A stretch of 64,000 nt of DNA from Ornithinimicrobium flavum (lineage in GTDB: Bacteria > Actinomycetota > Actinomycetes > Actinomycetales > Dermatophilaceae): the NCBI RefSeq assembly GCF_004526345.1, contig NZ_CP038213.1, positions 3,410,001 through 3,474,000 of the forward strand. The letters run 5' to 3'. Shown in pieces: positions 1-64,000 of this stretch. The position numbers and the translations under genes were made by a program. The notes beneath the pieces are model-generated. The model worked only from the letters and a program-made list of their open reading frames with translations. It was not told the DNA's origin and ran no database searches. The first letter of the stretch is position 1. Each line of letters opens with the position of its first letter.

Positions 1-2
1 CG

Positions 3-515
3 GAGAACGTCCCCGGCCTGGTCCAGGGGCCGGAGTACACGCAGGCCGCCATCGACGCCTCCTTCCCCGGCCTGGGCTCGGCCTTCATCGCCGTGGCGAT
101 GTTCTTCTTCGCCTTCACCACCCTGCTGTCCTTCGCCTTCTACGCCGACACCAACCTGGCCTACCTGCTGCGCAGCAACGCCCGCGAGCGGATCGCGGTG
201 CGGATCGCCTGGGTGGTCCTCGCCGGCTCGATCTTCCTCGGCTCGCTGCGCTCCGCGGAGTTCGCGTGGAACCTCGCCGACGTGGGCCTGGGCCTCTACA
301 CCTGGATCAACCTCGTCGCGCTCGTCCTGCTGAGCAGGCAGGCCAACGCCGTCGTCCGCGACTACGACCGCCAGCGCAAGGCGGGGCTGGACCCGGTCTT
401 CGCCCCCGAGGACGTCGGCATCACCAACGCCCCCGTGTGGAAGGACATCGCGGCGCGCAGAGCCGAACGCGAGCGCGAGAGGGCGGCCTCGGACCGCGAG
501 GGCGGACGGGCCTGA
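3..515 (+). CDS. AGCS-family sodium:alanine symporter, C-terminal part (5' truncated)
   Basis: The reading frame is open from base 3 and ends with TGA at 513-515; the start lies outside the window. The visible 170 residues match the C-terminal end of the alanine or glycine:cation symporter family (AGCS): a FFFAFTTLLSFAFYADTN transmembrane segment, further hydrophobic helices around AVRIAWVVLAGSIFLGSL and LYTWINLVALVLLS, then a charged cytoplasmic tail rich in Arg and Glu. The family imports small neutral amino acids with sodium. The GTG/ATG codons near 93 and 99 are internal, because the family signature continues upstream of them (ENVPGLVQGPEYTQA). Confidence 0.85.
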   Translation, partial: ENVPGLVQGPEYTQAAIDASFPGLGSAFIAVAMFFFAFTTLLSFAFYADTNLAYLLRSNARERIAVRIAWVVLAGSIFLGSLRSAEFAWNLADVGLGLYTWINLVALVLLSRQANAVVRDYDRQRKAGLDPVFAPEDVGITNAPVWKDIAARRAERERERAASDREGGRA

Positions 516-535
516 CCGCGGCGAGGGTCACCCCC

Positions 536-880
536 GTGGACGTGCTGCCCGACCTGCTGGCGACGACCTGCGGCTCGTCATCGCGGCCACCGTCGTCGGG
601 GAGTGCTCGGCGCGACGGGGTCACTACTACGCCGGGCCCGGGCAGTCGTTCTACCCGCTGCTGGCCGGGGCGGGGCTCACGCCGAACGTCCTGGACCCGC
701 GGGCCGACGGGCTCCTGCCCGAGCTCGGCGTCGGGCTGACCGACGTCGTCGCGCTGCACTCCGACGGCCAGGTGCTGGGCTTCGACGTGCCGAGTTTCGC
801 CGCGAAGATCGGCCGGCACCGGCCGGCCTGGGTGACCTTCAACGGCAAGCAGGCGGTTCGGGTGTGCGCGCGGTGGGCCG
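536..880 (+). pseudogene. Mug/TDG-like uracil-DNA glycosylase family gene, frameshifted and truncated
   Basis: Two overlapping frames together give a mismatch-specific uracil-DNA-glycosylase-like sequence. The first (from GTG 536) gives VLPDLLA; the second, entered near base 560, gives DDLRLVIAATVVGECSARRG, then HYYAGPGQSFYPLLAGAGLTP and later VTFNGKQAVRVCARW. The order LPDLL, GHYYAGPG, FYPLL, GLTD, DVPSF and FNGK follows the family. The offset between frames fits one missing base near 560. The C-terminal third, normally holding the last active-site loop, is not recognisable; the sequence becomes unrelated after about 880 and runs into the convergent cueP gene. No start codon opens the second frame on its own. 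Likely a decayed repair gene; a sequencing indel would explain the frameshift but not the missing C-terminus. Confidence 0.6.
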
Positions 881-908
881 GTCGGCGAGCGCCAGGGCAC
901 CCCGGGGG

Positions 909-1529
909 TCAGGACAGCTGCAGGGTCGTGATGCAGGTCGCGCCCTCGTCGGAGGTGTCGAAGGGCACCTCGCCGCTCATCCCGTCGTGGGTGATGCTGA
1001 CCGTCCCCGTCACGTCCTTCGGGAGCCAGAAGCCGACGAAGCCGTTGGTGTAGGTCGTGGCGTCCTCCTGGACGAGCGTCTCGCCGGCGTCGTCGGTGAT
1101 GGTGACGCTGACCTCCTCGCCGACCAGCTCGCCCTGGCAGCCACCCAGCGCGTGGTAGAAGCAGTCATGCGTGGAGTCGACGTAGGGCGCGACGGAGATG
1201 TAGACCTCGTCGCCGGGGATCGGGACGGCGACCTCGCCGGTGTCCGCGGTGCTGAAGATGACCTCGTCGGTGCGCACGGAGCCCTGCACGGGGAGGGGTC
1301 GCTCCTGGTCGAGCCGGTCCAAGGAGGTGATGACGTCGCGGACGTCGTCGCCCTCCACGCCCAGGTCGCTCAGCGCCGAGGCGACCTCGTCCGGCAGCTC
1401 CTCCCCGGAGGCCGTGCCGTCGGCCGAGGTCGCGGGGGACTCCGGGGCTGCGGTCTCGGACTCGCCCGAGCAGGCGCTCAGCCCGGCGATCAGGGCGAGC
1501 GTGGACAGGGCGGCGGCGGTGCGCTTCAT
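909..1529 (-). CDS. cueP: CueP-family copper-binding lipoprotein
   Basis: A 206-residue secreted protein. The N-terminus has two basic residues, a hydrophobic stretch and a lipobox (LSAC, Cys20), so it should be lipid-anchored on the outer face of the membrane. The C-terminal two thirds match CueP, a periplasmic copper-binding protein first described in Salmonella: DCFYHALGGCQGEL, NGFVGFWLP and the final ATCITTLQLS keep the three cysteines used for metal binding. A Ser/Ala/Glu-rich linker follows the lipobox. ATG at 1529 is preceded by GGAG at a suitable distance; a longer open frame to 1838 has no support. A dyad operator lies 28-44 bp upstream. Likely role: copper storage or delivery at the cell surface. 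Confidence 0.85.
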   Translation of the reverse strand: MKRTAAALSTLALIAGLSACSGESETAAPESPATSADGTASGEELPDEVASALSDLGVEGDDVRDVITSLDRLDQERPLPVQGSVRTDEVIFSTADTGEVAVPIPGDEVYISVAPYVDSTHDCFYHALGGCQGELVGEEVSVTITDDAGETLVQEDATTYTNGFVGFWLPKDVTGTVSITHDGMSGEVPFDTSDEGATCITTLQLS

Positions 1530-1556
1530 GGGGAGCTCCAGGTTTAACGGAAACGG

Positions 1557-1573
1557 TCCTACATATCGTAGGA
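1557..1573. promoter_or_regulatory. Palindromic operator upstream of cueP (BlaI/MecI/CopY-like)
   Basis: TCCTACATATCGTAGGA has arms TCCTAC and GTAGGA around 5 nt and lies between the cueP RBS and its upstream region. It resembles the TACTACATATGTAGTA operator of BlaI/MecI-type repressors, a superfamily that includes copper-responsive CopY. No such regulator is encoded in the window, so the assignment is by similarity only. Confidence 0.5.
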
Positions 1574-1629
1574 GACGACCCCCGCCCCGCACACACCTGA
1601 ACGGGTGAGACCTGCGGCACACTACGCGG

Positions 1630-2094
1630 ATGCACCCCACGAACCGGATCGTCCTCGAGGCCGTGGAGGCCGCCGGCATCTCACCCCGCATGGTGTGGCT
1701 GGACGAGCACGCGCGGACGGCCCCGCTCGCCGCGGCCCAGATCGGCTGCGAGGTGGCCGCGATCGCCAACAGCCTGGTCTTCGCCTGCGACGACGAGCCG
1801 CTGCTGGTCATGGCCAGCGGCGCCGCCCGGGTCGACACCGACCTGCTCGCGCGGACCCTGGGCGCCGACCGCGTCGAGCGCGCGAGCGCCGAGATGGTGC
1901 GGGCGGCGACCGGGATGGCGATCGGCGGCGTCGCGCCGACCGGTCACCCCAGCCCCCTGCGCGCGCTCGTGGACGTCGACCTGGAGGCCTTCGACGAGGT
2001 GTGGGCGGCGGGCGGCACGCCGGACACCGTCATGGCCCTCACCTTCGACGAGCTCGTCCGGCTGACCGGCGGGACGGTCACCAGGGTGCGGTGA
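1630..2094 (+). CDS. YbaK/EbsC-family aminoacyl-tRNA deacylase-like protein
   Basis: A 154-residue single-domain protein of the YbaK/ProX/EbsC fold, which clears mischarged aminoacyl-tRNA in trans. Family features are the central CEVAAIANSLVF segment, the MASGAARVD strand and the late GGVAPTGHPSPL loop, which is the conserved glycine-rich motif. At the position where YbaK/ProX proteins usually have the functional Lys (as in IVKTLVV of the second paralogue in this window) this protein has Asn. Whether it is catalytically active is therefore uncertain. It is divergent from cueP and lies just upstream of recC with a 40-bp gap. Confidence 0.75.
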   Translation: MHPTNRIVLEAVEAAGISPRMVWLDEHARTAPLAAAQIGCEVAAIANSLVFACDDEPLLVMASGAARVDTDLLARTLGADRVERASAEMVRAATGMAIGGVAPTGHPSPLRALVDVDLEAFDEVWAAGGTPDTVMALTFDELVRLTGGTVTRVR

Positions 2095-2121
2095 GGCGCG
2101 GGGCCTGTCGGACCCGCTGGG

Positions 2122-2127
2122 TAGGGT
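2122..2127 (+). promoter_or_regulatory. Candidate -10 (TAGGGT) for leaderless recC
   Basis: TAGGGT ends 7 nt before the GTG start at 2135, so transcription would begin at or within a base or two of the start codon. No convincing -35 hexamer is seen. Confidence 0.45.
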
Positions 2128-2134
2128 CGCTGCC

Positions 2135-5100
2135 GTGACCTTGTTCGTGCATCGCGGGAGGAGCACCGACGTGCTCGCCGCCTGCTTGGCCGAGCTCCTG
2201 GCGGACCCCCTGGAGGATCCCTTCGCCGAGGAGGTCGTGGCGGTGCCCACGCGGGGGGTGGAGCGGTGGCTGGCGCAGCGGTTGTCCCACCGGCTGGGCG
2301 CGGACGCCGGCGACGACGGGGTGTGTGCGGGCGTGCGCTTCCTCAACCCCCACTCCCTGGTCTCCATGCTGCTCGGGGTCGAGCGCGACGACCCGTGGCG
2401 GCCGGACCACCTCGCCTGGTCGGTCCTGCGCGCGGTCGACCGCAGCCTCGGGCAGCCGTGGGCGGCCACCCTCTCCCAGCACCTGGGCTGGGGACAGACC
2501 GGCGAGGAGGCCGAGCTGCGCCGCGGCCGGAGGTATGCCGTGGCCCGCCGTCTCGCAGGTCTCTTCGCCGACTACGCGGCGCAGCGTCCCGCGATGCTGA
2601 CCGACTGGCGGGAGGGCGGGCGCGGCGACGGACTGGGCGGGCAGGTGGCCGACGATCTGGCCTGGCAGCCCGAGCTGTGGCGTCGGGTGCTCGACGTGGT
2701 GGGCGAGGAGGCGCCCGACGAGCGGCAGCAGCGCGTGGTGCGGTCCCTGCGGGAGGCTGGCGACGGGCAGCCGCTGCGCCTGCGCGACCTCACCCTGCCC
2801 GGCCGCCTCTCGCTCTTCGGCCACACCCGGGTCGCGCGCAGCGAGATCGAGGTGCTGGCGGCCCTGGCCGAGCACCGCGACGTCCACCTGTGGCTGCCGC
2901 AGGCCTCACCGGTGGCCTGGGACCGTCTCGCCGAGGTGGCGGCGGAGGGCCCCGTGCCCCGTGCCCAGGACACCTCGGCGGCGCTGGTGCACCACCCGCT
3001 GCTGGCCAGCCTGGGGCGCGACGCGCGTGAGCTGCAGCGGTCCTTGGCCCTGGCCGGAGGGTCCGGGAGCGTGGTGGAGGGCGCGCGGCCGGCCCGCGGG
3101 GGCGGTGCGTCCTCCGATGGCGGGGTGGTGGCCGGTCCCCCCACCCTGCTGCACCTGCTCCAGCAGGACCTAGCCGCCGACCACGCCCCGGGCGAGGACG
3201 ACCGCGTCGGCCGGGTCGTCGACGGCGCCGACCGCAGCGTCCAGGTGCATGCCTGCCACGGCCGGACGCGCCAGGTCGAGGTGCTGCGCGACGTCCTCGC
3301 CGACCTGCTGCAGCACGACCCGACCCTCGAGCCACGCGACATCCTCGTCATGTGCCCGGACATCGACACCTACGCCCCGCTCTTCCACGCCGGGTTCGGG
3401 CTGGGCGAGGTGGTGCGGGACGCCGGCGCCCACCCCGCCCACGGGCTGCGCGTCCGGCTGGCCGACCGGGCCCCCGTGCAGACCAACCCCCTCCTGGCCC
3501 TCGCCGCCCGGCTGGTCGAGCTCGCGGGGGGCCGCCTCACCGCCAGCGAGGTGCTAGACGTCGCGCGCAGCGCCCCGGTGCGGCACCGGTTCGGCCTGGA
3601 CGACGACTCCCTGGAGCGGGTCGGTGACTGGGTCGAGGCGGTCGTGGTCCGGTGGGGGCTCGACGCGGAGCACCGCGCGGCATACCAGCTGAGCAACCTC
3701 CACCAGAACACCTGGCGCTCCGGCCTGGACCGGGTGCTCGTCGGGGCCGCGGTCGACGGTCGGGACACCGACCACCTCGGGCAGACCCTCGCCCTGGACG
3801 ACCTCGACAGCGGCGACCTCGACCTGGCCGGGTCGCTGGCCGAGCTCGTCGACCGGCTCGGCGCGACCCTGCGCGCGCTGCGCGCCGCCGACACCGTCGA
3901 CGAGTGGATGACGGTCCTCGAGGAGGGCGTGCTCTCCCTCGCCGACGTGCCGCACCGGGACGCGTGGCAGCTGACCCAGCTGCGGCGGGAGCTGGCCCGG
4001 GTCGGCGCCGCCGCGAGCTCCGACGGCGGGTCCTCGCTCTCGCTGTCGTTGGCCGACGTGCACGCCCTGCTGCGGGAGCAGTCCGCCGGGCGGGCCACGC
4101 GCTCCAACTTCCGCACCGGGACGCTGACCGTCTGCACGATGGTCCCGATGCGCTCCGTCCCGCACCGCGTGGTCTGCCTGGTGGGGATGGACGACGGCGT
4201 GTTCCCCCGCTCCAGCACCGCCGACGGTGACGACGCGCTCGCCCGCCGCCCGGTCACCGGCGAGCGCGACCTGCGCAGCGAGGACCGCCAGCTGCTGCTC
4301 GACGCCGTGATGTCCGCCGCGGACACCCTCGTCATCACCTACACCGGCGCGGACGAGCACTCCGGGCAGGAGCGTCCGCCGGCCGTCCCGCTGGGTGAGC
4401 TGCTCGACGCCGTGCGCGCCACGGCCAGCGGCGCCGGCGTGGACCGGGTGCTCACCCGGCACCCGCTGCAGCCCTACGACCGGCGCAACCTCGGGGCGCC
4501 CGGCACCCCCGCCGACGCGCTGCTCGCGGCCGCCGGGGAGCCGTTCAGCTACGACCCGGCCGCCCTCGCCGGTGCCCGCGCCCAGGCCCGGGAGCGGCGG
4601 GAGCCGGTGCCGGTGGCCGCCCACGCCCTGCCCCCGCTGCCCGCGGAGGACGTGGCGCTGGAGGACCTCGTCCGCTTCTTCGACAACCCGGCCCGCGCCT
4701 TCCTCCGTGCCCGTCTCGGGCTGGTGCTGCCCGAGGTGCCGGAGCTGCGGGGCGAGGGCATCCCGATCGAGCTCGACGGGCTCCAGAAGTGGGACATCGG
4801 TGAGCGGATGCTGCAGGCGGTCCTGGCCGGGCAGGACCCGCAGCGCACGGTCGACGCCGAGCGCTGGCGCGGCGCCCTCCCGCCCGACGAGCTGGGCCGC
4901 GCCACGATGGAGCAGGTGTGCCAGGACGTCCAGGCGCTCGGGACGGCGGTCTGGCGGGCCGTCGGCACCGGCGGGTGGGGGCAGGCGGTGCCTCGCGACA
5001 CCCTCGACGTCGACGTCGCCCTGCCCGGCGGACGCCACCTCGTCGGCACGGTCCCCGGGCTGGTCGACGGGCACGCCCTCACCGCGACCTACTCCACCGT

Positions 5101-5620
5101 GCGGGCCAAGCAGCGGCTGCGGGCCTGGATCGTCTCGCTCGCCCTCTCCGCCGCCGGCCACGGCGGCAGCACCCGACTCGTCGGGAAGTACTCCTGGGGC
5201 AAGGGGGACAAGAGCCCCGTCCTCGTGACCTCCGGACCGCACGACCCGCGACGCGCGAGCGAGCTGCTCGCCCAGCTCGTCGCCGTGCGGGACAGCGGCC
5301 TGTGCGCCGTCGTCCCGCTGCCCGTCGCGACGGCCGCCACCTGGGCGGAGACCTACGCCCGGCGCGGCAAGCAGACGCTCGCCGACAACCTGGCCAGCAA
5401 GGAGTGGGTGACCGAGGACAGCAGGTTCGGCACCGGGGAGCAGGACGACCCGTCGTGGCGCCGGGTCATGGGCCCGTCGGCCCCCTATGCCGCGCTGGCG
5501 GGCTCGCCGCACCCCGACGAGCTGTGGCACGACGGCGTCACCTCCCGCCTGGGGCAGCTCGCCCTGCGGGTGTGGTGGCCGGTCCTGCACGACGGCACGC
5601 AGACGATCGGGAGGCCGTGA
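2135..5620 (+). CDS. recC: Exodeoxyribonuclease V gamma subunit RecC
   Basis: A 1161-residue protein, close to the usual length of RecC (about 1120 in E. coli). It starts at GTG 2135 (MTLFVHRG). RecC-type landmarks are the N-terminal segment VRFLNPHSLVSMLLG, the helicase-like core VGMDDGVFPRS followed by DRQLLLDAV, and the C-terminal PD-(D/E)XK-like domain around LEDLVRFFDNPARAFLRARLGL. RecC is the scaffold of RecBCD: it splits the duplex and scans for Chi in the 3' strand. The gene is the first of a tight recC-recB-recD operon; its TGA overlaps the recB ATG by one base. Confidence 0.93.
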   Translation: MTLFVHRGRSTDVLAACLAELLADPLEDPFAEEVVAVPTRGVERWLAQRLSHRLGADAGDDGVCAGVRFLNPHSLVSMLLGVERDDPWRPDHLAWSVLRAVDRSLGQPWAATLSQHLGWGQTGEEAELRRGRRYAVARRLAGLFADYAAQRPAMLTDWREGGRGDGLGGQVADDLAWQPELWRRVLDVVGEEAPDERQQRVVRSLREAGDGQPLRLRDLTLPGRLSLFGHTRVARSEIEVLAALAEHRDVHLWLPQASPVAWDRLAEVAAEGPVPRAQDTSAALVHHPLLASLGRDARELQRSLALAGGSGSVVEGARPARGGGASSDGGVVAGPPTLLHLLQQDLAADHAPGEDDRVGRVVDGADRSVQVHACHGRTRQVEVLRDVLADLLQHDPTLEPRDILVMCPDIDTYAPLFHAGFGLGEVVRDAGAHPAHGLRVRLADRAPVQTNPLLALAARLVELAGGRLTASEVLDVARSAPVRHRFGLDDDSLERVGDWVEAVVVRWGLDAEHRAAYQLSNLHQNTWRSGLDRVLVGAAVDGRDTDHLGQTLALDDLDSGDLDLAGSLAELVDRLGATLRALRAADTVDEWMTVLEEGVLSLADVPHRDAWQLTQLRRELARVGAAASSDGGSSLSLSLADVHALLREQSAGRATRSNFRTGTLTVCTMVPMRSVPHRVVCLVGMDDGVFPRSSTADGDDALARRPVTGERDLRSEDRQLLLDAVMSAADTLVITYTGADEHSGQERPPAVPLGELLDAVRATASGAGVDRVLTRHPLQPYDRRNLGAPGTPADALLAAAGEPFSYDPAALAGARAQARERREPVPVAAHALPPLPAEDVALEDLVRFFDNPARAFLRARLGLVLPEVPELRGEGIPIELDGLQKWDIGERMLQAVLAGQDPQRTVDAERWRGALPPDELGRATMEQVCQDVQALGTAVWRAVGTGGWGQAVPRDTLDVDVALPGGRHLVGTVPGLVDGHALTATYSTVRAKQRLRAWIVSLALSAAGHGGSTRLVGKYSWGKGDKSPVLVTSGPHDPRRASELLAQLVAVRDSGLCAVVPLPVATAATWAETYARRGKQTLADNLASKEWVTEDSRFGTGEQDDPSWRRVMGPSAPYAALAGSPHPDELWHDGVTSRLGQLALRVWWPVLHDGTQTIGRP

Positions 5621-8600
5621 TGAGCGCGGAGACGGGCGTGGGGATGAGCACCGAGTCGAGCACCGAGGACGCGACGCCCGTCGCGGAGTTCGCCATCGGC
5701 GACCCGCTGCCCACGGGCACGATGCTGCTCGAGGCGAGCGCCGGCACGGGCAAGACCTGGACGATCGCGGCGCTGGTGACGCGCTACGTCGCCGAGGGGG
5801 TCGTGCCTCTGGAGGAGATGCTCGTCGTGACCTTCAGCCGGGCGGCCAGCCAGGAGCTGAGGGCCCGGGTGCGCGAGCAGCTCGCCGAGGCCGAGGCGGT
5901 CCTCGCCGGCCGCCGGGAGCCGGACGAGCACAACGAGCTGCTCACCCTCCTGCTGGCCGTCGACCCGCAGGAGCGGGCCCTCCGGCACGCCCGGGTGCGG
6001 ACCGCTCTGACCAGCTTCGACGCCGCGACGATCGCCACGGTCCACCAGTTCTGCCACGAGGTGCTGCGCAGCCTGGGGGTGGCCGGCGCCTCGGACGCCT
6101 CGGCCCAGCTGGTGGAGGACCTCGACGACCTGCTCGTGGAGGTCGTCGACGACATCTACCTGCGCGGCTTCCGGACCGACACCGCACCGATCTTCAGCCG
6201 GTCCGAGGCGCTCGAGCTGGCGCGGGCCGCCGTCGACGACGTCCACGCCGAGCTGCACCCGACCACGGCCGAGCGGGGGTCGCCCGTCGCCCGCCGCGTC
6301 GGCTTCGCCCGGGCCGTGCGCCACGAGCTGGACCTGCGCAAGCGCCGCCTCCAGGTCCTGCACTACAACGACCTGCTCACCCAGCTCTCCGACGCCCTCG
6401 AGCCGGAGGACTCCCCGGCCCGGCAGCGCATGCGCGCCCGGTGGAAGGTCGTGCTGGTCGACGAGTTCCAGGACACCGACCCGGTCCAGTGGGAGGTGCT
6501 GGACCGCGCCTTCTCCGGCCACGCCCACGCGATGGTCCTCATCGGCGACCCGAAGCAGGCGATCTACGCCTTCCGCGGCGGCGACATCGTCACCTACCTC
6601 GCCGCGGCCGCGAGCGCCACCGACCGGCGCACGCTCCCCCGCAACTTCCGCTCCGACCCGGCCGTCGTCGACTCCCTCAGCGTGATGCTCCGGGGCGCCG
6701 AGCTCGGCCACCCCGAGATCGCGGTCCGCCCGGTCAGCGCCGCCCGCCGGTCCTCCCGGCTGTCCGGGGCACCCTCCGACGCACCGGTCCGGTCCGGCTG
6801 GCAGGTCCTGCTCGGTGAGCACCTCTCCGACCACGACGGCATCGCCGCCACCCGCGTCCACATCGCCCGCGACCTCGCCCTCGACGTGGCGCGCCTGCTC
6901 GCCTCCGACGCCCATTTCGCCGGCCGGCCCCTCCAGGCCCACGACGTCGCCGTCCTGGCCCACCGCGGCAAGGACCTCCTCGCCGCGCAGCGCGCGCTGC
7001 GGGAGGTCGGCATCCACGCCGTCAGCGCCGGCGGCTCCAGCGTCCTGGACAGCGGCGCGGCCCGTGACTGGCTCGCCCTGCTCGAGGCGATGGCGGCCCC
7101 GCACCGGGCCGTGCTCACCCGCGCCGCGGCCCTGACCGACCTGCTCGGGTATGCCGTGCCCGACCTGGACGCCGGCGCCGAGGACCTCGACGACCGGCTC
7201 GCGCAGCAGGCCCGTGACCTGGCCGGCGTCTACGCCCGGCAGGGCCTGGCCGCCGTCCTCGAGCGGCTGGTCGCCGACGGCCTGCCCGAGCGGGTCCTGG
7301 GCCAGGTCGGGGGTGAGCGCACCCTCACCGACATCAAGCACGTCGCCGAGCTGCTGCACGAGGCCGGACGGGAGGGCCAGCTCGGGCTCGTGGCCCTCCT
7401 GGAGTGGTTGCGTGCGCAGATGGCGGAGGACGGCCCGAGCACGACGGGCGCCCGCACCCGCCGGCTCGACAGCGACGCCGCCGCCGTCCAGCTGCTGACG
7501 ATCCACGGCAGCAAGGGGCTGCAGTTCCCCGTCGTCTACCTGCCCACGCTCACCGACCGCAACGTCCCTGACACCCCGAAGATCCCCCTGTGCCACGACG
7601 ACCCCCCGGAGCGCGTGCGCTACCTCGACGTCGGTGGGAGGAGCCCCGGCAACCCCGGGTGGGGCGACTCGGTGCGGCGGCACAAGGAGGAGGACGCCGG
7701 GGAGTCCCTGCGACTGTTCTACGTCGCGCTGACCCGGGCCCAGTCCCAGGTGGTGACCTGGTGGTCACCCACCCCCCGCAACGGTGCCCCCTCCCCGCTG
7801 CACCGCGTCCTCTTCGGGCGCGAGCCCGGGTCCGGCCCGGTGCCGGCGAGCGTCCGGGTCCCCAAGGACGACGGCCAGGCCCGCACCCGGCTCCAGGCCT
7901 GGGCCGACCTCGGGGCGTTCGCGCTCGAGCGCGCCGACCACGCCGAGCCCACCCTCGTCGCTGCCGGCGCCGGCTCCGCCGAGCTGCGCATCGGCACCTG
8001 GACGCGCGAGATCGACCACGGGTGGCGGCGGACGTCATACACCTCCCTGTCGACCCCCCGTGACCCGCAGGCGCTGGAGCTGACCGGCGGGGTGGGCAGC
8101 GAGCCCGAGGTCACCCCGCGCGAGGACGAGCCGGACACCCCCGACCCCGTCGTGCCGGAGTCGCCCGCGCTGCCCGGGCTGGAGGTGACCGTCCCCGGCG
8201 CCGACGTCCCCTCCCCCATGGCCGCCCTGCCGGTGGGCGCCACCTTCGGCTCGCTCGTGCACGCCGTGCTGGAGGAGGCCGACCCGCGGGCGGGGGATCT
8301 GCGTGCCGAGCTGCTGGCGCAGATCGCCGAGCACAAGGTGTTCTGGCCGGTCGAGCTCGGCGAGGGTGGCGAGGAGGCGCTCGCCGACGCGCTGGTCGCG
8401 GTCCACGACACCTCGCTCGGGCCCCTGGCGGGCGGGGCCACGCTGCGCGGGATCGGGCGGGAGGACCGGCTGTGCGAGATGGACTTCGAGCTCCCCCTGG
8501 GCGGTGGTGACCTGCGGCGCGCCGACGGGTCCGTCCTGGGCGACCTGGTCCCGCTCCTGCGCCGGCACCTGCGGCCCGGCGACCCGGTGCGGGCCTGGGC

Positions 8601-9044
8601 CGACGTCCTCGAGTCCAGCCCGGATCTGGCCGAGCAGGAGCTGCGCGGCTACCTGACCGGCTCGGTCGACGTCGTGCTGCGCACCGGCGGGCGCTACCTC
8701 GTCGTCGACTACAAGACCAACTGGCTGGGGCGCCCCGGCGAGGACCTCACCGCGGCCGACTACCGGCCGGAGATGCTGGCCGAGGCGATGGGTCACTCGT
8801 CCTACCCCCTGCAGGCGCTGCTCTACGCGGTGGTCGCCCACCGCTACCTGCGCTGGCGGCTGTGGGGCTACGACCCGGCGCGCCACCTCGGCGGGGTGCT
8901 CTACCTCTACGTCCGCGGCATGTGCGGCCCCGACACCCCCGTCGTCGACGGCCACCCCTGCGGCGTCTTCTCCTGGAAGCCTCCGGTGGCGCTGGTCACC
9001 GAGCTGTCGGACCTGCTCGACGGGCACGCCGAGGCAGGTGCGGC

Positions 9045-9048
<4 letters not shown>
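5620..9048 (+). CDS. recB: Exodeoxyribonuclease V beta subunit RecB (helicase-nuclease)
   Basis: A 1142-residue SF1A helicase with C-terminal nuclease. The start is ATG 5620, overlapping the recC stop (TGATG). Walker A ASAGTGKT is at about residues 39-46, the Ia motif VVTFSRAASQELR follows, Walker B VDEFQDTDPVQ is near residue 279, IGDPKQAIYAFRGGD follows, and the late helicase motif LLTIHGSKGLQFPVVYLP is near residue 627. The nuclease motif VVDYKTNW near residue 1030 carries the Asp and Lys of the RecB nuclease active site. RecB moves 3' to 5' on DNA, cuts it and loads RecA. An Ala/Pro/Glu-rich linker at about residues 825-865 separates helicase and nuclease parts. The stop overlaps recD ATG (ATGA). 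Confidence 0.95.
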
Positions 9049-11012
<1,964 letters not shown>

Positions 11013-11451
11013 GCCGGCCTGTCAGCCAGAGCGCCAGCAGCGCGGCGCCCGCCATCTGCAGGACCCCGCCCAGGTGCGCCAGCCCCATCGCGAGCCACAC
11101 CGTGACGCCGGACCCGACCGACTCCCCCAGCATCAGGCTCAGCGCGGCCCGGAGCACCTCCGCGAGCACGATCGCGCCCAACCCCGTCATCAGGAGCGCC
11201 ACCGGGTATCCCCGGACGGGCGGGTGGCCGGCATACCGGATGGTCACCGCCAGCGCCAGCATGACGGCGCCGACCGTCGCGACGAGCAGTCCCAGCGTGG
11301 TCAACAGCCCCAGGAGCGCCGCCCCCAGCTCCTGCAGCGGAGTCCCCCCGCCACCGAAGCCCCCGTCGGAGCGTGCCGTCACCACCATGACGACGATGCC
11401 TGCCACGGCCAGCCCGGACCCCACGAGTGCCACCCTGCGTCCCATCTCCGC

Positions 11452-11457
11452 AGCGTA
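11452..11457 (-). promoter_or_regulatory. Candidate -10 (TACGCT) for the leaderless membrane-protein gene
   Basis: On the minus strand TACGCT ends 6 nt before the ATG at 11445, the spacing expected for a leaderless transcript. Confidence 0.45.
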
Positions 11458-11500
11458 GGGCAGCAGCGGCGCCCCCTGCACCGCGCCGCCTGCCCGACTC

Positions 11501-11541
11501 CGAGCCGGTTCGCCATCTCCGAGCCGGCTCGAACCGGCTCG
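11501..11541. promoter_or_regulatory. Cluster of three related 12-bp dyads
   Basis: CGAGCCGGTTCG (11501-11512), the perfect palindrome CGAGCCGGCTCG (11520-11531) and CGAACCGGCTCG (11530-11541) lie in 41 bp. The first and third are exact inverted copies, so the stretch can also fold as one hairpin. It starts 56 bp upstream of the leaderless start at 11445 and looks like a multi-site operator; no regulator is assigned. Confidence 0.45.
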
Positions 11542-11728
11542 AGGTTGACCTTCCGGCTGGGAGTCCCGCCCCGCGGACCCCGACGCCGACCGCCCGGCCA
11601 CCTCGAGGAGGTGACCGGGCGGTGGGGCGTCCCCACGTGTCCCGCGCGGGGCGCCGGGCCGAGCGGGTGTCCCTTCCCGCCGTGCCCGATCCGGCCCGGC
11701 CACCGCGTCGGTGGACCGGGCCGGTGGT

Positions 11729-14188
11729 CTAGGCCGTCGCCAATCCCTCCGCCGGGCTGACCCGCACCGCCCGCCTGGCCGGCAGCACGCTGGCCAGGAC
11801 CCCGGCGAGCAGAGCCACCCCGACGATGACCGCCACCCGGCCCCACGGCACGGCGAGCTGCACGCCGACGTCGGCGGGCAGGAGGGTCTGGACGCCGAGC
11901 GCGGCATACCCGAGCCCCAGGCCCAGACCGATCACGGCGCTGACCAGCGCCAGCAGGACCCCCTCGACCAGCAGCATCGAGCGCATCTGGCCCCGGGTCA
12001 GGCCCAGGCCGCGCAGGAGGGCGTGCTCGCGGTGCCGCTCCAGCACCGACAGCGACAGGGTGTTGGCGATGCCGACGACCGCGATGAGCACCGCCACGCC
12101 CAGCAGGGCCGTGGTGACCAGCACCATCACGTCGAGGACCTGGGTGATGACCGCCCGCTCGGCGGCCGATCCGGTCACCTGGAGCGCGTTGTCGTCCGCC
12201 ACGTCAGAGACCGCACCCATGGTGTCGGCCACGTCCGCGTCGTCGGCCAGCCGGACGAGGGCGGTCCCGGGGGTGACCGCGTCGCCACCGAGCGCCCTCA
12301 GGTCCTCGACGTGCACGGCCAGGTCGTAGCCGAGCGCGAACGGCACCACCTCCAGCTCGGCGCTGCCACCCGGCCCCGAGACCGCCACCCGGTCTCCGGG
12401 CTCCAGCTCGTAGATGGACATCATCCCGCCCGCCATCCCGAGCGTCCCCGGCACCAGAGAGGCCAGCTGCTCGGCGCCGCGCACCACGTCCGCGTCCCGG
12501 GCCGGGTCGAGGCCGACGGTGGCGGTGCCGCCACCCATGTCCTCACCGAGGGTCAGGTAGGCCGTGTCCGCCACCCGCACCGCGCTCACCCCGTCGACCC
12601 CGCCGACCCGACCGGCGAAGTCGGCGGGCAGGGGGAGCGCGTCCACGCGGTCGGTGCCGTCCTCGAGGTACTCGCCGCCGGCGGAGAGCACGAGGTCGAC
12701 GGAGTAGGACTCGTCGATCTCGCCCATGGCGGTGCGCTGGCCGGTCGCCGCCCCGACGGAGGTCATGGTGATGAGGGTGACGCCCACGACCAGGGCGGCG
12801 CTGGTCGCGGCCGCCCGGCCGGGGTTGCGGACGGCGTTGTCGACGGCCAGGCGCCCCGGGACCCCGGCCGGGCGGGCGCCCAGACCGAGGGCCCGCACGG
12901 CGAGCGGCACGACCACGACCGCGGCGACGAGGACGCCGAGGAAGGAGACGACGCCGCCGAGCACCCCGCTGAGGATGTCCCGGGAGGTGGCGGCGTGGAC
13001 CATGGCGGCCACGCCGGCGCCGACGAGCAGCACGGCCAGGGCCATCCGGACCCGGCTCACCCGCACCCGCTCTCCGGAGGGCCCGACCGGGCGCAGGGCC
13101 GCCAGCGGGGACACCCGGGTGGCCCGCACCGCCGGCCACAGGCTGGCCAGAACGGTCACGAGCAGCCCGACGAGCAGGGGCGCACCGAGCACCACGGGCG
13201 TCACGGCGAGCCCCTCCGGCAGCGGCAGCCCCAGGTCCAGGCGCCGGCCCAGGGCCAGCAGGCCGAGAGCCGTGAGCAGGCCCGCACCGAGCCCCACGAC
13301 GGAGGCGACCAGCCCGAGGACCACGGCCTCCAGGATGACCAGGGACCGCACCTGGTGGGTCGTCGCGCCGACGGCACGCAGCAGCGCCAGCTCGGAGGTG
13401 CGCTGGGCCAGGGTGATGGTGAAGGTGTTGGCGATGACGATCGCCGCCGTGAGCAGCGCGACCGCACCGAAGCCCAGCAGGACGGCCCCGATGACGTCGG
13501 TCCCGCCGGTCATCATCGCCACCCGCTCGGCCGCCGCCTCGGTGCCGGTGCGGAGCTCGGCGCCGGGCACCGCGGCCAGCAGCGCCTCCCGTGCCGCGGT
13601 CTCGTCCGCGCCGTCGACCAGGTCCACCATCACCGAACCGTAGGACAGCTGCGGGTCCACCTGCCGCAGCGTGGCGTCGTCGGCCGCGAAGGCCGGTCCG
13701 TAGGACAGCGCCGGGCTGATGTCGCCGAAGTCGGCCACCCCGACGACGTCGAGGGACACCCCGCCCAGGTCGACCTGCTCGCCGACCGCCACCTCCTCGG
13801 CGAGGGCCGGGTTGACGGCGATCTCCCCGGGCGCGGCGGGCATCCGGCCCTCCAGCAGGGTGGTGCCCGAGACCGGGACCGGTGCCCCGATGAGCCAGGT
13901 CTGCGCGGTGAGCTCGGCGCTGACGGCGGTCTCGCCCCGCAGGGAGGCGACGTCCGCCACGGCGAGGGCGGCGTCGTAGCCCTGCGTCGAGATGCCCTCG
14001 CCGTCGACGGTGAGGACGAGGTCGGCGTCCCGCACGCCGGCGGCGACCGCGTCCTCCATACCCCGTTGGGCGGTGGTGAGCAGGGCCAGGCTGGCGGCGA
14101 GGAAGGCGACGCCCAGGACGATGGCGACCGCGGCCGAGAGCAGCCGGCGCCCGCGCGAGGCCAGGCCGGCGGTCCGCCAGGTGCCCAT
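11729..14188 (-). CDS. ABC transporter permease, MacB/FtsX family
   Basis: An 819-residue permease with the duplicated FtsX layout: an N-terminal helix (LSAAVAIVLGVAFLAASLAL), a large extracytoplasmic domain, three helices around residues 260-370 (first FtsX domain), a second helix and extracytoplasmic domain, and a final three-helix FtsX domain with VGIANTLSLSVLERHREHAL. Such permeases pair with a LolD/MacB-type ATPase and move peptides, antibiotics or lipids, or act mechanically, rather than import. The start overlaps the stop of the ATPase gene by one base, so the two are translationally coupled. Substrate unknown; control by the neighbouring two-component system is likely from a shared operator. 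Confidence 0.9.
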   Translation of the reverse strand: MGTWRTAGLASRGRRLLSAAVAIVLGVAFLAASLALLTTAQRGMEDAVAAGVRDADLVLTVDGEGISTQGYDAALAVADVASLRGETAVSAELTAQTWLIGAPVPVSGTTLLEGRMPAAPGEIAVNPALAEEVAVGEQVDLGGVSLDVVGVADFGDISPALSYGPAFAADDATLRQVDPQLSYGSVMVDLVDGADETAAREALLAAVPGAELRTGTEAAAERVAMMTGGTDVIGAVLLGFGAVALLTAAIVIANTFTITLAQRTSELALLRAVGATTHQVRSLVILEAVVLGLVASVVGLGAGLLTALGLLALGRRLDLGLPLPEGLAVTPVVLGAPLLVGLLVTVLASLWPAVRATRVSPLAALRPVGPSGERVRVSRVRMALAVLLVGAGVAAMVHAATSRDILSGVLGGVVSFLGVLVAAVVVVPLAVRALGLGARPAGVPGRLAVDNAVRNPGRAAATSAALVVGVTLITMTSVGAATGQRTAMGEIDESYSVDLVLSAGGEYLEDGTDRVDALPLPADFAGRVGGVDGVSAVRVADTAYLTLGEDMGGGTATVGLDPARDADVVRGAEQLASLVPGTLGMAGGMMSIYELEPGDRVAVSGPGGSAELEVVPFALGYDLAVHVEDLRALGGDAVTPGTALVRLADDADVADTMGAVSDVADDNALQVTGSAAERAVITQVLDVMVLVTTALLGVAVLIAVVGIANTLSLSVLERHREHALLRGLGLTRGQMRSMLLVEGVLLALVSAVIGLGLGLGYAALGVQTLLPADVGVQLAVPWGRVAVIVGVALLAGVLASVLPARRAVRVSPAEGLATA

Positions 14189-14958
14189 CAGGCCCTCCCG
14201 AGGTCGCGCACGGCGGCGAGCACGGCGTCGACCTCAGGGTCGAGGATCTCCCCGGCGACCTGCCCGTCGGCGAGGAGGATGACGCGGTCCGCGATCGCCG
14301 CGGCGTTGGCGTCGTGGGTGACCATGACGACGGTCTGGCCCCACTCGTCCACCGAGCGGCGCAGCAGGGTCAGCACCTCCACCCCGGTCGTGGAGTCCAG
14401 CGCACCCGTCGGCTCGTCGGCGAAGATCACCTCGGGCCGGGTGACGAGGGCGCGGGCCAGGGCGACGCGCTGCTGCTGCCCCCCGGACAGCTCACCGGGG
14501 CGGTGGCCCAGCCGGTCGGCCAGGCCCAGCCCCTCGACGACCAGCTGCTCCCAGTCAGGGTCCGCGGCGCGACCGGCGAGGTCCAGCGGCAGCCGGATGT
14601 TCTGGCGGGCGGTCAGGGTGGGCAGCAGGTTGAACGCCTGGAAGACGAAGCCGACCGAGCGGCGGCGCACCCGGGTCAGCTGGCGGTCCGACAGCGAGGT
14701 GAGCTCGGTGTCGCCGAGGAAGACGCGTCCGGAGGTGGGAGTGTCCAGCCCGGCGAGCAGGTGCATGAGGGTGGACTTGCCGGACCCGCTCGGGCCCATG
14801 ATGGCCGTGAAGCGGCCGGTCTCGATCCCCACCGAGATCTCCCGCAGGGCGTGGACGGCCGTCTCCCCCCGGCCGTAGGTCTTGGTCAGGTCGAGGGCGC
14901 TCGCGGCGAGCGAGGCGGTGGCTCGGGCGGTGTCGCGCCCTGAGGTCGTTGTTGTCAT
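14188..14958 (-). CDS. ABC transporter ATP-binding protein, MacB/LolD type
   Basis: A 256-residue ATPase with Walker A GPSGSGKS, Q-loop FQAFNLLPTLTARQN, signature LSGGQQQRVALARAL, Walker B VIFADEPTGALDS and H-loop MVTHD. The FQAFNLLP and GALDS wording is typical of the MacB/LolD/FtsE subgroup that works with FtsX permeases. The mRNA looks leaderless, with TACCGT 7 nt before ATG 14958. A palindrome shared with the two-component operon lies 68 bp upstream of the start. Together with the permease it probably forms an exporter that responds to envelope stress or a peptide; the substrate cannot be read from sequence. Confidence 0.93.
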   Translation of the reverse strand: MTTTTSGRDTARATASLAASALDLTKTYGRGETAVHALREISVGIETGRFTAIMGPSGSGKSTLMHLLAGLDTPTSGRVFLGDTELTSLSDRQLTRVRRRSVGFVFQAFNLLPTLTARQNIRLPLDLAGRAADPDWEQLVVEGLGLADRLGHRPGELSGGQQQRVALARALVTRPEVIFADEPTGALDSTTGVEVLTLLRRSVDEWGQTVVMVTHDANAAAIADRVILLADGQVAGEILDPEVDAVLAAVRDLGRA

Positions 14959-14965
14959 GCCGGCG

Positions 14966-14971
14966 ACGGTA
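14966..14971 (-). promoter_or_regulatory. Candidate -10 (TACCGT) for the leaderless ABC exporter operon
   Basis: TACCGT on the minus strand ends 7 nt before ATG 14958. The shared palindrome at 15026-15043 would sit just upstream of the -35 region. Confidence 0.45.
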
Positions 14972-15025
14972 GGCGGGGTCGGCCGCCGGGGGCATCAGCC
15001 GACGGGCGGGAGCTGCGGGCTCCCG

Positions 15026-15043
15026 GTCAGACCCGGGTATGAC
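15026..15043. promoter_or_regulatory. Palindromic operator, copy 1 (ABC exporter)
   Basis: GTCAGACCCGGGTATGAC is a near-perfect dyad (8-bp arms, one mismatch) whose proximal edge is 68 bp from the ATPase start. The same element, GTCATACCGGGGTATGAC, lies 67 bp from the histidine-kinase start at 18157-18174. Inferred binding site of the response regulator encoded at 16001-16732. Confidence 0.65.
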
Positions 15044-15075
15044 GTCCGCCGTCGGCAGGCTCCGTCGCCGGGGGT

Positions 15076-15108
15076 GGGTCGGTCGACGGGGCGGGTCGGT
15101 CGACGGGG
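15076..15108. repeat. 17-bp direct repeat downstream of the SMR genes
   Basis: GGGTCGGTCGACGGGG occurs twice, 17 bp apart, just after the second SMR stop. A 15-base part recurs inside the hairpin at 58639-58676, so it may be a terminator-associated word. Confidence 0.45.
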
Positions 15109-15109
15109 G

Positions 15110-15442
15110 TCAGTCGGCGGCGGGGGTGCGCGTCGTGAGCTTGAGCCCGGCCGCGCACGCGATGATCCCGAGCAGGAAGAGCGCCTTGAGCGGGGTCAGC
15201 ACCTCGGTGCCGGTGACCACCGCCCAGAGCACGGTGAGGACGGCGCCCAGCCCGGTCCAGACGGCATACGCCGTGCCGATGGGGATCGAGCGCATCGCCT
15301 GCGCCAGCCCGACCAGGCTGAGGACGCAGAACACGAGGAAGACGACGGTGGGGACGGGGCGGGTGAGGCCGTCGGAGAACCCCAGCGCGGTCGCCCAGAC
15401 CGCCTCGAGCACCGCGCTGCCGAGCAGGATCGCCCACGCCAC
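15110..15442 (-). CDS. SMR-family efflux protein, second subunit (guanidinium exporter pair)
   Basis: A 110-residue four-helix small multidrug resistance protein. It starts at GTG 15442, one base after the stop of the partner gene, so the two are translationally coupled. The N-terminus AWAILLGSAVLEAVWATALG keeps the essential membrane Glu (about residue 13) and Trp of the SMR family; later segments SIPIGTAYAVWTGLGAVLTVL and LFLLGIIACAAGLKL complete the fold. Two adjacent non-identical SMR genes usually encode a heterodimeric pump. The guanidine-III riboswitch upstream of the pair makes guanidinium the most likely substrate. Confidence 0.88.
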   Translation of the reverse strand: MAWAILLGSAVLEAVWATALGFSDGLTRPVPTVVFLVFCVLSLVGLAQAMRSIPIGTAYAVWTGLGAVLTVLWAVVTGTEVLTPLKALFLLGIIACAAGLKLTTRTPAAD

Positions 15443-15443
15443 C

Positions 15444-15758
15444 TCAGGACACCACCTTGAGGCCGACCACGCAGCCGACGATCCCGAGGAGGAGCAGCAC
15501 GCGCACGAGGGTGGCCGGCTCGGTGCCGCGCGCCATCGCCCAGGCGACGGTGAGCGATGCGCCGGTAGCGGTCCACACGGCATACGCCGTGCCGGTCGGG
15601 ATCGTCTGCATGGCGACGGCCAGGCCCCACATGCTGAGCACGGAGGCGACGACGAAGACGAGGGTGGGCAGCGGGCGGCGCAGTCCGCGGGAGGCGCCGA
15701 GCGCGGTGGCCCACACGGCCTCCAGGACGCCCGAGGCGAGCAGGATGGCCCAGTCCAT
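15444..15758 (-). CDS. SMR-family efflux protein, first subunit (guanidinium exporter pair)
   Basis: A 104-residue four-helix SMR protein (DWAILLASGVLEAVWATALG, with the conserved Glu at residue 13; TIPTGTAYAVWTATGASLTV; LLLLGIVGCVVGLKVVS). ATG 15758 is preceded by an AAGGAG ribosome binding site, unlike the leaderless genes around it, which fits control through the 5' leader. The leader contains a guanidine-III riboswitch whose 3' edge is 35 nt from the start. With the downstream gene it should form a heterodimeric exporter that removes guanidinium using the proton gradient. Confidence 0.9.
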   Translation of the reverse strand: MDWAILLASGVLEAVWATALGASRGLRRPLPTLVFVVASVLSMWGLAVAMQTIPTGTAYAVWTATGASLTVAWAMARGTEPATLVRVLLLLGIVGCVVGLKVVS

Positions 15759-15793
15759 GGGGATGGCTCCTTGACGAGGTGGTCGGCAGGGGT

Positions 15794-15833
15794 GGCCAGT
15801 CTTGTCCTCACCGGGTACTGAACCGTCGTCCGG
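15794..15833 (-). ncRNA. Guanidine-III (ykkC-III) riboswitch
   Basis: Read on the minus strand the leader starts CCGGACGA, continues through a short variable part, and contains GTACCCGGTGAGGACAAGAC before GGCC. This matches the compact pseudoknot consensus of the ykkC-III class: CCGGACGAGG, then GUACCCGGUCAGGACAAGAC. Ligand-binding core bases ACCCGG and GGACAAGAC are intact. It lies directly upstream of the SMR pair, the usual target of this class, and the RBS is 25-30 nt downstream, so translational control is plausible. Recognised from memory of the consensus, not from a covariance-model search. Confidence 0.88.
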
Positions 15834-15870
15834 GGCGTCGGGGCGCCGGTCCCCAGGGTAGCAACGCGGC

Positions 15871-16021
15871 AGGAACGCGCGTCCGGTCTGTCAGGAACTC
15901 GCGTCCGGTCTGTCACGAACTCGCGTCCGGTCTGTCAGGAACTCGCGTCCGGTCTGTCAGGAACTCGCGTCCGGTCTGTCACGAACGCGCGTCCGGTCTG
16001 TCAGGAACCCGCGTCCGGTCC
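15871..16021 (-). repeat. Tandem array of a 22-bp repeat, locus 1 (seven units, last partial)
   Basis: Units start at 15871, 15893, 15915, 15937, 15959, 15981 and 16003 with an exact 22-bp period. On the plus strand each begins AGGAAC or ACGAAC, continues YCGCGTCCGG and ends TCTGTC. There are no spacers. The last unit encodes the final residues and stop of the response regulator (PDAGS, stop). The same family occurs at 33728-33837 and 43639-43817. Confidence 0.95.
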
Positions 16022-16732
16022 TCCTTCGGGGCGGCCGGCGAGGCCCGTCTCGTAGGCGGTGATGACCATGTGGACGCGGTCGCGCAGGCCGAGCTTGCTC
16101 AGGACGCGCCCGATGTGGGTCTTGACCGTGGCCTCGGCGAGGAAGAGCTCGGCGGCGATCTCGCCGTTGGTCAGCCCCCGGCCGACCGCCTCCAGGACCT
16201 CGCGCTCGCGCTCGGTGAGCGGACCCAGCCGCGCCGCGGCCAGCCGACGCCGGGCGACGGCCGCGCTCTCCGCCCCGGCCTCGGGCAGCTCGGGCACGAA
16301 GCGCTCGAGCATCCGCCGGGTCGTGGAGGGCGCCATCGCCGCGTCGCCCGCGTGCACGGCGCGGATCGCCGAGAGCAGCTCGGCGGGGCCGGCGTCCTTG
16401 AGCAGGAATCCCGAGGCGCCGGCCTTGAGGGCGGCGAAGACGTACTCGTCCAGGTCGAAGGTCGTCAGCACCAGCACCTTCGCGGGCGACCCTGCGGCCT
16501 GCAGGCGACGGGTGGTCTCGACCCCGTCCAGCCGCGGCATGCGGATGTCCATGAGCACCACGTCGGGCCGGGTGGCCTCGATCGCGGCGAGGGCGGCGAG
16601 CCCGTCCCCCGCCTCCCCCAGGACGGTCATGTCCGGCTGGGCGTCCAGCACCATCCGGAAGCCGGCCCGCACGAGCTCCTGGTCGTCGACGAGGAAGAGG
16701 CGGACGGGCCGGTCGTCGGGGTGGGTGGTCAC
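16001..16732 (-). CDS. NarL/FixJ-family response regulator
   Basis: A 243-residue regulator. The receiver domain has VDDQELVRAGF, the phospho-acceptor Asp in DVVLMDIRMP near residue 60, the switch Thr in VLVLTTFD and Lys in LLKDAG. The C-terminal LuxR-type helix-turn-helix reads LTEREREVLEAVGRGL then NGEIAAELFLAEATVKTHIG. GTG 16732 overlaps the stop of the kinase gene (GTGA). The last residues GPDAGS and the stop are encoded by a unit of the 22-bp repeat array, so the tail is probably repeat-derived. Likely targets are its own operon and the ABC exporter, because both carry the same palindrome. Confidence 0.93.
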   Translation of the reverse strand: MTTHPDDRPVRLFLVDDQELVRAGFRMVLDAQPDMTVLGEAGDGLAALAAIEATRPDVVLMDIRMPRLDGVETTRRLQAAGSPAKVLVLTTFDLDEYVFAALKAGASGFLLKDAGPAELLSAIRAVHAGDAAMAPSTTRRMLERFVPELPEAGAESAAVARRRLAAARLGPLTEREREVLEAVGRGLTNGEIAAELFLAEATVKTHIGRVLSKLGLRDRVHMVITAYETGLAGRPEGGPDAGS

Positions 16733-18090
16733 GGCTGGGCTCCTTGCGTCCGGTCGGTCGAGGGTATGCCGTCCCCGGCCGGGGGAGGGCGGTCCCCCGG
16801 CACGGTGTCCGGACCCAGCACCGGGATCGTCGCCACGACCTCCCAGCCCTCCCGGGGCCGGGGGCCGGCCTGCACGTGCCCGCCGAGCACCTCGACCCGC
16901 TCGGCCATCCCGAGGATGCCGTTGCCCTCCCCGTCGGAGTCCGGGGACAGCCCCTGCCCGTCGTCGGTGACCCGGACCAGGAGCACGGCCGGGGTGCGCA
17001 GGACGTCGACGTCGACCTGCGCCTTCGGGCCCGCGTGCTTGAGCGCGTTGGTGAGCGCCTCCTGCACGACCCGGTAGGCGGCGAGGTCGACCTCGGAGGG
17101 CAGGTCGTCGGTGCGGCCCCGCACGGCCAGGTGGACCGGCAGGCCCGACTCGCGGACGCCGTCGACGAGCTCCTCCAGGTGGGCCAGGCCGCGCAGGGGC
17201 GCGTACTCGGCCCCGGCCCCCTCCTCGCGCAGCACCCCCACCAGCTTGCGGGTCTCGGCGAGCGAGGACCGGGCCGTCTGGGCCAGGGTCTCGAGCGTGG
17301 AGGCCGCGTGCTCCAGGGCCGCCCGGTCCGGCCCGATCGCCGGGGGCCGGTCCAGGGCCGCCCGGGCGGCGTAGAGCGCACCGTCGGCCTGGACCACCAC
17401 CACCGCGAGGCTGTGCGCCACCACGTCGTGCATCTCCCGGGCGATGGAGGCGCGCTCGTCCTGGGCCGCCAGCCGGGTGCGCTGCGCGTGGTCGCGGGCC
17501 AGCGCCCGGTTCTGCTCCCGGAGCCGCTCGATCACGGCGTGACGCCGTCGGACCACGTCCCCCAGCACCCACGCCACCCCGACGAAGAGCCCGAGGAAGA
17601 TCGCGTTGATGAGGATGCCCGCGAGGTCCCAGCGCCCGTCGTACCGCAGCCGCCAGTCCAGGCTCGCGAGCAGCGCCCCGCCCAGCGCGAGCCCGAGCAC
17701 CAGCCGTGAGGTCCGGCGGTCGCCGAACGCCGCCGCGCTGTAGACGACGACCAGCACCGCGATGTTGGCCGGGTGCGGCTCGTCGGTGAGGAGGACCTGC
17801 AGCAGGCACCCGGCCGCGACGATGCCCGCCACCAGGAGGGGACGGGCCCGGCGCCAGGGCAGCGGCAGGACCTGGACCATCCCGATCAGCACCCCGAAGG
17901 GCCCCAGCGCCGCGCCGCCCACCACGCCGACGAGCACCGCCAGCCCGATGACCAGGACCTCCAGCCACCACGGGCCGGACCGCCCGGTCCGCACCGACAG
18001 CTCCTGCCAGGCCTCCCGCACCGCCTCGCGGGTCGCCCCCGCGCTCCGGATGGAGGACGGGTCGGGGGCGGGTCTGCGGTCGGGCGTCAC
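16729..18090 (-). CDS. Sensor histidine kinase, NarL-partner (HisKA_3) type
   Basis: A 453-residue membrane kinase. The N-terminal half has about five hydrophobic segments (LEVLVIGLAVLVGVVGGAAL, PLLVAGIVAAGCLLQVLL, IAVLVVVYSAAAFG, LVLGLALGGALLASL, GILINAIFLGLFVGVAWVL) with little outside the membrane, a layout used by intramembrane-sensing kinases of ABC-exporter systems. The HisKA_3 phosphorylation site is in ERASIAREMHDVVAHSLAVV; the ATPase part has VVQEALTNALKHA, DDGQG and GNGILGMAER. Start GTG 18090 is supported by a TATCGT -10 eight bases upstream. It is co-transcribed with the response regulator and divergent from the glycosyltransferases. Confidence 0.92.
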   Translation of the reverse strand: MTPDRRPAPDPSSIRSAGATREAVREAWQELSVRTGRSGPWWLEVLVIGLAVLVGVVGGAALGPFGVLIGMVQVLPLPWRRARPLLVAGIVAAGCLLQVLLTDEPHPANIAVLVVVYSAAAFGDRRTSRLVLGLALGGALLASLDWRLRYDGRWDLAGILINAIFLGLFVGVAWVLGDVVRRRHAVIERLREQNRALARDHAQRTRLAAQDERASIAREMHDVVAHSLAVVVVQADGALYAARAALDRPPAIGPDRAALEHAASTLETLAQTARSSLAETRKLVGVLREEGAGAEYAPLRGLAHLEELVDGVRESGLPVHLAVRGRTDDLPSEVDLAAYRVVQEALTNALKHAGPKAQVDVDVLRTPAVLLVRVTDDGQGLSPDSDGEGNGILGMAERVEVLGGHVQAGPRPREGWEVVATIPVLGPDTVPGDRPPPAGDGIPSTDRTQGAQP

Positions 18091-18098
18091 ACCGGTCG

Positions 18099-18104
18099 AC
18101 GATA
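18099..18104 (-). promoter_or_regulatory. Candidate -10 (TATCGT) for the leaderless kinase operon
   Basis: TATCGT on the minus strand ends 8 nt before GTG 18090. The palindrome at 18157-18174 lies just upstream of the -35 position. Confidence 0.45.
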
Positions 18105-18156
18105 GGCGGCGGCGCCAGCGGTCGCATCCACCTGCGGGAGCGCGCGGCGGGCCTGC

Positions 18157-18174
18157 GTCATACCGGGGTATGAC
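18157..18174. promoter_or_regulatory. Palindromic operator, copy 2 (two-component operon)
   Basis: GTCATACCGGGGTATGAC has perfect 8-bp arms around two bases. It is 67 bp upstream of the kinase start, matching the 68 bp of the copy before the ABC exporter. It also lies upstream of the divergent glycosyltransferase promoter (-35 at 18203), so it could influence both directions. Confidence 0.7.
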
Positions 18175-18202
18175 ACGGCCGCCCGCAACCTTTGACACAA
18201 GT

Positions 18203-18231
18203 TGGACAAAGATTGGCGAAAAGGGTAGCGT
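18203..18231 (+). promoter_or_regulatory. Promoter of the glycosyltransferase pair (leaderless)
   Basis: TGGACA (18203-18208), 17 bp, TAGCGT (18226-18231), then 6 nt to ATG 18238. Both hexamers and the spacing fit a sigma-70-type actinobacterial promoter. A second TTGACA at 18192-18197 would have a 28-bp spacer and is less likely. Confidence 0.6.
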
Positions 18232-18237
18232 CCGGGC

Positions 18238-20112
18238 ATGATCGCCACCGCCGTAGGGACCCGTGACGCGCTCGACCAGGTGGCGACGGCGCCGACCATC
18301 CTGGACGCGGTGGACCGGTTCGACAGCGTCGCCCGGGCCGCCCGCCAGGACGGGGCGGCCTCCCAGGCGCTCCTGCGTGATGGGATCGCCGACCCGGGCG
18401 ACCCCCTGGTGGCCCTGGCCGCGGTGCACGCAGCCGGCGCCGTCGGGGGCACCGTGGCCGAGGACCTCCTCGTCGACCTCCTGCGCTCCGGACCACCCCT
18501 GCTGCGGGAGCACGCCGCCTGGGCGCTGTCGGCCGGCCCGCTCCTGGAGGCCGCGCTCGACCCGTTGCGCGCGATGGCCCGGGAGGGCGACTTCGCCGGG
18601 GTGCTCGCCGGCGTCACGCTGGGGACCTGGCGCGCCACGACCCCGGACGCTCCTCCCGCACCCAGGCCGTCCCCGCGCCCGCGAACGACGTCCGGGCTCA
18701 CCGTCGCCCAGCTCTACCTCCACGGCGAGATCGACGCCGAGCTGCGGCACGCAGGCCGGGGCGACACCGGCGGCATCGCCACCCTGTTGGTGCGGCTCGG
18801 CGACGCGCTGCTGCAGGAGCCGGGCGTGGGCCGCGTCCTCACCCTCTCGCGGGCCTCACGGGCGGGCGACTCCGGCCAGGTCCCGCCGGACCGGCTCGAG
18901 GAGGTCGCGGCCTCGCCCGGGCACCACTACCTCGGCATCCCCGTCCCCCGTCCGGCGCCTCCCCTGAGCCGCAGCTGGCCGCTCCTCCCGCTCGTCCGCG
19001 AGAGCCTGCGCCAGCAGCTCGCCCTGGCCGGCCCGGTCGACGTGGTCCACGTCCGTATGGCGGACGTCGGCACCTGGGCGGTCGCCCAGGTGGCTCGGGA
19101 GCTCGGCATCCCTCTGGTCCTCACGCTCGCCCCGGACCCGCACGCCCTGCTGGCCGTGCGGGAGCGGACCGGGCGGCTCACCCGGGCCACCTTCGCCGAG
19201 GCCGACCTGCAGGAGCATCTCGTCTTCCGCATCCGCCTGCTGCGGGCCCTCCGGGAGCAGGCCGAGGCCCTGGTCGTCTTCCCCCGCCCGGACCTGCAGC
19301 GGGACCTGTCCACGCTGCTGCACGTGGGGCCGGACGAGCCCATGCACGTCGTCCCCGAGGGGGTCGACCTGAAGGCCCTGGACCACGCCGACCGGCAGGT
19401 GGCCCTGGCCCTGGAGGGTGGCGAGGCCGAGCCCGGCGTGGCCGCGGCGCTCGGTGAGCTGGACGCGCTGCTGGCCGGGCTGCCCGAGGAGCGGCGGGGG
19501 CTGCCCGTGGTGCTGAGCGTCGGGCGGCTGCACGCGGTCAAGGGCATGGCGACCCTGGCGCAAGCCTGGGCCGAGCACCCCGACCTGGCCCAGCGGTGCA
19601 ACCTGGTGATCGTCGGCGGCGACCTCGAGGACCCCTCCCACGAGGAGGCCGAGCAACTCGCCCGGATCGGTGAGGCCGTGGACCGGGCGCAGGGTCCCGG
19701 GCAGGGTGTGCTCCTGGCCGGCAACCGGCCCAACTCGACGGTCGCTGCGTGGCTCTCGGCCGTCCGGCGGGGCCGGCCCGGGCTCAGCGCCGCCGGTGGC
19801 GTCTACGCGTGCGCGAGCCTCAAGGAGGAGTTCGGCATCGCGCTGTGCGAGGCCCTGGGGTCCGGGCTGGTCGTCGTCGCGCCGGGGCACGGTGGCCCGC
19901 CCACCTACGTGGAGGACGGCCGCACCGGGGTCCTGGTGGACACTTCGGACCCCGGTCTGCTGGGGGAGGCGGTCGCAGAGGCCCTGAGGCTCGCGGCGTC
20001 CGACGACGCCGACGAGCGTGCCGCGCACGCACGGCAGGTCGTCCTCGACCGGTTCAGCATCCGCACCATGGCCGCCGCCCTGGCGGACGTCTACCGGGGG
20101 GTGGCCGGGTGA
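18238..20112 (+). CDS. GT4-family glycosyltransferase with N-terminal helical-repeat domain
   Basis: A 624-residue protein. Residues 1-130 are Ala/Leu-rich helices resembling HEAT/PBS-lyase-type repeats (DPLVALAAVHAAGAVGG, LLREHAAWALS). A Pro-rich linker near residues 138-150 leads to a GT-B glycosyltransferase: DVVHVRMADVGTWAVAQVAR, LTLAPDPHALL, then VVLSVGRLHAVKGMATL and EEFGIALCEALGSG, the EX7E-type GT4 signature. The retaining GT4 enzymes use nucleotide sugars at the inner membrane face or in the cytoplasm. The stop overlaps the start of a GT1-type gene (GTGA). Acceptor and donor cannot be deduced. Confidence 0.85.
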   Translation: MIATAVGTRDALDQVATAPTILDAVDRFDSVARAARQDGAASQALLRDGIADPGDPLVALAAVHAAGAVGGTVAEDLLVDLLRSGPPLLREHAAWALSAGPLLEAALDPLRAMAREGDFAGVLAGVTLGTWRATTPDAPPAPRPSPRPRTTSGLTVAQLYLHGEIDAELRHAGRGDTGGIATLLVRLGDALLQEPGVGRVLTLSRASRAGDSGQVPPDRLEEVAASPGHHYLGIPVPRPAPPLSRSWPLLPLVRESLRQQLALAGPVDVVHVRMADVGTWAVAQVARELGIPLVLTLAPDPHALLAVRERTGRLTRATFAEADLQEHLVFRIRLLRALREQAEALVVFPRPDLQRDLSTLLHVGPDEPMHVVPEGVDLKALDHADRQVALALEGGEAEPGVAAALGELDALLAGLPEERRGLPVVLSVGRLHAVKGMATLAQAWAEHPDLAQRCNLVIVGGDLEDPSHEEAEQLARIGEAVDRAQGPGQGVLLAGNRPNSTVAAWLSAVRRGRPGLSAAGGVYACASLKEEFGIALCEALGSGLVVVAPGHGGPPTYVEDGRTGVLVDTSDPGLLGEAVAEALRLAASDDADERAAHARQVVLDRFSIRTMAAALADVYRGVAG

Positions 20113-21419
20113 CCCTCCTCGTGGTCTCCCCCGACTACGCCTCCCACCTCTATCCCCTGGCGACGCTGGCGACGGCGTGGCGCGACGCCGGGGAGCGGGT
20201 GGTCGTGGCCACCGGACCGGCCACCGACGCGCTCGTGCGCGGGTTCGGGATGGAGCGCGTGGACCTGCGTCTCGGGCGAGGCTCCAACCCCGGTGTGATC
20301 CGTCCCGAGGACCAGCCGCGCGGCGAGGACGACGCCCTGCGCGGCTTCTTCGCGGCCACCCGCCAGGGGGCCGTGCAGACCCTCGAGTTCCAGGCGCGAG
20401 CGCGGCTGGACGACCTGCTCTGGGACCCGCTGACGACCGCCCGGCGGGTGCAGGAGGTCGTCGACCGGGTGCGCCCCGACCAGGTGATCGTCGACCACCT
20501 GGCCTTCAGCGCCCGGCTGGCTCTCACCGCGGCGGGCGTGCCGCACGCCGACGTCGTGCTGGGCCACCCCTCGGCCCTGGTGGTGGGGGACGAGGTCTAC
20601 GGCCTGCCGCCCGCCTGGCCGCAGCGGCTGCGACCGCCCCAGGAGCGGCTGGACTCCCTGCGCGCCCTGTGCGAGCAGGTCCGCGACCGCTTCACCAGCG
20701 ACTGGAACACCGCGCTGGCGACCCTCGACCCGGGTGCTGTCCCGAGCGCGGACGCCTTCGCCGAGACCGGTGACGTGCTGCTGCTCAACTACCCCGCGGC
20801 GCTCCACCCCCCGGCGCGCACCCGGCTGCTGGGCGCGCACGCCTTCCTCGGGTCGGCGGTGCGGGAGGAGGCGGTCGACGCGGAGGTGCAGGCGTGGTTG
20901 TCCGCCGACGACCTGCCGGTGGTCTACGTCAGCCTGGGCAGCTTCCTGTCCGTGCGCTCGGACGTGCTCGCCCGGGTCGCCGAGGCCCTGCGGGGGCTCG
21001 ACGTGCGGGTGGCGATGGCCACGGGCAGCACCCCGGCCGACCAGCTCGGCCCGGTGCCGTCCAGCTGGCTGCTCCGCCCCGTGCTGCCGCAGGTGACGCT
21101 GCTGCGGCACGCGGCCCTGACCGTGACCCACGGCGGCAACAACAGCGTGACCGAGGCTCTCACCGCGGGCGTCCCGCTCCTGGTGCTGCCGTTGTCCACC
21201 GACCAGTTCGCCGGGGCCGCCGCCCTGGAGACGACCGGCGTCGGGGCGGCGCTCGACCCCAACGACGCCTCCCCCGAGGAGTTGCGCGCCGCCGCCCGGC
21301 AGCTGCTCGCCTTGCCGTCCGGGCCGGTGGCCCTGCTGGCCGGGCTCGCGGACGACCTGCGGCGCGAGCCGGGTCCGCAGCGCGCCCGGGCCGCCCTGGT
21401 CGGCCCCGGGGCGCTCTGA
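20109..21419 (+). CDS. GT1-family (MGT-like) glycosyltransferase
   Basis: A 436-residue inverting GT-B enzyme similar to macrolide/UGT-type glycosyltransferases. The N-terminal acceptor domain starts LLVVSPDYASHLYPLATLA; the C-terminal nucleotide-sugar domain has PVVYVSLGSFLSVRSDVL and VTHGGNNSVTEALTAGVP, the family donor signature. GTG 20109 overlaps the stop of the GT4 gene. Two coupled glycosyltransferases suggest stepwise building of one glycoconjugate, but no biosynthetic cluster surrounds them. Confidence 0.88.
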   Translation: MTLLVVSPDYASHLYPLATLATAWRDAGERVVVATGPATDALVRGFGMERVDLRLGRGSNPGVIRPEDQPRGEDDALRGFFAATRQGAVQTLEFQARARLDDLLWDPLTTARRVQEVVDRVRPDQVIVDHLAFSARLALTAAGVPHADVVLGHPSALVVGDEVYGLPPAWPQRLRPPQERLDSLRALCEQVRDRFTSDWNTALATLDPGAVPSADAFAETGDVLLLNYPAALHPPARTRLLGAHAFLGSAVREEAVDAEVQAWLSADDLPVVYVSLGSFLSVRSDVLARVAEALRGLDVRVAMATGSTPADQLGPVPSSWLLRPVLPQVTLLRHAALTVTHGGNNSVTEALTAGVPLLVLPLSTDQFAGAAALETTGVGAALDPNDASPEELRAAARQLLALPSGPVALLAGLADDLRREPGPQRARAALVGPGAL

Positions 21420-21439
21420 GGCGCTCCTCCTCACTCCTC

Positions 21440-21510
21440 GCTCTACCCCCCGCTACCCCCTCCCGCGCCTACCCCCGCCTACCCGCGCCTACCCCCGCCT
21501 ACCCGCGCCC
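21440..21510. repeat. C-rich tandem repeat at gene 3' ends
   Basis: Repeated GCCTACCCCCGCCTACCC units (18 bp) lie between the GT1 stop and the end of the convergent beta-CASP gene, slightly entering its last codons (GAGRRG tail). Low complexity; no function seen. Confidence 0.6.
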
Positions 21511-22955
21511 TCCTGCCCGTCGGCGGTCTCCTCCCCCGCTCCCTCGAGGTCGGGCGGGTCGGCGTGACCGGGCACGAGGGAGACCACCTCGCCGTAGCGC
21601 GGCACCACGGCCGTCCAGTCCAGCTCGTCCTCCACCCGGGTCGCGAAGTGCTCGGCGGCGGTCGGCTCGCCGTGCACGACGTAGACGGTCTCGGGCGCGG
21701 GCTCCAGGGCGCGCAGCCAGTCCAGCAGGTCCGAGGCGTCCCCGTGGACCGAGAACTCCCCGCTGCGCACGATCTCGGCGCGCACCCGCACGTGGTGCCC
21801 GTTGATCTTCACGTGCCCGGCCCCGTCCTGGAGGGACCGGCCGCGGGTGCCCGCGGCCTGGAACCCGGTGAGCACGACGGTGTTGCGCCGGTCGGGCAGC
21901 AGCCGGGCCAGGTGGTGCAGGACGCGACCCCCCTCGGCCATCCCGGAGGACGCGACGATGACCATCGGGTCGAAGCGGCGGTTGAGCGCCCGGGACTCCT
22001 TGCTCGTCCGCGCCTCGATGAGCTCGGGGAGGTCGGTGAAGTCCTCGACGGCGACGTCCTCGCGCAGCTCGCCGAGGGAGGAGTCGCGGTAGACGTCGAG
22101 CGCCCGCAGCGCCATCGGGGAATCGACCACGACCGGCACCCGGGGGATGCGGCCCTCCCGCAGCAGCTGCACCAGCACCCGCAGCACCCCCTGCGTGCGG
22201 TCGATGGCGAAGGCCGGGATCACCACCAGGCCACCCCGCGCGACGGTGCGGGTGATCGCCTCGGCGAGGACCTGATGGGGCGGGTCGATCTCCGGGTGCT
22301 CCCGGTCGCCGTAGGTGGACTCGCACAGGACGTAGTCGGCGCCCTGAGGCGTCCCCCTCCCCTTGAGCAGGGGGTGGTCGTGCCGGCCCAGGTCGCCGGA
22401 GACGAGCACCGAGGTCTCCGGCAACTGCAGCCGCACGCTGGCCGAGCCCAGGATGTGCCCCGCCCGGGTCCAGCGGCCGACCAGACCGTCGCCCAGGTCC
22501 ACGTCCTGCTCGAACTCCACGGTGCGGAAGAGGGGCAGCGCCCGCTCGACGTCGGCCACGGTGAACAGCGGCCTGGGCTCCTCGTGCTTGGACCAGCCGT
22601 GGCGCCTGGCCTGCTCGGCCTGCTCCTCCTGCAGCTTCCCCGCGTCGCGCAGCACGATCTCGGCGAGCTGCCGGGTGCCCTCCGTCATCCAGATCGGCCC
22701 GGCGTACCCCTCCCGCACCAGCGCGGGGACGTAGCCGACGTGGTCGGCATGCGCGTGGGTGATGACGACGTCGGACAGCGAGGAGGGCTCCACCGGGAAC
22801 GGCTCCCAGTTCTTCAGCCGCCACCGCTTCTCGCCCTGGAACATGCCGGCGTCGATCAGGACCCTGCGGGCACCCCCGACGGTGAGGAGGAACTTCGACC
22901 CGGTCACGGTGCCGCTCGCACCGAGGAAGGTCAGGGTCACGGCGCGTCCGCTCAT
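21489..22955 (-). CDS. Metallo-beta-lactamase fold RNA-processing exonuclease (beta-CASP family)
   Basis: A 488-residue protein with the zinc-binding motif THAHADH (residues 66-72), later AGHILGSASV, LVSGDLGRHDHPLL and a C-terminal GEFSVHGDASDLLDWL, the order seen in beta-CASP RNases related to CPSF73 and RNase J. These cleave or trim RNA in the cytoplasm. The C-terminus after PPDLEGAGEE is low complexity and repeat-derived. ATG 22955 has a weak CAGGGT -10 six bases upstream. It follows hutI by 66 bp on the same strand but need not be in that operon. Confidence 0.85.
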   Translation of the reverse strand: MSGRAVTLTFLGASGTVTGSKFLLTVGGARRVLIDAGMFQGEKRWRLKNWEPFPVEPSSLSDVVITHAHADHVGYVPALVREGYAGPIWMTEGTRQLAEIVLRDAGKLQEEQAEQARRHGWSKHEEPRPLFTVADVERALPLFRTVEFEQDVDLGDGLVGRWTRAGHILGSASVRLQLPETSVLVSGDLGRHDHPLLKGRGTPQGADYVLCESTYGDREHPEIDPPHQVLAEAITRTVARGGLVVIPAFAIDRTQGVLRVLVQLLREGRIPRVPVVVDSPMALRALDVYRDSSLGELREDVAVEDFTDLPELIEARTSKESRALNRRFDPMVIVASSGMAEGGRVLHHLARLLPDRRNTVVLTGFQAAGTRGRSLQDGAGHVKINGHHVRVRAEIVRSGEFSVHGDASDLLDWLRALEPAPETVYVVHGEPTAAEHFATRVEDELDWTAVVPRYGEVVSLVPGHADPPDLEGAGEETADGQEGAGRRG

Positions 22956-23021
22956 GACCCGACCCTGCCAGAACCGGCCGACCCCCGCCAGGGCCCGACG
23001 GCGGCATACCCGAGGGCCCTC

Positions 23022-24224
23022 TCAGACCTCCAGCGCGCGGACCAGCGGGACCCCCACCCGGTAGGGGATGTGCAGCCAGCTGGGGGCGTCGACGACGGCC
23101 AGGTCGGCCCGCAGCCCGACGGCCACCCGACCGACGTCGGTGCGCCGCAGCGCCCGGGCACCCCCCGCCGTGGCCGCCCGCAACGCCTCGGCCGGCGTCA
23201 TCCCCATCTCGCGCACGGCCAGCGCGATCATGAGCGGCATCGAGGAGGAGTAGCAGGTCCCCGGGTTGCAGTCGGTCGCGATCGCCACCGACACCCCGGC
23301 GTCGAGCAGCTGGCGGGCGTCGGGATAGGGCTGCCGGGTGGAGAACTCCACGCCCGGCAGCAGCGTCGCCACCGTCCCGCTGCCGGCGAGCGCCTCGACG
23401 TCGGCGTCGGTGAGGAAGGTGCAGTGGTCCACGCTCGCCGCCCCCAGCTCCACGGCCAGCTGGACGCCCGGCCCGTGCCCGAGCTGGTTGCCGTGGACGC
23501 GCAGCCCGAGCCCGGCGTCCCGCCCGGCCTCCAGGACACGGCGGGACTCCTCGCCGTCGAAGGCGTGGGGGCTGGCCGGCTCGCAGAAGACGTCCACCCA
23601 CCGCGCGTGGGGCGCGCAGGCGGCGAGCATCTCCCCGCACACCAGGTCGAGGTATGCGGCCCGCCCACCCTCGTCGCGACGGTCCGGCGGGACGACGTGG
23701 GCCCCGAGGAAGGTGGTCTCGGAGGTCACCTCGCGGGCGAGGCGCAGGGCGCGCGCCTCCTCCTCCACCGACAGCCCGTAGCCGGACTTGATCTCCACGG
23801 TCGTCGTCCCCTGGGCCCGCATCTCCCCCACGCGCCGCTGCACGAGCTCGCGCAGCCGGAGGTCGGAGGCCTCCCGGGTCGCCGCGACGGTGACCGCGAT
23901 GCCGCCGCCGTCGTAGGCCTGCCCCGTCATCCGGGCGGCGAACTCCGCGGACCGGTCCCCGTCGAAGACGAGGTGGCTGTGGCTGTCGACGAAGCCCGGC
24001 ACCACGGCCCGGCCCTCGAGGTCGATCGACCAGTCGGCGGCCGGGGCGCGGTCGGCCGGACCGACCCACTCGACGACGGGGGCGCTGTCCTCCCCGCCGC
24101 CGCCGAGGACGAGCGCGGCGTCGCGCAGCACCCCCAGCCCCTCGTGCAGCGGCTCCTCGACGGCGCCGTCGACGGCCGGGTCGCCGGTGACGAGCTCCCC
24201 GATGCCGGTGATGAGCATGCTCAC
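23022..24224 (-). CDS. hutI: Imidazolonepropionase
   Basis: A 400-residue amidohydrolase that opens imidazolone-5-propionate to N-formimino-L-glutamate, third step of histidine degradation. Metal-ligand motif [26 protein letters not shown], the GNQLGHG loop and [14 protein letters not shown] are all present. GTG 24224 overlaps the hutF stop (GTGA) and has GGAAGGA at good spacing; ATG 24218 two codons on is the alternative. Last gene of the M20 hydrolase-hutF-hutI operon. Confidence 0.93.
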
Positions 24225-25591
24225 GTGCGGTCCTTCCTTCCGGTGCCCGGGTCCTCCCACAGCGGGGCGATCGCCTCCGCCAGCAGCTGTCCCACGTCGC
24301 CGAGCCGGTGCCGGCCGTCGGAGACGACGACCGACCCGTCGACCACGACGGTGTGCACGTCCGCGGCGGTCGCACACAGGAGGATCTGGGCCGGGTCCGA
24401 CCCGGCGGTGCGCACGGTGTCGTCCAGCACGGCGACGAGGTCGGCCCGCGCGCCGACCTCGAGCCGGCCGGCGTCCGGCCAGCCGATCGACGCGTGCGCC
24501 GTGGCGGCGGCCAGGAGCGCGGCCGGGTCGAACCGGCCCCGCTCCAGGCTCGCCAGTCGCTCGTGCATCTCCAGCGCCCGGGCCTCCTCGAGCAGGTCGA
24601 CGACCGCGTGCTGGTCGGACCCGAGCGAGAGCCGGACCCCGGCCTCGCGCAGGGCGGTCGCCGGGCCGATGCCGTCGGCGAGGTCCCGCTCGGTCGTGGG
24701 GCAGAAGCACGCCCACGACCCGGCGGCGCCCAGCGCGGCGATGTCACCGCCGGTCAGGTGGGTGGCGTGGACCGCGGTCAGGTCCGGGCCGAGCACCCCC
24801 TCCGCGGCCAGGAGCGCCGTGGGCGTGAGCCCGTGGGCCTGCAGGCAGGCGTCGTTCTCGGCGGGCTGCTCCGACAGATGGACGTGCAGCGGGCGACCGT
24901 GCTCCTGCGCCCAACGGGCCACGACGCCCAGCTGGTCGCGCGGCACGGCCCGCACCGAGTGGATGGCCGCGCCGACCCGCAGGTGGGCGGGGCCGCCGTC
25001 GGTGGCGTCGCGCAGGTCGTCCACCCGCAGCGCCCAGGCCGACGCGTCCCCGTCGCCGAAGCGCAGCTGGGTCCCCTCCAGCGGGGCGTACCCGTCCCGG
25101 GTGAGCCCCCCGGCGAGGTAGCAGGAGTCGAGCAGGGTGAGCCGGATCCCGGCCTCGGCCGCGGCCCGGACCAGGGCGTGCCCCATCCGATTGGGGTCCA
25201 TGTAGCGCGCCCCGCCCGGCCCGTGGTGCAGGTAGTGGAACTCCCCCACGGCCGTCACCCCGGCGAGCGCCATCTCGGCGTAGGTCGCCCGGGCCAGCTC
25301 GAGGTAGCGGCGCGGGTCCAGCCGGTCGGCGACGGCATACATCCGCTCCCGCCAGGTCCAGAAGGTGCCGCCCCCGTCGTGGGTGCGTCCGCGCAGGGCG
25401 CGGTGGAAGGCGTGGCTGTGCGCGTCGGCGAGGCCGGGGAGCACGACGCCGGGGAGCCGGTGGTCGCCGGGCCGGGCCGGCGCGTCGGTCTCGACCGCGG
25501 TGAACCTCCCGCCGTCGACGGTGAGCCGGACGTCGCGCGCGAGGCCGGTCGGGAGGTGGGCGGCGGCGGCGTGCCAGGTCTGCCCGGTCAC
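24221..25591 (-). CDS. hutF: Formimidoylglutamate deiminase
   Basis: A 456-residue amidohydrolase that converts N-formimino-L-glutamate to N-formyl-L-glutamate and ammonia. It has [15 protein letters not shown] (metal ligands), [43 protein letters not shown] and [11 protein letters not shown], matching HutF. It commits the pathway to the five-step route, which needs a formylglutamate-cleaving enzyme. GTG 25591 overlaps the stop of the M20 hydrolase gene. Co-transcribed with hutI. Confidence 0.94.
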
Positions 25592-26862
25592 CGGGCCTCC
25601 CCGCCCGCCAGGTCGGCGACGCAGGCGGCGAGGGCCGCCACCCCCGCGTGGCAGTCCGCGGCCTCGGCGTGCTCCGCGGGGCTGTGGGACACCCCGGTCG
25701 GGTTGCGGACGAAGAGCATCGCGGTGGGCAGGCCCGCGGTCGCGAGGATGCCGGCGTCATGGCCGGCCCCGGTCCCGAGCACGGGCACGCTCACCGGGTG
25801 CCCGGCGTCGCCGGCCCGCTCCAGCACGCCGCGCAGGCGGGCGGCCAGGTCGGCGTCGAAGCGGGTGGTCGGCGTCCAGCTCTCCCGGGTCACGGACCCT
25901 CCCAGCTCGCCGGCCCGGGCGTCCAGGTCCTCGACGAGGGCGAGCACCTGGTCCTCGTCGGCGCCCCGGGCGTCGAGCCAGCCGGTGACGTGGCTGGGTA
26001 TGGCGTTCACCCCGCCGGGGGTGACGTGCACCTTCCCCACCGTCGCCACGCAGCCCCGCTGCGTGGCGAGGTGGCGGGCGCCCAGCACGAGATCGGCATA
26101 CCCGAGCATCGCGTCGCGGCGGTCCTCCAGCCGGGTGGTCCCGGCGTGGTTGGCCTCGCCGGGGAAGTCGAAGCGCCAGCGGCCGTGCGGCCAGATGTCG
26201 GAGGCGACGGCCACCGGGGTGCCGAGGTCGACCAGCGCCCTCCCCTGCTCCACGTGCAGCTCGACGAAGCAGCCCACCCGGGCCAGCGTCTCCGGGTCGG
26301 GCCCGAAGGCCCCCGGGTCGCGGCCCGCCGATCGCAGGGCCTGCGCCATGCTCACCCCGTCGGCGTCGGTGAGAGCGAGCGCCCGGTCCACGGCGAGCTG
26401 GCCGGTGAGCACGCGCGAGCCCGCGCAGGCGATGCCGAACCGGGCGCCCTCCTCGTCTGCGAAGTTGGCCACCGCGAGGGGCACCGTCGGCTCGTAGCCG
26501 TCGCCGCGCAGCGCGTCCAGGGCGGCGAAGGACGACACCACCCCCAACGGTCCGTCGAAGGCCCCGCCGTCGGGCACCGAGTCCAGATGCGACCCGATCA
26601 CGACGCCCTTGCGCCCGGCGCGGGCGGCGTCGTCGACGCTGCCGGGGCCGTCCCACCACCACGCCCACTGGTTGCCGACCCGGTCCTCGACGAGGTCGAG
26701 ACCCCGCCGGCGCGCCTCCGCCGCGAACCACTGGCGCAGCGTGGCGTCCTCGGCCGTCCAGGCGAAGCGTCGGTAGCCGCCGCTCCGGACGCGGCCGACC
26801 GGCTGCAGGTCGGCCCACATGGCGTCGAAGGCGGCCAGGGCGCCCGTGGTGCTTCCGCTCAC
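25588..26862 (-). CDS. M20-family amidohydrolase (allantoate amidohydrolase-like), candidate N-formylglutamate deformylase
   Basis: A 424-residue zinc hydrolase of the allantoate amidohydrolase/N-carbamoylase group: IGSHLDSVPDGGAFDGPLG, NFADEEGARFG, ELHVEQGRAL, NHAGTTRLEDRRDA and the late GAGHDAG motif with zinc ligands. By name it would act on allantoate, yet it is first in the operon with hutF and hutI, where HutG normally stands, and no HutG is present. The likely job is removal of the formyl group from N-formyl-L-glutamate; an alternative-form annotation of this kind exists for actinobacterial hut clusters. GTG 26862 has TAGAGT 7 nt upstream, so the operon mRNA looks leaderless. A hut-type operator lies 57 bp upstream. 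Confidence 0.85.
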   Translation of the reverse strand: MSGSTTGALAAFDAMWADLQPVGRVRSGGYRRFAWTAEDATLRQWFAAEARRRGLDLVEDRVGNQWAWWWDGPGSVDDAARAGRKGVVIGSHLDSVPDGGAFDGPLGVVSSFAALDALRGDGYEPTVPLAVANFADEEGARFGIACAGSRVLTGQLAVDRALALTDADGVSMAQALRSAGRDPGAFGPDPETLARVGCFVELHVEQGRALVDLGTPVAVASDIWPHGRWRFDFPGEANHAGTTRLEDRRDAMLGYADLVLGARHLATQRGCVATVGKVHVTPGGVNAIPSHVTGWLDARGADEDQVLALVEDLDARAGELGGSVTRESWTPTTRFDADLAARLRGVLERAGDAGHPVSVPVLGTGAGHDAGILATAGLPTAMLFVRNPTGVSHSPAEHAEAADCHAGVAALAACVADLAGGEAR

Positions 26863-26869
26863 AGGTCCG

Positions 26870-26875
26870 ACTCTA
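26870..26875 (-). promoter_or_regulatory. Candidate -10 (TAGAGT) for the leaderless hutGFI-type operon
   Basis: TAGAGT on the minus strand ends 7 nt before GTG 26862. Confidence 0.5.
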
Positions 26876-26918
26876 GGAGGCAGCCCGGGGTCCCGCCCCG
26901 CCGCCCCGGACGGGTGTG

Positions 26919-26932
26919 TCCGGCATCCGAGA
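26919..26932 (-). promoter_or_regulatory. hut operator 1
   Basis: TCTCGGATGCCGGA (minus strand) fits the TCTGwwATwCCAGA pattern reported for the IclR-type HutR of Corynebacterium at TCT, AT, CC and GA. Its proximal edge is 57 bp upstream of the operon start, exactly as for hutH. Confidence 0.6.
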
Positions 26933-26946
26933 TGCCTCCGGTCGCG

Positions 26947-27462
26947 TCAGCCGGCGGCGCTGGAGGCCCGCAGCCGGGAGGTGATGTCCGCGCACTCGAG
27001 GCAGACGTCCTCGGGCACGAGCCCGGCGCGCATGAGCCAGCCGAACAGGACGCACCCCACGCACACCCCGAGGAGGGCCTCCTGCGCCGGGAAGACGGCC
27101 ATCACCACCGCGATGACGACGACCACGGTGCCGGGCCACGCCGCCCCGACCGCGAGGTCCACCAGCCAGAGCACGGACGCCGCGCTCGTCAGGACCGCGC
27201 CGATGGCGGCGGCGAACCGCTTGGGTGTGCCGGCGGTCGGGTGCGGCAGCGCGGGCACCCGCGGCCGGACCCAGCGGTTCACCGCGCGGGCGACCGGGCT
27301 GGCCTGCGGGCCCAGGGCGGCACGCAGGGTGAGGTCGACCGCCAGCAGCAGGAAGACCCACCACTGCTGGGACGCGATCATGAGCAGGACGGCGAGGAGG
27401 ACCACCCCGGCGACGAGCCGGACGGTCACCTCGTCGACGACGGCGGGAGGACGCGAGCGCAT
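26947..27462 (-). CDS. DUF4395 family membrane protein
   Basis: A 171-residue protein with four hydrophobic segments (VRLVAGVVLLAVLLMIAS, WWVFLLLAVDLTLRAALG, a middle helix around SVLWLVDLAVGAAWPGTVVVV, and EALLGVCVGCVLFGWLM), ending in PEDVCLECADI. This arrangement and the terminal Cys-X2-Cys fit DUF4395, often found beside thioredoxin-like or sulfur-handling genes; function unproven. ATG 27462 (RSRPPAVVDEVTVR) is preferred because the family usually starts here; ATG 27489 would add nine residues and include a perfect palindrome. Confidence 0.75.
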   Translation of the reverse strand: MRSRPPAVVDEVTVRLVAGVVLLAVLLMIASQQWWVFLLLAVDLTLRAALGPQASPVARAVNRWVRPRVPALPHPTAGTPKRFAAAIGAVLTSAASVLWLVDLAVGAAWPGTVVVVIAVVMAVFPAQEALLGVCVGCVLFGWLMRAGLVPEDVCLECADITSRLRASSAAG

Positions 27463-27468
27463 CGCCAC

Positions 27469-27480
27469 ATGATGCATCAT
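27469..27480. promoter_or_regulatory. Perfect 12-bp palindrome between divergent DUF4395 and YbaK genes
   Basis: ATGATGCATCAT is a perfect palindrome, AT-rich compared with its surroundings, 7 bp upstream of the preferred DUF4395 start. It may be an operator; it could instead be coding if ATG 27489 is the start. Confidence 0.35.
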
Positions 27481-27526
27481 CAAACTCATGCTTATGAAAT
27501 GCCCGACGTGCGCCGCCCACCCGGCG

Positions 27527-27532
27527 TAGCGT
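27527..27532 (+). promoter_or_regulatory. Candidate -10 (TAGCGT) for the leaderless second YbaK gene
   Basis: TAGCGT ends 7 nt before ATG 27540; this supports that ATG over the GTG at 27531. Confidence 0.5.
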
Positions 27533-27539
27533 GCCTCCC

Positions 27540-28019
27540 ATGAGCGAGGAGCGCGCCCTGGACGCGGTGGTGGCCAGCGGGCTGGAGCACACGGTCACCC
27601 GGCACGGCCGGGTCGGCAGCCTCGAGGAGGCCGCCCGGGCCCGCGGGGTGGAGCCGCGCGACATCGTCAAGACGCTGGTGGTGCGCCGCGGCGAGGACGA
27701 CCACCTCTTCGTCCTGGTGCCGGGCGACCGGGAGATCGCCTGGCCCAAGCTGCGCGAGCTGCTCGGCGTCAACCGGCTGTCGATGCCGGACGCGGCGACC
27801 GCGCAGGAGGCGACGGGGTACGAGCGGGGGACGATCACGCCGTTCGGCTCGACGACCACCTGGCCGGTCGTCGCCGACGCCTCGCTGGCCGGCGATCCGG
27901 ACCGGCTCGTCTCGCTCGGGGCCGGCGCCCACGGGGTCGCGGTGACGCTGCGCGCCGAGGCGGTGCTCGCCCATCTGGGGGCCCGGATCGCGCACGTCAC
28001 GGAGCCGAGCACGCCCTGA
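27540..28019 (+). CDS. YbaK/ProX-family aminoacyl-tRNA deacylase-like protein
   Basis: A 159-residue single-domain editing-factor homologue. PRDIVKTLVVRR keeps the conserved Lys of YbaK/ProX proteins; FVLVPGDREIAWPKLRELLG, YERGTITPFG (glycine-rich substrate loop) and SLGAGAHGVAVTL complete the fold. It should hydrolyse mischarged tRNA in the cytoplasm. Unlike the paralogue at 1630-2094, all expected functional positions are present. Confidence 0.82.
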   Translation: MSEERALDAVVASGLEHTVTRHGRVGSLEEAARARGVEPRDIVKTLVVRRGEDDHLFVLVPGDREIAWPKLRELLGVNRLSMPDAATAQEATGYERGTITPFGSTTTWPVVADASLAGDPDRLVSLGAGAHGVAVTLRAEAVLAHLGARIAHVTEPSTP

Positions 28020-28028
28020 CGCCATACC

Positions 28029-28090
28029 CGACGTCATTCTGACGTCATAGGTGTTGACAGTGACGTCAGAATGGCGTCAGGATGGCGTCA
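28029..28090. promoter_or_regulatory. Helically phased array of TGRCGTCA half-sites (RHH operator)
   Basis: CGACGTCA at 28029, TGACGTCA at 28040 and 28061, TGGCGTCA at 28072 and 28083: five copies with 11, 21, 11 and 11 bp between starts, i.e. an 11-bp grid with one empty position. The outer parts also form an 18-bp inverted repeat (28030-28047 with 28061-28078, one mismatch). The array covers the promoter and ends at the ATG of the RHH gene, so autorepression is likely. Confidence 0.75.
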
Positions 28091-28593
28091 TGAACCTCGA
28101 TCCCTACCTCGCCTCCGTCGGGGCCGACCTCGACCGGGCCACCGCGCTCGCGGACGAGGCGACCCGTCAGGTCGCCGCCCGCGTGACCACCGCGGTGGAG
28201 CCCGCGCTGCGGCTGGCCCTGGTCCACGCCCTCTCCGACGCGGCCGCCCTCATCACCAGCGAGCTCGGTGACGCCGCCGTCGTCGTCCGGATGGAGGGGC
28301 GCGACCCCGTCCTGTCCGTCCACCGCACCGAGATCGCCCCGCCGGCCGTCCCCGTGGCGCCGCCCCCTCCGGACGCCGAGCCCCCGCTCGACCCGGACGA
28401 CGACGAGACCGCCCGGGTCACCGTCCGGCTGCCCCAGTCGCTCAAGCACCAGCTCGACGCCCTCGCCACCGAGAGCGGCTCCTCGCTCAACACCTGGATC
28501 GTGCAGGCCCTGCGCCGGGCGACCAGCACCGCCCCCGCCGGGGGCGGGTCCACCACCTCCCGCAGCTCCCGCCGCGTCACCGGCTGGGCCTGA
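28090..28593 (+). CDS. Ribbon-helix-helix (HicB/Arc-like) DNA-binding protein
   Basis: A 167-residue protein. Residues 1-75 form an Ala-rich helical region with LDPYLASVGADLDRATALAD; a Pro/Asp-rich linker follows; residues about 113-150 carry a clear RHH domain, ARVTVRLPQSLKHQLDALAT then SGSSLNTWIVQALRRA. The tail is Ser/Thr/Gly-rich. ATG 28090 is embedded in the last of five phased half-sites, so the protein probably represses itself. A DUF4097 gene follows 18 bp later in an apparent operon. HicB-like by the N-terminal architecture, but there is no adjacent hicA. Confidence 0.8.
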   Translation: MNLDPYLASVGADLDRATALADEATRQVAARVTTAVEPALRLALVHALSDAAALITSELGDAAVVVRMEGRDPVLSVHRTEIAPPAVPVAPPPPDAEPPLDPDDDETARVTVRLPQSLKHQLDALATESGSSLNTWIVQALRRATSTAPAGGGSTTSRSSRRVTGWA

Positions 28594-28611
28594 CCCCGAA
28601 GGACCACGACC

Positions 28612-29451
28612 ATGAACCGCACCGCCACCAGCCTGACCCGTTCCTTCGCCGACGACGCCCCCATCTCCCTGGTGCTCGACAACGCCCGTGGCGACGTCAC
28701 GGTCCACGCCGACGCCGACCCCGGCACCGCCACCGTCGAGCTGCGCGCCGACCGGGAGGTGGACCTGGAGGAGGTGAGAATGGGGTGCCGCGACGGGCAG
28801 GTCACCGTCGACATCCCCTCCCTCGCGGACCCCGCGCGCTCCTCCGGCTTCTCGATCAGCCTCGGCCCGCTCAAGGTCTCGACGGGCGAGACCGCCAGCG
28901 TCGACGTCGTGGTCCACGTGCCGCGGGACGCCGCCGTCGAGGTGCGCACCCGCTCGGGCGACATCACCGTCACCGGCGTCACCGGGGTCACCCGCCTCAC
29001 CACGGGCAACGGGGACCTCCGGCTGCAGGAGTGCACCGAGCTGCGCGCCAGCAGCGGCGCCGGTGACGCGACCATCGGCGTCCTGACCACCGGCTCGGTC
29101 ACCACGGGCAGCGGGGACGTCCGGATCGAGGAGTGCACCGGCCCCGGGGCCCTCCAGCTGCGCAGCGGCAGCGGGGACCTCGAGGTGCGCACCCGCTCGG
29201 AGGAGACCACGGCCGCCACCGGCTCGGGGGACATCGAGCTCGACCTGCGGACCGGCCGGGCCACCCTGCGGACGGGCACCGGTGACGTCGTCGTGAGGGT
29301 GCCGCGGGAGGTCCCCGTCTGGCTGGACCTCAACACCGGCCTGGGTGACGTGACCCGACGGATCGAACCGGTCGGGCCGCCGGCCCAGGGTCAGGAGCAC
29401 CTGTCGGTCAGCGTGCGCAGCGGCACCGGCGACATCCTCATCACTCACTGA
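28612..29451 (+). CDS. DUF4097 beta-solenoid family protein
   Basis: A 279-residue protein without signal peptide. The middle repeats short beta-strand turns ending in SGDI, GNGDLRL, GAGDATI, GSGDVRI, GSGDLEV, GSGDIEL and GTGDVVV, the pattern of DUF4097 (toastrack/adhesin-like solenoid). These proteins often sit with regulators of envelope stress; molecular function is not established. It lies directly after the RHH gene and before a small ORF with a strong RBS, so the three probably form one unit. Confidence 0.82.
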   Translation: MNRTATSLTRSFADDAPISLVLDNARGDVTVHADADPGTATVELRADREVDLEEVRMGCRDGQVTVDIPSLADPARSSGFSISLGPLKVSTGETASVDVVVHVPRDAAVEVRTRSGDITVTGVTGVTRLTTGNGDLRLQECTELRASSGAGDATIGVLTTGSVTTGSGDVRIEECTGPGALQLRSGSGDLEVRTRSEETTAATGSGDIELDLRTGRATLRTGTGDVVVRVPREVPVWLDLNTGLGDVTRRIEPVGPPAQGQEHLSVSVRSGTGDILITH

Positions 29452-29574
29452 CCGACCCGCCCCACCCGGGCCCGACCTCCCGCCAGGCCGTCACCCGTCA
29501 CCCCGTCATCCAGCCATCCCGTCATGCCGTCATGCCGTCATCCACCCCGACCGACCACCTCCGAAGGAGACATC

Positions 29575-29901
29575 ATGAATTCCCTCATGGACCAGCTGCT
29601 CGGACGCAGCATCGCCCAGGAACGCGAGCGCGCACGCGAGCTCGAGCTCCGCGCCCGCACCCGCCCCCACGCGTCAGGGCCTGCGGCCGCCCGTTCCCGC
29701 TGGCTCGGTACCCTGCTGCGCTGGCGTCACGCGGCGGGGCGGCTGACGTCCGGGAGGATCGCCGCCACCCAGGCACCGACCAGCCCCAGCACGGCGAGGA
29801 AGCCCAGCGCCACCCCGGCCCCCAGGAGGGCCAGCGCGCTGGAGACCGCTCCCACCACCAGCAGGAGCACGCCGATGGCGGTGTTGGAGACCGCCACGTA
29901 G
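29575..29901 (+). CDS. Small ORF after DUF4097, unknown function (C-terminus doubtful)
   Basis: GAAGGAGAC just before ATG 29575 is among the strongest ribosome binding sites in the window. The first 45 residues (NSLMDQLLGRSIAQERERAR, then Glu/Leu/Arg-rich) look like a real helical small protein. After about base 29727 the frame lies antisense to the MFS gene and reads as shadow sequence, so the gene probably once ended earlier or is truncated. Third member of the RHH-DUF4097 unit by position. Confidence 0.45.
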   Translation: MNSLMDQLLGRSIAQERERARELELRARTRPHASGPAAARSRWLGTLLRWRHAAGRLTSGRIAATQAPTSPSTARKPSATPAPRRASALETAPTTSRSTPMAVLETAT

Positions 29902-31025
29902 GTCGTGCGCCTGTCCTCCCCCGCCATGTCGACCACGTAGGTCTTGCGCGCGACCCGCACCCCGGTGTGGGCCAGGGCCAGGAGCAGGTAGGTCACGGGG
30001 TAGAGCCACCAGGCGCCCCGGGTGGCCGGCAGCAGGTGCAGCGCCAGGAACACCGCGACCAGCAGGCTCGCCGCGAGCGCCGAACGGGTCATCAGGGCCT
30101 GCGAGGACCGGTCCGCGAGCCGGCCGAACCACCGACCACCCACGAGACCCGCCACCCCCTGGGCGATGACGAACGGGCCCAGCCCCGCCAGACCACCCCC
30201 ACCCTCCTGCGCGGCCAGCGAGACCACGAAGGGTGGCGACAGGGCGGAGACCAGCAGCAGCCCACGGGCCCAGACGAACCGGCGGAAGGGCGCGTCCTCC
30301 CGGAGCAGCCGCCACGACGCGGAGACCCACCCCTCCTGGTCGGCGGCCGCGACCGGTTCGCCGGCGGGCTCGCGCACCGCGGCGAAGACGAGCAGCGCCA
30401 GCACCCAGGCCAGGGCCGCGGCGCCCAGCAGGGCGGCGAGCACCCCGACCCCCACCTCGTCCCCGCCCACGAGGCGCAGCGCGAGCCCGAGGGTGATCGC
30501 CACCGCTCCGGACAGCACCGTGGACAGCCCGTTGATCTGACCGCGCTCGCCCTTGGGCACGGTGCGTCCCAGGACGTCCTTGCCGGCCAGCGAGTTCAGC
30601 GACCGGGACAGCGAGAAGACCGCCAGCAGGGCGACGACCGCGACCCCCGCGGCCCAGCCGGTGAGCGTGGCGACGGCGAGCGCCATACCCGCCGTGGCAA
30701 GCGCCTGACCGGCAGCACCGACCAGCCAGAAGGAGCGCCGGTGGGCCGAGCGCTGCAGCACCGGTGACATCGCCGCCTGCGGGAGCATCGAGCCGGACTC
30801 GCGCACCGGCACGAGCAGCCCGAGCACCGCCGCGGGGGCGCCCACCGCGGTGAGCGCCCACGGCAGCACGGTCTTGGCGTTGACGACCTGGTCCCCGGTG
30901 GCCTGCAGGGTGTTGGCGGCGATCTGCAGCAGCCCGTTGCGCCCCGTCCTCGCCTGCTGGTCGACGTCCTGGTCGGAGCGGTCGGCACGCACGAGCGACT
31001 GGTAGAGCCGGGCTGCGGGGGTCAC
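29727..31025 (-). CDS. Major facilitator superfamily transporter
   Basis: A 432-residue, about 12-helix MFS protein. Before the first helix it has an extended polar N-terminus (LLQIAANTLQATGDQVVNAK). Hydrophobic segments are spread over the length, e.g. AVGAPAAVLGLLVPV, AAGVAVVALLAVFSL, VAITLGLALRLV, ALAWVLALLVFAAV, LLLVSALSPPFVVSL and IGVLLLVVGAVSSALALLG. The loop KDVLGRTVPKGERGQING is the MFS signature-type loop. Substrate unknown. Start GTG 31025 (TPAARLYQSL); the extra upstream codons are Gly/Pro-rich and unlikely to be translated. Confidence 0.82.
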   Translation of the reverse strand: MTPAARLYQSLVRADRSDQDVDQQARTGRNGLLQIAANTLQATGDQVVNAKTVLPWALTAVGAPAAVLGLLVPVRESGSMLPQAAMSPVLQRSAHRRSFWLVGAAGQALATAGMALAVATLTGWAAGVAVVALLAVFSLSRSLNSLAGKDVLGRTVPKGERGQINGLSTVLSGAVAITLGLALRLVGGDEVGVGVLAALLGAAALAWVLALLVFAAVREPAGEPVAAADQEGWVSASWRLLREDAPFRRFVWARGLLLVSALSPPFVVSLAAQEGGGGLAGLGPFVIAQGVAGLVGGRWFGRLADRSSQALMTRSALAASLLVAVFLALHLLPATRGAWWLYPVTYLLLALAHTGVRVARKTYVVDMAGEDRRTTYVAVSNTAIGVLLLVVGAVSSALALLGAGVALGFLAVLGLVGAWVAAILPDVSRPAA

Positions 31026-31062
31026 CCCGTCATCGTGCCGCAGCGGCGGGGCGCCACGCAGG

Positions 31063-31941
31063 TCAGGCACCCCTACCTCCGGCCCGGGCACGGACCCCCG
31101 ACGCCAGCAGCACACCCCCGATGACCAGCGCTCCCCCGAGCAGCTGGACCAGGGTCGGCGGGCGGCCCAGGAGGGCGGCGATGGCCAGCGTGAAGACGGT
31201 CACGAGGTTCATCGACACGCCGGCGACCGTCGGGCTCACCCTGGCCACGGCGAGGTTCCAGCACACGTAGGACCCGATGGAGGGTCCGAGCGCGATGTAG
31301 AGCACCGACCACCAGCTGGCGGCGTCCGGCGGGGCGGTGAGACCCGCGGCCAGGGTCACCGGGGTGAGGACGAGCGTGGTCAGCAGGACCTGCACCGCGG
31401 TCGAGGCCAGCGGCGGCACGCCCAGCCGGCGGCCGAGCAGCGTGTAGGCCGTCCAGGCCACGACGGCTCCCAGCATGAGCAGGTCGCCCAGGTTGAAGCT
31501 CAGCGTCAGCAGCCGCTCGACGCTCCCGCCCGTCAGCACCAGCAGGACACCGACCAGCCCCAGACCCAGGCCGGTCCACGTGCGCCAGTGCGCAGCCGCC
31601 TGACCGAGCAGGACCGCGGCGACCACGATGAGCGCCGGGTTGGCGGCGTTGATGATCGACGCGCTGGCGGCGCTCGTGTGCTCCAGCGCCGCGTAGAGCA
31701 GCAGCGGGTAGCCCACCACCCCGATGGCGCCGTAGAGCAGCAGCGGCCGCCAGTGCCGGGCCACCGCGCGCCAGTCCGGCCGCTCCAGCACCTGCGCCAG
31801 CACCACGAGCGGCACGGCCGCGAGCACCCACCGCCACCAGGTCAGGGACAGCGGGTCGACCGCCGCGACCACCAGCTCCCCCACCAGGTAGTTGCCGGCC
31901 CAGAGCAGCGTCGCGACGACGAGCAGGGCGACGGCGGGCAT
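31063..31941 (-). CDS. EamA-family (DMT) transporter
   Basis: A 292-residue ten-helix drug/metabolite transporter made of two EamA repeats; repeat one starts VALLVVATLLWAGNYLVGEL, repeat two around GDLLMLGAVVAWTAYTLLGR. Substrate class: metabolites or amino acids. ATG 31941 has TACCCT 6 nt upstream. It lies 65 bp upstream of hutU's 3' end on the same strand, but its own promoter separates it. Confidence 0.87.
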   Translation of the reverse strand: MPAVALLVVATLLWAGNYLVGELVVAAVDPLSLTWWRWVLAAVPLVVLAQVLERPDWRAVARHWRPLLLYGAIGVVGYPLLLYAALEHTSAASASIINAANPALIVVAAVLLGQAAAHWRTWTGLGLGLVGVLLVLTGGSVERLLTLSFNLGDLLMLGAVVAWTAYTLLGRRLGVPPLASTAVQVLLTTLVLTPVTLAAGLTAPPDAASWWSVLYIALGPSIGSYVCWNLAVARVSPTVAGVSMNLVTVFTLAIAALLGRPPTLVQLLGGALVIGGVLLASGVRARAGGRGA

Positions 31942-31947
31942 ACGCGG

Positions 31948-31953
31948 AGGGTA
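31948..31953 (-). promoter_or_regulatory. Candidate -10 (TACCCT) for the leaderless EamA gene
   Basis: TACCCT on the minus strand ends 6 nt before ATG 31941. Confidence 0.5.
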
Positions 31954-32005
31954 TGCGGTGCGGTGCGGGCAGGAGCGCGCGCGACGGTCCTCCCGGGCCG
32001 TCGGG

Positions 32006-33709
32006 TCAGGCCCGGGCGTCGGGTCCGCCCGTGGCGTCGGGTCCGCCCGGGTCGTCGCCCTCGCGCATCGGCACCCGCACCCCGCGCTCCTGCGCGACCT
32101 GCTCGGCCTCGGCATACCCGGCGTCGACGTGGCGGATGACCCCCATGCCCGGGTCGTTGGTGAGCACGCGCTCCAGCTTGCGGCGGGCCAGGTCGGTGCC
32201 GTCGGCGACCGACACCTGACCGGCGTGCATCGAACGGCCGATGCCCACGCCGCCGCCGTGGTGCAGGGAGACCCAGGACGCGCCGGAGGCGGTGTTGAGC
32301 AGGGCGTTGAGCAAGGGCCAGTCGGCGATCGCGTCCGACCCGTCGATCATGCCCTCGGTCTCGCGGTAGGGGCTCGCGACCGACCCGGCGTCGAGGTGGT
32401 CGCGGCCGATGACCAGCGGGGCGGACACCTCGCCGGAAGCCACCATCTCGTTGAAACGGAGCCCGGCCTTGTCGCGCTCGCCGTAGCCGAGCCAGCAGAT
32501 CCGCGCCGGGAGGCCCTCGAAGGCGACCCGCTCGCGCGCCCCGCGGATCCACTTCTGCAGATGGTCATTCTCGGGGAAGAGGTCCATCACGGCCCGGTCG
32601 GTGGCGTGGATGTCCTTCTCGTCGCCGGAGAGCGCCGCCCAGCGGAAGGGGCCCTTGCCCTCGCAGAAGAGGGGCCGGATGTAGGCCGGGACGAAGCCGG
32701 GGAAGTCGAAGGCCCGGTCGAAGCCGCCCTTGCGGGCCTCGTCGCGGATGCTGTTGCCGTAGTCGAAGACCTCGGCCCCGGCGTCGAGGAAGCCCACCAT
32801 CGCCTCGACGTGGCGGGCCATCGAGGCCTCCGCGCGGTCGGTGAACTCCTCCGGCTTCTTCTCCGCATACTCCTGCCAGTCGGCCAGGTCGATCCCCTCG
32901 GGTAGGTAGGAGAGCGGGTCGTGGGCGGAGGTCTGGTCGGTGACGACGTCGATCTCCACCCCGCGGCGCAACAGCTCGGGGAAGACCTCGGCGGCGTTGC
33001 CGACCACACCGACCGAGACGGCCTCCTGCGAGGCCTTGGCCGCGAGCACGCGCTCGACGGCGGCGTCGAGGTCGTCGGCGATCTCGTCGAGGTAGCGGCT
33101 CCTGACCCGCCGTCGCATCCGGGCCTCGTCGACGTCCACGATGAGGCAGGTCCCGCCGTTGAGGGTGACCGCCAGCGGCTGGGCCCCGCCCATGCCGCCG
33201 CAGCCCCCGGTGAGGGTGAGGGTGCCCGCCAGGGTGCCGCCGAAGCGCTTGGCCGCGACGGCGGCGAAGGTCTCGTAGGTGCCCTGCAGGATGCCCTGGG
33301 TGCCGATGTAGATCCAGGACCCGGCGGTCATCTGGCCGTACATCGTCAGGCCGAGGTGTTCCAGCCGTCGGAACTCAGGCCAGTTCGCCCAGTCGGGCAC
33401 GAGGTTGGAGTTGGCGATGAGCACCCGCGGCGCCCACTCGTGGGTCTGGAAGACGCCGACGGGCCGCCCGGACTGGACGAGCATCGTCTCGTCCTCGCGC
33501 AGGTCGGTGAGGGTGCGGACCATGGCGTCGAAGCTGCGCCAGTCGCGCGCGGCCCGGCCGGTGCCGCCGTAGACGACCAGGTCGTCGGGACGCTCGGCCA
33601 CCTCGGGGTCGAGGTTGTTCATGAGCATCCGCAGGGGGGCCTCCGTGGCCCAGCTGCGCGCGGTCAGCGTGCTGCCGCGCGGTGCGCGGACGGGTCGTGC
33701 GCCTTCCAT
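32006..33709 (-). CDS. hutU: Urocanate hydratase
   Basis: A 567-residue NAD-dependent urocanase, second step of histidine degradation (urocanate to imidazolone propionate). Landmarks: [60 protein letters not shown] (NAD site), [28 protein letters not shown] and [14 protein letters not shown] with the active-site Cys. ATG 33709 has AAGGAGA upstream; the longer frame to 33940 only reads through the repeat array. The C-terminal tail [14 protein letters not shown] lies on an 18-bp duplication. A hut operator lies 189 bp upstream, separated from the gene by five 22-bp repeats. Confidence 0.95.
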
Positions 33710-33727
33710 GGCGTCTCCTTCGAGGTC

Positions 33728-33837
33728 GACCGGACGTGCGTTCCTGACAGACCGGACGTGGGTTCGTGACAGTCCGGACGTGCGTTCCTGACAGACCGGA
33801 CGTGCGTTCCTGACAGACCGGACGTGGGTTCGTGACA
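33728..33837 (+). repeat. Tandem array of the 22-bp repeat, locus 2 (five units)
   Basis: Units start at 33728, 33750, 33772, 33794 and 33816. Each begins GACCGGACGTG or GTCCGGACGTG and ends GTTCCTGACA or GTTCGTGACA; two subtypes alternate. Orientation is opposite to the hutU gene whose leader it occupies. Same family as 15871-16021. Confidence 0.95.
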
Positions 33838-33897
33838 GTCCCCCGTCATCTGACCGCCTTTCCACCACCCCCGCCAAGACCTGCAGCGCGGGAGATG

Positions 33898-33911
33898 TCT
33901 CGGATGCCAGA
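33898..33911 (+). promoter_or_regulatory. hut operator 2 (hutU)
   Basis: TCTCGGATGCCAGA, 189 bp upstream of hutU. If the site-to-start-of-transcription distance seen at the other two hut units is kept, the hutU mRNA begins near 33841 and carries the repeat array in its leader. Confidence 0.55.
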
Positions 33912-33932
33912 CGCCTCGGTATGCGGTCCGCC

Positions 33933-34018
33933 GCCCTCACCCTCGCCCCGCCCCGCTCTCGCCCTCACCCTCGCCCCGCCCTCGCCCTCGCCCCGCCCTC
34001 GCCCTCGCCCTCGCCCTC
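33933..34018. repeat. Low-complexity CTCGCC tract
   Basis: About 85 bp of CTCGCC/CCCTCA hexamer-like repeats between the hut operator and the palindrome at 34022. No coding signal or regulatory site seen in it. Confidence 0.8.
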
Positions 34019-34021
34019 ATC

Positions 34022-34061
34022 GTGACGCGTTGTGGTCGCGATCACGACCACAAGGCGTCAC
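34022..34061. terminator. 40-bp palindrome A, 3' of the DUF559 gene
   Basis: Outer arms GTGACGC/GCGTCAC and inner arms TTGTGGTCG/CGACCACAA are centred on GATC, with two mismatch pairs in 20. It starts 3 bp after the DUF559-like gene stop (minus strand), as expected of an intrinsic terminator hairpin without a U tract. A closely related 40-bp palindrome lies at 35168-35207. Confidence 0.55.
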
Positions 34062-34063
34062 CA

Positions 34064-34988
34064 TCACGCAGCTGCTCGACACCCGACTCGACAGGTCCGC
34101 AGGCTGCCGGTCCAGCCCCGGCTCCGCAGCACCAGCGACAGCTCGTGGGCCACGGCACAGGGGGAGGTGTCGATCTCCAGCGGTGTCACCCGGAGGGTCA
34201 CCTCGCCTCGCGCCGCGGCCCGACGGTCGCGCTGCCGGTCGAGGTGGAAGCGCTCACCGGCGTGCCAGAGGCGGCCGTCGATCTCGACGTTGACGCCGTG
34301 GCGACGGTTCTTGAGGTCGGTACGCGACCCGTCCTGCTCCTCCACCTGCCGCTCGAAGGCCGGCAGGCGGTGCGGGGCCCTCACGCGCGTCTCGAAGGTG
34401 ACCTCGGGCAGGCTCTCCGCGCCCGCCCCCACCTCGTCCAACGCGAGGCCCAACGCGCGACGGTGCTGGTGCCTGGCCCGACCTTCGAGCTCCCGACGGA
34501 GCACCCCGGCGTCCAGCGCCCGCTCCTGGCAGGCCCGCGCCATGAGGGCGACGGCGTCGGCCACCGAGCACCCTGGCCGGTCAGCCATGTCGAGCACGGT
34601 AGTCGCCAGGCGTGACACGGGCAGGCCGTCGACCACCGCACGGTCGGACAGTCCGCGGCGGACGACCAGCACGCCGTCGGCCGGTCGCGGGTGGCGCTGC
34701 CTCGGCACGCCGACGGTGATGACGGCCGGGGCGGGCCCCAGCCGCCACAGGTGGGCAGGCCGCGCCGAGGACCAGCACGCTCCCGGGCCCGCACCGGAGC
34801 AGGGCGGCCCAGGCCCGCGCGGGCCAGTCGACCCGCCCGCTGCTCGTGAGGTACACCCCCCGGTGGATCGACTGCCACCTCCCCGCGCTCAGCCGCCAGC
34901 GCACCTCCGCAGGCGTCAGGCCGGCAGCCAGCGCCTGTTGCCGGCTCACGACCCCCTGCTGACGCCGGGCGAGACGTTCCAGCTCCAT
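34064..34988 (-). pseudogene. DUF559/AbiEi-like protein gene, frameshifted
   Basis: Two frames make one protein of about 300 residues. The first (ATG 34988) gives ELERLARRQQGVVSRQQALA then GLTPAEVRWRLSAGRWQSIH and RGVYLTSSG, a winged-helix N-terminus like AbiEi antitoxin-type proteins. Near 34765 the frame changes and continues HLWRLGPAPAVITVGVPRQR, then LPVSRLATTVLDMAD and the DUF559-like nuclease-fold end VNVEIDGRLWHAGERF. Neither part is complete alone. DUF559 proteins resemble very-short-patch-repair endonucleases; role unknown. Palindromes of 40 bp lie on both sides. Confidence 0.6.
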
Positions 34989-35093
34989 GGGTTTGATGCT
35001 GCCGCGCCGAGGCTTGCTGGCACCGCGCTTGTCCACAGGCTCGGTGCCTGGGCGACCATCGGGATGGGCAGAAGGTCGGCGGGGGGAAGGTGC

Positions 35094-35160
35094 GCGGATC
35101 GTGCGGATCGTGCGGATCGTGCGGGCACGTGCGGGCACGTGCGGACACGTGCGGACACGT
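35094..35160 (+). repeat. Short tandem repeats of 9 and 10 bp
   Basis: GCGGATCGT three times, then GCGGGCACGT twice and GCGGACACGT twice, contiguous. Located upstream of the DUF559 gene; no function seen. Confidence 0.9.
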
Positions 35161-35167
35161 GCGGATA

Positions 35168-35207
35168 GTGACCGCTTTGTGTCGTGATCACGACCACAAC
35201 TCGTCAC
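35168..35207. terminator. 40-bp palindrome B, 3' of hutH
   Basis: Outer arms GTGAC/GTCAC and inner CGTGATCACG followed by ACCACAA; homologous to palindrome A. It lies 88 bp beyond the hutH stop on the minus strand and could terminate hutH transcription; being one of two related copies it may also be a dispersed palindromic element. Confidence 0.5.
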
Positions 35208-35294
35208 GATCTACCGGACTCGCCGGGAGGGGCACCCGGAACGCCGCTCGGGCACCCGGCGCCCTGCGTGTCCCGGCCCCCGCGCCCGCCACCC

Positions 35295-36896
35295 CTACAG
35301 CAGCGGGCCGGCAGCACTCTCCGCGGCGGTGCGCACGCGGCCGTCGAGGACGAGGTCGACCGTGGTCTCGATCTCGGGCGAGAGGTAGCGGTCGGGCCCG
35401 GGGCCCTCGACGCCGGCCCCGCGCAGCAGCGCGACGACGGCGCCCGTGGCCGGGGCTGGGGTCAGCGGTGCGCGCAGGTCGAGCGCCCGGGCCGCCGTCA
35501 GCACCTCCACGGCCAGCACCCGCGCCAGACCGTCGACCGCGCGGCGCAGCTTTCGGGCGGCGCCCCACCCCATGCTCACGTGGTCCTCCTGCATGGCCGA
35601 GGAGGGTATGGAGTCCACGCTCGCCGGTGTGGCCAGCCGCTTGAGCTCGGAGACGATCGCGGCCTGGGTGTACTGCGCGATCATGTGGCCGCTGTCGGTG
35701 CCGGGGTCGTCGGCGAGGAAGGGCGGGAGCCCGTGGCTGCGCGCCACGTCGAGAAAACGGTCGGTGCGCCGCTCCGATATGCTCGCGACGTCCGCGACCA
35801 CGACGGCGAGGAAGTCCAGGACGTGGGCGACGGGGGCGCCGTGGAAGTTGCCGTTGGACTCGACCCGGCCGTCGAGGGTGACGACCGGGTTGTCGACGGC
35901 GGCGGCCAGCTCGCGGCCCGCGACCAGCGCGGCGTGGTCGCAGGTGTCCCGCGCCGAGCCGTGCACCTGCGGGGAGCAGCGCAGCGAGTAGGCGTCCTGG
36001 ACGCGGGTGCAGTCGTCCGTGCGGTGCGACTCGCGGATGGGGCTGCCGGCCAGGACCGCCCGCAGGTTGCGCGCCGACGCGGCCTGCCCGGGGTGCGGCC
36101 GCAGCTCCTGCAGGTCGGCCGCGAAGACGTCGTCGGTCCCGAGCTGCCCCTCGACGCTCATCGCGGCGGCGACGTCGGCGGTGGTCAGCAGGGTCGTGAG
36201 GTCGTGGAGGGCCAGCACGAGCATGGCGAGCATGCCGTCGGTGCCGTTGATGAGGGCCAGGCCCTCCTTCTCGGCCAGCTCCACCGGGGCGATCCCGGCC
36301 CGGGCCAGCGCCTCCCCCGCGGGCAGCAGCTCCTCGGCGCACGTCGCCCAGTCCGACGCGCCCGCCGCTGCTCCGACCCGCACCGTCCCCTCGCCCATGA
36401 CGGCCAGCGCGCAGTGCGCCAGCGGCGCCAGGTCCCCGGAGCACCCGAGCGACCCGTGCTCCCGCACGACCGGGGTGATGCCCGCGTTGAGCAGGGCCGC
36501 ATACGCCCGGGCCGTCTCCAGCCGCACCCCGGTGCGACCGGTCGCGAGCGTCGACAGCCGCAGGAGCATGAGGCCGCGCACGACCTCGCGCTCGACCTCC
36601 GGTCCCGAGCCGGCGGCGTGGCTGCGCACCAGGCTGCGCTGCAGCTGCGCCCGCTTCTCCGGGGGGATGCTCGTCGTGGCCAGCGCCCCGAACCCGGTGG
36701 AGATCCCGTAGTGGGGACGACTGTCGCCCGCCAGCTCCTCGATGATGCGGCGCGTCGCGGAGATCCCCTCCGTCGCGGCGTCCGACAGCCGGACCGGGGC
36801 CCCGTGGCGGGCGACGGCGACGACCTCGGCGGGGCTGAGCGGACCGACGTCGACGACGACCTCGGGAGGCAGACCGGTGGCGGGGAGGCGGCTCAT
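35295..36896 (-). CDS. hutH: Histidine ammonia-lyase
   Basis: A 533-residue enzyme, first step of histidine degradation (histidine to urocanate and ammonia). The electrophilic MIO cofactor forms from the tripeptide in GSLGCSGDLAPLAH near residue 152; here the tripeptide is Cys-Ser-Gly in place of the common Ala-Ser-Gly, a variant I believe also occurs in other actinobacterial HALs. Other landmarks are YGISTGFGAL, QRSLVRSHAAGSG, NGTDGMLA, QDAYSLRCSPQVHG, NGNFHGAPVAHVLDFLA and SIPSSAMQEDHVSMGWGAA. ATG 36896; a hut operator lies 57 bp upstream. Confidence 0.96.
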   Translation of the reverse strand: MSRLPATGLPPEVVVDVGPLSPAEVVAVARHGAPVRLSDAATEGISATRRIIEELAGDSRPHYGISTGFGALATTSIPPEKRAQLQRSLVRSHAAGSGPEVEREVVRGLMLLRLSTLATGRTGVRLETARAYAALLNAGITPVVREHGSLGCSGDLAPLAHCALAVMGEGTVRVGAAAGASDWATCAEELLPAGEALARAGIAPVELAEKEGLALINGTDGMLAMLVLALHDLTTLLTTADVAAAMSVEGQLGTDDVFAADLQELRPHPGQAASARNLRAVLAGSPIRESHRTDDCTRVQDAYSLRCSPQVHGSARDTCDHAALVAGRELAAAVDNPVVTLDGRVESNGNFHGAPVAHVLDFLAVVVADVASISERRTDRFLDVARSHGLPPFLADDPGTDSGHMIAQYTQAAIVSELKRLATPASVDSIPSSAMQEDHVSMGWGAARKLRRAVDGLARVLAVEVLTAARALDLRAPLTPAPATGAVVALLRGAGVEGPGPDRYLSPEIETTVDLVLDGRVRTAAESAAGPLL

Positions 36897-36952
36897 GGGG
36901 ACGATCCCACCCTGTCCTCACCCCGACGTCACCCCCGGGAGGACGGCATCCG

Positions 36953-36966
36953 TCTCGCATGCCAGA
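36953..36966 (+). promoter_or_regulatory. hut operator 3 (hutH)
   Basis: TCTCGCATGCCAGA, proximal edge 57 bp from the hutH start; same core as operators 1 and 2. It also lies 46 bp upstream of the divergent ASCH gene. Confidence 0.6.
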
Positions 36967-36999
36967 CACCCGGGCCGGCCCGCACCCAGCGGGGCACGA

Positions 37000-37005
37000 C
37001 ATACT
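37000..37005 (+). promoter_or_regulatory. Candidate -10 (CATACT) for the leaderless ASCH gene
   Basis: CATACT ends 6 nt before GTG 37012. Confidence 0.4.
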
Positions 37006-37011
37006 CCCCCC

Positions 37012-37617
37012 GTGACCTCCGACAGCGACCGTCGCCTCGAGGCCTTCTGGGCCGACGCCCGCATCCGCGCCAAGCTCAACCGCATCGAGGTGTATGCCGG
37101 GCCCGGCGTCAGCGACACGGTCCCGCCCCCGGTGTGGTCCTTCGGCGACGACCCGCGCACCGCCGACGAGCTGCTCGAGCTGGTCCTCACCGGGCGCAAG
37201 ACGGCGACCGCGAGCGCGCTGCGCGACTACGAGCTCGAGGCGCGGGAGCGCGGCCGGGCGGAGGGGCCGGGCGACGCCGAGGGCGACGTGCTCGTCGACA
37301 CCGACCTCGACCTCGCCCTGCCGCAGCCGGGCCTGCTCAGCATCCTGCTCGACGGCGCCGGACGGCCCCGCGCCCTCGTCCGCACCACCGACGTCAGCGT
37401 CGTGCGGCTGGGGGACGTGCCCGCGGAGCACGCCCGGCGCGAGGGCGAGGGCGACGGCTCGCTCGAGCACTGGCGGCAGGTGCACCGGGAGTTCTTCGAG
37501 CGCAGCGAGCGGCTGGAGGAGCCGGTCGACGACGACACGATGGTGGTGCTGGAGCGCTTCGAGGTACTGGTGCCCGCCGAGGCCCGCCGCGCCGCCCGAC
37601 GCCACGGGATCGGCTGA
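37012..37617 (+). CDS. ASCH-domain protein
   Basis: A 201-residue protein with an ASCH (PUA-like, RNA-binding) domain: WSFGDDPRTADELLELVLTG then RKTATASAL, GLLSILLDGAGRPRALVRTT and the end MVVLERFEVLVP. The N-terminal helix LEAFWADARIRAKLN is typical of the bacterial subgroup. ASCH proteins bind or process RNA; a few are nucleoside amidohydrolases. GTG 37012 (TSDSDRRLEAFW) is chosen from the promoter and family start. Divergent from hutH. Confidence 0.85.
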   Translation: MTSDSDRRLEAFWADARIRAKLNRIEVYAGPGVSDTVPPPVWSFGDDPRTADELLELVLTGRKTATASALRDYELEARERGRAEGPGDAEGDVLVDTDLDLALPQPGLLSILLDGAGRPRALVRTTDVSVVRLGDVPAEHARREGEGDGSLEHWRQVHREFFERSERLEEPVDDDTMVVLERFEVLVPAEARRAARRHGIG

Positions 37618-37651
37618 CGGCTCCCGACCCGGCCAGGGCGTAAGGTAGGAG

Positions 37652-37675
37652 GTCGGGCAACGGAGCCTGCCCGAC
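37652..37675 (+). promoter_or_regulatory. Hairpin at the probable 5' end of the glgP leader
   Basis: GTCGGGC (37652-37658) pairs with GCCCGAC (37669-37675). TAAGGT at 37641-37646 would place transcription start at about 37653, so the hairpin would cap a leader of about 104 nt. Possible mRNA stabiliser. Confidence 0.35.
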
Positions 37676-37756
37676 GCGGCCCCCTGCCGACTGCGCCGGG
37701 GCTGCACCACGACCCATCGATCGACACCGCGTCGACCGTCCCAGCGAGGCCTTTCT

Positions 37757-40306
37757 GTGACCGACACCTTCGACACGTTCAAGCCCTACGTCTCCGACGA
37801 GAACCCGTCCTGCGACGCCAACCGCCGCGGTCCCAGCTTTCCGGCCAGCCACGACCTGGCTGTCGGCCCGGTCCAGTCGCCGCCGCCGACGGTGGACGGT
37901 TTCGTCCAGGAGTTCCTCAAGGAGCTCAACTTCGGGCAGGGCGTGAAGCTGTCGCAGTCCACGATCAACGACCAGTACCTCGCGCTGGCCCGCACCGTGC
38001 GGTCCTACCTCATGGCCGCCTGGCTGGAGACCGGGCACCGGCGCCGCAAGAACCCCACCAAGCTGGTGGCCTACCTCTCCGCGGAGTACCTCCTCGGCCG
38101 CCAGCTGGGCAACTCGCTGCTGGCCACCAACCTCATGGCGGTGGCCGACGAGGCCATGCAGCAGTGCGGCATCGACATCGCCGACCTGCGCGCCCAGGAG
38201 ATCGAGCCCGGGCTGGGCAACGGCGGCCTGGGTCGTCTCGCGGCCTGCTTCGTCGACTCGCTGGCGACGATGGACGTGCCCTCGATCGGCTACGGCATCC
38301 GCTACGAGTACGGCATCTTCCGGCAGGGGTTCGACGACGGCCGCCAGGTCGAGCGCCCGGACCCGTGGCTGCGGCTGGGCTCCCCCTGGGAGTTCCCGCA
38401 CCCGGAGCGGGCGGTCACCATCGGCTTCGGCGGGCGGACCGAGAGGTATGAGGACGAGCAGGGTCGCGAGCACGTCCGGTGGGTGCCGGGCTGGCAGGTG
38501 CGGGGCGTGCCCTACCACTACATGGTCCCCGGCTTCCGCAACGGCGTCGTCAACACCCTGCGGCTGTGGAGCTCGGAGGCGACCCAGGCCTTCGACCTGA
38601 CCAGCTTCAACACCGGCGACTACGCCCGCGCCGTGCAGGAGCAGACGGTCGCCGAGAACATCTCCAAGGTGCTCTACCCCGACGATTCCACCCCCCAGGG
38701 CAAGGAGCTGCGGCTGCAGCAGCAGTACTTCTTCGTCGCCTGCTCGCTGCACGACTTCATCAACAACACCCTGCCCGGTGACTTCGACCTGCAGAACCTG
38801 CCCAAGCGGGTCATCTTCCAGCTCAACGACACCCACCCCGTCATCGCGGTGCCCGAGCTGATGCGGATCCTGGTGGACGAGAAGGGCTTCGACTGGGACG
38901 AGGCCTGGGGGATCACCCAGAAGTGCTTCGCCTACACCTGCCACACGCTCCTGCCGGAGGCGCTGGAGATCTGGCCGGTGGAGCTACTGGGCCGGCTCCT
39001 GCCGCGCCACCTGGAGATCATCTACCGGATCAACGAGGTCTTCCTGGAGGAGGTCCGCGCGGCCTTCCCGGGTGACGAGTGGCGGATCCGCCGAATGTCG
39101 ATCATCGCCGAGCACCCGCAGCGCTCGGTCCGGATGGCCTACCTCGCCACCGTCGCGGGCAGCAAGGTCAACGGGGTCGCCGAGCTGCACTCGCAGCTGC
39201 TGCGCGACGACGTGCTGCCCGACTTCGCCGAGCTGTGGCCGGAGAAGTTCACCAACGTCACCAACGGCATCACCCCGCGCCGGTTCGTCCGGCTGGCCAA
39301 CCGCAAGCTCTCCGGGCTCATCACCGAGACGCTCGGCACCGAGGAGTGGGTCACCGACCTCGACCTGCTCCGGGGCCTGGAGCCGTATGCCGACGACGCC
39401 GACTTCCGGGCCCGCTTCCGGGAGGTCAAGACCGCCAACAAGGCCCGCCTCGCCGCGGTGCTGCAGGGGCGCGACGGCCTCGAGCTGCCGCAGGACCACC
39501 TGGTCGACGTCATGGTCAAGCGCCTGCACGAGTACAAGCGGCAGACCCTCAAGCTCCTCCACGTGGTCTCGACCTACGAGGGCGTGCGCTCCGGCCGCAT
39601 CCCGCTGGAGCAGGTCACCCCGCGCACGGTGATCTTCGGGGCCAAGGCGGCACCGGGCTACCACATGGCCAAGCAGATCATCGCCCTCATCAACCACGTC
39701 GCCGGGGTCGTCAACACCGACCCGGTCATGCAGGGGCGGCTCCAGGTCCTCTTCCCGGCCAACTACAACGTCAACCTCGCCGAGAAGATCATCCCGGCGG
39801 CCGACCTGTCCGAGCAGATCTCGCTCGCCGGCAAGGAGGCCTCCGGCACGGGCAACATGAAGTTCGCCCTCAACGGCGCGCTGACCATCGGCACCGACGA
39901 CGGCGCGAACGTCGAGATCCGCCAGCTCGTCGGCGACGACAACTTCTTCCTCTTCGGGCTCAGCGAGCCCGAGGCGGAGCAGCTGCGCCAGAGCGGCTAC
40001 TCCCCGCGCAGCTACTACGAGCGGGACGAGGTCCTGCGGGCCGCGATGGACCTCATCGGCAGCGGCCACTTCACCAACGGCGACCGCGAGGCGGCCACCG
40101 TCGTGGTCGACAACCTGCTCTACCAGGACCCGTTCATGGCGCTGGCCGACTTCTCGTCCTACCTCGAGGCCCAGGGCCGGGTCGAGGCGGCCTACGCCGA
40201 CCAGGACCTGTGGAGCAGGATGGCGATCCTCAACGTCGCCCGCAGCGGCTTCTTCTCCTCCGACCGGTCGATGCGGGACTACCTCGACCGGATCTGGATG
40301 CCCTGA
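37757..40306 (+). CDS. glgP: Glycogen/maltodextrin phosphorylase
   Basis: An 849-residue GT35 enzyme, full family length. It releases glucose-1-phosphate from alpha-1,4-glucans. Landmarks are VAYLSAEYLLGRQLGN, GLGNGGLGRLAACFVDSLAT, YGIRYEYGIFRQ, NDTHPVIAVPELMRIL, NGITPRRFVRLAN, KRLHEYKRQTLK and the pyridoxal-phosphate motif EASGTGNMKFALNGALTIG with the cofactor Lys. GTG 37757 follows a leader with a hairpin. The IclR gene begins 17 bp after the stop. Confidence 0.97.
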   Translation: MTDTFDTFKPYVSDENPSCDANRRGPSFPASHDLAVGPVQSPPPTVDGFVQEFLKELNFGQGVKLSQSTINDQYLALARTVRSYLMAAWLETGHRRRKNPTKLVAYLSAEYLLGRQLGNSLLATNLMAVADEAMQQCGIDIADLRAQEIEPGLGNGGLGRLAACFVDSLATMDVPSIGYGIRYEYGIFRQGFDDGRQVERPDPWLRLGSPWEFPHPERAVTIGFGGRTERYEDEQGREHVRWVPGWQVRGVPYHYMVPGFRNGVVNTLRLWSSEATQAFDLTSFNTGDYARAVQEQTVAENISKVLYPDDSTPQGKELRLQQQYFFVACSLHDFINNTLPGDFDLQNLPKRVIFQLNDTHPVIAVPELMRILVDEKGFDWDEAWGITQKCFAYTCHTLLPEALEIWPVELLGRLLPRHLEIIYRINEVFLEEVRAAFPGDEWRIRRMSIIAEHPQRSVRMAYLATVAGSKVNGVAELHSQLLRDDVLPDFAELWPEKFTNVTNGITPRRFVRLANRKLSGLITETLGTEEWVTDLDLLRGLEPYADDADFRARFREVKTANKARLAAVLQGRDGLELPQDHLVDVMVKRLHEYKRQTLKLLHVVSTYEGVRSGRIPLEQVTPRTVIFGAKAAPGYHMAKQIIALINHVAGVVNTDPVMQGRLQVLFPANYNVNLAEKIIPAADLSEQISLAGKEASGTGNMKFALNGALTIGTDDGANVEIRQLVGDDNFFLFGLSEPEAEQLRQSGYSPRSYYERDEVLRAAMDLIGSGHFTNGDREAATVVVDNLLYQDPFMALADFSSYLEAQGRVEAAYADQDLWSRMAILNVARSGFFSSDRSMRDYLDRIWMP

Positions 40307-40323
40307 GCCGCAGCGGGTCCGGG

Positions 40324-41091
40324 ATGTCGTCGCCCAACGCCCCCGCCGCGGGGCACGCGCTGGCGATCCTCACCCTCCTCGCCCGGTCCGCCACCCCGGT
40401 GCCGGCGGCGACCATCGCCCGCGAGCTGGGGCTGCCCCGGTCCTCGACCTACCACCTGCTCACGGTCCTGGTCGAGCAGGGGTATGCCGTCCACCTGCCC
40501 GAGGAGCGCCGCTACGGGCTGGGGGTGGCCGCCTTCGAGCTGGGCTCGGCCTACACCCGCCAGGCCCCGCTGGAGCGGATCGCCCGGCCGCGGCTGACGC
40601 GGCTGGCGGATGCGGTCGGGCACAGCGCGCACCTCGCCGTCCTGCACGGCCGGGACGTCCTCTACGTCGTCGAGGAGCGGGTCGTGGGCCGGCCCTCGCT
40701 CGTCTCCGACGTGGGGGTCCGGCTCCCGGCCACGCTGACCGCCACCGGGCTGGCGCTGCTGGCCGCCCTGCCCGCCGCGCAGGTCCGCGCCCTCTTCCCC
40801 TCCCCGGACGCGTTCGTGCAACGGCATACCGACTCCCTGGGGCCCGTCTCGCTCAGCGGTCTGCGGCAGGTGCTCGGCGCCACCCGGCAGCGGGGGTATG
40901 CCGTGGAGGACGGCCTGGTCACCCCCGGTCTGGCGTCGGTCGGCGCGGCGGTGCTGGACCACTCGGGCCATCCGGTGGCGGCCGTCGCGGTCACCTACCC
41001 GGTCGGGCGGACCGACGTGGAGCCCATCGTGCGGCGGGTCAGAGACTGCGCGGAGGAGCTGTCGCAGCGGCTCGGTCACCGGCCCCGGTGA
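40324..41091 (+). CDS. IclR-family transcriptional regulator (candidate HutR)
   Basis: A 255-residue IclR protein: N-terminal winged helix (HALAILTLLARS, then LGLPRSSTYHLLTVLVEQGY) and C-terminal effector domain (GLALLAALPAAQVRAL, RQRGYAVEDGLVTPGLASVG, VAVTYPVG). It is the only IclR regulator in the window. The three hut units carry a 14-bp site similar to that of the IclR-type HutR of Corynebacterium, so this protein is the best local candidate for the hut regulator, although it lies 3.4 kb from hutH and directly after glgP. It could instead regulate glgP or the downstream nucleoside transporter. Confidence 0.85.
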   Translation: MSSPNAPAAGHALAILTLLARSATPVPAATIARELGLPRSSTYHLLTVLVEQGYAVHLPEERRYGLGVAAFELGSAYTRQAPLERIARPRLTRLADAVGHSAHLAVLHGRDVLYVVEERVVGRPSLVSDVGVRLPATLTATGLALLAALPAAQVRALFPSPDAFVQRHTDSLGPVSLSGLRQVLGATRQRGYAVEDGLVTPGLASVGAAVLDHSGHPVAAVAVTYPVGRTDVEPIVRRVRDCAEELSQRLGHRPR

Positions 41092-41138
41092 TCCCGGCGG
41101 CGGGCGACGTCCTCCAGCAGGCGAGCCCGTCCAGACGG

Positions 41139-41144
41139 TAGCGT
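41139..41144 (+). promoter_or_regulatory. Candidate -10 (TAGCGT) for the leaderless CNT gene
   Basis: TAGCGT ends 6 nt before ATG 41151; the sequence TAGCGTCCGG also precedes the GT4 gene. Confidence 0.5.
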
Positions 41145-41150
41145 CCGGCC

Positions 41151-42560
41151 ATGAACGTCCTCTGGGGAATCGGCGGCATGACCGCCCTCGTCGCGATCGG
41201 GCTGCTGCTGTCCTCCAACCGCCGGGCGGTGCGGTGGCGCACCGTGCTGGCGGCGCTGGGCCTGCAGGTGCTCTTCGGGGTCCTCGTCCTCTACTGGTCG
41301 GCGGGGCGTGCCGTGCTGCAGGCGGTCACCGAGGCCGTTCAGGCGGTCATCAGCTCGGCGAACGCTGGCATCGGCTTCCTCTTCGGGCCGGTGCTGCCGG
41401 AGGGTGAGGACGCCGGGGTGGTCTTCGCCTTCCAGGTGCTCCCGGTCATCATCTTCTTCGCCTCGCTGACCGCGGTGCTCTACCACTTCAAGATCCTGCA
41501 GTTCGTGGTCGAGAAGCTGGGCGCGGCCCTGGGGCGGGCGCTCGGCACCCGCAAGGCGGAGTCGGTCAACGCCGCGGCCAACATCTTCGTGGGGCAGACC
41601 GAGGCGCCGCTGGTGATCCGCCCCTACCTCAAGGGTCTGACCCGCTCGGGCCTCTTCGCGGTCATGGTGGGTGGCCTGTCCACGGTCGCCGGCTCGGTGC
41701 TCGTGGGCTACTCCCTCCTCGGGGCCCCGCTGGAGTACCTCATCGCCGCCTCCTTCATGGCCGCGCCCGGGGCCCTCATGATGGCCAAGCTGCTCGAGCC
41801 GGAGGACCCGGACGCGCCCCCGGAGGATGGTGGTGACGCGCCTGGTCGTGGCGCGCAGGGCGGGGGCGCACCGGGACGCCGGGGTCGCATCAGGGTGCGG
41901 GACGGCGAGGTGGTGGGGACCCGCGGCGCGACCCCCGTGGCCCGGGAGGACCTGGTGGACCGGGACGTCGAGGGGCAGCCGGACGCGGGGGACGGGGCGG
42001 CGCGGCGCGACGAGGACGACGACGACCTCGACGACGCGATGGAGTACCGCAACGTCATCGACGCCGCCGCCTCGGGCGCGGCCGACGGGCTCAAGCTGGC
42101 CCTCAACATCGGCGCGATGCTGCTGGCCTTCATCTCGCTCATCGCCCTGGTCAACCTGCTGCTGGGCACCGTGGGCGGGTGGTTCGGCAACCCCGAGCTG
42201 ACCTTCGAGCAGGCGCTGGGCTACCTCTTCGCCCCGATCATGACGGTCATCGGCGTCCCCTGGTCGGAGGCCACCAGCGCCGGCAGCTTCGTGGGGCAGA
42301 AGGTCATCGTCAACGAGTTCGTGGCCTTCGCGAACTTCGCGCCGACCATCGAGGAGTTCAGCCCCAAGACGGCCGCGATCATCACCTTCGCCCTCACCGG
42401 CTTCGCCAACCTGGGCTCGCTCGGCATCCTGCTGGGCGGGCTCGGCAGCCTGGTGAAGGACCGGCGGCGCGAGATCGCCACCCTCGGCCTGCGGGCGATC
42501 GCCGCCGCCACCCTGGCCAACCTCATGAGCGCGGCCATCGCGGGCGTCCTCATCCGGTAG
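41151..42560 (+). CDS. NupC-family concentrative nucleoside transporter
   Basis: A 469-residue CNT protein. Family motifs include FAFQVLPVIIFFASLTAVLYH, SVNAAANIFVGQTEAPLVI, AASFMAAPGALMMAKLLEPE, VIVNEFVAFANF and ALTGFANLGSLGILLGGLG. These are the hairpin and helix segments that bind nucleoside and sodium or proton. Unusual: about 70 Gly/Asp/Arg-rich residues (roughly 225-295) are inserted after MAKLLEPE, likely a disordered cytoplasmic loop. Likely role: nucleoside uptake for salvage. Confidence 0.9.
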   Translation: MNVLWGIGGMTALVAIGLLLSSNRRAVRWRTVLAALGLQVLFGVLVLYWSAGRAVLQAVTEAVQAVISSANAGIGFLFGPVLPEGEDAGVVFAFQVLPVIIFFASLTAVLYHFKILQFVVEKLGAALGRALGTRKAESVNAAANIFVGQTEAPLVIRPYLKGLTRSGLFAVMVGGLSTVAGSVLVGYSLLGAPLEYLIAASFMAAPGALMMAKLLEPEDPDAPPEDGGDAPGRGAQGGGAPGRRGRIRVRDGEVVGTRGATPVAREDLVDRDVEGQPDAGDGAARRDEDDDDLDDAMEYRNVIDAAASGAADGLKLALNIGAMLLAFISLIALVNLLLGTVGGWFGNPELTFEQALGYLFAPIMTVIGVPWSEATSAGSFVGQKVIVNEFVAFANFAPTIEEFSPKTAAIITFALTGFANLGSLGILLGGLGSLVKDRRREIATLGLRAIAAATLANLMSAAIAGVLIR

Positions 42561-42568
42561 GCGGTCGG

Positions 42569-42574
42569 TAGTCT
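42569..42574 (+). promoter_or_regulatory. Candidate -10 (TAGTCT) for the leaderless quinone oxidoreductase gene
   Basis: TAGTCT ends 7 nt before ATG 42582. Confidence 0.5.
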
Positions 42575-42581
42575 GCCGGGC

Positions 42582-43577
42582 ATGCCGCAGATGAACGCCG
42601 TCACCATCACCGCCCCGGGCGAGGCCGACGTCCTGGTCGCCGCCCGGGTGGACAGCCCGGAGCCCGGTGAGGGCGAGGTGCTGGTCGAGGTCGTGGCCGC
42701 CGGGGTCAACCGGGCGGACGTCATGCAGCGCAAGGGGTTCTACCCCCCGCCGCCCGGTGCCTCCGAGCTCCCCGGCCTGGAGGTGAGCGGCCGCGTCGCC
42801 CGGCTCGGCCCGGGTGCGGACGGCGCCGGCTGGTCCGTGGGGGACGAGGTGTGCGCCCTGCTGACCGGCGGAGGGTATGCCGAGCTCGTCGCCGTCCCGG
42901 TCGGGCAGCTCCTGCCCGTGCCGTCGGGCGTGCCCCTCGCCGACGCCGCCGCGCTGCCGGAGGTGGCCTGCACCGTCTGGTCCAACCTCGTCCTGGAGGC
43001 AGGCCTGGCCGCAGGGGAGACCGTGCTGCTTCACGGTGGGTCGAGCGGGATCGGGACGATGGCGATCCAGGTCGCCAAGGCGCTGGGGGCGCGGGTCGCG
43101 GTGACGGCCGGCTCCGCGGAGAAGCTGGAGGCGTGCCGGGAGCTCGGAGCGGACATCCTCGTCAACTACCGCGAGCAGGACTTCGTCGAGGAGCTGAAGG
43201 CCGCGACCGACGGCCGCGGCGCCGACGTCATCCTCGACGTCGTCGGCGCGAAGTACCTCGGGCCCAACGTCAAGGCGCTCGCCCCCGACGGACGGCTCGT
43301 CGTCATCGGCCTGCTCGGGGGCCGCACCGGCGAGCTCGACCTCGGGGCCCTGCTCGCCAGGCGCGGTCGGGTCATCGCGACGTCGCTGCGCTCACGCTCG
43401 CCCCAGGACAAGGCGCGGATCGTCGCTGAGGTCCGCGAGCACCTCTGGCCCTGGATCGAGGCCGGGCGGGTGCGTCCGCTCATCCAGTCCCGTCATCCCC
43501 TGGCCGAGGCCGCCGCCGCGCACCGCGAGATGGAGGCCTCCCAGCACATCGGCAAGATCCTGCTCGACGTCCCCTGA
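42582..43577 (+). CDS. NAD(P)H-quinone oxidoreductase, PIG3/TP53I3 type
   Basis: A 331-residue medium-chain dehydrogenase/reductase without zinc ligands. N-terminal GroES-like domain (VAAGVNRADVMQRKGFYPPP, ELPGLEVSG), Rossmann domain with HGGSSGIGTMAIQVAKALGA and ILDVVGAKYLGPN. The GFYPPPPG motif is typical of the PIG3 subgroup. Probable one-electron quinone reduction or detoxification. Confidence 0.92.
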   Translation: MPQMNAVTITAPGEADVLVAARVDSPEPGEGEVLVEVVAAGVNRADVMQRKGFYPPPPGASELPGLEVSGRVARLGPGADGAGWSVGDEVCALLTGGGYAELVAVPVGQLLPVPSGVPLADAAALPEVACTVWSNLVLEAGLAAGETVLLHGGSSGIGTMAIQVAKALGARVAVTAGSAEKLEACRELGADILVNYREQDFVEELKAATDGRGADVILDVVGAKYLGPNVKALAPDGRLVVIGLLGGRTGELDLGALLARRGRVIATSLRSRSPQDKARIVAEVREHLWPWIEAGRVRPLIQSRHPLAEAAAAHREMEASQHIGKILLDVP

Positions 43578-43638
43578 CCTCTACTCCTCCCCTCCTCCCC
43601 TCCCCCCGGCCCCCCGGCCCCCGCCCCGACCTCCCCCC

Positions 43639-43672
43639 GACCGGACGCGCGTTCCTGACGTTTTTCCACAGG
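43639..43672 (+). repeat. 22-bp repeat family unit coupled to a DnaA-box-like word (copy A)
   Basis: GACCGGACGCGCGTTCCTGA followed by CG and TTTTTCCACAGG. Same head as the tandem arrays, with a TTTTCCACA box at 43662-43670. Confidence 0.85.
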
Positions 43673-43794
43673 CGCGGCGCCCCCTCCCCCGGACCGGACG
43701 CGCGTTCCTGACGGTTGTCCACAGGTATGCCGTCACTCAGCCGGGGTGCATACCCGTCCGCTGCGTCGGCGGGATCGGCCGCCCCTGTGGATAA
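43662..43794. other. Cluster of three DnaA-box-like sequences
   Basis: TTTTCCACA (43662-43670, plus), TTGTCCACA (43715-43723, plus) and TTATCCACA (43786-43794, minus). The last two are consensus boxes for actinobacteria and for E. coli. No dnaA, dnaN or AT-rich unwinding element is near, so this is not the chromosomal origin; a DnaA-titration or regulatory site is possible. Confidence 0.5.
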
Positions 43795-43817
43795 CTGTCA
43801 GGAACGCGCGTCCGGTC
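43692..43817. repeat. 34-bp inverted repeat built from two repeat/DnaA-box units (copies B and C)
   Basis: Left arm 43692-43725 and right arm 43784-43817 match at 32 of 34 positions in inverted orientation. Each arm is one 22-bp-family unit plus a TTRTCCACAGG end; the loop is 58 bp. The right arm encodes the final residues RPDARS and stop of the Nudix gene. It may also act as a bidirectional terminator between two genes whose 3' ends face it. Confidence 0.9.
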
Positions 43818-44433
43818 GGGGATCCGCGTCCTCCGCGCCCGCGCCCGCGCCCGCGCCCGCGTCGGCGTTCACGTCGACGTCGCCCGTCCCCGTGCCGTAG
43901 GCCTCGTCTGCCGCGTCGTTGGTCCGCGCATCCTGGACCAGCCGCCCCTCCCGCGCCGGTCGCCCGGATCCGGCCAGCAGGTCCAGGATGCCGCGGGTGT
44001 CCCGGTCGGCCTTGCCCAGACCCTTGCGGCTCGTCCACCGCGCCTTCCGCGCCTCGGTGGCCAGGGCCAGCTCGGGGCGGCGCTCGAGACGGACCCGGAA
44101 GACGACGTCGACGCCCTGCTCGACCGGGTCGACCCGGATCGTCACCGGGTCGCCGGGGTCGATGTCGAGGCCCACCTCCTCCCGGACCTCCCGGCGCACG
44201 GCATCCGCGGGGTCCTCCCCCCTGCCCAGCAGTCCGCCGGGCAGGCTCCACCCGCGCCGGTGCGGCTGCCAGAGCACCAGGAACTCGCCGTCGTGCTCGA
44301 TGACGCACACGGCCCCCACGGTGTAGGACGGAGCCACCGTCCGCACGACCGCACGCTTGAGGGGCCCCGGCGTCACCCGGAAGGCCGACAGCGCCACGGT
44401 GCCGACCTTGCGGCGCAGGGTGAGCAGGTCCAT
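43798..44433 (-). CDS. Nudix hydrolase
   Basis: A 211-residue protein with VGAVCVIEHDGEFLVLWQPH and a full Nudix box, GGLLGRGEDPADAVRREVRE followed by EVGL. Substrate (nucleoside diphosphate derivative) unknown. An N-terminal basic helix precedes the domain; the C-terminal 60 residues are low complexity with a Gly-Ala repeat, and the last residues RPDARS and the stop come from the inverted 22-bp-family unit. ATG 44433 (DLLTLRRKVG) is preferred over the longer Pro-rich frame to 44595. Confidence 0.85.
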   Translation of the reverse strand: MDLLTLRRKVGTVALSAFRVTPGPLKRAVVRTVAPSYTVGAVCVIEHDGEFLVLWQPHRRGWSLPGGLLGRGEDPADAVRREVREEVGLDIDPGDPVTIRVDPVEQGVDVVFRVRLERRPELALATEARKARWTSRKGLGKADRDTRGILDLLAGSGRPAREGRLVQDARTNDAADEAYGTGTGDVDVNADAGAGAGAGAEDADPRPDARS

Positions 44434-44461
44434 GCCGTCACCCAACCACACGGACGACCTG

Positions 44462-45920
44462 TCAGCCCGTCGCGGCGGCGGCGGCCCTCCCGGCGGCTCG
44501 CCCCGAGAAGAGGCAGCCGCCCAGGAAGGTCCCCTCGAGCGAGCGGTACCCATGAACCCCACCGCCGCCGAAACCGGCGACCTCACCCGCGGCATACAGA
44601 CCCGGCACCGCGGAGCCTGCGGCGTCCAGGGCCCGGCTGTCCAGGTCGGTCTGGACCCCGCCGAGGGTCTTGCGGGTCAGGATCCGCAGCCGGATCGCGA
44701 CGAGCGGCCCGTGCCTGAGGTCGAGGAAGCGGTGCGGGGCGGCCGTGCGGATCAGCTTGTCCCCCAGGGAGCGCCGGGCCGCCCGCACGAGGGCCATCTG
44801 CACGTCCTTGCCGTAGGGGTTGTCGAGCTCACGGTCCCTCGACGATCCGGCGCACCGCCACGGGGTCGACCAGGTCCGCACCGACCAGGGAGTTCATCCC
44901 GGCCACGAGCTCCTCCACCGTCGTCGCCTTCACGACGTCCGCCCCGTGGTCGACGAAGGCCTGCACCGGCGGGCACGTCCGTCCGCACCCGACCCAGCAC
45001 CTGACGCACCGACCGCCCCGTGAGGTCGGGGTTCTGCTCCGACCCGGACAGGGCGTACTCCTTGCCCAGGACGGTGTGCGAGGCGAGGAACCAGCTGTGG
45101 TCGTGCTCCGGGGTCGCCGTGCGCAGATGGGCCAGGGTGCCGAGGGTGTCGAAACCGGGCAGGTATGGCGCAGGCAGCCGCCGACCCCGCGCGTCCAGCC
45201 AGAGACTGGAGGGGCCGGGCAGGATGCGGATGCCGTGGCCGGGCCAGACCGGTGAGTGGTTCGGCAGACCCTCGGTGTAGTGCCACATCCGGTCACGGTT
45301 GACCAGTCGCGCCCCGGCGGCCCCCATCGGGTCGAACATCGATCCGTCGACGTAGGCCGGCACCCCGGTCACCATGTCGCGCGGCGGCGTCCCCAGCCGT
45401 TCGGGCCAGAACTCCCGGACCAGCTCGTGGTTGGCGCCGATCCCGCCGCTGGTGACGACGACGGCCCGGGCCCGGTGCCCCAGGTGATGTGGAAGCGCGG
45501 CACGGAGTTGCCGTGGCCGGTCGCGGTGCCGTCACCACGCTCGGCCCACCCCACGACGGGGAAGAACCTCACCCCCAGCTCGTACAGCCGGGCCCTCTTC
45601 TCCCCCGCCGCCCACTCCACGTAGGCCCGCGCCCACCGGCCCGCCCACACGTCCTCACCGGACGGCTCCTCGACCCGGTCGAGACCGGCGCTACCCTGCC
45701 AGTCCTGCCACGCGAGCTCGACCGAGTCGTGAATCCGCATCCGGCGCTGCTCCGGGCTGTCGACGAGGAAGAGCCCCCCGAAGCTCCACCACGCCTGGCC
45801 CCCCAGGTGCTCTGTCGACTCCTGGTCCACGAGCAGCACCCGACGGCCCGCCCCGACCAGCTCCCGGGTGGCCACCAGCCCGGCCAGGCCGGCCCCCACG
45901 ACGATGACGTCCGCATCCAT
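44462..45920 (-). pseudogene. FAD-binding dehydrogenase (fumarate reductase/KSTD-like flavoprotein), decayed
   Basis: Four consecutive pieces in three frames give one flavoprotein: DADVIVVGAGLAGLVATREL (FAD site, from ATG 45920) through RFHITWGTGPG; then from about 45470 VVTSGGIGANHELV and VTGVPAYVDGSMFDP to about 44990; then VQAFVDHGADVVKATTVEEL to about 44830; then LDNPYGKDVQMALVRAARRS and GLYAAGEVAGFGGGGVHGYR to the end. At the first junction about 80-100 residues usual for the family are also missing. Three disruptions including a deletion indicate a genuine pseudogene. The start has TACCCT 6 nt upstream. Confidence 0.8.
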
Positions 45921-45976
45921 GACGGGAGGGTAGCGGCAGGGACCCACAGCACCCGTCGGGCCGCCCGTAGGCGCGT

Positions 45977-45982
45977 TAGGCT
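45977..45982 (+). promoter_or_regulatory. Candidate -10 (TAGGCT) for the phosphoesterase gene
   Basis: TAGGCT ends 8 nt before ATG 45991. Confidence 0.4.
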
Positions 45983-45990
45983 CATCCCCG

Positions 45991-47730
45991 ATGAGCACCC
46001 GTGAGCGCATCCGGACGGTCCGCGCCTGGTCCTGGCGCGCCCTGGTGGTCGCCCTGCTCACGGTGGTCGCCTTCCTCGGCGGGGTGGCGACGACCCACCT
46101 GTGGCCGGTCCAGACGCATACGGAGTACTTCTCGGCGACGATCTCCCTCGAGCCACGTCTCAGCTCGACCATCACCCTGCCCACCGTCGTGGGCGACATG
46201 GAGATGACCTTCGCGGACCGCATACCCGCCCCCGGCCTGACGGCCCAGGTCCAGGTGCGGGACAGCCTCACCGACCTGCTGCGGCAGGGTCGGCTGCGCA
46301 CGGCCGACCTCCAACCGACCCAGCCCGAGCTCCGGGCCGCCATCGACGACGGGGTGCGCGAGGTCGGGTGGAAGTTCGCCGCCGGTGCGCTGGTCACGAC
46401 CGCGGCCGTGCTGCTCGTGTATGCGGCCTCCCACCCGTTGCGCCTGGCACGCGCGGTGGTGGCGTCGGTGACCGCCAGCGCCCTGGCGCTCGCCATACCG
46501 GGGCTCGCCGCCTACCTCACCTACCGGACCGACCGGGTGCAGGAGTTCCGCACGACCAGCCTGCTGTCGCTGATCGAGGGCAATACGGACATCCTGTCCG
46601 GGCTGGACCGCAAGGCTGACCAGGGAGCGGTCTACGTGACCAACCTGCTGGCGCTGTCCACGGCGATCCGTGAGGAGTTCGCGCCCGCCGAGGCCGGGGG
46701 CGCAGTGGCCGCCCGCTTCCTGCTGGTCAGCGACATCCACGGCATGAACCACTATCCCCTCATGCGGGAGATCGTCCGGACCGAGCAGATCGACGCGGTC
46801 ATCGACACGGGGGACCTGGTGAACTTCGGCCAGCCGAGCGAGGGCGACCTCACCGGCATCTACGACGGCATCGAGAGCCTCGGCGTCCCGTACCTCTTCG
46901 TGCGGGGTAACCACGACGCGGTCTCCCCCACCGACGAGGGGCTCCTGCGCCGGCTCGCGCAGGTGCCCAACGTGGTGCTGCTCGAGCCCACCGCGGGCGA
47001 GCTGCAGGTGGCCTCCGTGCACGGCGTCACGATCACGGGCTTCAACGACACCCGCTACTTCAACCAGCGCAGCGACGACTTCGGGGACAGCCAGGACGAC
47101 CTCGCCCAGGCCTACCGGGAGCGGACGCAGGACCTGCCGGCCAGCGACGTGGTCCTCACGCACCAGCCGTACTCCGCGAACCGGGTCACCGCCGCCGCCA
47201 CGACGATCAACGGGCACATGCACGCCGCGGACCTGCAGCGGGGCCACCTGCAGGTCGGGTCGTTCACCGGGGGCGGCCTGGTCAACCAGTTCCGTCTGCC
47301 ACCGTTGACGCAGGAGGCCCAGGAGGCGGCCGAGGAGGACCCTGCGACCGCGGGTGAGCTCACCGGGCATCCCTACAGCTTCGACATCCTCACCTTCAGC
47401 GAGGACTGCGCGATCTCCACGCTGGCGCGCTACAGCTACCGCAACCTCGTGTCCGGGCGCCCGCAGTTCGACGACGTGTCGCTGGTCAACGGCCGGAGCC
47501 TGCAGCCGGAGTGCCCCGAGGGTCGCACGTGCTCGGCGGACCTGGGGGTCACCGTGGAGCCGATCGACGCCCTCGCCCGCCTCATGGGGGTGGACGAGGA
47601 GGAGGTCGGTCCCCTGCCGGAGCCCACGGTCGTCGAGGTCACCCCGCCGGACGACGCGGTCGTCACGACCCTGCCGCCCCGGCCGCCGGTCATCATCGAC
47701 GACGAGGCGGTGACGACGGCACCGCGGTGA
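45991..47730 (+). CDS. Membrane-anchored metallophosphoesterase
   Basis: A 579-residue protein. A first transmembrane helix (ALVVALLTVVAFLGGVATTH) is followed by an extracytoplasmic beta-rich part (about 40-125), two more helices (AAGALVTTAAVLLVYAA, VTASALALAIPGLAAYL) and the calcineurin-like domain with the full metal set: SDIHGMNH near residue 246, DTGDLVNF, VRGNHDAV, LTHQPYS and TINGHMHAA. The last 60 residues are acidic and Pro/Thr-rich. It probably hydrolyses a phosphoester at the membrane; substrate unknown. Confidence 0.87.
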   Translation: MSTRERIRTVRAWSWRALVVALLTVVAFLGGVATTHLWPVQTHTEYFSATISLEPRLSSTITLPTVVGDMEMTFADRIPAPGLTAQVQVRDSLTDLLRQGRLRTADLQPTQPELRAAIDDGVREVGWKFAAGALVTTAAVLLVYAASHPLRLARAVVASVTASALALAIPGLAAYLTYRTDRVQEFRTTSLLSLIEGNTDILSGLDRKADQGAVYVTNLLALSTAIREEFAPAEAGGAVAARFLLVSDIHGMNHYPLMREIVRTEQIDAVIDTGDLVNFGQPSEGDLTGIYDGIESLGVPYLFVRGNHDAVSPTDEGLLRRLAQVPNVVLLEPTAGELQVASVHGVTITGFNDTRYFNQRSDDFGDSQDDLAQAYRERTQDLPASDVVLTHQPYSANRVTAAATTINGHMHAADLQRGHLQVGSFTGGGLVNQFRLPPLTQEAQEAAEEDPATAGELTGHPYSFDILTFSEDCAISTLARYSYRNLVSGRPQFDDVSLVNGRSLQPECPEGRTCSADLGVTVEPIDALARLMGVDEEEVGPLPEPTVVEVTPPDDAVVTTLPPRPPVIIDDEAVTTAPR

Positions 47731-47763
47731 GGCGATCGTGATACGGCGTTTCCCTTGCGCAGT

Positions 47764-47779
47764 TCGAACAGGTGTCCTA
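47764..47779. promoter_or_regulatory. SOS (LexA) box-like site upstream of the DUF222-HNH unit
   Basis: TCGAACAGGTGTCCTA matches the actinobacterial SOS box TCGAACNNNNGTTCGA at 10 of 12 defined positions. It overlaps a TAGTAT -10 (47778-47783). 13E12-family (DUF222) genes of Mycobacterium tuberculosis are known LexA targets, which supports the reading. Confidence 0.5.
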
Positions 47780-47786
47780 GTATGGG

Positions 47787-48131
47787 GTGATCGAGCAGCT
47801 CTTGGTGGGGACCGGGGGCGCGGGGGATCTGAGGGGGGTGCGGGGTTTGAGGAAGGAACCGGGGAGGGCGTCGTCCTCCGGTGGGGACTCCGGTACCGGG
47901 CCTGGGCCCGTGCCCGCTCCGGCTGCCCGGGAGGTGCTGCGGGCGGCCCTGGTGGGGGTGGGGCTGGACGAGGCCGCGGCGGCGGCGATCGGGGATGCGG
48001 CGGTGGTGCTGGGTGCGGTGGGCCGTGGCCGGCGGGTCGATCCCGGCGACCTCAGCTCCGCCGAGGCCAGGACGGCGCAGGGGCCGGGGCCGGATGCCTC
48101 CGGGGTGCCGGGGCAGGGTGGGGCCGGGTGA
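47787..48131 (+). CDS. Short ORF coupled to the DUF222-HNH gene
   Basis: 114 residues from GTG 47787: a Gly/Ser/Pro-rich start, then AAREVLRAALVGVGLDEAAA and AIGDAAVVLGAVGRGRRVDP. This looks like the N-terminal part of DUF222 proteins, yet the frame ends with TGA overlapping the GTG of the next gene (GTGA). Either a two-gene arrangement with coupling or a split N-terminus. GTG 47805 is an alternative start, since the -10 is very close to 47787. Confidence 0.5.
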   Translation: MIEQLLVGTGGAGDLRGVRGLRKEPGRASSSGGDSGTGPGPVPAPAAREVLRAALVGVGLDEAAAAAIGDAAVVLGAVGRGRRVDPGDLSSAEARTAQGPGPDASGVPGQGGAG

Positions 48132-50575
48132 CGGGGTCGGTGGGGGCGTGCCTGGGGGAGGCGGACGTGGCGTTGGCGGCGATGGAGGCGCTCGCGCAGG
48201 CCTCGATGCGGCTGGACGCGGCCCTGGTGCTCACGGCGGCGCAGCAGTCGACCGCAATCGGGGCGGCGTTGCTGGCGCAGCGGGACGTGGCCGACCCGGG
48301 GGAGCTGTCGGTGACCGCGCGGGAGCGGTGGCGGGCCCGGGCCAAGGCCCGCACCCGGGGCGAGATCGCCCCGGCGATCGGGTGGACCCCGGGGGAGACG
48401 GTCCACCTGGTCGCGTTGGCGTGCGCCCCGGCCGCCTTCCGGGCCCCGGTGGTGGACCAGATGACCCGGGGGGTGCTGCCGTGGCGGTTGGCGCGGTCGT
48501 TGTGGCGGGCCTGCCAGGGGCTGCCCGTGGCCGAGGCGGTGCACGTGGCCACGGTGATGTGCGGCGACGACCCCGACACATGCGTGCCGGAACGGTTGAC
48601 CCCCGAGGGCACCGTGGCGACCGGGCCGTGGGAGCACCGGGCGTTCTACGCCGCGCTGGAGCGGGAGGTCGCCAAGCTCACCCACGCCGACGACACCGAC
48701 CCGCAGGACCAGGCCGCGGCGCGGGCGGTGCGGGACGCGGCCTGGGCCGGGCGGGGCGTGATCGCCCGGGTCGACCAGGACGGCACCGGCACCCTGACCG
48801 TGATCACCTCCGCGTTGTGGGTCGCCGGGATCAAGGACCGCCTGTCCGGGGCCGCCCGCACCGCCCGCGCCGCGGGCGACGGGCGCACCCTGGCCCAGCT
48901 GGAGTCCGACATCGCCCGCACCCTGCTCGCCCACGCCACCGTCGGCTTCGCCGACCAACCCCTACCCACCCCGACCACCCCACCCGACCAGGACGACTCT
49001 GCCCCTGCCGGCGGTGATGCCCCACCCGGCCAGAGCGACCGCGCCGGTGGTGATGCTCCCGCCGACCGCGCTGCTCCAGGCGAGGCGGGTCCTGCTGCGC
49101 AGGACCTGGCGCGGGCGGGGTGGAGCCCGCAGCTGATCCAGGCCCTGTCCGGGCTGCCGGCGGCCACCCTGCAGGTCATCGTGCCCCTGATCGGGCTGCA
49201 CGACCCCGCCACCGCGCACACCCTGCCCACCCTGGGCCGCACCAGCACCCGCCCCATTGACCCGATTGACCCCGACGGGTCCGACGGGCCCGGGGACGAC
49301 TCTGCCCTCGGGCAGGGCCAGGCCGGCGGGCAGGGCCCGGGTGCCGGGGCCGGCGGGCACACGGGCCGGCCGGGATGCCCCGGCTGCCTGCCCAGCACCC
49401 GCCGCGACCACACCACCCGTGACCGCACCCGGAACCCCGACCACGAGGAGAGCCCTGCCCACGGGGAGGACTCTGCCCAGCAGGACGATCGTGTCCAGGA
49501 GGGCGACTGTGTCTGCGGGGGAGGCGACAGCGGGCCCGGTGCCGACCCACCGGGCCAGGACCGCACCGCCACGGCCGCGGGCCGCCGGTTGTGGGTGGGA
49601 GAGCTGCTCGGCTCGTTCGGCACGTTCGTCTCCCCCGAGCAGGTCCGGGCCCTGGCCCTGGAACCAGGGACCACGATGGCCCGGCTGCTGGTCGACCCCG
49701 CCGACGGGCGGTGCGTGGAACGCTCCCTGACCACCTACCGGATGGACGCGGCGATGCGGGCCCAGCTGCTGGCCGCCGACGTCACCTGCCGCGCCCCCGC
49801 CTGCACCCGCACCGGCAGCCACTGCCAGGTCGACCACGTCACCGAGTACGGCACCCCCGGCGGGACCACCACCGAGACCAACGCCCAACTGCTGCACACC
49901 GGCCACCACGAACCCAAGACCGCCAAGGACTGGGACGCCCACCTCGCCGCCAACCGTGACCTGACCTGGACCAGCCTGCTGGGCCGGATCTACCGCACCC
50001 GCGCCTGGGACTACCGCCGCTACCTCACCCTGCTCGTCGACGCCCTCGACACCGTCCACGACACCGCCCCCCAGGACCGCGCCGACCAGATCAACCACCA
50101 GATCTACCTCGCCCTGACCCACCACGACCTCACCGAACCGCTCAACCCCGGCGACGACGACCCCGAACCCGACCTCATCCGGTACGGCGGATGGGCCCTC
50201 ATCGGCCTCACCCACCGCGACCCCACCACCGGGCACCGCGTCCCCGGCCCCTCACCCGCCACCACCGCCCACGCCCTCGCCCAGCGCGCCACCACCAACC
50301 CACCCCCTCCCGGCAGCACCACCGGCACGACCGGCACGACCGGGCCGGTCGGGCCGGTCCGCGGGTCCGGAGGGCAGGACCAGGACGACCGCACGGGCAA
50401 GACCACGGGACGCAGCAAGAGCACGAACCGCACCAAGGACGACGGCACGGACGGCACCAATAACACCGACGTACCCCGCCGGTGGGGCATGCAGTCCATG
50501 ATCCGCCTCGGCGACGACAAGGCCTCCCGAGCCGCCTGGCGCCTCATGACCGACGAAGACATCCCACCCTTCTGA
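48128..50575 (+). CDS. DUF222 (13E12-type) HNH endonuclease-domain protein
   Basis: An 815-residue protein from GTG 48128 (TGSVGACLGEADVALAAMEA). DUF222 core helices at about 20-270 are followed by a long Gly/Pro/Asp/Thr low-complexity linker (about 275-485), a conserved segment LWVGELLGSFGTFVSPEQVR, and the HNH nuclease: CRAPACTRTGSHCQVDHVTE, then NAQLLHTGHH, with zinc-type cysteines and catalytic His. The C-terminal tail is low complexity and ends MIRLGDDKASRAAWRLMTDE. Members are common, often mobile or duplicated, in actinobacteria; precise role unknown. A 945-residue open frame from 47738 is spurious at its N-terminus. Confidence 0.85.
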   Translation: MTGSVGACLGEADVALAAMEALAQASMRLDAALVLTAAQQSTAIGAALLAQRDVADPGELSVTARERWRARAKARTRGEIAPAIGWTPGETVHLVALACAPAAFRAPVVDQMTRGVLPWRLARSLWRACQGLPVAEAVHVATVMCGDDPDTCVPERLTPEGTVATGPWEHRAFYAALEREVAKLTHADDTDPQDQAAARAVRDAAWAGRGVIARVDQDGTGTLTVITSALWVAGIKDRLSGAARTARAAGDGRTLAQLESDIARTLLAHATVGFADQPLPTPTTPPDQDDSAPAGGDAPPGQSDRAGGDAPADRAAPGEAGPAAQDLARAGWSPQLIQALSGLPAATLQVIVPLIGLHDPATAHTLPTLGRTSTRPIDPIDPDGSDGPGDDSALGQGQAGGQGPGAGAGGHTGRPGCPGCLPSTRRDHTTRDRTRNPDHEESPAHGEDSAQQDDRVQEGDCVCGGGDSGPGADPPGQDRTATAAGRRLWVGELLGSFGTFVSPEQVRALALEPGTTMARLLVDPADGRCVERSLTTYRMDAAMRAQLLAADVTCRAPACTRTGSHCQVDHVTEYGTPGGTTTETNAQLLHTGHHEPKTAKDWDAHLAANRDLTWTSLLGRIYRTRAWDYRRYLTLLVDALDTVHDTAPQDRADQINHQIYLALTHHDLTEPLNPGDDDPEPDLIRYGGWALIGLTHRDPTTGHRVPGPSPATTAHALAQRATTNPPPPGSTTGTTGTTGPVGPVRGSGGQDQDDRTGKTTGRSKSTNRTKDDGTDGTNNTDVPRRWGMQSMIRLGDDKASRAAWRLMTDEDIPPF

Positions 50576-50601
50576 GCCAGGTCGAGCACCTCCCCAGGCC
50601 A

Positions 50602-51189
50602 TCAGCTCCCCGGGGGACCGGTCAGCTCCCAGGTATGGCGCACCTCGTAACGCGGGGTCCCGCCCGGCCCCTGTCCCAGGAAGGACCGGACGAGATGCAC
50701 CTCCTGTGCGCACCATGCGGACGTCGCGAGGGTGTCGAGCGCCTGGAGCAGGTGCCCCGCCGGGCCGGGCCGACCGACGGATCTGGCCAGCGTCAGATGG
50801 GGGCTGAACCTGGTCCCGTCGACCCGTGCGCCGGCGTGGCTCGCGACGGCCCGCAGAGACTTCGCCCACGATGCGAGGCTCGCTCCCCCGCTGCCTGCCA
50901 CCGCGGCCCACAGCACACGTGCGGACCCGGGGTCCGGGAACGCGCCCGCACCGGCCAGGCTCAGCGCGAGGGGAGCGGCGCGTTCGGCCCAGGCGCTCGC
51001 GGCCTCGATGAGCACCTCCTCGCGCCACTCCTCCAGCTCGGGGAGGAAGGCCAGCGTCAGGTGCAGGTGCTCGGGCCGCGTCCAACGCCAGCGGCCCTGC
51101 GGAGCCAGCGCGTCGCGCCGGGGTCCGAGGAAGGACACGAGCTCGTCGACCACCTCCTCCGGAGGGATCACGGCGAGGAAGGCGCGCAT
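50602..51189 (-). CDS. thpR: RNA 2',3'-cyclic phosphodiesterase (2H family, ThpR)
   Basis: A 195-residue 2H phosphoesterase with the two HxTx motifs HLTLAF (about 43-48) and HLTLAR (near 130). N-terminus RAFLAVIPPEEVVDEL is typical of LigT/ThpR. It opens 2',3'-cyclic phosphate RNA ends in the cytoplasm. ATG 51189. Convergent with the DUF222 gene and divergent from the DsbA-like gene. Confidence 0.88.
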   Translation of the reverse strand: MRAFLAVIPPEEVVDELVSFLGPRRDALAPQGRWRWTRPEHLHLTLAFLPELEEWREEVLIEAASAWAERAAPLALSLAGAGAFPDPGSARVLWAAVAGSGGASLASWAKSLRAVASHAGARVDGTRFSPHLTLARSVGRPGPAGHLLQALDTLATSAWCAQEVHLVRSFLGQGPGGTPRYEVRHTWELTGPPGS

Positions 51190-51246
51190 GCCACCATCGT
51201 CCCAGCCGGATGCCGAGCCGTCCCCGCGGTGTGACAACCTGAGACG

Positions 51247-52074
51247 GTGAGCACGCCCCCCGCACCCTCCCCCCAGAGCGACAGCAAGGTCGCGTCCGTC
51301 GCCTGGGCGGTCGCAGCGATCGTCGTGGCTCTGGCGGTGGCCTTCATCGCCTGGTTGGCGATGGGGGACCGCGACGGTGAGGCCACGTCGGGCGAGGTTC
51401 CCAGCACCTCCGCTCCCTCGGCTCCTGCGGCACCCGCCCAGCCGGCTCAGCCCGCCCAGCCCGCTCAGCCGGCCCCGGACGCCGCGGCGCAGACCCCGCC
51501 GCCGGACGTCGAGGAGTTCATGCTCAGCCTTCAGCGCCGGGACGCGGAGGACCTCATGGCGATCGGTGACGTCGACGCCCCGGTCGTGATGATCGAGTAC
51601 GCCGACTACCGCTGCCCCTACTGCGCCAGCTTCCACCTCGACACCCGCCCCGCCCTGGCCCCGCTCGTCGAGGACGGCACGCTGCGCATCGAGTTCCGCG
51701 ACCTGGTCATCTTCGACGAGACCTCCCGGCTGGCCGCGCTCGCCGGTCGCGCCGCCGCCGAGCAGGGGCACCTGGAGGCCTTCCAGAAGGAGGTCTTCGA
51801 GCTCTCCCGCGAGGGTCACGGCGAGTACGACCGGGACGACCTGATCGACCTGGCCGGCGAGGTCGGCGTGGAGGACCTCGACGCCTTCGGGGCGGCCCTC
51901 GACGACCCGGACCTCCAGGCCGCCGTGGACGCCGACACCGACGAGGCGCGCGCCATCGGCGTGACCTCCACCCCGACCTTCCTCATCAACACCCAGGTCG
52001 TGCAGGGTGCCTACCCGCTCGCCTACTTCGAGCAGGTCGTCGAGGCCGAGGCGGCCAAGGTCGACGCCGGCTGA
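51247..52074 (+). CDS. DsbA-family thioredoxin-fold protein, membrane anchored
   Basis: A 275-residue protein with an N-terminal transmembrane anchor (VAWAVAAIVVALAVAFIAWL), an Ala/Pro/Gln linker containing a 9-bp-based PAQPAQPAQ repeat, and a DsbA-like domain. The CPYC active site (about residues 122-125) lies in YADYRCPYC and the cis-Pro loop is TSTPTFLIN. Likely a disulfide oxidoreductase outside the membrane. Start GTG 51247. Confidence 0.88.
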   Translation: MSTPPAPSPQSDSKVASVAWAVAAIVVALAVAFIAWLAMGDRDGEATSGEVPSTSAPSAPAAPAQPAQPAQPAQPAPDAAAQTPPPDVEEFMLSLQRRDAEDLMAIGDVDAPVVMIEYADYRCPYCASFHLDTRPALAPLVEDGTLRIEFRDLVIFDETSRLAALAGRAAAEQGHLEAFQKEVFELSREGHGEYDRDDLIDLAGEVGVEDLDAFGAALDDPDLQAAVDADTDEARAIGVTSTPTFLINTQVVQGAYPLAYFEQVVEAEAAKVDAG

Positions 52075-52107
52075 CCGGCTCCCGCCACGCGTCGAGGTTG
52101 CGCCGCA

Positions 52108-52113
52108 TACCCT
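52108..52113 (+). promoter_or_regulatory. Candidate -10 (TACCCT) for the leaderless arcC gene
   Basis: TACCCT ends 7 nt before ATG 52121. Confidence 0.5.
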
Positions 52114-52120
52114 CTCCCCC

Positions 52121-53053
52121 ATGAGGATCGTCGTCGCGCTCGGAGGCAACGCCCTGCTGCAGCGCGGGCAGGTGCCCGACGCCACCGCCCAGGTCGACAA
52201 CATCCGCCGGGCCATGCGCGCCCTGGCCCCGCTGACGGACGACCACCAGGTGGTCATCACCCACGGCAACGGGCCGCAGGTCGGCGTGCTGGCGATGGAG
52301 AGCGCGAACGACGCCCGGCTGACCCAGCCCTACCCGTTCGACGCGCTGGGGGCGATGACGCAGGGGCTGATCGGCTACTGGATCCTCCAGGCGATCGGCA
52401 ACGAGCGCCCCTACCGGCAGTTCGCGGCCGTGCTCAACCAGACCCTGGTGGACGCCGACGACCCCGCGTTCGAGGACCCGACGAAGTTCGTGGGTGAGGT
52501 GTATGACGAGCAGCGCGCCCGCGAGCTCGCCGACAGGAACGGGTGGCAGGTCCGCAGGGACGGCGAGCACTGGCGCCGGGTGGTCCCCTCGCCCCGCCCC
52601 CGCGAGATCATCGAGACCAAGCTCATCGACCACCTGCTCGACGAGTCGATCATCGTCGTCTGCGCCGGCGGCGGGGGCGTCCCGGTCGTGCGCACCGCGA
52701 CCGGGGACCTGCGCGGCGTCGAGGCCGTCATCGACAAGGACCTGTCGGCCGCGGTCCTGGCCCACCGGCTCAGGGCCGACCGGCTCATCGTGCTGACCGA
52801 CGTCGAGGCCGTGATGGAGGGCTTCGGCACCGACGCCGCCCGGCCCGTCCGGCTCACCACGCCGGCGCAGCTGCGGGCGCTCGACCTCCCCGCCGGTTCG
52901 ATGGGGCCGAAGGTGGAGGCGGTCTGCCGTTTCGTCGAGGTGGGTGGCAGGGGCGTGGCCGCCGCGATCGGCACCCCGACGAGGCGGTCGCCCTGGTGGA
53001 CGGCTCGGCCGGCACCTACGTCACCGCCGACGGCTGACGCCGCCGAGGGCTGA
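52121..53053 (+). CDS. arcC: Carbamate kinase, C-terminal frameshift
   Basis: A 310-residue amino-acid-kinase-fold protein: RIVVALGGNALLQRG, VITHGNGPQVGVLA, VCAGGGGVPVV, EAVIDKDLSAAVLA and LTDVEAV are the nucleotide and carbamoyl-phosphate sites of carbamate kinase. It makes ATP from carbamoyl phosphate, or the reverse. After VEVGGRGVAAAIGTP the frame becomes RRSPWWTARPAP; a neighbouring frame instead gives DEAVALVDGSAGTYVTADG, the proper family C-terminus (to 53037). A single-base change near 52980 explains this. No arginine deiminase genes are adjacent. Confidence 0.88.
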   Translation: MRIVVALGGNALLQRGQVPDATAQVDNIRRAMRALAPLTDDHQVVITHGNGPQVGVLAMESANDARLTQPYPFDALGAMTQGLIGYWILQAIGNERPYRQFAAVLNQTLVDADDPAFEDPTKFVGEVYDEQRARELADRNGWQVRRDGEHWRRVVPSPRPREIIETKLIDHLLDESIIVVCAGGGGVPVVRTATGDLRGVEAVIDKDLSAAVLAHRLRADRLIVLTDVEAVMEGFGTDAARPVRLTTPAQLRALDLPAGSMGPKVEAVCRFVEVGGRGVAAAIGTPTRRSPWWTARPAPTSPPTADAAEG

Positions 53054-53069
53054 CGGGGCGGCGCGACCC

Positions 53070-53384
53070 TCAGAGGTGCCCGGCCAGCGGCCCGTCGTGC
53101 CACGCGCCGATGACCGGGCTCCACGCCCGCACCGCCACCTGCTCGACGAGGCCCTGCTGCTGGAAGGGGTCCTCGCGCAGGAGCTCGACGATCTCGGCGG
53201 CGCTCTCCCCGCGCACGAGGATGAGCGCGGCGTCCGGCGCCTCCTCGACGGCGGCGTAGGGGCCGGAGAGCAGCACGACCCCGTCGGCGGCCAGCGCGGT
53301 GAGGAACTCACGGTGCGCCGGGCGGTGCTCGTCGCGGGCGGCGGTGTCGTCGGAGTAGGAGTAGTGGACGGCGAAGAGGCTCAT
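53070..53384 (-). CDS. YciI-family protein
   Basis: A 104-residue single YciI domain (FAVHYSYSDDTAARDEHRPA HREFL with conserved Asp-His-type residues; LLSGPYAAVEEAPDAALILV; ELLREDPFQQQGLVEQVAVR). Small cytoplasmic proteins of this ferredoxin-like fold may be dehydratase-like enzymes; substrate unknown. ATG 53384. Convergent with arcC, divergent from the RHH gene. Confidence 0.85.
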   Translation of the reverse strand: MSLFAVHYSYSDDTAARDEHRPAHREFLTALAADGVVLLSGPYAAVEEAPDAALILVRGESAAEIVELLREDPFQQQGLVEQVAVRAWSPVIGAWHDGPLAGHL

Positions 53385-53409
53385 GCCCGGATGGTAACGA
53401 GGCCACCCC

Positions 53410-53438
53410 TTGCCCTGCCCGTTCTAGGTTGCTAGCAT
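53410..53438 (+). promoter_or_regulatory. Promoter of the RHH-VOC operon
   Basis: TTGCCC (53410-53415), 17 bp, TAGCAT (53433-53438), then 7 nt to ATG 53446: leaderless layout. The -10 is inside the CTAG dyad at 53424-53443. Confidence 0.55.
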
Positions 53439-53443
53439 CCTAG
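53424..53443. promoter_or_regulatory. CTAG-repeat operator of the RHH gene
   Basis: CTAGG (53424-53428), GCTAGC (53431-53436) and CCTAG (53439-53443): three CTAG cores spaced 8 bp and symmetric around the centre. It overlaps the -10, so binding would block transcription; RHH proteins usually bind such repeated short sites. Confidence 0.55.
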
Positions 53444-53445
53444 AT

Positions 53446-53677
53446 ATGTCGGACAAAGAAAAAAGCCCAGTTCAACGTCTACCTACCCCGCGACCTGATC
53501 ACGGCCATCAAGCACCGAGGGGTGGACGAGGGGGTGAGCCTGTCCGCGCTCGTGGAGCGCGCCCTCCGGGCCTTCCTCGAGCAGCCCGACGAGCGGACGG
53601 ACCGGGTGCCACCCGGCCAGGGACCCGAGCCGACCCTCGAGCAGACGCCCGACCGTGCCCTCCCGAAGGAGCAGTGA
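53446..53677 (+). CDS. Ribbon-helix-helix protein with +1 frameshift at an A6 run
   Basis: ATG 53446 opens SDKEK, then the run AAAAAA (53459-53464). In the +1 frame the sequence continues AQFNVYLPRDLITAIKHRGV, then SLSALVERALRAFLEQP, a good RHH domain, and a polar tail ending LPKEQ with TGA at 53675-53677. That frame has no start codon of its own after the stop at 53441. The unshifted frame reads as nonsense for 78 codons. Promoter, operator and the coupled downstream gene are intact, so transcriptional or ribosomal slippage is possible; an assembly error in the A run is the simpler alternative. Confidence 0.55.
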
Positions 53678-53678
53678 C

Positions 53679-54410
53679 ATGACCACCCTGACCGGACCCA
53701 CCCCCCGGCCCATCCGGTTCACGGCCGACATCCCCGGCTGGCAGCGCATCCTGGAGACCCTCGGCGCCACCCTGCTCAGCGAGCACCCGGGTTGGCTCGT
53801 CTACCAGCTGGGTGGCGGGCGGGTCGCCCTGCACGCGGCCTCCCCGGAGCAGCCGGCGGGCACGACGACGCTCGCCGTCGAGACCCCGGTCGATCTCGCG
53901 GACGCCGTCCGCACGGCGTCCGCCCAGGGTGTCCCCGTCACCCTGGAGGACTCCGACCACGGCCCCGCCGGTCACGTCCGCGTGGACGGGGCCCTTGTCT
54001 GGCTCGACGCGCCCACCCCGGGCGACGGGAAGGCCACGCGGCCGGAGCTGAGCACGCTGCAGATCTGGTACGGCCCCGACACCGGTCTCCTCCGGGACGT
54101 CCTGGAGGGCCTGGGGGCCCGGCCGCGCATCGTGGGCGACGACGGCCGATGGACGGACTTCTCCTACGACGGGGGAGGTCTGGCCGCGGCCCACCTGGCG
54201 GAGACCGGTGGCACCGAGCTCGCCTTCGAGTGGGGCGGGGACGTCGAGGAGGTCCTGCGGCTGCTGACGGCGGCGGGCATCGACGGCCTGCTCATCGACG
54301 AGACCTACGGCCGCACGGTGCAGGTGGCCGACCCCGACGGCGGCCCGCGCATCTGGATCAACGAGCAGCAGACCGACCTCTACGGCTACACGGACGCGTC
54401 CGGCGCCTGA
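53679..54410 (+). CDS. VOC-superfamily (glyoxalase/bleomycin-resistance fold) protein
   Basis: A 243-residue protein with two VOC-like halves (PIRFTADIPGWQRILETLGA; LSTLQIWYGPDTGLLRDVLE), ending GPRIWINEQQTDLYGY with a conserved Glu. An AAGGAG site overlaps the end of the RHH gene and the start is 1 nt after its stop, so the two are co-translated. Reaction unknown. Confidence 0.75.
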   Translation: MTTLTGPTPRPIRFTADIPGWQRILETLGATLLSEHPGWLVYQLGGGRVALHAASPEQPAGTTTLAVETPVDLADAVRTASAQGVPVTLEDSDHGPAGHVRVDGALVWLDAPTPGDGKATRPELSTLQIWYGPDTGLLRDVLEGLGARPRIVGDDGRWTDFSYDGGGLAAAHLAETGGTELAFEWGGDVEEVLRLLTAAGIDGLLIDETYGRTVQVADPDGGPRIWINEQQTDLYGYTDASGA

Positions 54411-55515
54411 GCCGGGCGCAGCGCCTGCTCCAGGTCGGCCCAGAGGTCCTCGACGTCCTCGAGCCCGACGGACAGGCGCAGCAGGCTCTCCGGCACGGTC
54501 GCGACCTCCAGCGGGTGACGTCGGCGCCGCTCGATCTGCGACTCGACGCCGCCGAGCGACGTCGAGTGGTCCACACGCGGTCGCCGCGCACACGGCCTCG
54601 CCGCCGCCGCCCCGCCGGCCACCTCGACCGAGAGCATCGCCCCGAAGCCGGGGTAGCGCACGCGGTCGACGGCCGGGTGCTCCGCGAGCCGGCCGACGAG
54701 CACCTGGGCGCTGGCGCTCGCCCGCTCCAGCCGCACGTGCAGGTCCGCACCCCGCGGAGCACCAGCCAGGCCTCCATCGGCCCGGGGATCGCCCCGTGCA
54801 GAGACCGGTGGGTATGCAGCCGCTCCCGCAGGTCGGTCCGCCCGGGTGAGACCACCGCGGCCCCGAGGAGCGTGTCCGAGTGCCCGGCCAGGTACTTCGT
54901 CGCCGAGTGCACCACCACGTCGACGCCCCACCCGAGGGGCCGCTGGGCCAGCGGCGTGGCGAAGGTGTTGTCGCACGCCACCACCGGACGGGAGTCGCCA
55001 TACCTCTCCCGGAGCCCGCGCAGGACCGCGGGCACGTCGGTCAGCTCCATCATGGGGTTGGTCGGCGACTCCAGGAGCAGCAGGTCGGCACCCTCGCACG
55101 CCGCGACGATCCCCTCGACGTCCTCCGCCTCGACGGTGCGCACGGTGAGGGCACCGGCCCCCTCCCGGTCGGCCAGGATCCCCGTCGTGCCGTTGTAGGC
55201 GTGCCGGGGCGTCACCACGACCCCACCGACCGGGACCAGCGAGATGACGGCGGACACCGCCGCCAGCCCGGAGGCGAAGCTCAGCGCCGCCCCGCCCTCG
55301 AGCTACCCGAGCACCTCCTCCAGGGCCTCCCAGGTCGGGTTCGAGACCCGCGCGTAGCTGACCGGGCCGTCGGCGACGTAGGTCGAGGTGAAGGTCACCG
55401 GCTCGTTGACCGGCGCCCCCGGCTCGCGCGCCGGTCGACCCAGGGCCACCGCCCGGGTCGTGATGTGCAGGTCGGCGTGCCGCCCGGCCTGGTGGGTCTG
55501 TGGCTCCTGGGTCAT
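54386..55515 (-). pseudogene. Cystathionine gamma-synthase/lyase-like PLP enzyme gene, disrupted
   Basis: From ATG 55515 the frame gives LHITTRAVALGRP and EPVTFTSTYVADGPVSYARV, then reaches an in-frame TAG at 55303-55305 exactly where the family reads LG(A/E)LEGG; the same frame resumes with LEGGAALSFASGLAAVSA, YNGTTGIL, CDNTFATPLAQRPLGWGVDV and SATKYLAGHSD with the PLP Lys. Near 54750 it shifts to another frame (VGRLAEHPAVDRVRYPGFGA, STSLGGVESQIERRRRHP), with further small indels near 54600. One nonsense change plus at least two frameshifts indicate a true pseudogene. Confidence 0.8.
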
Positions 55516-56062
55516 CGTGACTGCCTCTCCGGTAGGCCGCGGCCGCCATCCGGTTGCCGCAGGTGGTGGAGCAGAACCGCTTGGAGCGGTTCCGCGACAG
55601 GTCGACGTGCACGTCTGCGCAGTCATCGGCCTCGCAGCGGCGCAGCCGCTGCAGCTCCCCGGCACGGACGACGTCGACCACGGCCATCGCGGCCTCGACC
55701 GCCATCCGGGTCGCCAGGGGCGCGTCGTCGGGTGTCGCGTGCAGGTGCCAGCCCCAGTCGTCGTGGTCCACCAGCCGGGGCACGGCGTGCGCCTCGGCGA
55801 GCAGCCCGTTGACGAGCTCGACGACCCCGGCCTCCTCCAGCTCCCACAGCTGGGCGAGCCGGGGGCGCAGCGCCCGCACCTCGTCCAGCTCGGCCCGGTC
55901 GCGGGTCCGCCGCCCGGACCAGCGGTACTCCTCCACGAAGGCGTCCAGGTCGGCCACCCGGTCGAGTGCCTCCTCCCCGGTGCCCCCCGATTCCTCCCCC
56001 CTGGTGTTGACCAGTGCGGCCGCCCCCTGGAGCGCAACCTCGGTGTCATGGGTGAAAAGCAT
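55516..56062 (-). CDS. CGNR zinc-finger (ABATE-type) regulator; frame stays open beyond the domain
   Basis: LFTHDTEVALQGAAALVNTR opens an ABATE-type stress/ligand-like domain, and CEADDCADVHVDLSRNRSKR then FCSTTCGNRMAAAAYRR form the CGNR zinc finger (two Cys pairs), a putative DNA- or RNA-binding motif. ATG 56062 has AGGAG upstream; GTG 56077 is an alternative. The domain ends at about 55520, but no stop follows in this frame: it stays open across the disrupted PLP gene until 54386 (total up to 563 codons). The end given here is the end of recognisable homology, not a stop codon. Divergent from the EamA exporter at 56144. Confidence 0.65.
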
Positions 56063-56063
56063 G

Positions 56064-56093
56064 TTGACTCCTGACACTTCCTTCGCTTATCGT
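56064..56093 (+). promoter_or_regulatory. Promoter of the second EamA gene
   Basis: TTGACT (56064-56069), 18 bp, TATCGT (56088-56093), giving a leader of about 45 nt with an AAAGGGG ribosome binding site. TCATGA words at 56093-56098 and 56117-56122 flank the start of transcription. Confidence 0.55.
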
Positions 56094-56143
56094 CATGACC
56101 GTTACTGCTTCTGACTCATGATGTCACGAAAGGGGCGCTCGGG

Positions 56144-57109
56144 ATGCGCGTCTTCCTCCTCGGCCTCGCGGTCGCCGTCCTGTCCGCCGCGATGTTCGGC
56201 ACCTCCGGCGCGGTCGCCAAGAGCCTGCTCGTCGAGGGCTGGTCCCCCGGCGCCGCCGTCACCCTGCGCGTGACCCTCGGCGCGCTGCTGCTCGCCGTGC
56301 CGGCCGCCATGGCCATGCGCGGCCGCTGGCACCTGCTGCGCCGGCCGGTGACGTGGATCCACACGGGGCTCTTCGGCCTCGTGGCGGTCGCCGGCTGCCA
56401 GCTCTTCTACTTCCTCGCGGTGGAGCGGTTGTCGGTGGCCGTGGCGCTCATGCTCGAGTACCTCGGGCCGATCCTCGTCGTCGGCTGGCTCTGGCTGGCC
56501 CGCGGCCAGCGCCCGACGCGGCTCGTGGTCGGGGGCATCGGGCTGGCGCTGCTGGGGCTGCTGCTCGTGCTCGACGTCCTCGGCGACGTGCAGGTCAGCA
56601 CGGTCGGCGTCCTGTGGGGGCTCGCCGCGGCGGTCGGCCTGGCCGTCTTCTTCGTCATCGGGGCGGACGACGCCAGCGGGCTGCCGCCGATCGCCTTCGC
56701 CTGCCTCGGTATGTCGATCGGGGCCGTCGGTCTCCTCCTCTCCGGCCTCCTCGGCGTGGTGCCGATGACGTGGTCGACCCAGGACGTCGTCCTCGCAGGC
56801 TCCGCGGCGCCCTGGTGGGCGCCCGTGCTCTGGCTGGGCCTGGTCGCGGCCGCCCTCGCCTACGTCACGGGCATCGTGGCCGCCCGGGCCCTCGGCCCGA
56901 AGATCGCCTCCTTCGTCGGGCTGGCCGAGGTCCTCTTCGCCGTCGGGTGGGCCTGGCTGCTCCTGGGAGAGATGCCCGCCCCGGTCCAGCTGCTCGGCGG
57001 TCTGCTCATCCTGGCCGGCGTGGTCGCGGTGAAGATCGACGAGCGCCCGGAGGACGTGCACGCCGAGACCGGGCCGCTGGAGGTCGAGCCCGTCCCCGAC
57101 CGGGTCTGA
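56144..57109 (+). CDS. EamA/RhtA-type exporter
   Basis: A 321-residue ten-helix DMT protein: repeat one from VFLLGLAVAVLSAAMFGTSG, GCQLFYFLAVERLSVAVALM; repeat two with GVLWGLAAAVGLAVFFVIG and AAALAYVTGIVAARALGPKI, LLLGEMPAPVQLLGGLLILA. Closest in style to RhtA/threonine-homoserine-type or drug exporters; substrate not known. A charged tail follows the last helix. Divergent from CGNR, which may regulate it. Confidence 0.88.
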   Translation: MRVFLLGLAVAVLSAAMFGTSGAVAKSLLVEGWSPGAAVTLRVTLGALLLAVPAAMAMRGRWHLLRRPVTWIHTGLFGLVAVAGCQLFYFLAVERLSVAVALMLEYLGPILVVGWLWLARGQRPTRLVVGGIGLALLGLLLVLDVLGDVQVSTVGVLWGLAAAVGLAVFFVIGADDASGLPPIAFACLGMSIGAVGLLLSGLLGVVPMTWSTQDVVLAGSAAPWWAPVLWLGLVAAALAYVTGIVAARALGPKIASFVGLAEVLFAVGWAWLLLGEMPAPVQLLGGLLILAGVVAVKIDERPEDVHAETGPLEVEPVPDRV

Positions 57110-57116
57110 GGCCTCA
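57106..57116. other. Palindrome holding both convergent stop codons
   Basis: CTGAGGCCTCAG (57106-57117 counting the last base) contains the EamA stop TGA and, on the other strand, the stop of the S10 peptidase. Confidence 0.5.
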
Positions 57117-58616
57117 GGGCGTGGCGGCCCGCCGCACGAAGTCGGTGATCCCCTCGGCCTCCTCCACGCGGGTGGCCTCCCCCACGTAGGGCATGTGGCC
57201 CGTCTCGAACCACGCGTGCTCGATCCGGTCCAGGCCGGAGTCCGGCAGCCGCAGGTGGGCCACCATGTCCTCGGCCGCGCCGTAGGGGGTCGCCAGGTCG
57301 TAGTAGCCGTACTCGATCCGCACCCGCAGGTGCGGGTTGGCGCGCATCACCCGCTCGAGCTTGTCCACGACGCTGATCGGCCGGCCCTCGAACTCCTTGT
57401 AGGACCAGTGCTCGATCGCGTCGGAGAAGACGGCGTAGGGCAGGTCCAGCTCGGACCGGAGCTCGCTGCGCAGGTAGTGGTGGACCGCCGCCGCGTAGGG
57501 GCCCATGATGGCGTCGATCGAGGGGTCGGCGTCCATGCCCTCGGCGTTCCCGAAGTGCAGGGCGCCGCGGATGCGGCCGTCGATGCGCCCGACCGTCTGC
57601 CCCCGGTCACGCAGCAGCTCGGTGCAGAAGCGCCAGTGCTCGGGGCGCAGCTCGCACCGGTCGACGTAGTCCTCCGACAGCCCGGTGAGACCGGAGAGGC
57701 GCTGCACCACGGCATACCTCTCCTCGTCGGTGAGGCGGTTGCCGCGCCCGAGCGCCCAACGGTACTCGCCCGCGGCGTACTCCTCCGCCTCGGCCAGCAC
57801 CTCACGCAGCGACCGACCCTCGTGCAGGCCGTGGTAGTGCGCGATCGCGGCGTAGGTGGGCAGGTAGCTCAGGCAGGCCTCGTCGTGCCGCAGGTAGCGG
57901 AAGTCCTGGGTGGCGAAGTCGAGGACCGAGGAGATGAGCACCAGCCCGTTCAGCTGCATCCCGAACCGGCTGAAGAGGTGCTCGGCGACCGAGACGGCCC
58001 GCGTGGTGCCGTAGGACTCGCCGGCCAGGAACTTCGGGCTCATCCACCGGTCCTCGCGGGTGCACCAGAGGCGGATGAGCTCGGCGACCTGCTCGACGTC
58101 CTTCTTCCAGCCGTGGTAGTCCTTGGCCTTGCCCCCCTCGACCGCCCGCGACCAGCCGGTCGACATGGGGTCGATGAAGACCAGGTCGGTGGCGCGCAGC
58201 GGCGTCTCCGGGTTGTCCTGGAGCAGGTAGGGCGGCGGGGTCGGGGCGTTCGGCTCGCCGGCGTCCACGACCCTCGGCCCGAGCACACCCAGGTGCAGCC
58301 ACACCGAGCTGGACCCGGGGCCACCGTTGAAGACGAAGGTGATCGGACGCTCCGGGTCGGGTCGGCCCTCCGGGCCGTCGACCGTGTATGCGGTGACGGC
58401 CAGCTCGCCGCGGGGCTTCCACCCCTCGAAGACGTCGTCCTTGACCTCCTCCTCGCGGATGACGATGCGGCCGGTCCGGGCCGTGTAGGCCAGCTCGCCG
58501 TCCACCGTCTGCAGGGTGTGACGCGTCTCGACGAGCAGGTCACGCGGCTCGGGACGGTCCGGGGTGGGCTTCGGCTGCTCGGCGGCGGAGGTGCCCCGGT
58601 CGTCGTTGGCGCTCAT
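57114..58616 (-). CDS. S10 family serine carboxypeptidase-like protein
   Basis: A 500-residue alpha/beta hydrolase of peptidase family S10. The oxyanion-hole motif FVFNGGPGSSSVWLHLG, catalytic Ser in FLAGESYGTTRAV, an Asp in the YGYYDLATPYGA region and His in FETGHMPYVGE form the triad. No signal peptide, so it is probably cytoplasmic, as for other bacterial S10 proteins. ATG 58616 (SANDDRGTSAAEQP) is supported by TAGGGT 8 nt upstream; the longer frame to 58673 is not. Confidence 0.9.
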   Translation of the reverse strand: MSANDDRGTSAAEQPKPTPDRPEPRDLLVETRHTLQTVDGELAYTARTGRIVIREEEVKDDVFEGWKPRGELAVTAYTVDGPEGRPDPERPITFVFNGGPGSSSVWLHLGVLGPRVVDAGEPNAPTPPPYLLQDNPETPLRATDLVFIDPMSTGWSRAVEGGKAKDYHGWKKDVEQVAELIRLWCTREDRWMSPKFLAGESYGTTRAVSVAEHLFSRFGMQLNGLVLISSVLDFATQDFRYLRHDEACLSYLPTYAAIAHYHGLHEGRSLREVLAEAEEYAAGEYRWALGRGNRLTDEERYAVVQRLSGLTGLSEDYVDRCELRPEHWRFCTELLRDRGQTVGRIDGRIRGALHFGNAEGMDADPSIDAIMGPYAAAVHHYLRSELRSELDLPYAVFSDAIEHWSYKEFEGRPISVVDKLERVMRANPHLRVRIEYGYYDLATPYGAAEDMVAHLRLPDSGLDRIEHAWFETGHMPYVGEATRVEEAEGITDFVRRAATP

Positions 58617-58624
58617 GAGACCCG

Positions 58625-58630
58625 ACCCTA
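58625..58630 (-). promoter_or_regulatory. Candidate -10 (TAGGGT) for the S10 peptidase gene
   Basis: TAGGGT on the minus strand ends 8 nt before ATG 58616. Confidence 0.4.
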
Positions 58631-58638
58631 TGACAGAG

Positions 58639-58676
58639 GCGGTGCCCCGCCGACCGGTCGGTCGACGGGGCACCGC
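58639..58676. terminator. Strong hairpin between the S10 gene and a gene remnant
   Basis: GCGGTGCCCCG (58639-58649) pairs perfectly with CGGGGCACCGC (58666-58676); the loop contains CCGACCGGTCGG. It sits 3' of the remnant at 58694-58795 (minus strand) and upstream of the S10 promoter, as a terminator would. Confidence 0.65.
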
Positions 58677-58693
58677 GTGCGGGGTGGGGCTGG

Positions 58694-58795
58694 TCAGTCG
58701 CGCAGACCTCGCAGCTCCTCCACCACGTCCTCGGACACCGCGACCTCGCCACCGAGCACCACGAGCCGCTGCTCGTATCGTGACCAGATTGTGAC
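58694..58795 (-). pseudogene. 3' remnant of a cell-wall-binding-repeat-like gene
   Basis: The last codons before TGA read YEQRLVVLGGEVAVSEDVVE then ELRGLRD, resembling the end of a cell wall binding repeat 2 (R-VVLGG-AVS motif). Nothing upstream continues the homology; the region is replaced by the M3 peptidase start. A terminator hairpin follows. Short, so only tentative. Confidence 0.35.
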
Positions 58796-58870
58796 CTTGA
58801 CCACAGCCGACTGTCGTTCCGCTGGTGGGTGGCGTGGCTGGCGCTCGGACCGCCGTGATGTGATGGCGGT

Positions 58871-60924
58871 ATGTCGAACCCGTTGCTGCAGCCCTCGCGG
58901 CTCCCCTTCGGCCTCCCCGACTACGCGAACCTCACCGACGCGCACGTCCGGGAGGCGCTGGAGGTCGGGATGGCCGAGCAGCTGGCGGCGCTGCGCGCCC
59001 TGGCCGCGGACGAGGAGCCCCCGACGGTGGAGAACGTCCTGCACGCCTGGGAGCGCAGCGGCGCCACGCTGGACCGCACGCTGTCGGCGTTCTGGGTCGC
59101 CAAGGCCGCCGACACCAACGAGGAGCGGGACGCCATCATGGCCGAGTTCTCCCCGCGGCTGGCCCAGCACAAGGACGCCATCATGCTCGACCCGTCCCTG
59201 CACGCCCGGCTACGGGCCCTGCGGGAGCGGGCGGAGGTCGGCGAGGTCGAGCTGGACGAGCAGGACGACTTCGCCCTCACCGAGCGGCTGCGGGGCTACG
59301 AGCGGGGCGGCGTCGACCTGCCCGCCGACGCCCAGGCGCGGCTGCGGGAGCTCAACACCGAGCTGGCGGGCCTGTCCACCGAGTTCGACCGGCTGCTCGT
59401 CGAGGGCCGTAACGCCGCCGCGGTCCACGTGACGCAGGAGAGCGCGCTGGCCGGGCTCTCCGAGGACGACCGGGCCGGGCTGCGCGCCGCGGCGGAGGCG
59501 GCCGGGCTCGACGGGTGGCTGGTGAGCATCACCAACACCACGGGCCAGCCGATCCTGGACGTGCTGGAGGACCGCGACCTGCGCGAGCGGATCTTCCGCG
59601 CCTCGGTCGACCGGGGGCTCTCGGGCGAGTTCGACACCCGCGACCTGCTGGTCCGCATCGCCCGCCTGCGCGCCGAGCGGGCCCGCCTGCTCGGCTACGA
59701 GCACCACGCGGCCTACGTCCACGAGGTGGCCTGCGCCCGCACGACCGCCGCCGTCAACGGTCTGCTCGAGCAGCTCGCCCCCGGGGTGGTCGAGCTCGCC
59801 GAGGCCGAGGCGGAGGACCTGGTGACCCGGCTGGGCGCCGCCGACGACCAGCTGCAGGCCTGGGACTGGCAGTTCCTGGCCGCCTCGGGAGAGGGTGAGG
59901 GCGGCGGTCCCGACCCGGAGCAGCTCAAGCCCTACCTCGAGTACTCCCGGGTCCTGCACGAGGGCGTCTTCGCCGCGGCCACCGCGCTCTACGGCATCAC
60001 CTTCCACGAGCGCCCCGAGCTGGTGGGCTACACGCCCGACACCACCGTCTACGAGGTCCGGGAGGAGGACGGCGGCGTGCTCGGCGCCGTCCTCATCGAC
60101 CCCTTCACCCGCCCGACGAAGAACGGTGGGGCGTGGATGACGAGCATCGTCGACCAGTCGCACCTGTTCTCCGACCTCCCGGTCGTCACCAACACCTGCA
60201 ACCTCCCCCGCCCGGCGGCCGGCTCCCCTAGCCTGATGACGTGGGACAACGTCATCACGCTCTTCCACGAGTTCGGCCACGACCTGCACGGCCTGCTCTC
60301 GGACGTGCGCTACCCGTCCCGGGCGGGCACCTCCGTGCCGCGCGACTTCGTCGAGTTCCCCAGCCAGGTCAACGAGATCTGGGCCTGGGAGCCCGCGCTG
60401 CTCGCGCGCTACGCCCGTCACCACGAGACCGGGGAGCCCATGCCGCAGGAGTGGGTGGACGCCCTGGTGGCCAGCCGCCAGGAGAGCGGCTACGCCACCC
60501 TCGAGCTGCTCAAGGCGATGATCCTGGACCAGGCCTGGCACCAGACTCCGCTGGACCAGCTGCCCGAGGACGGGTCCGGCGTGGAGGCCTTCGAGACCGC
60601 GGCCCTGGACCGCGCCGGCGTGGCGTTCCCGCTCGTGCCCCCGCGCTACCGGTCGGCCTACTTCCACACATCTTCGGCGGGGGCTACTCGGCGGGCTACT
60701 ACTCCTACCTCTGGTCCGAGGTCATGGACGCGGACACCGTGGCGTGGTTCCGCGAGCGGGCCGGGGAGGACGCACCCGGGGGTATGACGCGCGAGGCCGG
60801 TGAGCACTTCCGCCGGGAGCTGCTCGGGCGGGGCGGCTCGGTGGAGGCGATGGAGACCTACCGTCGGTTCCGCGGGTCGGACCCGGACGTCGCGCACCTG
60901 CTGGCGCGCCTGGGCCTGGGCTGA
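58871..60924 (+). pseudogene. M3-family zinc oligopeptidase (dipeptidyl carboxypeptidase type), frameshifted near the C-terminus
   Basis: From ATG 58871 the frame encodes a complete thimet-type peptidase up to residue about 600: SNPLLQPSRLPFGLPDYANL, the zinc motif LFHEFGHDLHGLL near residue 462, and RAGTSVPRDFVEFPSQVNE. At about 60668 the frame goes wrong (TSSAGATRRA, ending 60787) while the adjacent frame continues HIFGGGYSAGYYSYLWSEVM then TREAGEHFRRELLGRGGS to 60924. CACACATC where CACCACATC is expected explains it by one missing C. The lost segment has the conserved Gly/Tyr substrate loop, so the enzyme would be inactive unless the indel is an assembly error. Confidence 0.8.
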
Positions 60925-61179
60925 TCAGAAGTTGCCGCGGCGCTCCGGCGGGATGTTGCCCTTGCGGGCGTCCGCCTCGGCGCGGGCGTAGGTGTCGACC
61001 ATCGAGCTGGCGCTGCCCCCTCGCGAGAGGAAGAAGACCTGGACCGCGCAGGCCAGCGCCACCAGGCCCAGGACGACGAGCACGACCATCTCCTGAGTGA
61101 GCGCGAAGATCACCACGAGGGCGACCGCGGCGACGGCGTAGGCGATGAGCACGCTGCGCAGGTGACGCTTGCCTTGCAT
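60925..61179 (-). CDS. Small two-helix membrane protein
   Basis: An 84-residue protein with two adjacent hydrophobic segments (SVLIAYAVAAVALVVIFAL, MVVLVVLGLVALACAVQVFF) and a polar tail DTYARAEADARKGNIPPERR. GAGGAGG lies upstream of ATG 61179. Family not recognised. Its stop is adjacent to the M3 peptidase stop (convergent). Confidence 0.65.
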   Translation of the reverse strand: MQGKRHLRSVLIAYAVAAVALVVIFALTQEMVVLVVLGLVALACAVQVFFLSRGGSASSMVDTYARAEADARKGNIPPERRGNF

Positions 61180-61217
61180 GGACTGCCTCCTCGTCGGGTC
61201 CTCCCACCCTATCGGCG

Positions 61218-63302
61218 TCAGCCGGTGATGTCCCTGGCAAGCGCCGCCGGCAGGTAGTCGTAGCGGTTGAAGGCCCGGGTGAACGAGCCCGAGCCGTGCG
61301 CGACGGATCGCAGGTCGATGGGGTAGCGGGACAGCTCGTGCTGGGGGACGTCGGCGGTGATCGCGGTGTGCCCCTCCAGCGCCGCCGGCTGGGTGGCGTG
61401 CACCTGGGCCCGGCGGCCGCGCAGGTCGGCCAGCACCGCGCCGACGTAGTCGTCCCCGACGGTGACCTCGATCGTGTCGACCGGCTCCAGCAGGGCCACG
61501 GTCGACTCGTTGGCCGCCTCGCGCAGGGCCAGGCCGGCGGCGTTCTGGAAGGCCATGTCGGAGGAGTCCACCGTGTGGGCCTTGCCGTCGACGAGGGTGA
61601 CCCGCACGTCGACGCACGGGTAGCCGGCCAGCACGCCCTCGGCGAGCTGGTTGCGGGCCCCCTTCTCCACCGAGGGGATGAAGTTGCGGGGCACCGCACC
61701 GCCGACCACCTTGTCCACGAACTCGAAGCCGGCCCCGCGCGGGAGCGGCTCGATCTCGAGCTGGACGACGGCATACTGACCGTGGCCGCCGGACTGCTTG
61801 ACCAGCCGTCCCTGGACCTGGACCGGGCGCACGAAGGTCTCCCGCAGCGAGGTGCGCACCGGCTCGGTGCTCACCGTGACGTTGAACCGCTGCGCCAACC
61901 GATCCAGGACGTCGTCGACGTGCGCCGGCCCGAGGGTCCACAGGACCAGCTGGTGGGTCTCGGCGTTGCGCTCCAGACGCAGGGTGAGGTCCTCGGAGGT
62001 GAGCCGCTGCAGCGCCCCGGCCAGCTTGTCCTCGTCCCCGGGCGACCCGGCGTGGATGGCGACCGGCAGCAGCGGCTCGGGGAGCAGCCAGGGCTCCACG
62101 AGCGCGGGCCGCTCGGTGTCGGAGAGGGTGTCCGAGGTCTCGGCGCTGGCCAGCTTGGTCACGAGCACGATCTCGCCCGCGATCGCCCGTTCCCGCGGCG
62201 CGGTGCCGCCGGGCACGGGGGTGCTGATCTGGCCCGGACGCTCGTCGTCGACGTCGTGACCGGGGCGACCGTCGACCTCGTGACCGACGACCCACTCCAG
62301 GTGACCGCTGACGTGCAGCCTGCTGTCGGGGCGCAGGGTGCCGGAGAAGATCCGCACCAGCGAGAGCCGCCCGACGTAGGGATCGGTCGAGGTGCGGATC
62401 ACCTGGGCGACCAGCGGACCGTCCGGATCGGCGGTGATCTCCCCGAAGTCCCCGCCGCCGGGGGTCATGACGGCGGGCATCCACGCCCCCTCCGGCGAGG
62501 GGAAGGCGTCGACGATGAGGTCGAGCAGGGCCGGCACGCCGGTGCCGCTCGGGGGGTTGACCGGCACGATGGGGAAGAAGCGCCCGGTGGCGGTGGCCTT
62601 CTGCAGGTCGGCGCGCAGCGCCCCGGTGTCGAGGTCCTCCCCGGAGAGGTAGCGGTCCAGGAGGGTCTCGTCCTCGGACTGCTCGATGATCGACTCGAGG
62701 AGCTGACCCCGGGCGTCCTCGACCTCCGCCCGCTGCGCCTCGTCGAGGTCGCTGGCGCGGCCGGCCGCGTCCACGCGGGTGAGCCCGAGCAGGTCGACCA
62801 CCCCGGTCAGCGCGGCGGGGCTGCCCTCGATGACCGGCAGCGACAGCGGCACGGCGTCGCCGAAGACCCGGCGGCACTCGGCGACCACGGCGTCCCAGTC
62901 GGCCCTGGCCAGCTCCAGCTGGGTCACCGCCACGGCCCGGGGGATGCCCACGGCCGCGCACTCGCGCCACAGCATGCGGGTCGCCTCGTCGATGCCGCTG
63001 CCCGCCGCCACCACGAAGAGCACGGCGTCGGCCGCCCGCAGACCGGCCCGCACGTCACCGACGAAGTCAGGGCGCCCGGGGCTGTCGACCAGGGTCACCA
63101 CGGTGCCCGAGGGCTGGTGCACCGTCGTGACGGCACCGAGCTCGGTGGAGGCCGCCTCGGCCTCCTTCACGTGGCCGAGCTGGCCGGTCGCCAGCTGCTC
63201 GACGAGGGCGCTCTTGCCCGTCCCCTGCGGACCGACCAGGACCACGGTGCGGACCTGGCCGGGGCTCGAGGGGCCGGAGAACGAGGACGCGTGGCGGTTC
63301 AT
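61218..63302 (-). CDS. EF-G2-like translational GTPase paralogue
   Basis: A 694-residue protein of EF-G architecture: G domain, domain II (SLVRIFSGTLRPDSRLHVSG), domain III, domain IV (VQGRLVKQSGGHGQYAVVQL, GGAVPRNFIPSVEKGARNQL) and domain V. The P-loop is GPQGTGKS. G3 reads VDSPGRPDF: the His of DTPGH is Arg. G4 reads AVTQLE instead of NKxD. These changes suggest weak or absent GTP hydrolysis, as described for mycobacterial EF-G2. ATG 63302 is chosen, not GTG 63308, because TAGGTT ends 6 nt upstream of the ATG. Confidence 0.9.
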   Translation of the reverse strand: MNRHASSFSGPSSPGQVRTVVLVGPQGTGKSALVEQLATGQLGHVKEAEAASTELGAVTTVHQPSGTVVTLVDSPGRPDFVGDVRAGLRAADAVLFVVAAGSGIDEATRMLWRECAAVGIPRAVAVTQLELARADWDAVVAECRRVFGDAVPLSLPVIEGSPAALTGVVDLLGLTRVDAAGRASDLDEAQRAEVEDARGQLLESIIEQSEDETLLDRYLSGEDLDTGALRADLQKATATGRFFPIVPVNPPSGTGVPALLDLIVDAFPSPEGAWMPAVMTPGGGDFGEITADPDGPLVAQVIRTSTDPYVGRLSLVRIFSGTLRPDSRLHVSGHLEWVVGHEVDGRPGHDVDDERPGQISTPVPGGTAPRERAIAGEIVLVTKLASAETSDTLSDTERPALVEPWLLPEPLLPVAIHAGSPGDEDKLAGALQRLTSEDLTLRLERNAETHQLVLWTLGPAHVDDVLDRLAQRFNVTVSTEPVRTSLRETFVRPVQVQGRLVKQSGGHGQYAVVQLEIEPLPRGAGFEFVDKVVGGAVPRNFIPSVEKGARNQLAEGVLAGYPCVDVRVTLVDGKAHTVDSSDMAFQNAAGLALREAANESTVALLEPVDTIEVTVGDDYVGAVLADLRGRRAQVHATQPAALEGHTAITADVPQHELSRYPIDLRSVAHGSGSFTRAFNRYDYLPAALARDITG

Positions 63303-63308
63303 GCCCAC

Positions 63309-63314
63309 AACCTA
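63309..63314 (-). promoter_or_regulatory. Candidate -10 (TAGGTT) deciding the EF-G2-like start
   Basis: TAGGTT on the minus strand ends 6 nt before ATG 63302; GTG 63308 would directly abut the -10 and could not be read. Confidence 0.55.
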
Positions 63315-63360
63315 CGCCTGCCTCCCACCGCCGGATGCGGGGGTCGGACCTGCTGCGACA

Positions 63361-63366
63361 TACCCT
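63361..63366 (+). promoter_or_regulatory. Candidate -10 (TACCCT) for the leaderless RND gene
   Basis: TACCCT ends 6 nt before GTG 63373. Confidence 0.5.
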
Positions 63367-63372
63367 GATCCC

Positions 63373-64000
63373 GTGTCCCGCCTCACGCTGTTCAGCGTCC
63401 GCAACCGCGCCCTCGTCGCCCTCGCCACGCTGTTCAGCATGGTGGCCGGGCTGTGGGCCGCCGGGTCACTCCCGCGCGAGCTCTTCCCCTCCCTGCAGTT
63501 CCCCGTCCTCGTGGTCGCGACGGCCTCACCGGGCGCGAGCTCCTCGGTCGTGGAGGAGCAGGTCACCCGTCCGGTCGAGACCGCGGCGCAGGGCCTGAAC
63601 AACGTCGTCGAGGTGCAGTCGACCAGCGCCGACAGCTTCTCCTCCGTCCTCGTCGAGCTCGACTACGGCACCGACCTGGGCTCGGCCCAGACCGACCTGC
63701 AGCGGGCCGTCCTCGCGCTGCCGGACCTGCCGGAGTCGGCCAACCCCCAGATCTTCGCCGGCAACCTCGACGACTTCCCCATCATCCAGCTCGCGGCCAG
63801 CGGCGGTGCGGACGGTGCGGACCTCGTCGACCGGCTGGAGCGCTTCGTGCTGCCGGAGATCGAGGACCTGCCCGGCGTGCGGTCCGCCACCCTGACCGGC
63901 GTCGCCGACCGGGTGGTGACGGTCGACCTCGACGAGAACGCCGCCCAGGAGGCCGGGGTGGGCGCCGCCGAGGTCGGCCAGGTCCTGCGGGCCAACGGCG
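63373..64000 (+). CDS. RND-family efflux transporter permease, N-terminal part (3' truncated)
   Basis: The first 209 residues are visible. LTLFSVRNRALVALATLFSM is the first transmembrane helix, followed by the pore-domain start ELFPSLQFPVLVVATASPGA, VEEQVTRPVETAAQGL, VVEVQSTSADSFSSVLVELD, QTDLQRAVLALPDLPE and GVADRVVTVDLDENAAQEAG. This is the AcrB/SwrC order of hydrophobe-efflux RND pumps. GTG 63373; divergent from the EF-G2-like gene. The remainder lies outside the window. Confidence 0.9.
   Translation, partial: MSRLTLFSVRNRALVALATLFSMVAGLWAAGSLPRELFPSLQFPVLVVATASPGASSSVVEEQVTRPVETAAQGLNNVVEVQSTSADSFSSVLVELDYGTDLGSAQTDLQRAVLALPDLPESANPQIFAGNLDDFPIIQLAASGGADGADLVDRLERFVLPEIEDLPGVRSATLTGVADRVVTVDLDENAAQEAGVGAAEVGQVLRANG

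Follow-up and report, generated by a model that had tools for sequence, protein, structure and literature searches.

Predicted operators shared by a NarL-family two-component operon and an adjacent ABC exporter in Ornithinimicrobium flavum

BceR, the regulator of the BceRS-BceAB systems, is of the OmpR type and the permease BceB carries one large extracellular domain, and HrtB of the ChrSA-HrtBA system is a short single-unit permease. As described in the parts of two reports drawn on here, the ChrSA system of Corynebacterium glutamicum has a kinase without large extracellular loops, and ChrA activates both its own operon and the adjacent ABC exporter (PMC6850329, PMC5812335); the excerpted text of the second report also proposes that ChrS and HrrS sense haem within the membrane (PMC5812335). 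In the available portion of the account of MacRS from Streptomyces coelicolor, a NarL-type pair has an established binding consensus, and its targets are membrane proteins and lipoproteins that are thought to be morphogenetic (PMC9739842).

We analysed 64,000 nucleotides from Ornithinimicrobium flavum (contig NZ_CP038213.1, positions 3,410,001 to 3,474,000), hereafter the window, which contains a kinase and a response regulator next to an ABC exporter (Table 1). Judging from the sequence, we consider it probable, at roughly 80%, that the NarL-family, VraR/ChrA-like regulator encoded at 16001-16732 binds two palindromes as distal sites, activating its own operon and the duplicated FtsX-type ABC exporter.

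Table 1 Features of the module and its surroundings (positions within the window)
Feature	Position	Strand	Details
Duplicated FtsX-type permease, 819 aa	11729..14188	-	
ABC ATPase of exporter	14188..14958	-	
-10 element TACCGT, leaderless exporter promoter	14966..14971	-	
Weak proximal operator-like element, exporter promoter	14994..15011	-	TCCCGCCCGTCGGCTGAT; 22 bp upstream of -10, -35 position
Distal operator (predicted), exporter promoter	15026..15043	.	GTCATACC-CG-GGTCTGAC, minus-strand reading, 7/8 arm pairs
Two SMR transporter genes	15110..15758 (15444-15758 and 15110-15442)	-	Behind guanidine-III riboswitch
Guanidine-III riboswitch	15791..15853	-	Rfam RF01763, 47.5 bits, gathering score 36
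NarL/LuxR-family response regulator	16001..16732	-	Response_reg + GerE; 4-bp overlap with kinase gene
Histidine kinase, GTG start	16729..18090	-	DUF7134 membrane domain, HisKA_3, HATPase_c
-10 element TATCGT, leaderless kinase promoter	18099..18104	-	
Weak proximal operator-like element, kinase promoter	18126..18143	-	GCGCTCCCGCAGGTGGAT; 21 bp upstream of -10, would-be -35 place
Distal operator (predicted), kinase-regulator promoter	18157..18174	.	Perfect dyad GTCATACC-CC-GGTATGAC, minus-strand reading, 8/8 arm pairs
Divergent glycosyltransferase pair	18238..21419 (18238-20112, 20109-21419)	+	Possible third target

The regulator belongs to the NarL/LuxR family (Pfam Response_reg 93.7 bits and GerE 65.9 bits, both over the cut-off), and the solved structures nearest to it are VraR, followed by ChrA and DevR. 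The locus resembles the VraSR/LiaSR systems of Firmicutes through its regulator, whose closest solved structure is VraR, and through its HisKA_3-type kinase with little extracellular sequence; however, no LiaF-like match was found among the 8 neighbouring genes scanned, and the VraSR/LiaSR operators differ from the operator described here. As in BceRS-BceAB, the two-component genes neighbour those of an ABC ATPase and a large permease of the FtsX type, and the kinase has no sensor domain, but the regulator is NarL-type rather than OmpR-type, and hydropathy places two long gaps between membrane segments in the permease (residues ~43-222 and ~484-677) in place of one large extracellular domain. 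The likeness to ChrSA-HrtBA extends to a little-loop kinase, to ChrA as the second-best solved relative, and to a regulator predicted to govern its own operon and the adjacent exporter, with conserved predicted operators at both promoters. Nevertheless, the permease is not a single unit, having two FtsX regions in 819 aa, and whereas in C. glutamicum the two divergent operons share a single intervening site, according to the excerpts of that report, each promoter here has its own dyads (PMC6850329). By analogy, the module would work like the haem-export circuit ChrSA-HrtBA, yet it is not that system. MacRS, in the portion of its account available, is likewise an actinobacterial NarL-type pair (PMC9739842), but the kinase here scores 24 bits with the MacS family model, against a cut-off of 300.

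The earlier note called the exporter MacB-like, a description that holds only loosely, the permease being a duplicated FtsX-type protein with two long inter-helix segments. The nearest solved relatives of the permease (the 5xu1 permease, MacB, YtrF and LolC/F) align with its FtsX parts only, the ATPase and permease are separate genes rather than the fused chain of MacB, and their scores with the MacB family model (permease 40.6 bits, ATPase 203.5 bits) are below the cut-off of 966. The same note gave the kinase almost no extracellular domain, with which hydropathy agrees; such a kinase need not sense by way of the exporter, because ChrS and HrrS are proposed, in the excerpted source, to sense haem in the membrane (PMC5812335).

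Between the regulator and the exporter, the guanidine-III riboswitch lies directly upstream of the two SMR genes, the arrangement of a guanidine-III riboswitch with an SMR exporter, and this riboswitch is present in six of nine relatives' loci scanned. The SMR pair and its riboswitch are a separate cassette, outside the operator circuit; that they separate regulator from exporter does not appear in the earlier note. The same note's label of a resistance module has no support here, and the sole transporter at this locus with a readable substrate is this separate guanidine cassette.

The palindromes are placed as had been proposed, with GTCATACCCCGGTATGAC 67 bp before the kinase start (GTG at 18090) and GTCATACCCGGGTCTGAC 68 bp before that of the exporter ATPase (ATG at 14958), and a search permitting up to 3 mismatches recovers just these two sites in the window. 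The pattern being nearly palindromic, they amount to 4 strand matches where 0.55 are expected at this threshold, a count reached in 2 of 100 shuffles. Throughout the 3.71-Mb genome, the two module sites are the sole ones with up to 2 mismatches; at 3 mismatches three more appear, every one within predicted genes, and a reversed-pattern control gives 1. No description of the operator (GTCATACC / GGTATGAC) was found among the titles and abstract openings listed for it, or for Ornithinimicrobium two-component systems with ABC transporters, in the open-access literature. Palindromes this short occur frequently, and only 67 bp lie between the second SMR gene and the exporter site behind it, so terminator hairpins or chance might be invoked. 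We reject this explanation, however, since neither palindrome is followed by a T run, the kinase site sits between divergent genes and can be the terminator of neither, and the exporter site is conserved in both sequence and position.

Comparison of orthologous intergenic regions at 27 loci, drawn from the genus Ornithinimicrobium and two other genera, places the dyad (up to 4 mismatches) at 25 of 27 ATPase promoters, which are non-independent samples. One of the two misses belongs to a genome (G155) that also lacks a permease match. Among anchored ATPase promoters, 24 of 26 carry the dyad, versus 1.4% of 10,400 random 138-bp windows from the same loci, a figure that overstates chance since the random windows take in module promoters. 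The dyad remains at the exporter promoter even where unrelated sequence of about 1 to 4 kb lies between it and the regulator, and regulator and exporter are inherited together, a permease ortholog being found in 25 of the 26 genomes (of 31 in the genus) that have a regulator ortholog. At the kinase promoters, the GTCATACCnnGGTATGAC form with up to 4 mismatches occurs in just 11 of 27 loci, with a perfect dyad in L176 and L177 as well. Outside these genera (22 loci in 14 genera), 18 of 22 kinase promoters have their best relaxed dyad, a variant form, 21-22 bp ahead of the -10; the relaxed motif was picked after 3 of the 22 loci were seen to match, and the 21-22 bp position was not preset from them. 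The relaxed motif (up to 3 mismatches) is found in only 2 of 11 ATPase promoters there. The variant dyad seen at exporter promoters of these genera extends over the end of the regulator gene, and its conservation may partly reflect coding constraint. A separate control on -10-like anchors was positive at 1 of 11 anchors, a sample too small to weigh. The regulator-operator pair, autoregulation and exporter control that had been predicted are thus well supported by comparison at the exporter promoter above all, and less so at the kinase promoter.

Both starts look leaderless, as the earlier note had it, with TATCGT-N8-GTG at the kinase and TACCGT-N7-ATG at the ATPase, and TAnnnT followed by 7 bases and ATG is found in 26 of 27 orthologous ATPase promoters (the filter permitted 6 to 8 bases, and L054 falls outside it). 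Its placement of the palindromes just upstream of the -35 was mistaken, as the dyads begin at -84/-85, ~32 bp above the would-be -35. That position is occupied instead by the weak proximal elements. At the kinase promoter, this element scores poorly in the window (-1.7), and most relatives have a better-scoring one at this position, an operator-like dyad 22 bp ahead of the -10; at orthologous exporter promoters, a conserved block from about -56 to -35 covers it. Using a weight matrix trained on exporter sites alone, the averaged profile of the kinase promoters peaks at a 22-bp gap to the -10 (z 5.4), followed by 44, 21 and 33, for 23 of 25 anchored promoters, L050 and L054 having been removed afterwards for having no recognisable dyad. 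Applied to exporter promoters, the same matrix peaks at 55, where the sites used for training lie, with 22 in second place (z 3.9). Proximal gaps of individual promoters were sought only at ~20-24 bp and are no evidence alone, which is provided by the averaged profile and by the 14 genera. Distal and proximal dyads are 22-23 or 31-34 bp apart in kinase promoters of the genus, and 42-57 bp apart in some exporter promoters from other genera.

An element that overlaps the -35 position could hold a bound protein where it obstructs polymerase, and the regulator might accordingly be a repressor at both promoters with the site as a blocking operator. We consider this improbable, since no -35 consensus is seen there in these GC-rich promoters, a distance of 21-22 bp to the -10 suits recruitment, and the analogous ChrA, in the portion of the report consulted, activates both its promoters from one site (PMC6850329). 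We infer instead that the adjacent regulator is the binder, that its binding activates, and that it does so cooperatively. The kinase would phosphorylate the regulator, dimers of which would occupy the distal dyad; binding there would help the regulator onto the weaker, proximal dyad, which lies 21-22 bp ahead of the -10 and would stand in for a -35 element, and RNA polymerase would be recruited to the two leaderless promoters of the kinase-regulator operon and the neighbouring ABC exporter. Positive autoregulation and induction of the exporter would be the outcome.

Within this genome similar dyads are confined to the module at up to 2 mismatches, whereas across the genus 33 of 50 such sites are away from it, some of them at kinase-ABC loci. 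The contexts of 24 of these 33 sites were examined, of which 8 are within genes, 11 are intergenic and 5 were uncallable by a simple gene finder. The 18-mer GGCATACCAAGGTATGAC (or its complement) is repeated in six genomes, and each of the three loci inspected has it between two divergent genes; at L221 the proteins of these genes, judged by eye, resemble a CcmA-like ABC ATPase and a kinase of the present type. Similar dyads are thus seen beside different kinase systems and different ABC ATPases at L221-L223, and likewise at L060. In a search for homologs outside the family, which covered 80 loci with a relative of the regulator, a dyad with up to 2 mismatches occurs in one, L065 (Ornithinimicrobium sp. 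F0845), and 3-mismatch sites occur in seven, some off any promoter of interest. Most Streptomyces loci with a ~60% identical regulator have no ABC ATPase or permease match; GTAGTACCCGGGTACGAC in three Streptomyces loci and GTAGTACCCAGGTATCAC in L115 precede an ABC gene. In seven other loci the ATPase adjoining the regulator is 59-67% identical, and no match has fewer than 5 mismatches; L127 has the variant dyad CTACGACCACGGTCGCAG. The recurrence of the motif in the genus and family at further kinase-ABC loci, together with two paralogs of the regulator in this genome (54 and 59% identity), raises the alternative that one or more paralogous NarL-family regulators bind the dyads, the adjacent pair being one member of a cross-talking operator family. 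The 11 of 27 kinase promoters and the coding overlap of the variant exporter dyad lower our confidence and raise this alternative, which we nonetheless regard as unlikely, if somewhat less so than repression: the only two sites in this genome are both at the module, the loci of the two paralogs have no motif-like dyad with at least 7 pairs in the 150 bp ahead of any called gene, and sites, regulator and exporter are co-inherited.

The divergent glycosyltransferase pair had been suggested as a third target, and its start is 64 bp from the dyad at 18157-18174, which might then serve a three-operon regulon; G160 likewise has the pair next to the kinase, and its glycosyltransferase promoter carries a dyad with 3 mismatches as well as a half-site close to the -35. 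This extension appears doubtful, as the first glycosyltransferase gene is found in 4 of 31 genus genomes and unmatched in 27, in two copies at other locations (G166, G157) the 250 bp preceding the estimated start contain nothing closer to the dyad than 7 mismatches, and the promoter in the window has, by eye, its own -35-like TTGGAC.

That the two-site module is an example of an already known kind of circuit is well supported. More tentatively, and with the odds somewhat against it, a weak dyad 21-22 bp above a leaderless -10, replacing the -35, may belong to a promoter code that exporter-linked NarL systems share across the family. A strong dyad further up (in the genus at ~22, 33 or 55 bp, whole helical turns) would set the threshold, its strength being high for the exporter and variable where the promoter is autoregulated, and paralogous kinase-ABC pairs would read variants of the same half-site; if so, few half-site bases would carry specificity among such pairs. 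The half-site motif might then assign regulators of the large NarL group to their targets. The operator stays at the exporter promoter while cassettes, here a riboswitch-controlled guanidine exporter, intervene in some species and not in others, and a widely conserved actinobacterial kinase-regulator-exporter module, uncharacterised before, becomes a testable circuit with named predicted operators.

The palindrome described in the earlier note lies, as claimed, 67 bp before the kinase start (18157-18174) and 68 bp before the ATPase start (15026-15043), and a search of the 3.71-Mb genome finds GTCATACCNNGGTATGAC with up to two mismatches only at these two places of the module; at three mismatches it occurs at three places, all within predicted genes. 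The central prediction, of a putative regulator-operator pair and its regulon, draws strong support from sequence comparison, strongest for the exporter promoter. With a cut-off of at least 75% identity, a regulator ortholog is present in 26 of 31 genomes of the genus (the window's own included), 25 of which also have a permease ortholog; the latter is absent from all five genomes without the regulator ortholog (G159 and G164 among them are only about 75% complete), G139 having only a 35% identical relative.

We compared 28 loci, namely the window, 25 from congeners, and L052 and L054 from other genera; on the stretch covered, L192 lacks the ATPase and L183 the kinase. At the exporter, the dyad is found with at most four mismatches in 25 of 27 ATPase promoters. 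A leaderless start (TAnnnT, 7 bases, ATG) could be anchored at 26 of these. The dyad is present in 24 of the 26 but in 1.4% of random windows, and its start falls in one of two ranges, -84 to -87 and -107 to -109. It was not found at the ATPase promoters of L052 and L193 (genome G155). In L193 no permease gene follows the ATPase, the next gene is oppositely oriented and the distal exporter operator is missing too, and the G155 genome contains no permease match, suggesting that exporter and operator may decay together. Kinase promoters follow the exact motif less closely, with up to four mismatches in 11 of 27 and five or six in the remainder. The DNA upstream of the L050 kinase (G127) differs from that of other loci and looks like part of a transposase gene; its kinase operator seems to have been lost.

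The earlier note placed the operator just upstream of -35, a position that needs correction. Aligning the -86 class of ATPase promoters (15 sequences) on the ATG brings out a conserved block from about -56 to -35, roughly AGGTCnCGACCnGnGGnnGAnG, in addition to the -10 and the distal dyad. A weight matrix built from the distal ATPase sites alone peaks in kinase promoters at a 22-bp gap from the -10 (z 5.4), followed by gaps of 44, 21 and 33 (n=23; L185 and L190 were omitted for want of an assignable -10, L050 and L054 for showing no dyad), and in ATPase promoters at 55, the place of the training sites, and next at 22 (z 3.9). In 13 of 23 kinase promoters the best distal dyad lies 22-23 bp from the proximal one, and in the other 10 it lies 31-34 bp away, several of these dyads being low-scoring; in the window's own promoters the distal element is strong and the proximal weak, the two standing 31 bp apart at the kinase. 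In the mechanism that we consider most likely, regulator dimers would occupy a strong distal site and a weak site overlapping -35, and their binding would activate transcription.

The nearest characterised circuit named is ChrSA-HrtBA, in which a single site lets ChrA activate both chrSA and the divergently oriented exporter genes hrtBA (PMC6850329); the window's module would be of the same general kind, but is not ChrSA-HrtBA itself. The best solved relatives of the regulator are VraR, ChrA, DevR and NarL. Membrane segments of the kinase are confined to residues 38-182, with no long loop; the kinases ChrS and HrrS also have no extensive loops and are proposed to sense within the membrane (PMC5812335). 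The permease contains two FtsX regions as well as two long stretches lying between membrane helices, and its solved relatives (the 5xu1 permease, MacB, YtrF, LolC/F) align to the FtsX parts only. The label of a resistance module must be revised, as must the glycosyltransferases as a third target: the first of these genes occurs in 4 of 31 genus genomes and adjoins the kinase in two, and no dyad is found at the two copies located elsewhere. The glycosyltransferase promoter (18190-18240) differs from the kinase and exporter promoters, which are GC-rich, in having a stretch of higher AT content, TTTGACACAAGTTGGACAAAGATTGG, which may be the site of another regulator.

Features of the region, listed in minus-strand order
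Feature	Coordinates	Strand	Remark
Histidine kinase gene	16729-18090	minus	
Response regulator gene	16001-16732	minus	
22-bp tandem repeat, 6.9 copies	15870-16020		directly behind regulator gene
Guanidine-III riboswitch	15791-15853	minus	
Two SMR genes	15110-15758	minus	behind guanidine-III riboswitch
ABC ATPase gene	14188-14958	minus	
Permease gene	11729-14188	minus	

Nor does the region read as a single module. The SMR pair stands between regulator and ATPase in seven congener loci (L175-L178, L180-L182), with the riboswitch above threshold in all except L175 and in neither of two scanned loci without the pair; elsewhere about 1 to 4 kb of different DNA separates regulator from ATPase. Since the dyad stays with the ATPase across these insertions (L193 excepted), and pair and riboswitch are present in some loci only, the guanidine cassette looks like a separate unit under its own RNA control. 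The pair is probably a two-subunit guanidinium exporter; PMC12186494 describes guanidine-III riboswitches as known mainly from Actinobacteria and SMR proteins linked to the riboswitch as guanidine exporters. By eye, L048 and L051 carry other repeats than the window's behind the regulator gene, a gap that looks like an insertion hot spot.

A kinase match exists in 62 genomes of other genera, and besides L052's genome we examined the loci of 22 of these, from 14 genera (kinase identity 44-51%), scanning the whole upstream region with the relaxed motif GTCANACCNNGGTNTGAC. In 18 of 22 kinase promoters the best relaxed dyad precedes a -10 by 21-22 bp, and 16 of 22 match with at most three mismatches (against 7.4% of random stretches), compared with 2 of 11 ATPase promoters (against 5%). 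Yet a dyad of the form GTACGACCnnGGTCGTAG, exact or one base off, is present in eight of these 11 (L028-L032, L034, L035, L041), with poorer dyads at L027, L037 and L040, so that the motif seems to drift among GGTATGAC, GGTCTGAC and GGTCGTAG while its position persists. The GTACGACCnnGGTCGTAG-form dyad runs into the end of the regulator gene, covering its final codons and stop, so some of its conservation may stem from coding constraint; the next dyad lies 42 to 57 bp away, which speaks against strict phasing.

Genus-wide, 23 of 31 genomes together hold 50 sites with at most two mismatches (the reversed pattern gives 4), and 17 of the 50 are at the kinase-exporter module. Six genus genomes share one 18-mer at a place outside the module, and in the three loci examined, L221-L223 (G150, G152, G159), two divergent genes flank it. 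By our reading, the genes around GGCATACCAAGGTATGAC in L221 resemble a kinase of the module's type and a CcmA-like ABC ATPase, and the L221-L223 arrangement around GGCATACCAAGGTATGAC may be a sister circuit whose operator is related. Across the family, a site with at most one mismatch is found in 12 of 149 genomes, and in G019, G090, G133 and the window's genome a kinase match lies less than 1 kb from it. The operator is thus exclusive to the module only inside the window's own genome, and its presence at other kinase/ABC loci points to an operator type common to related exporter-linked systems.
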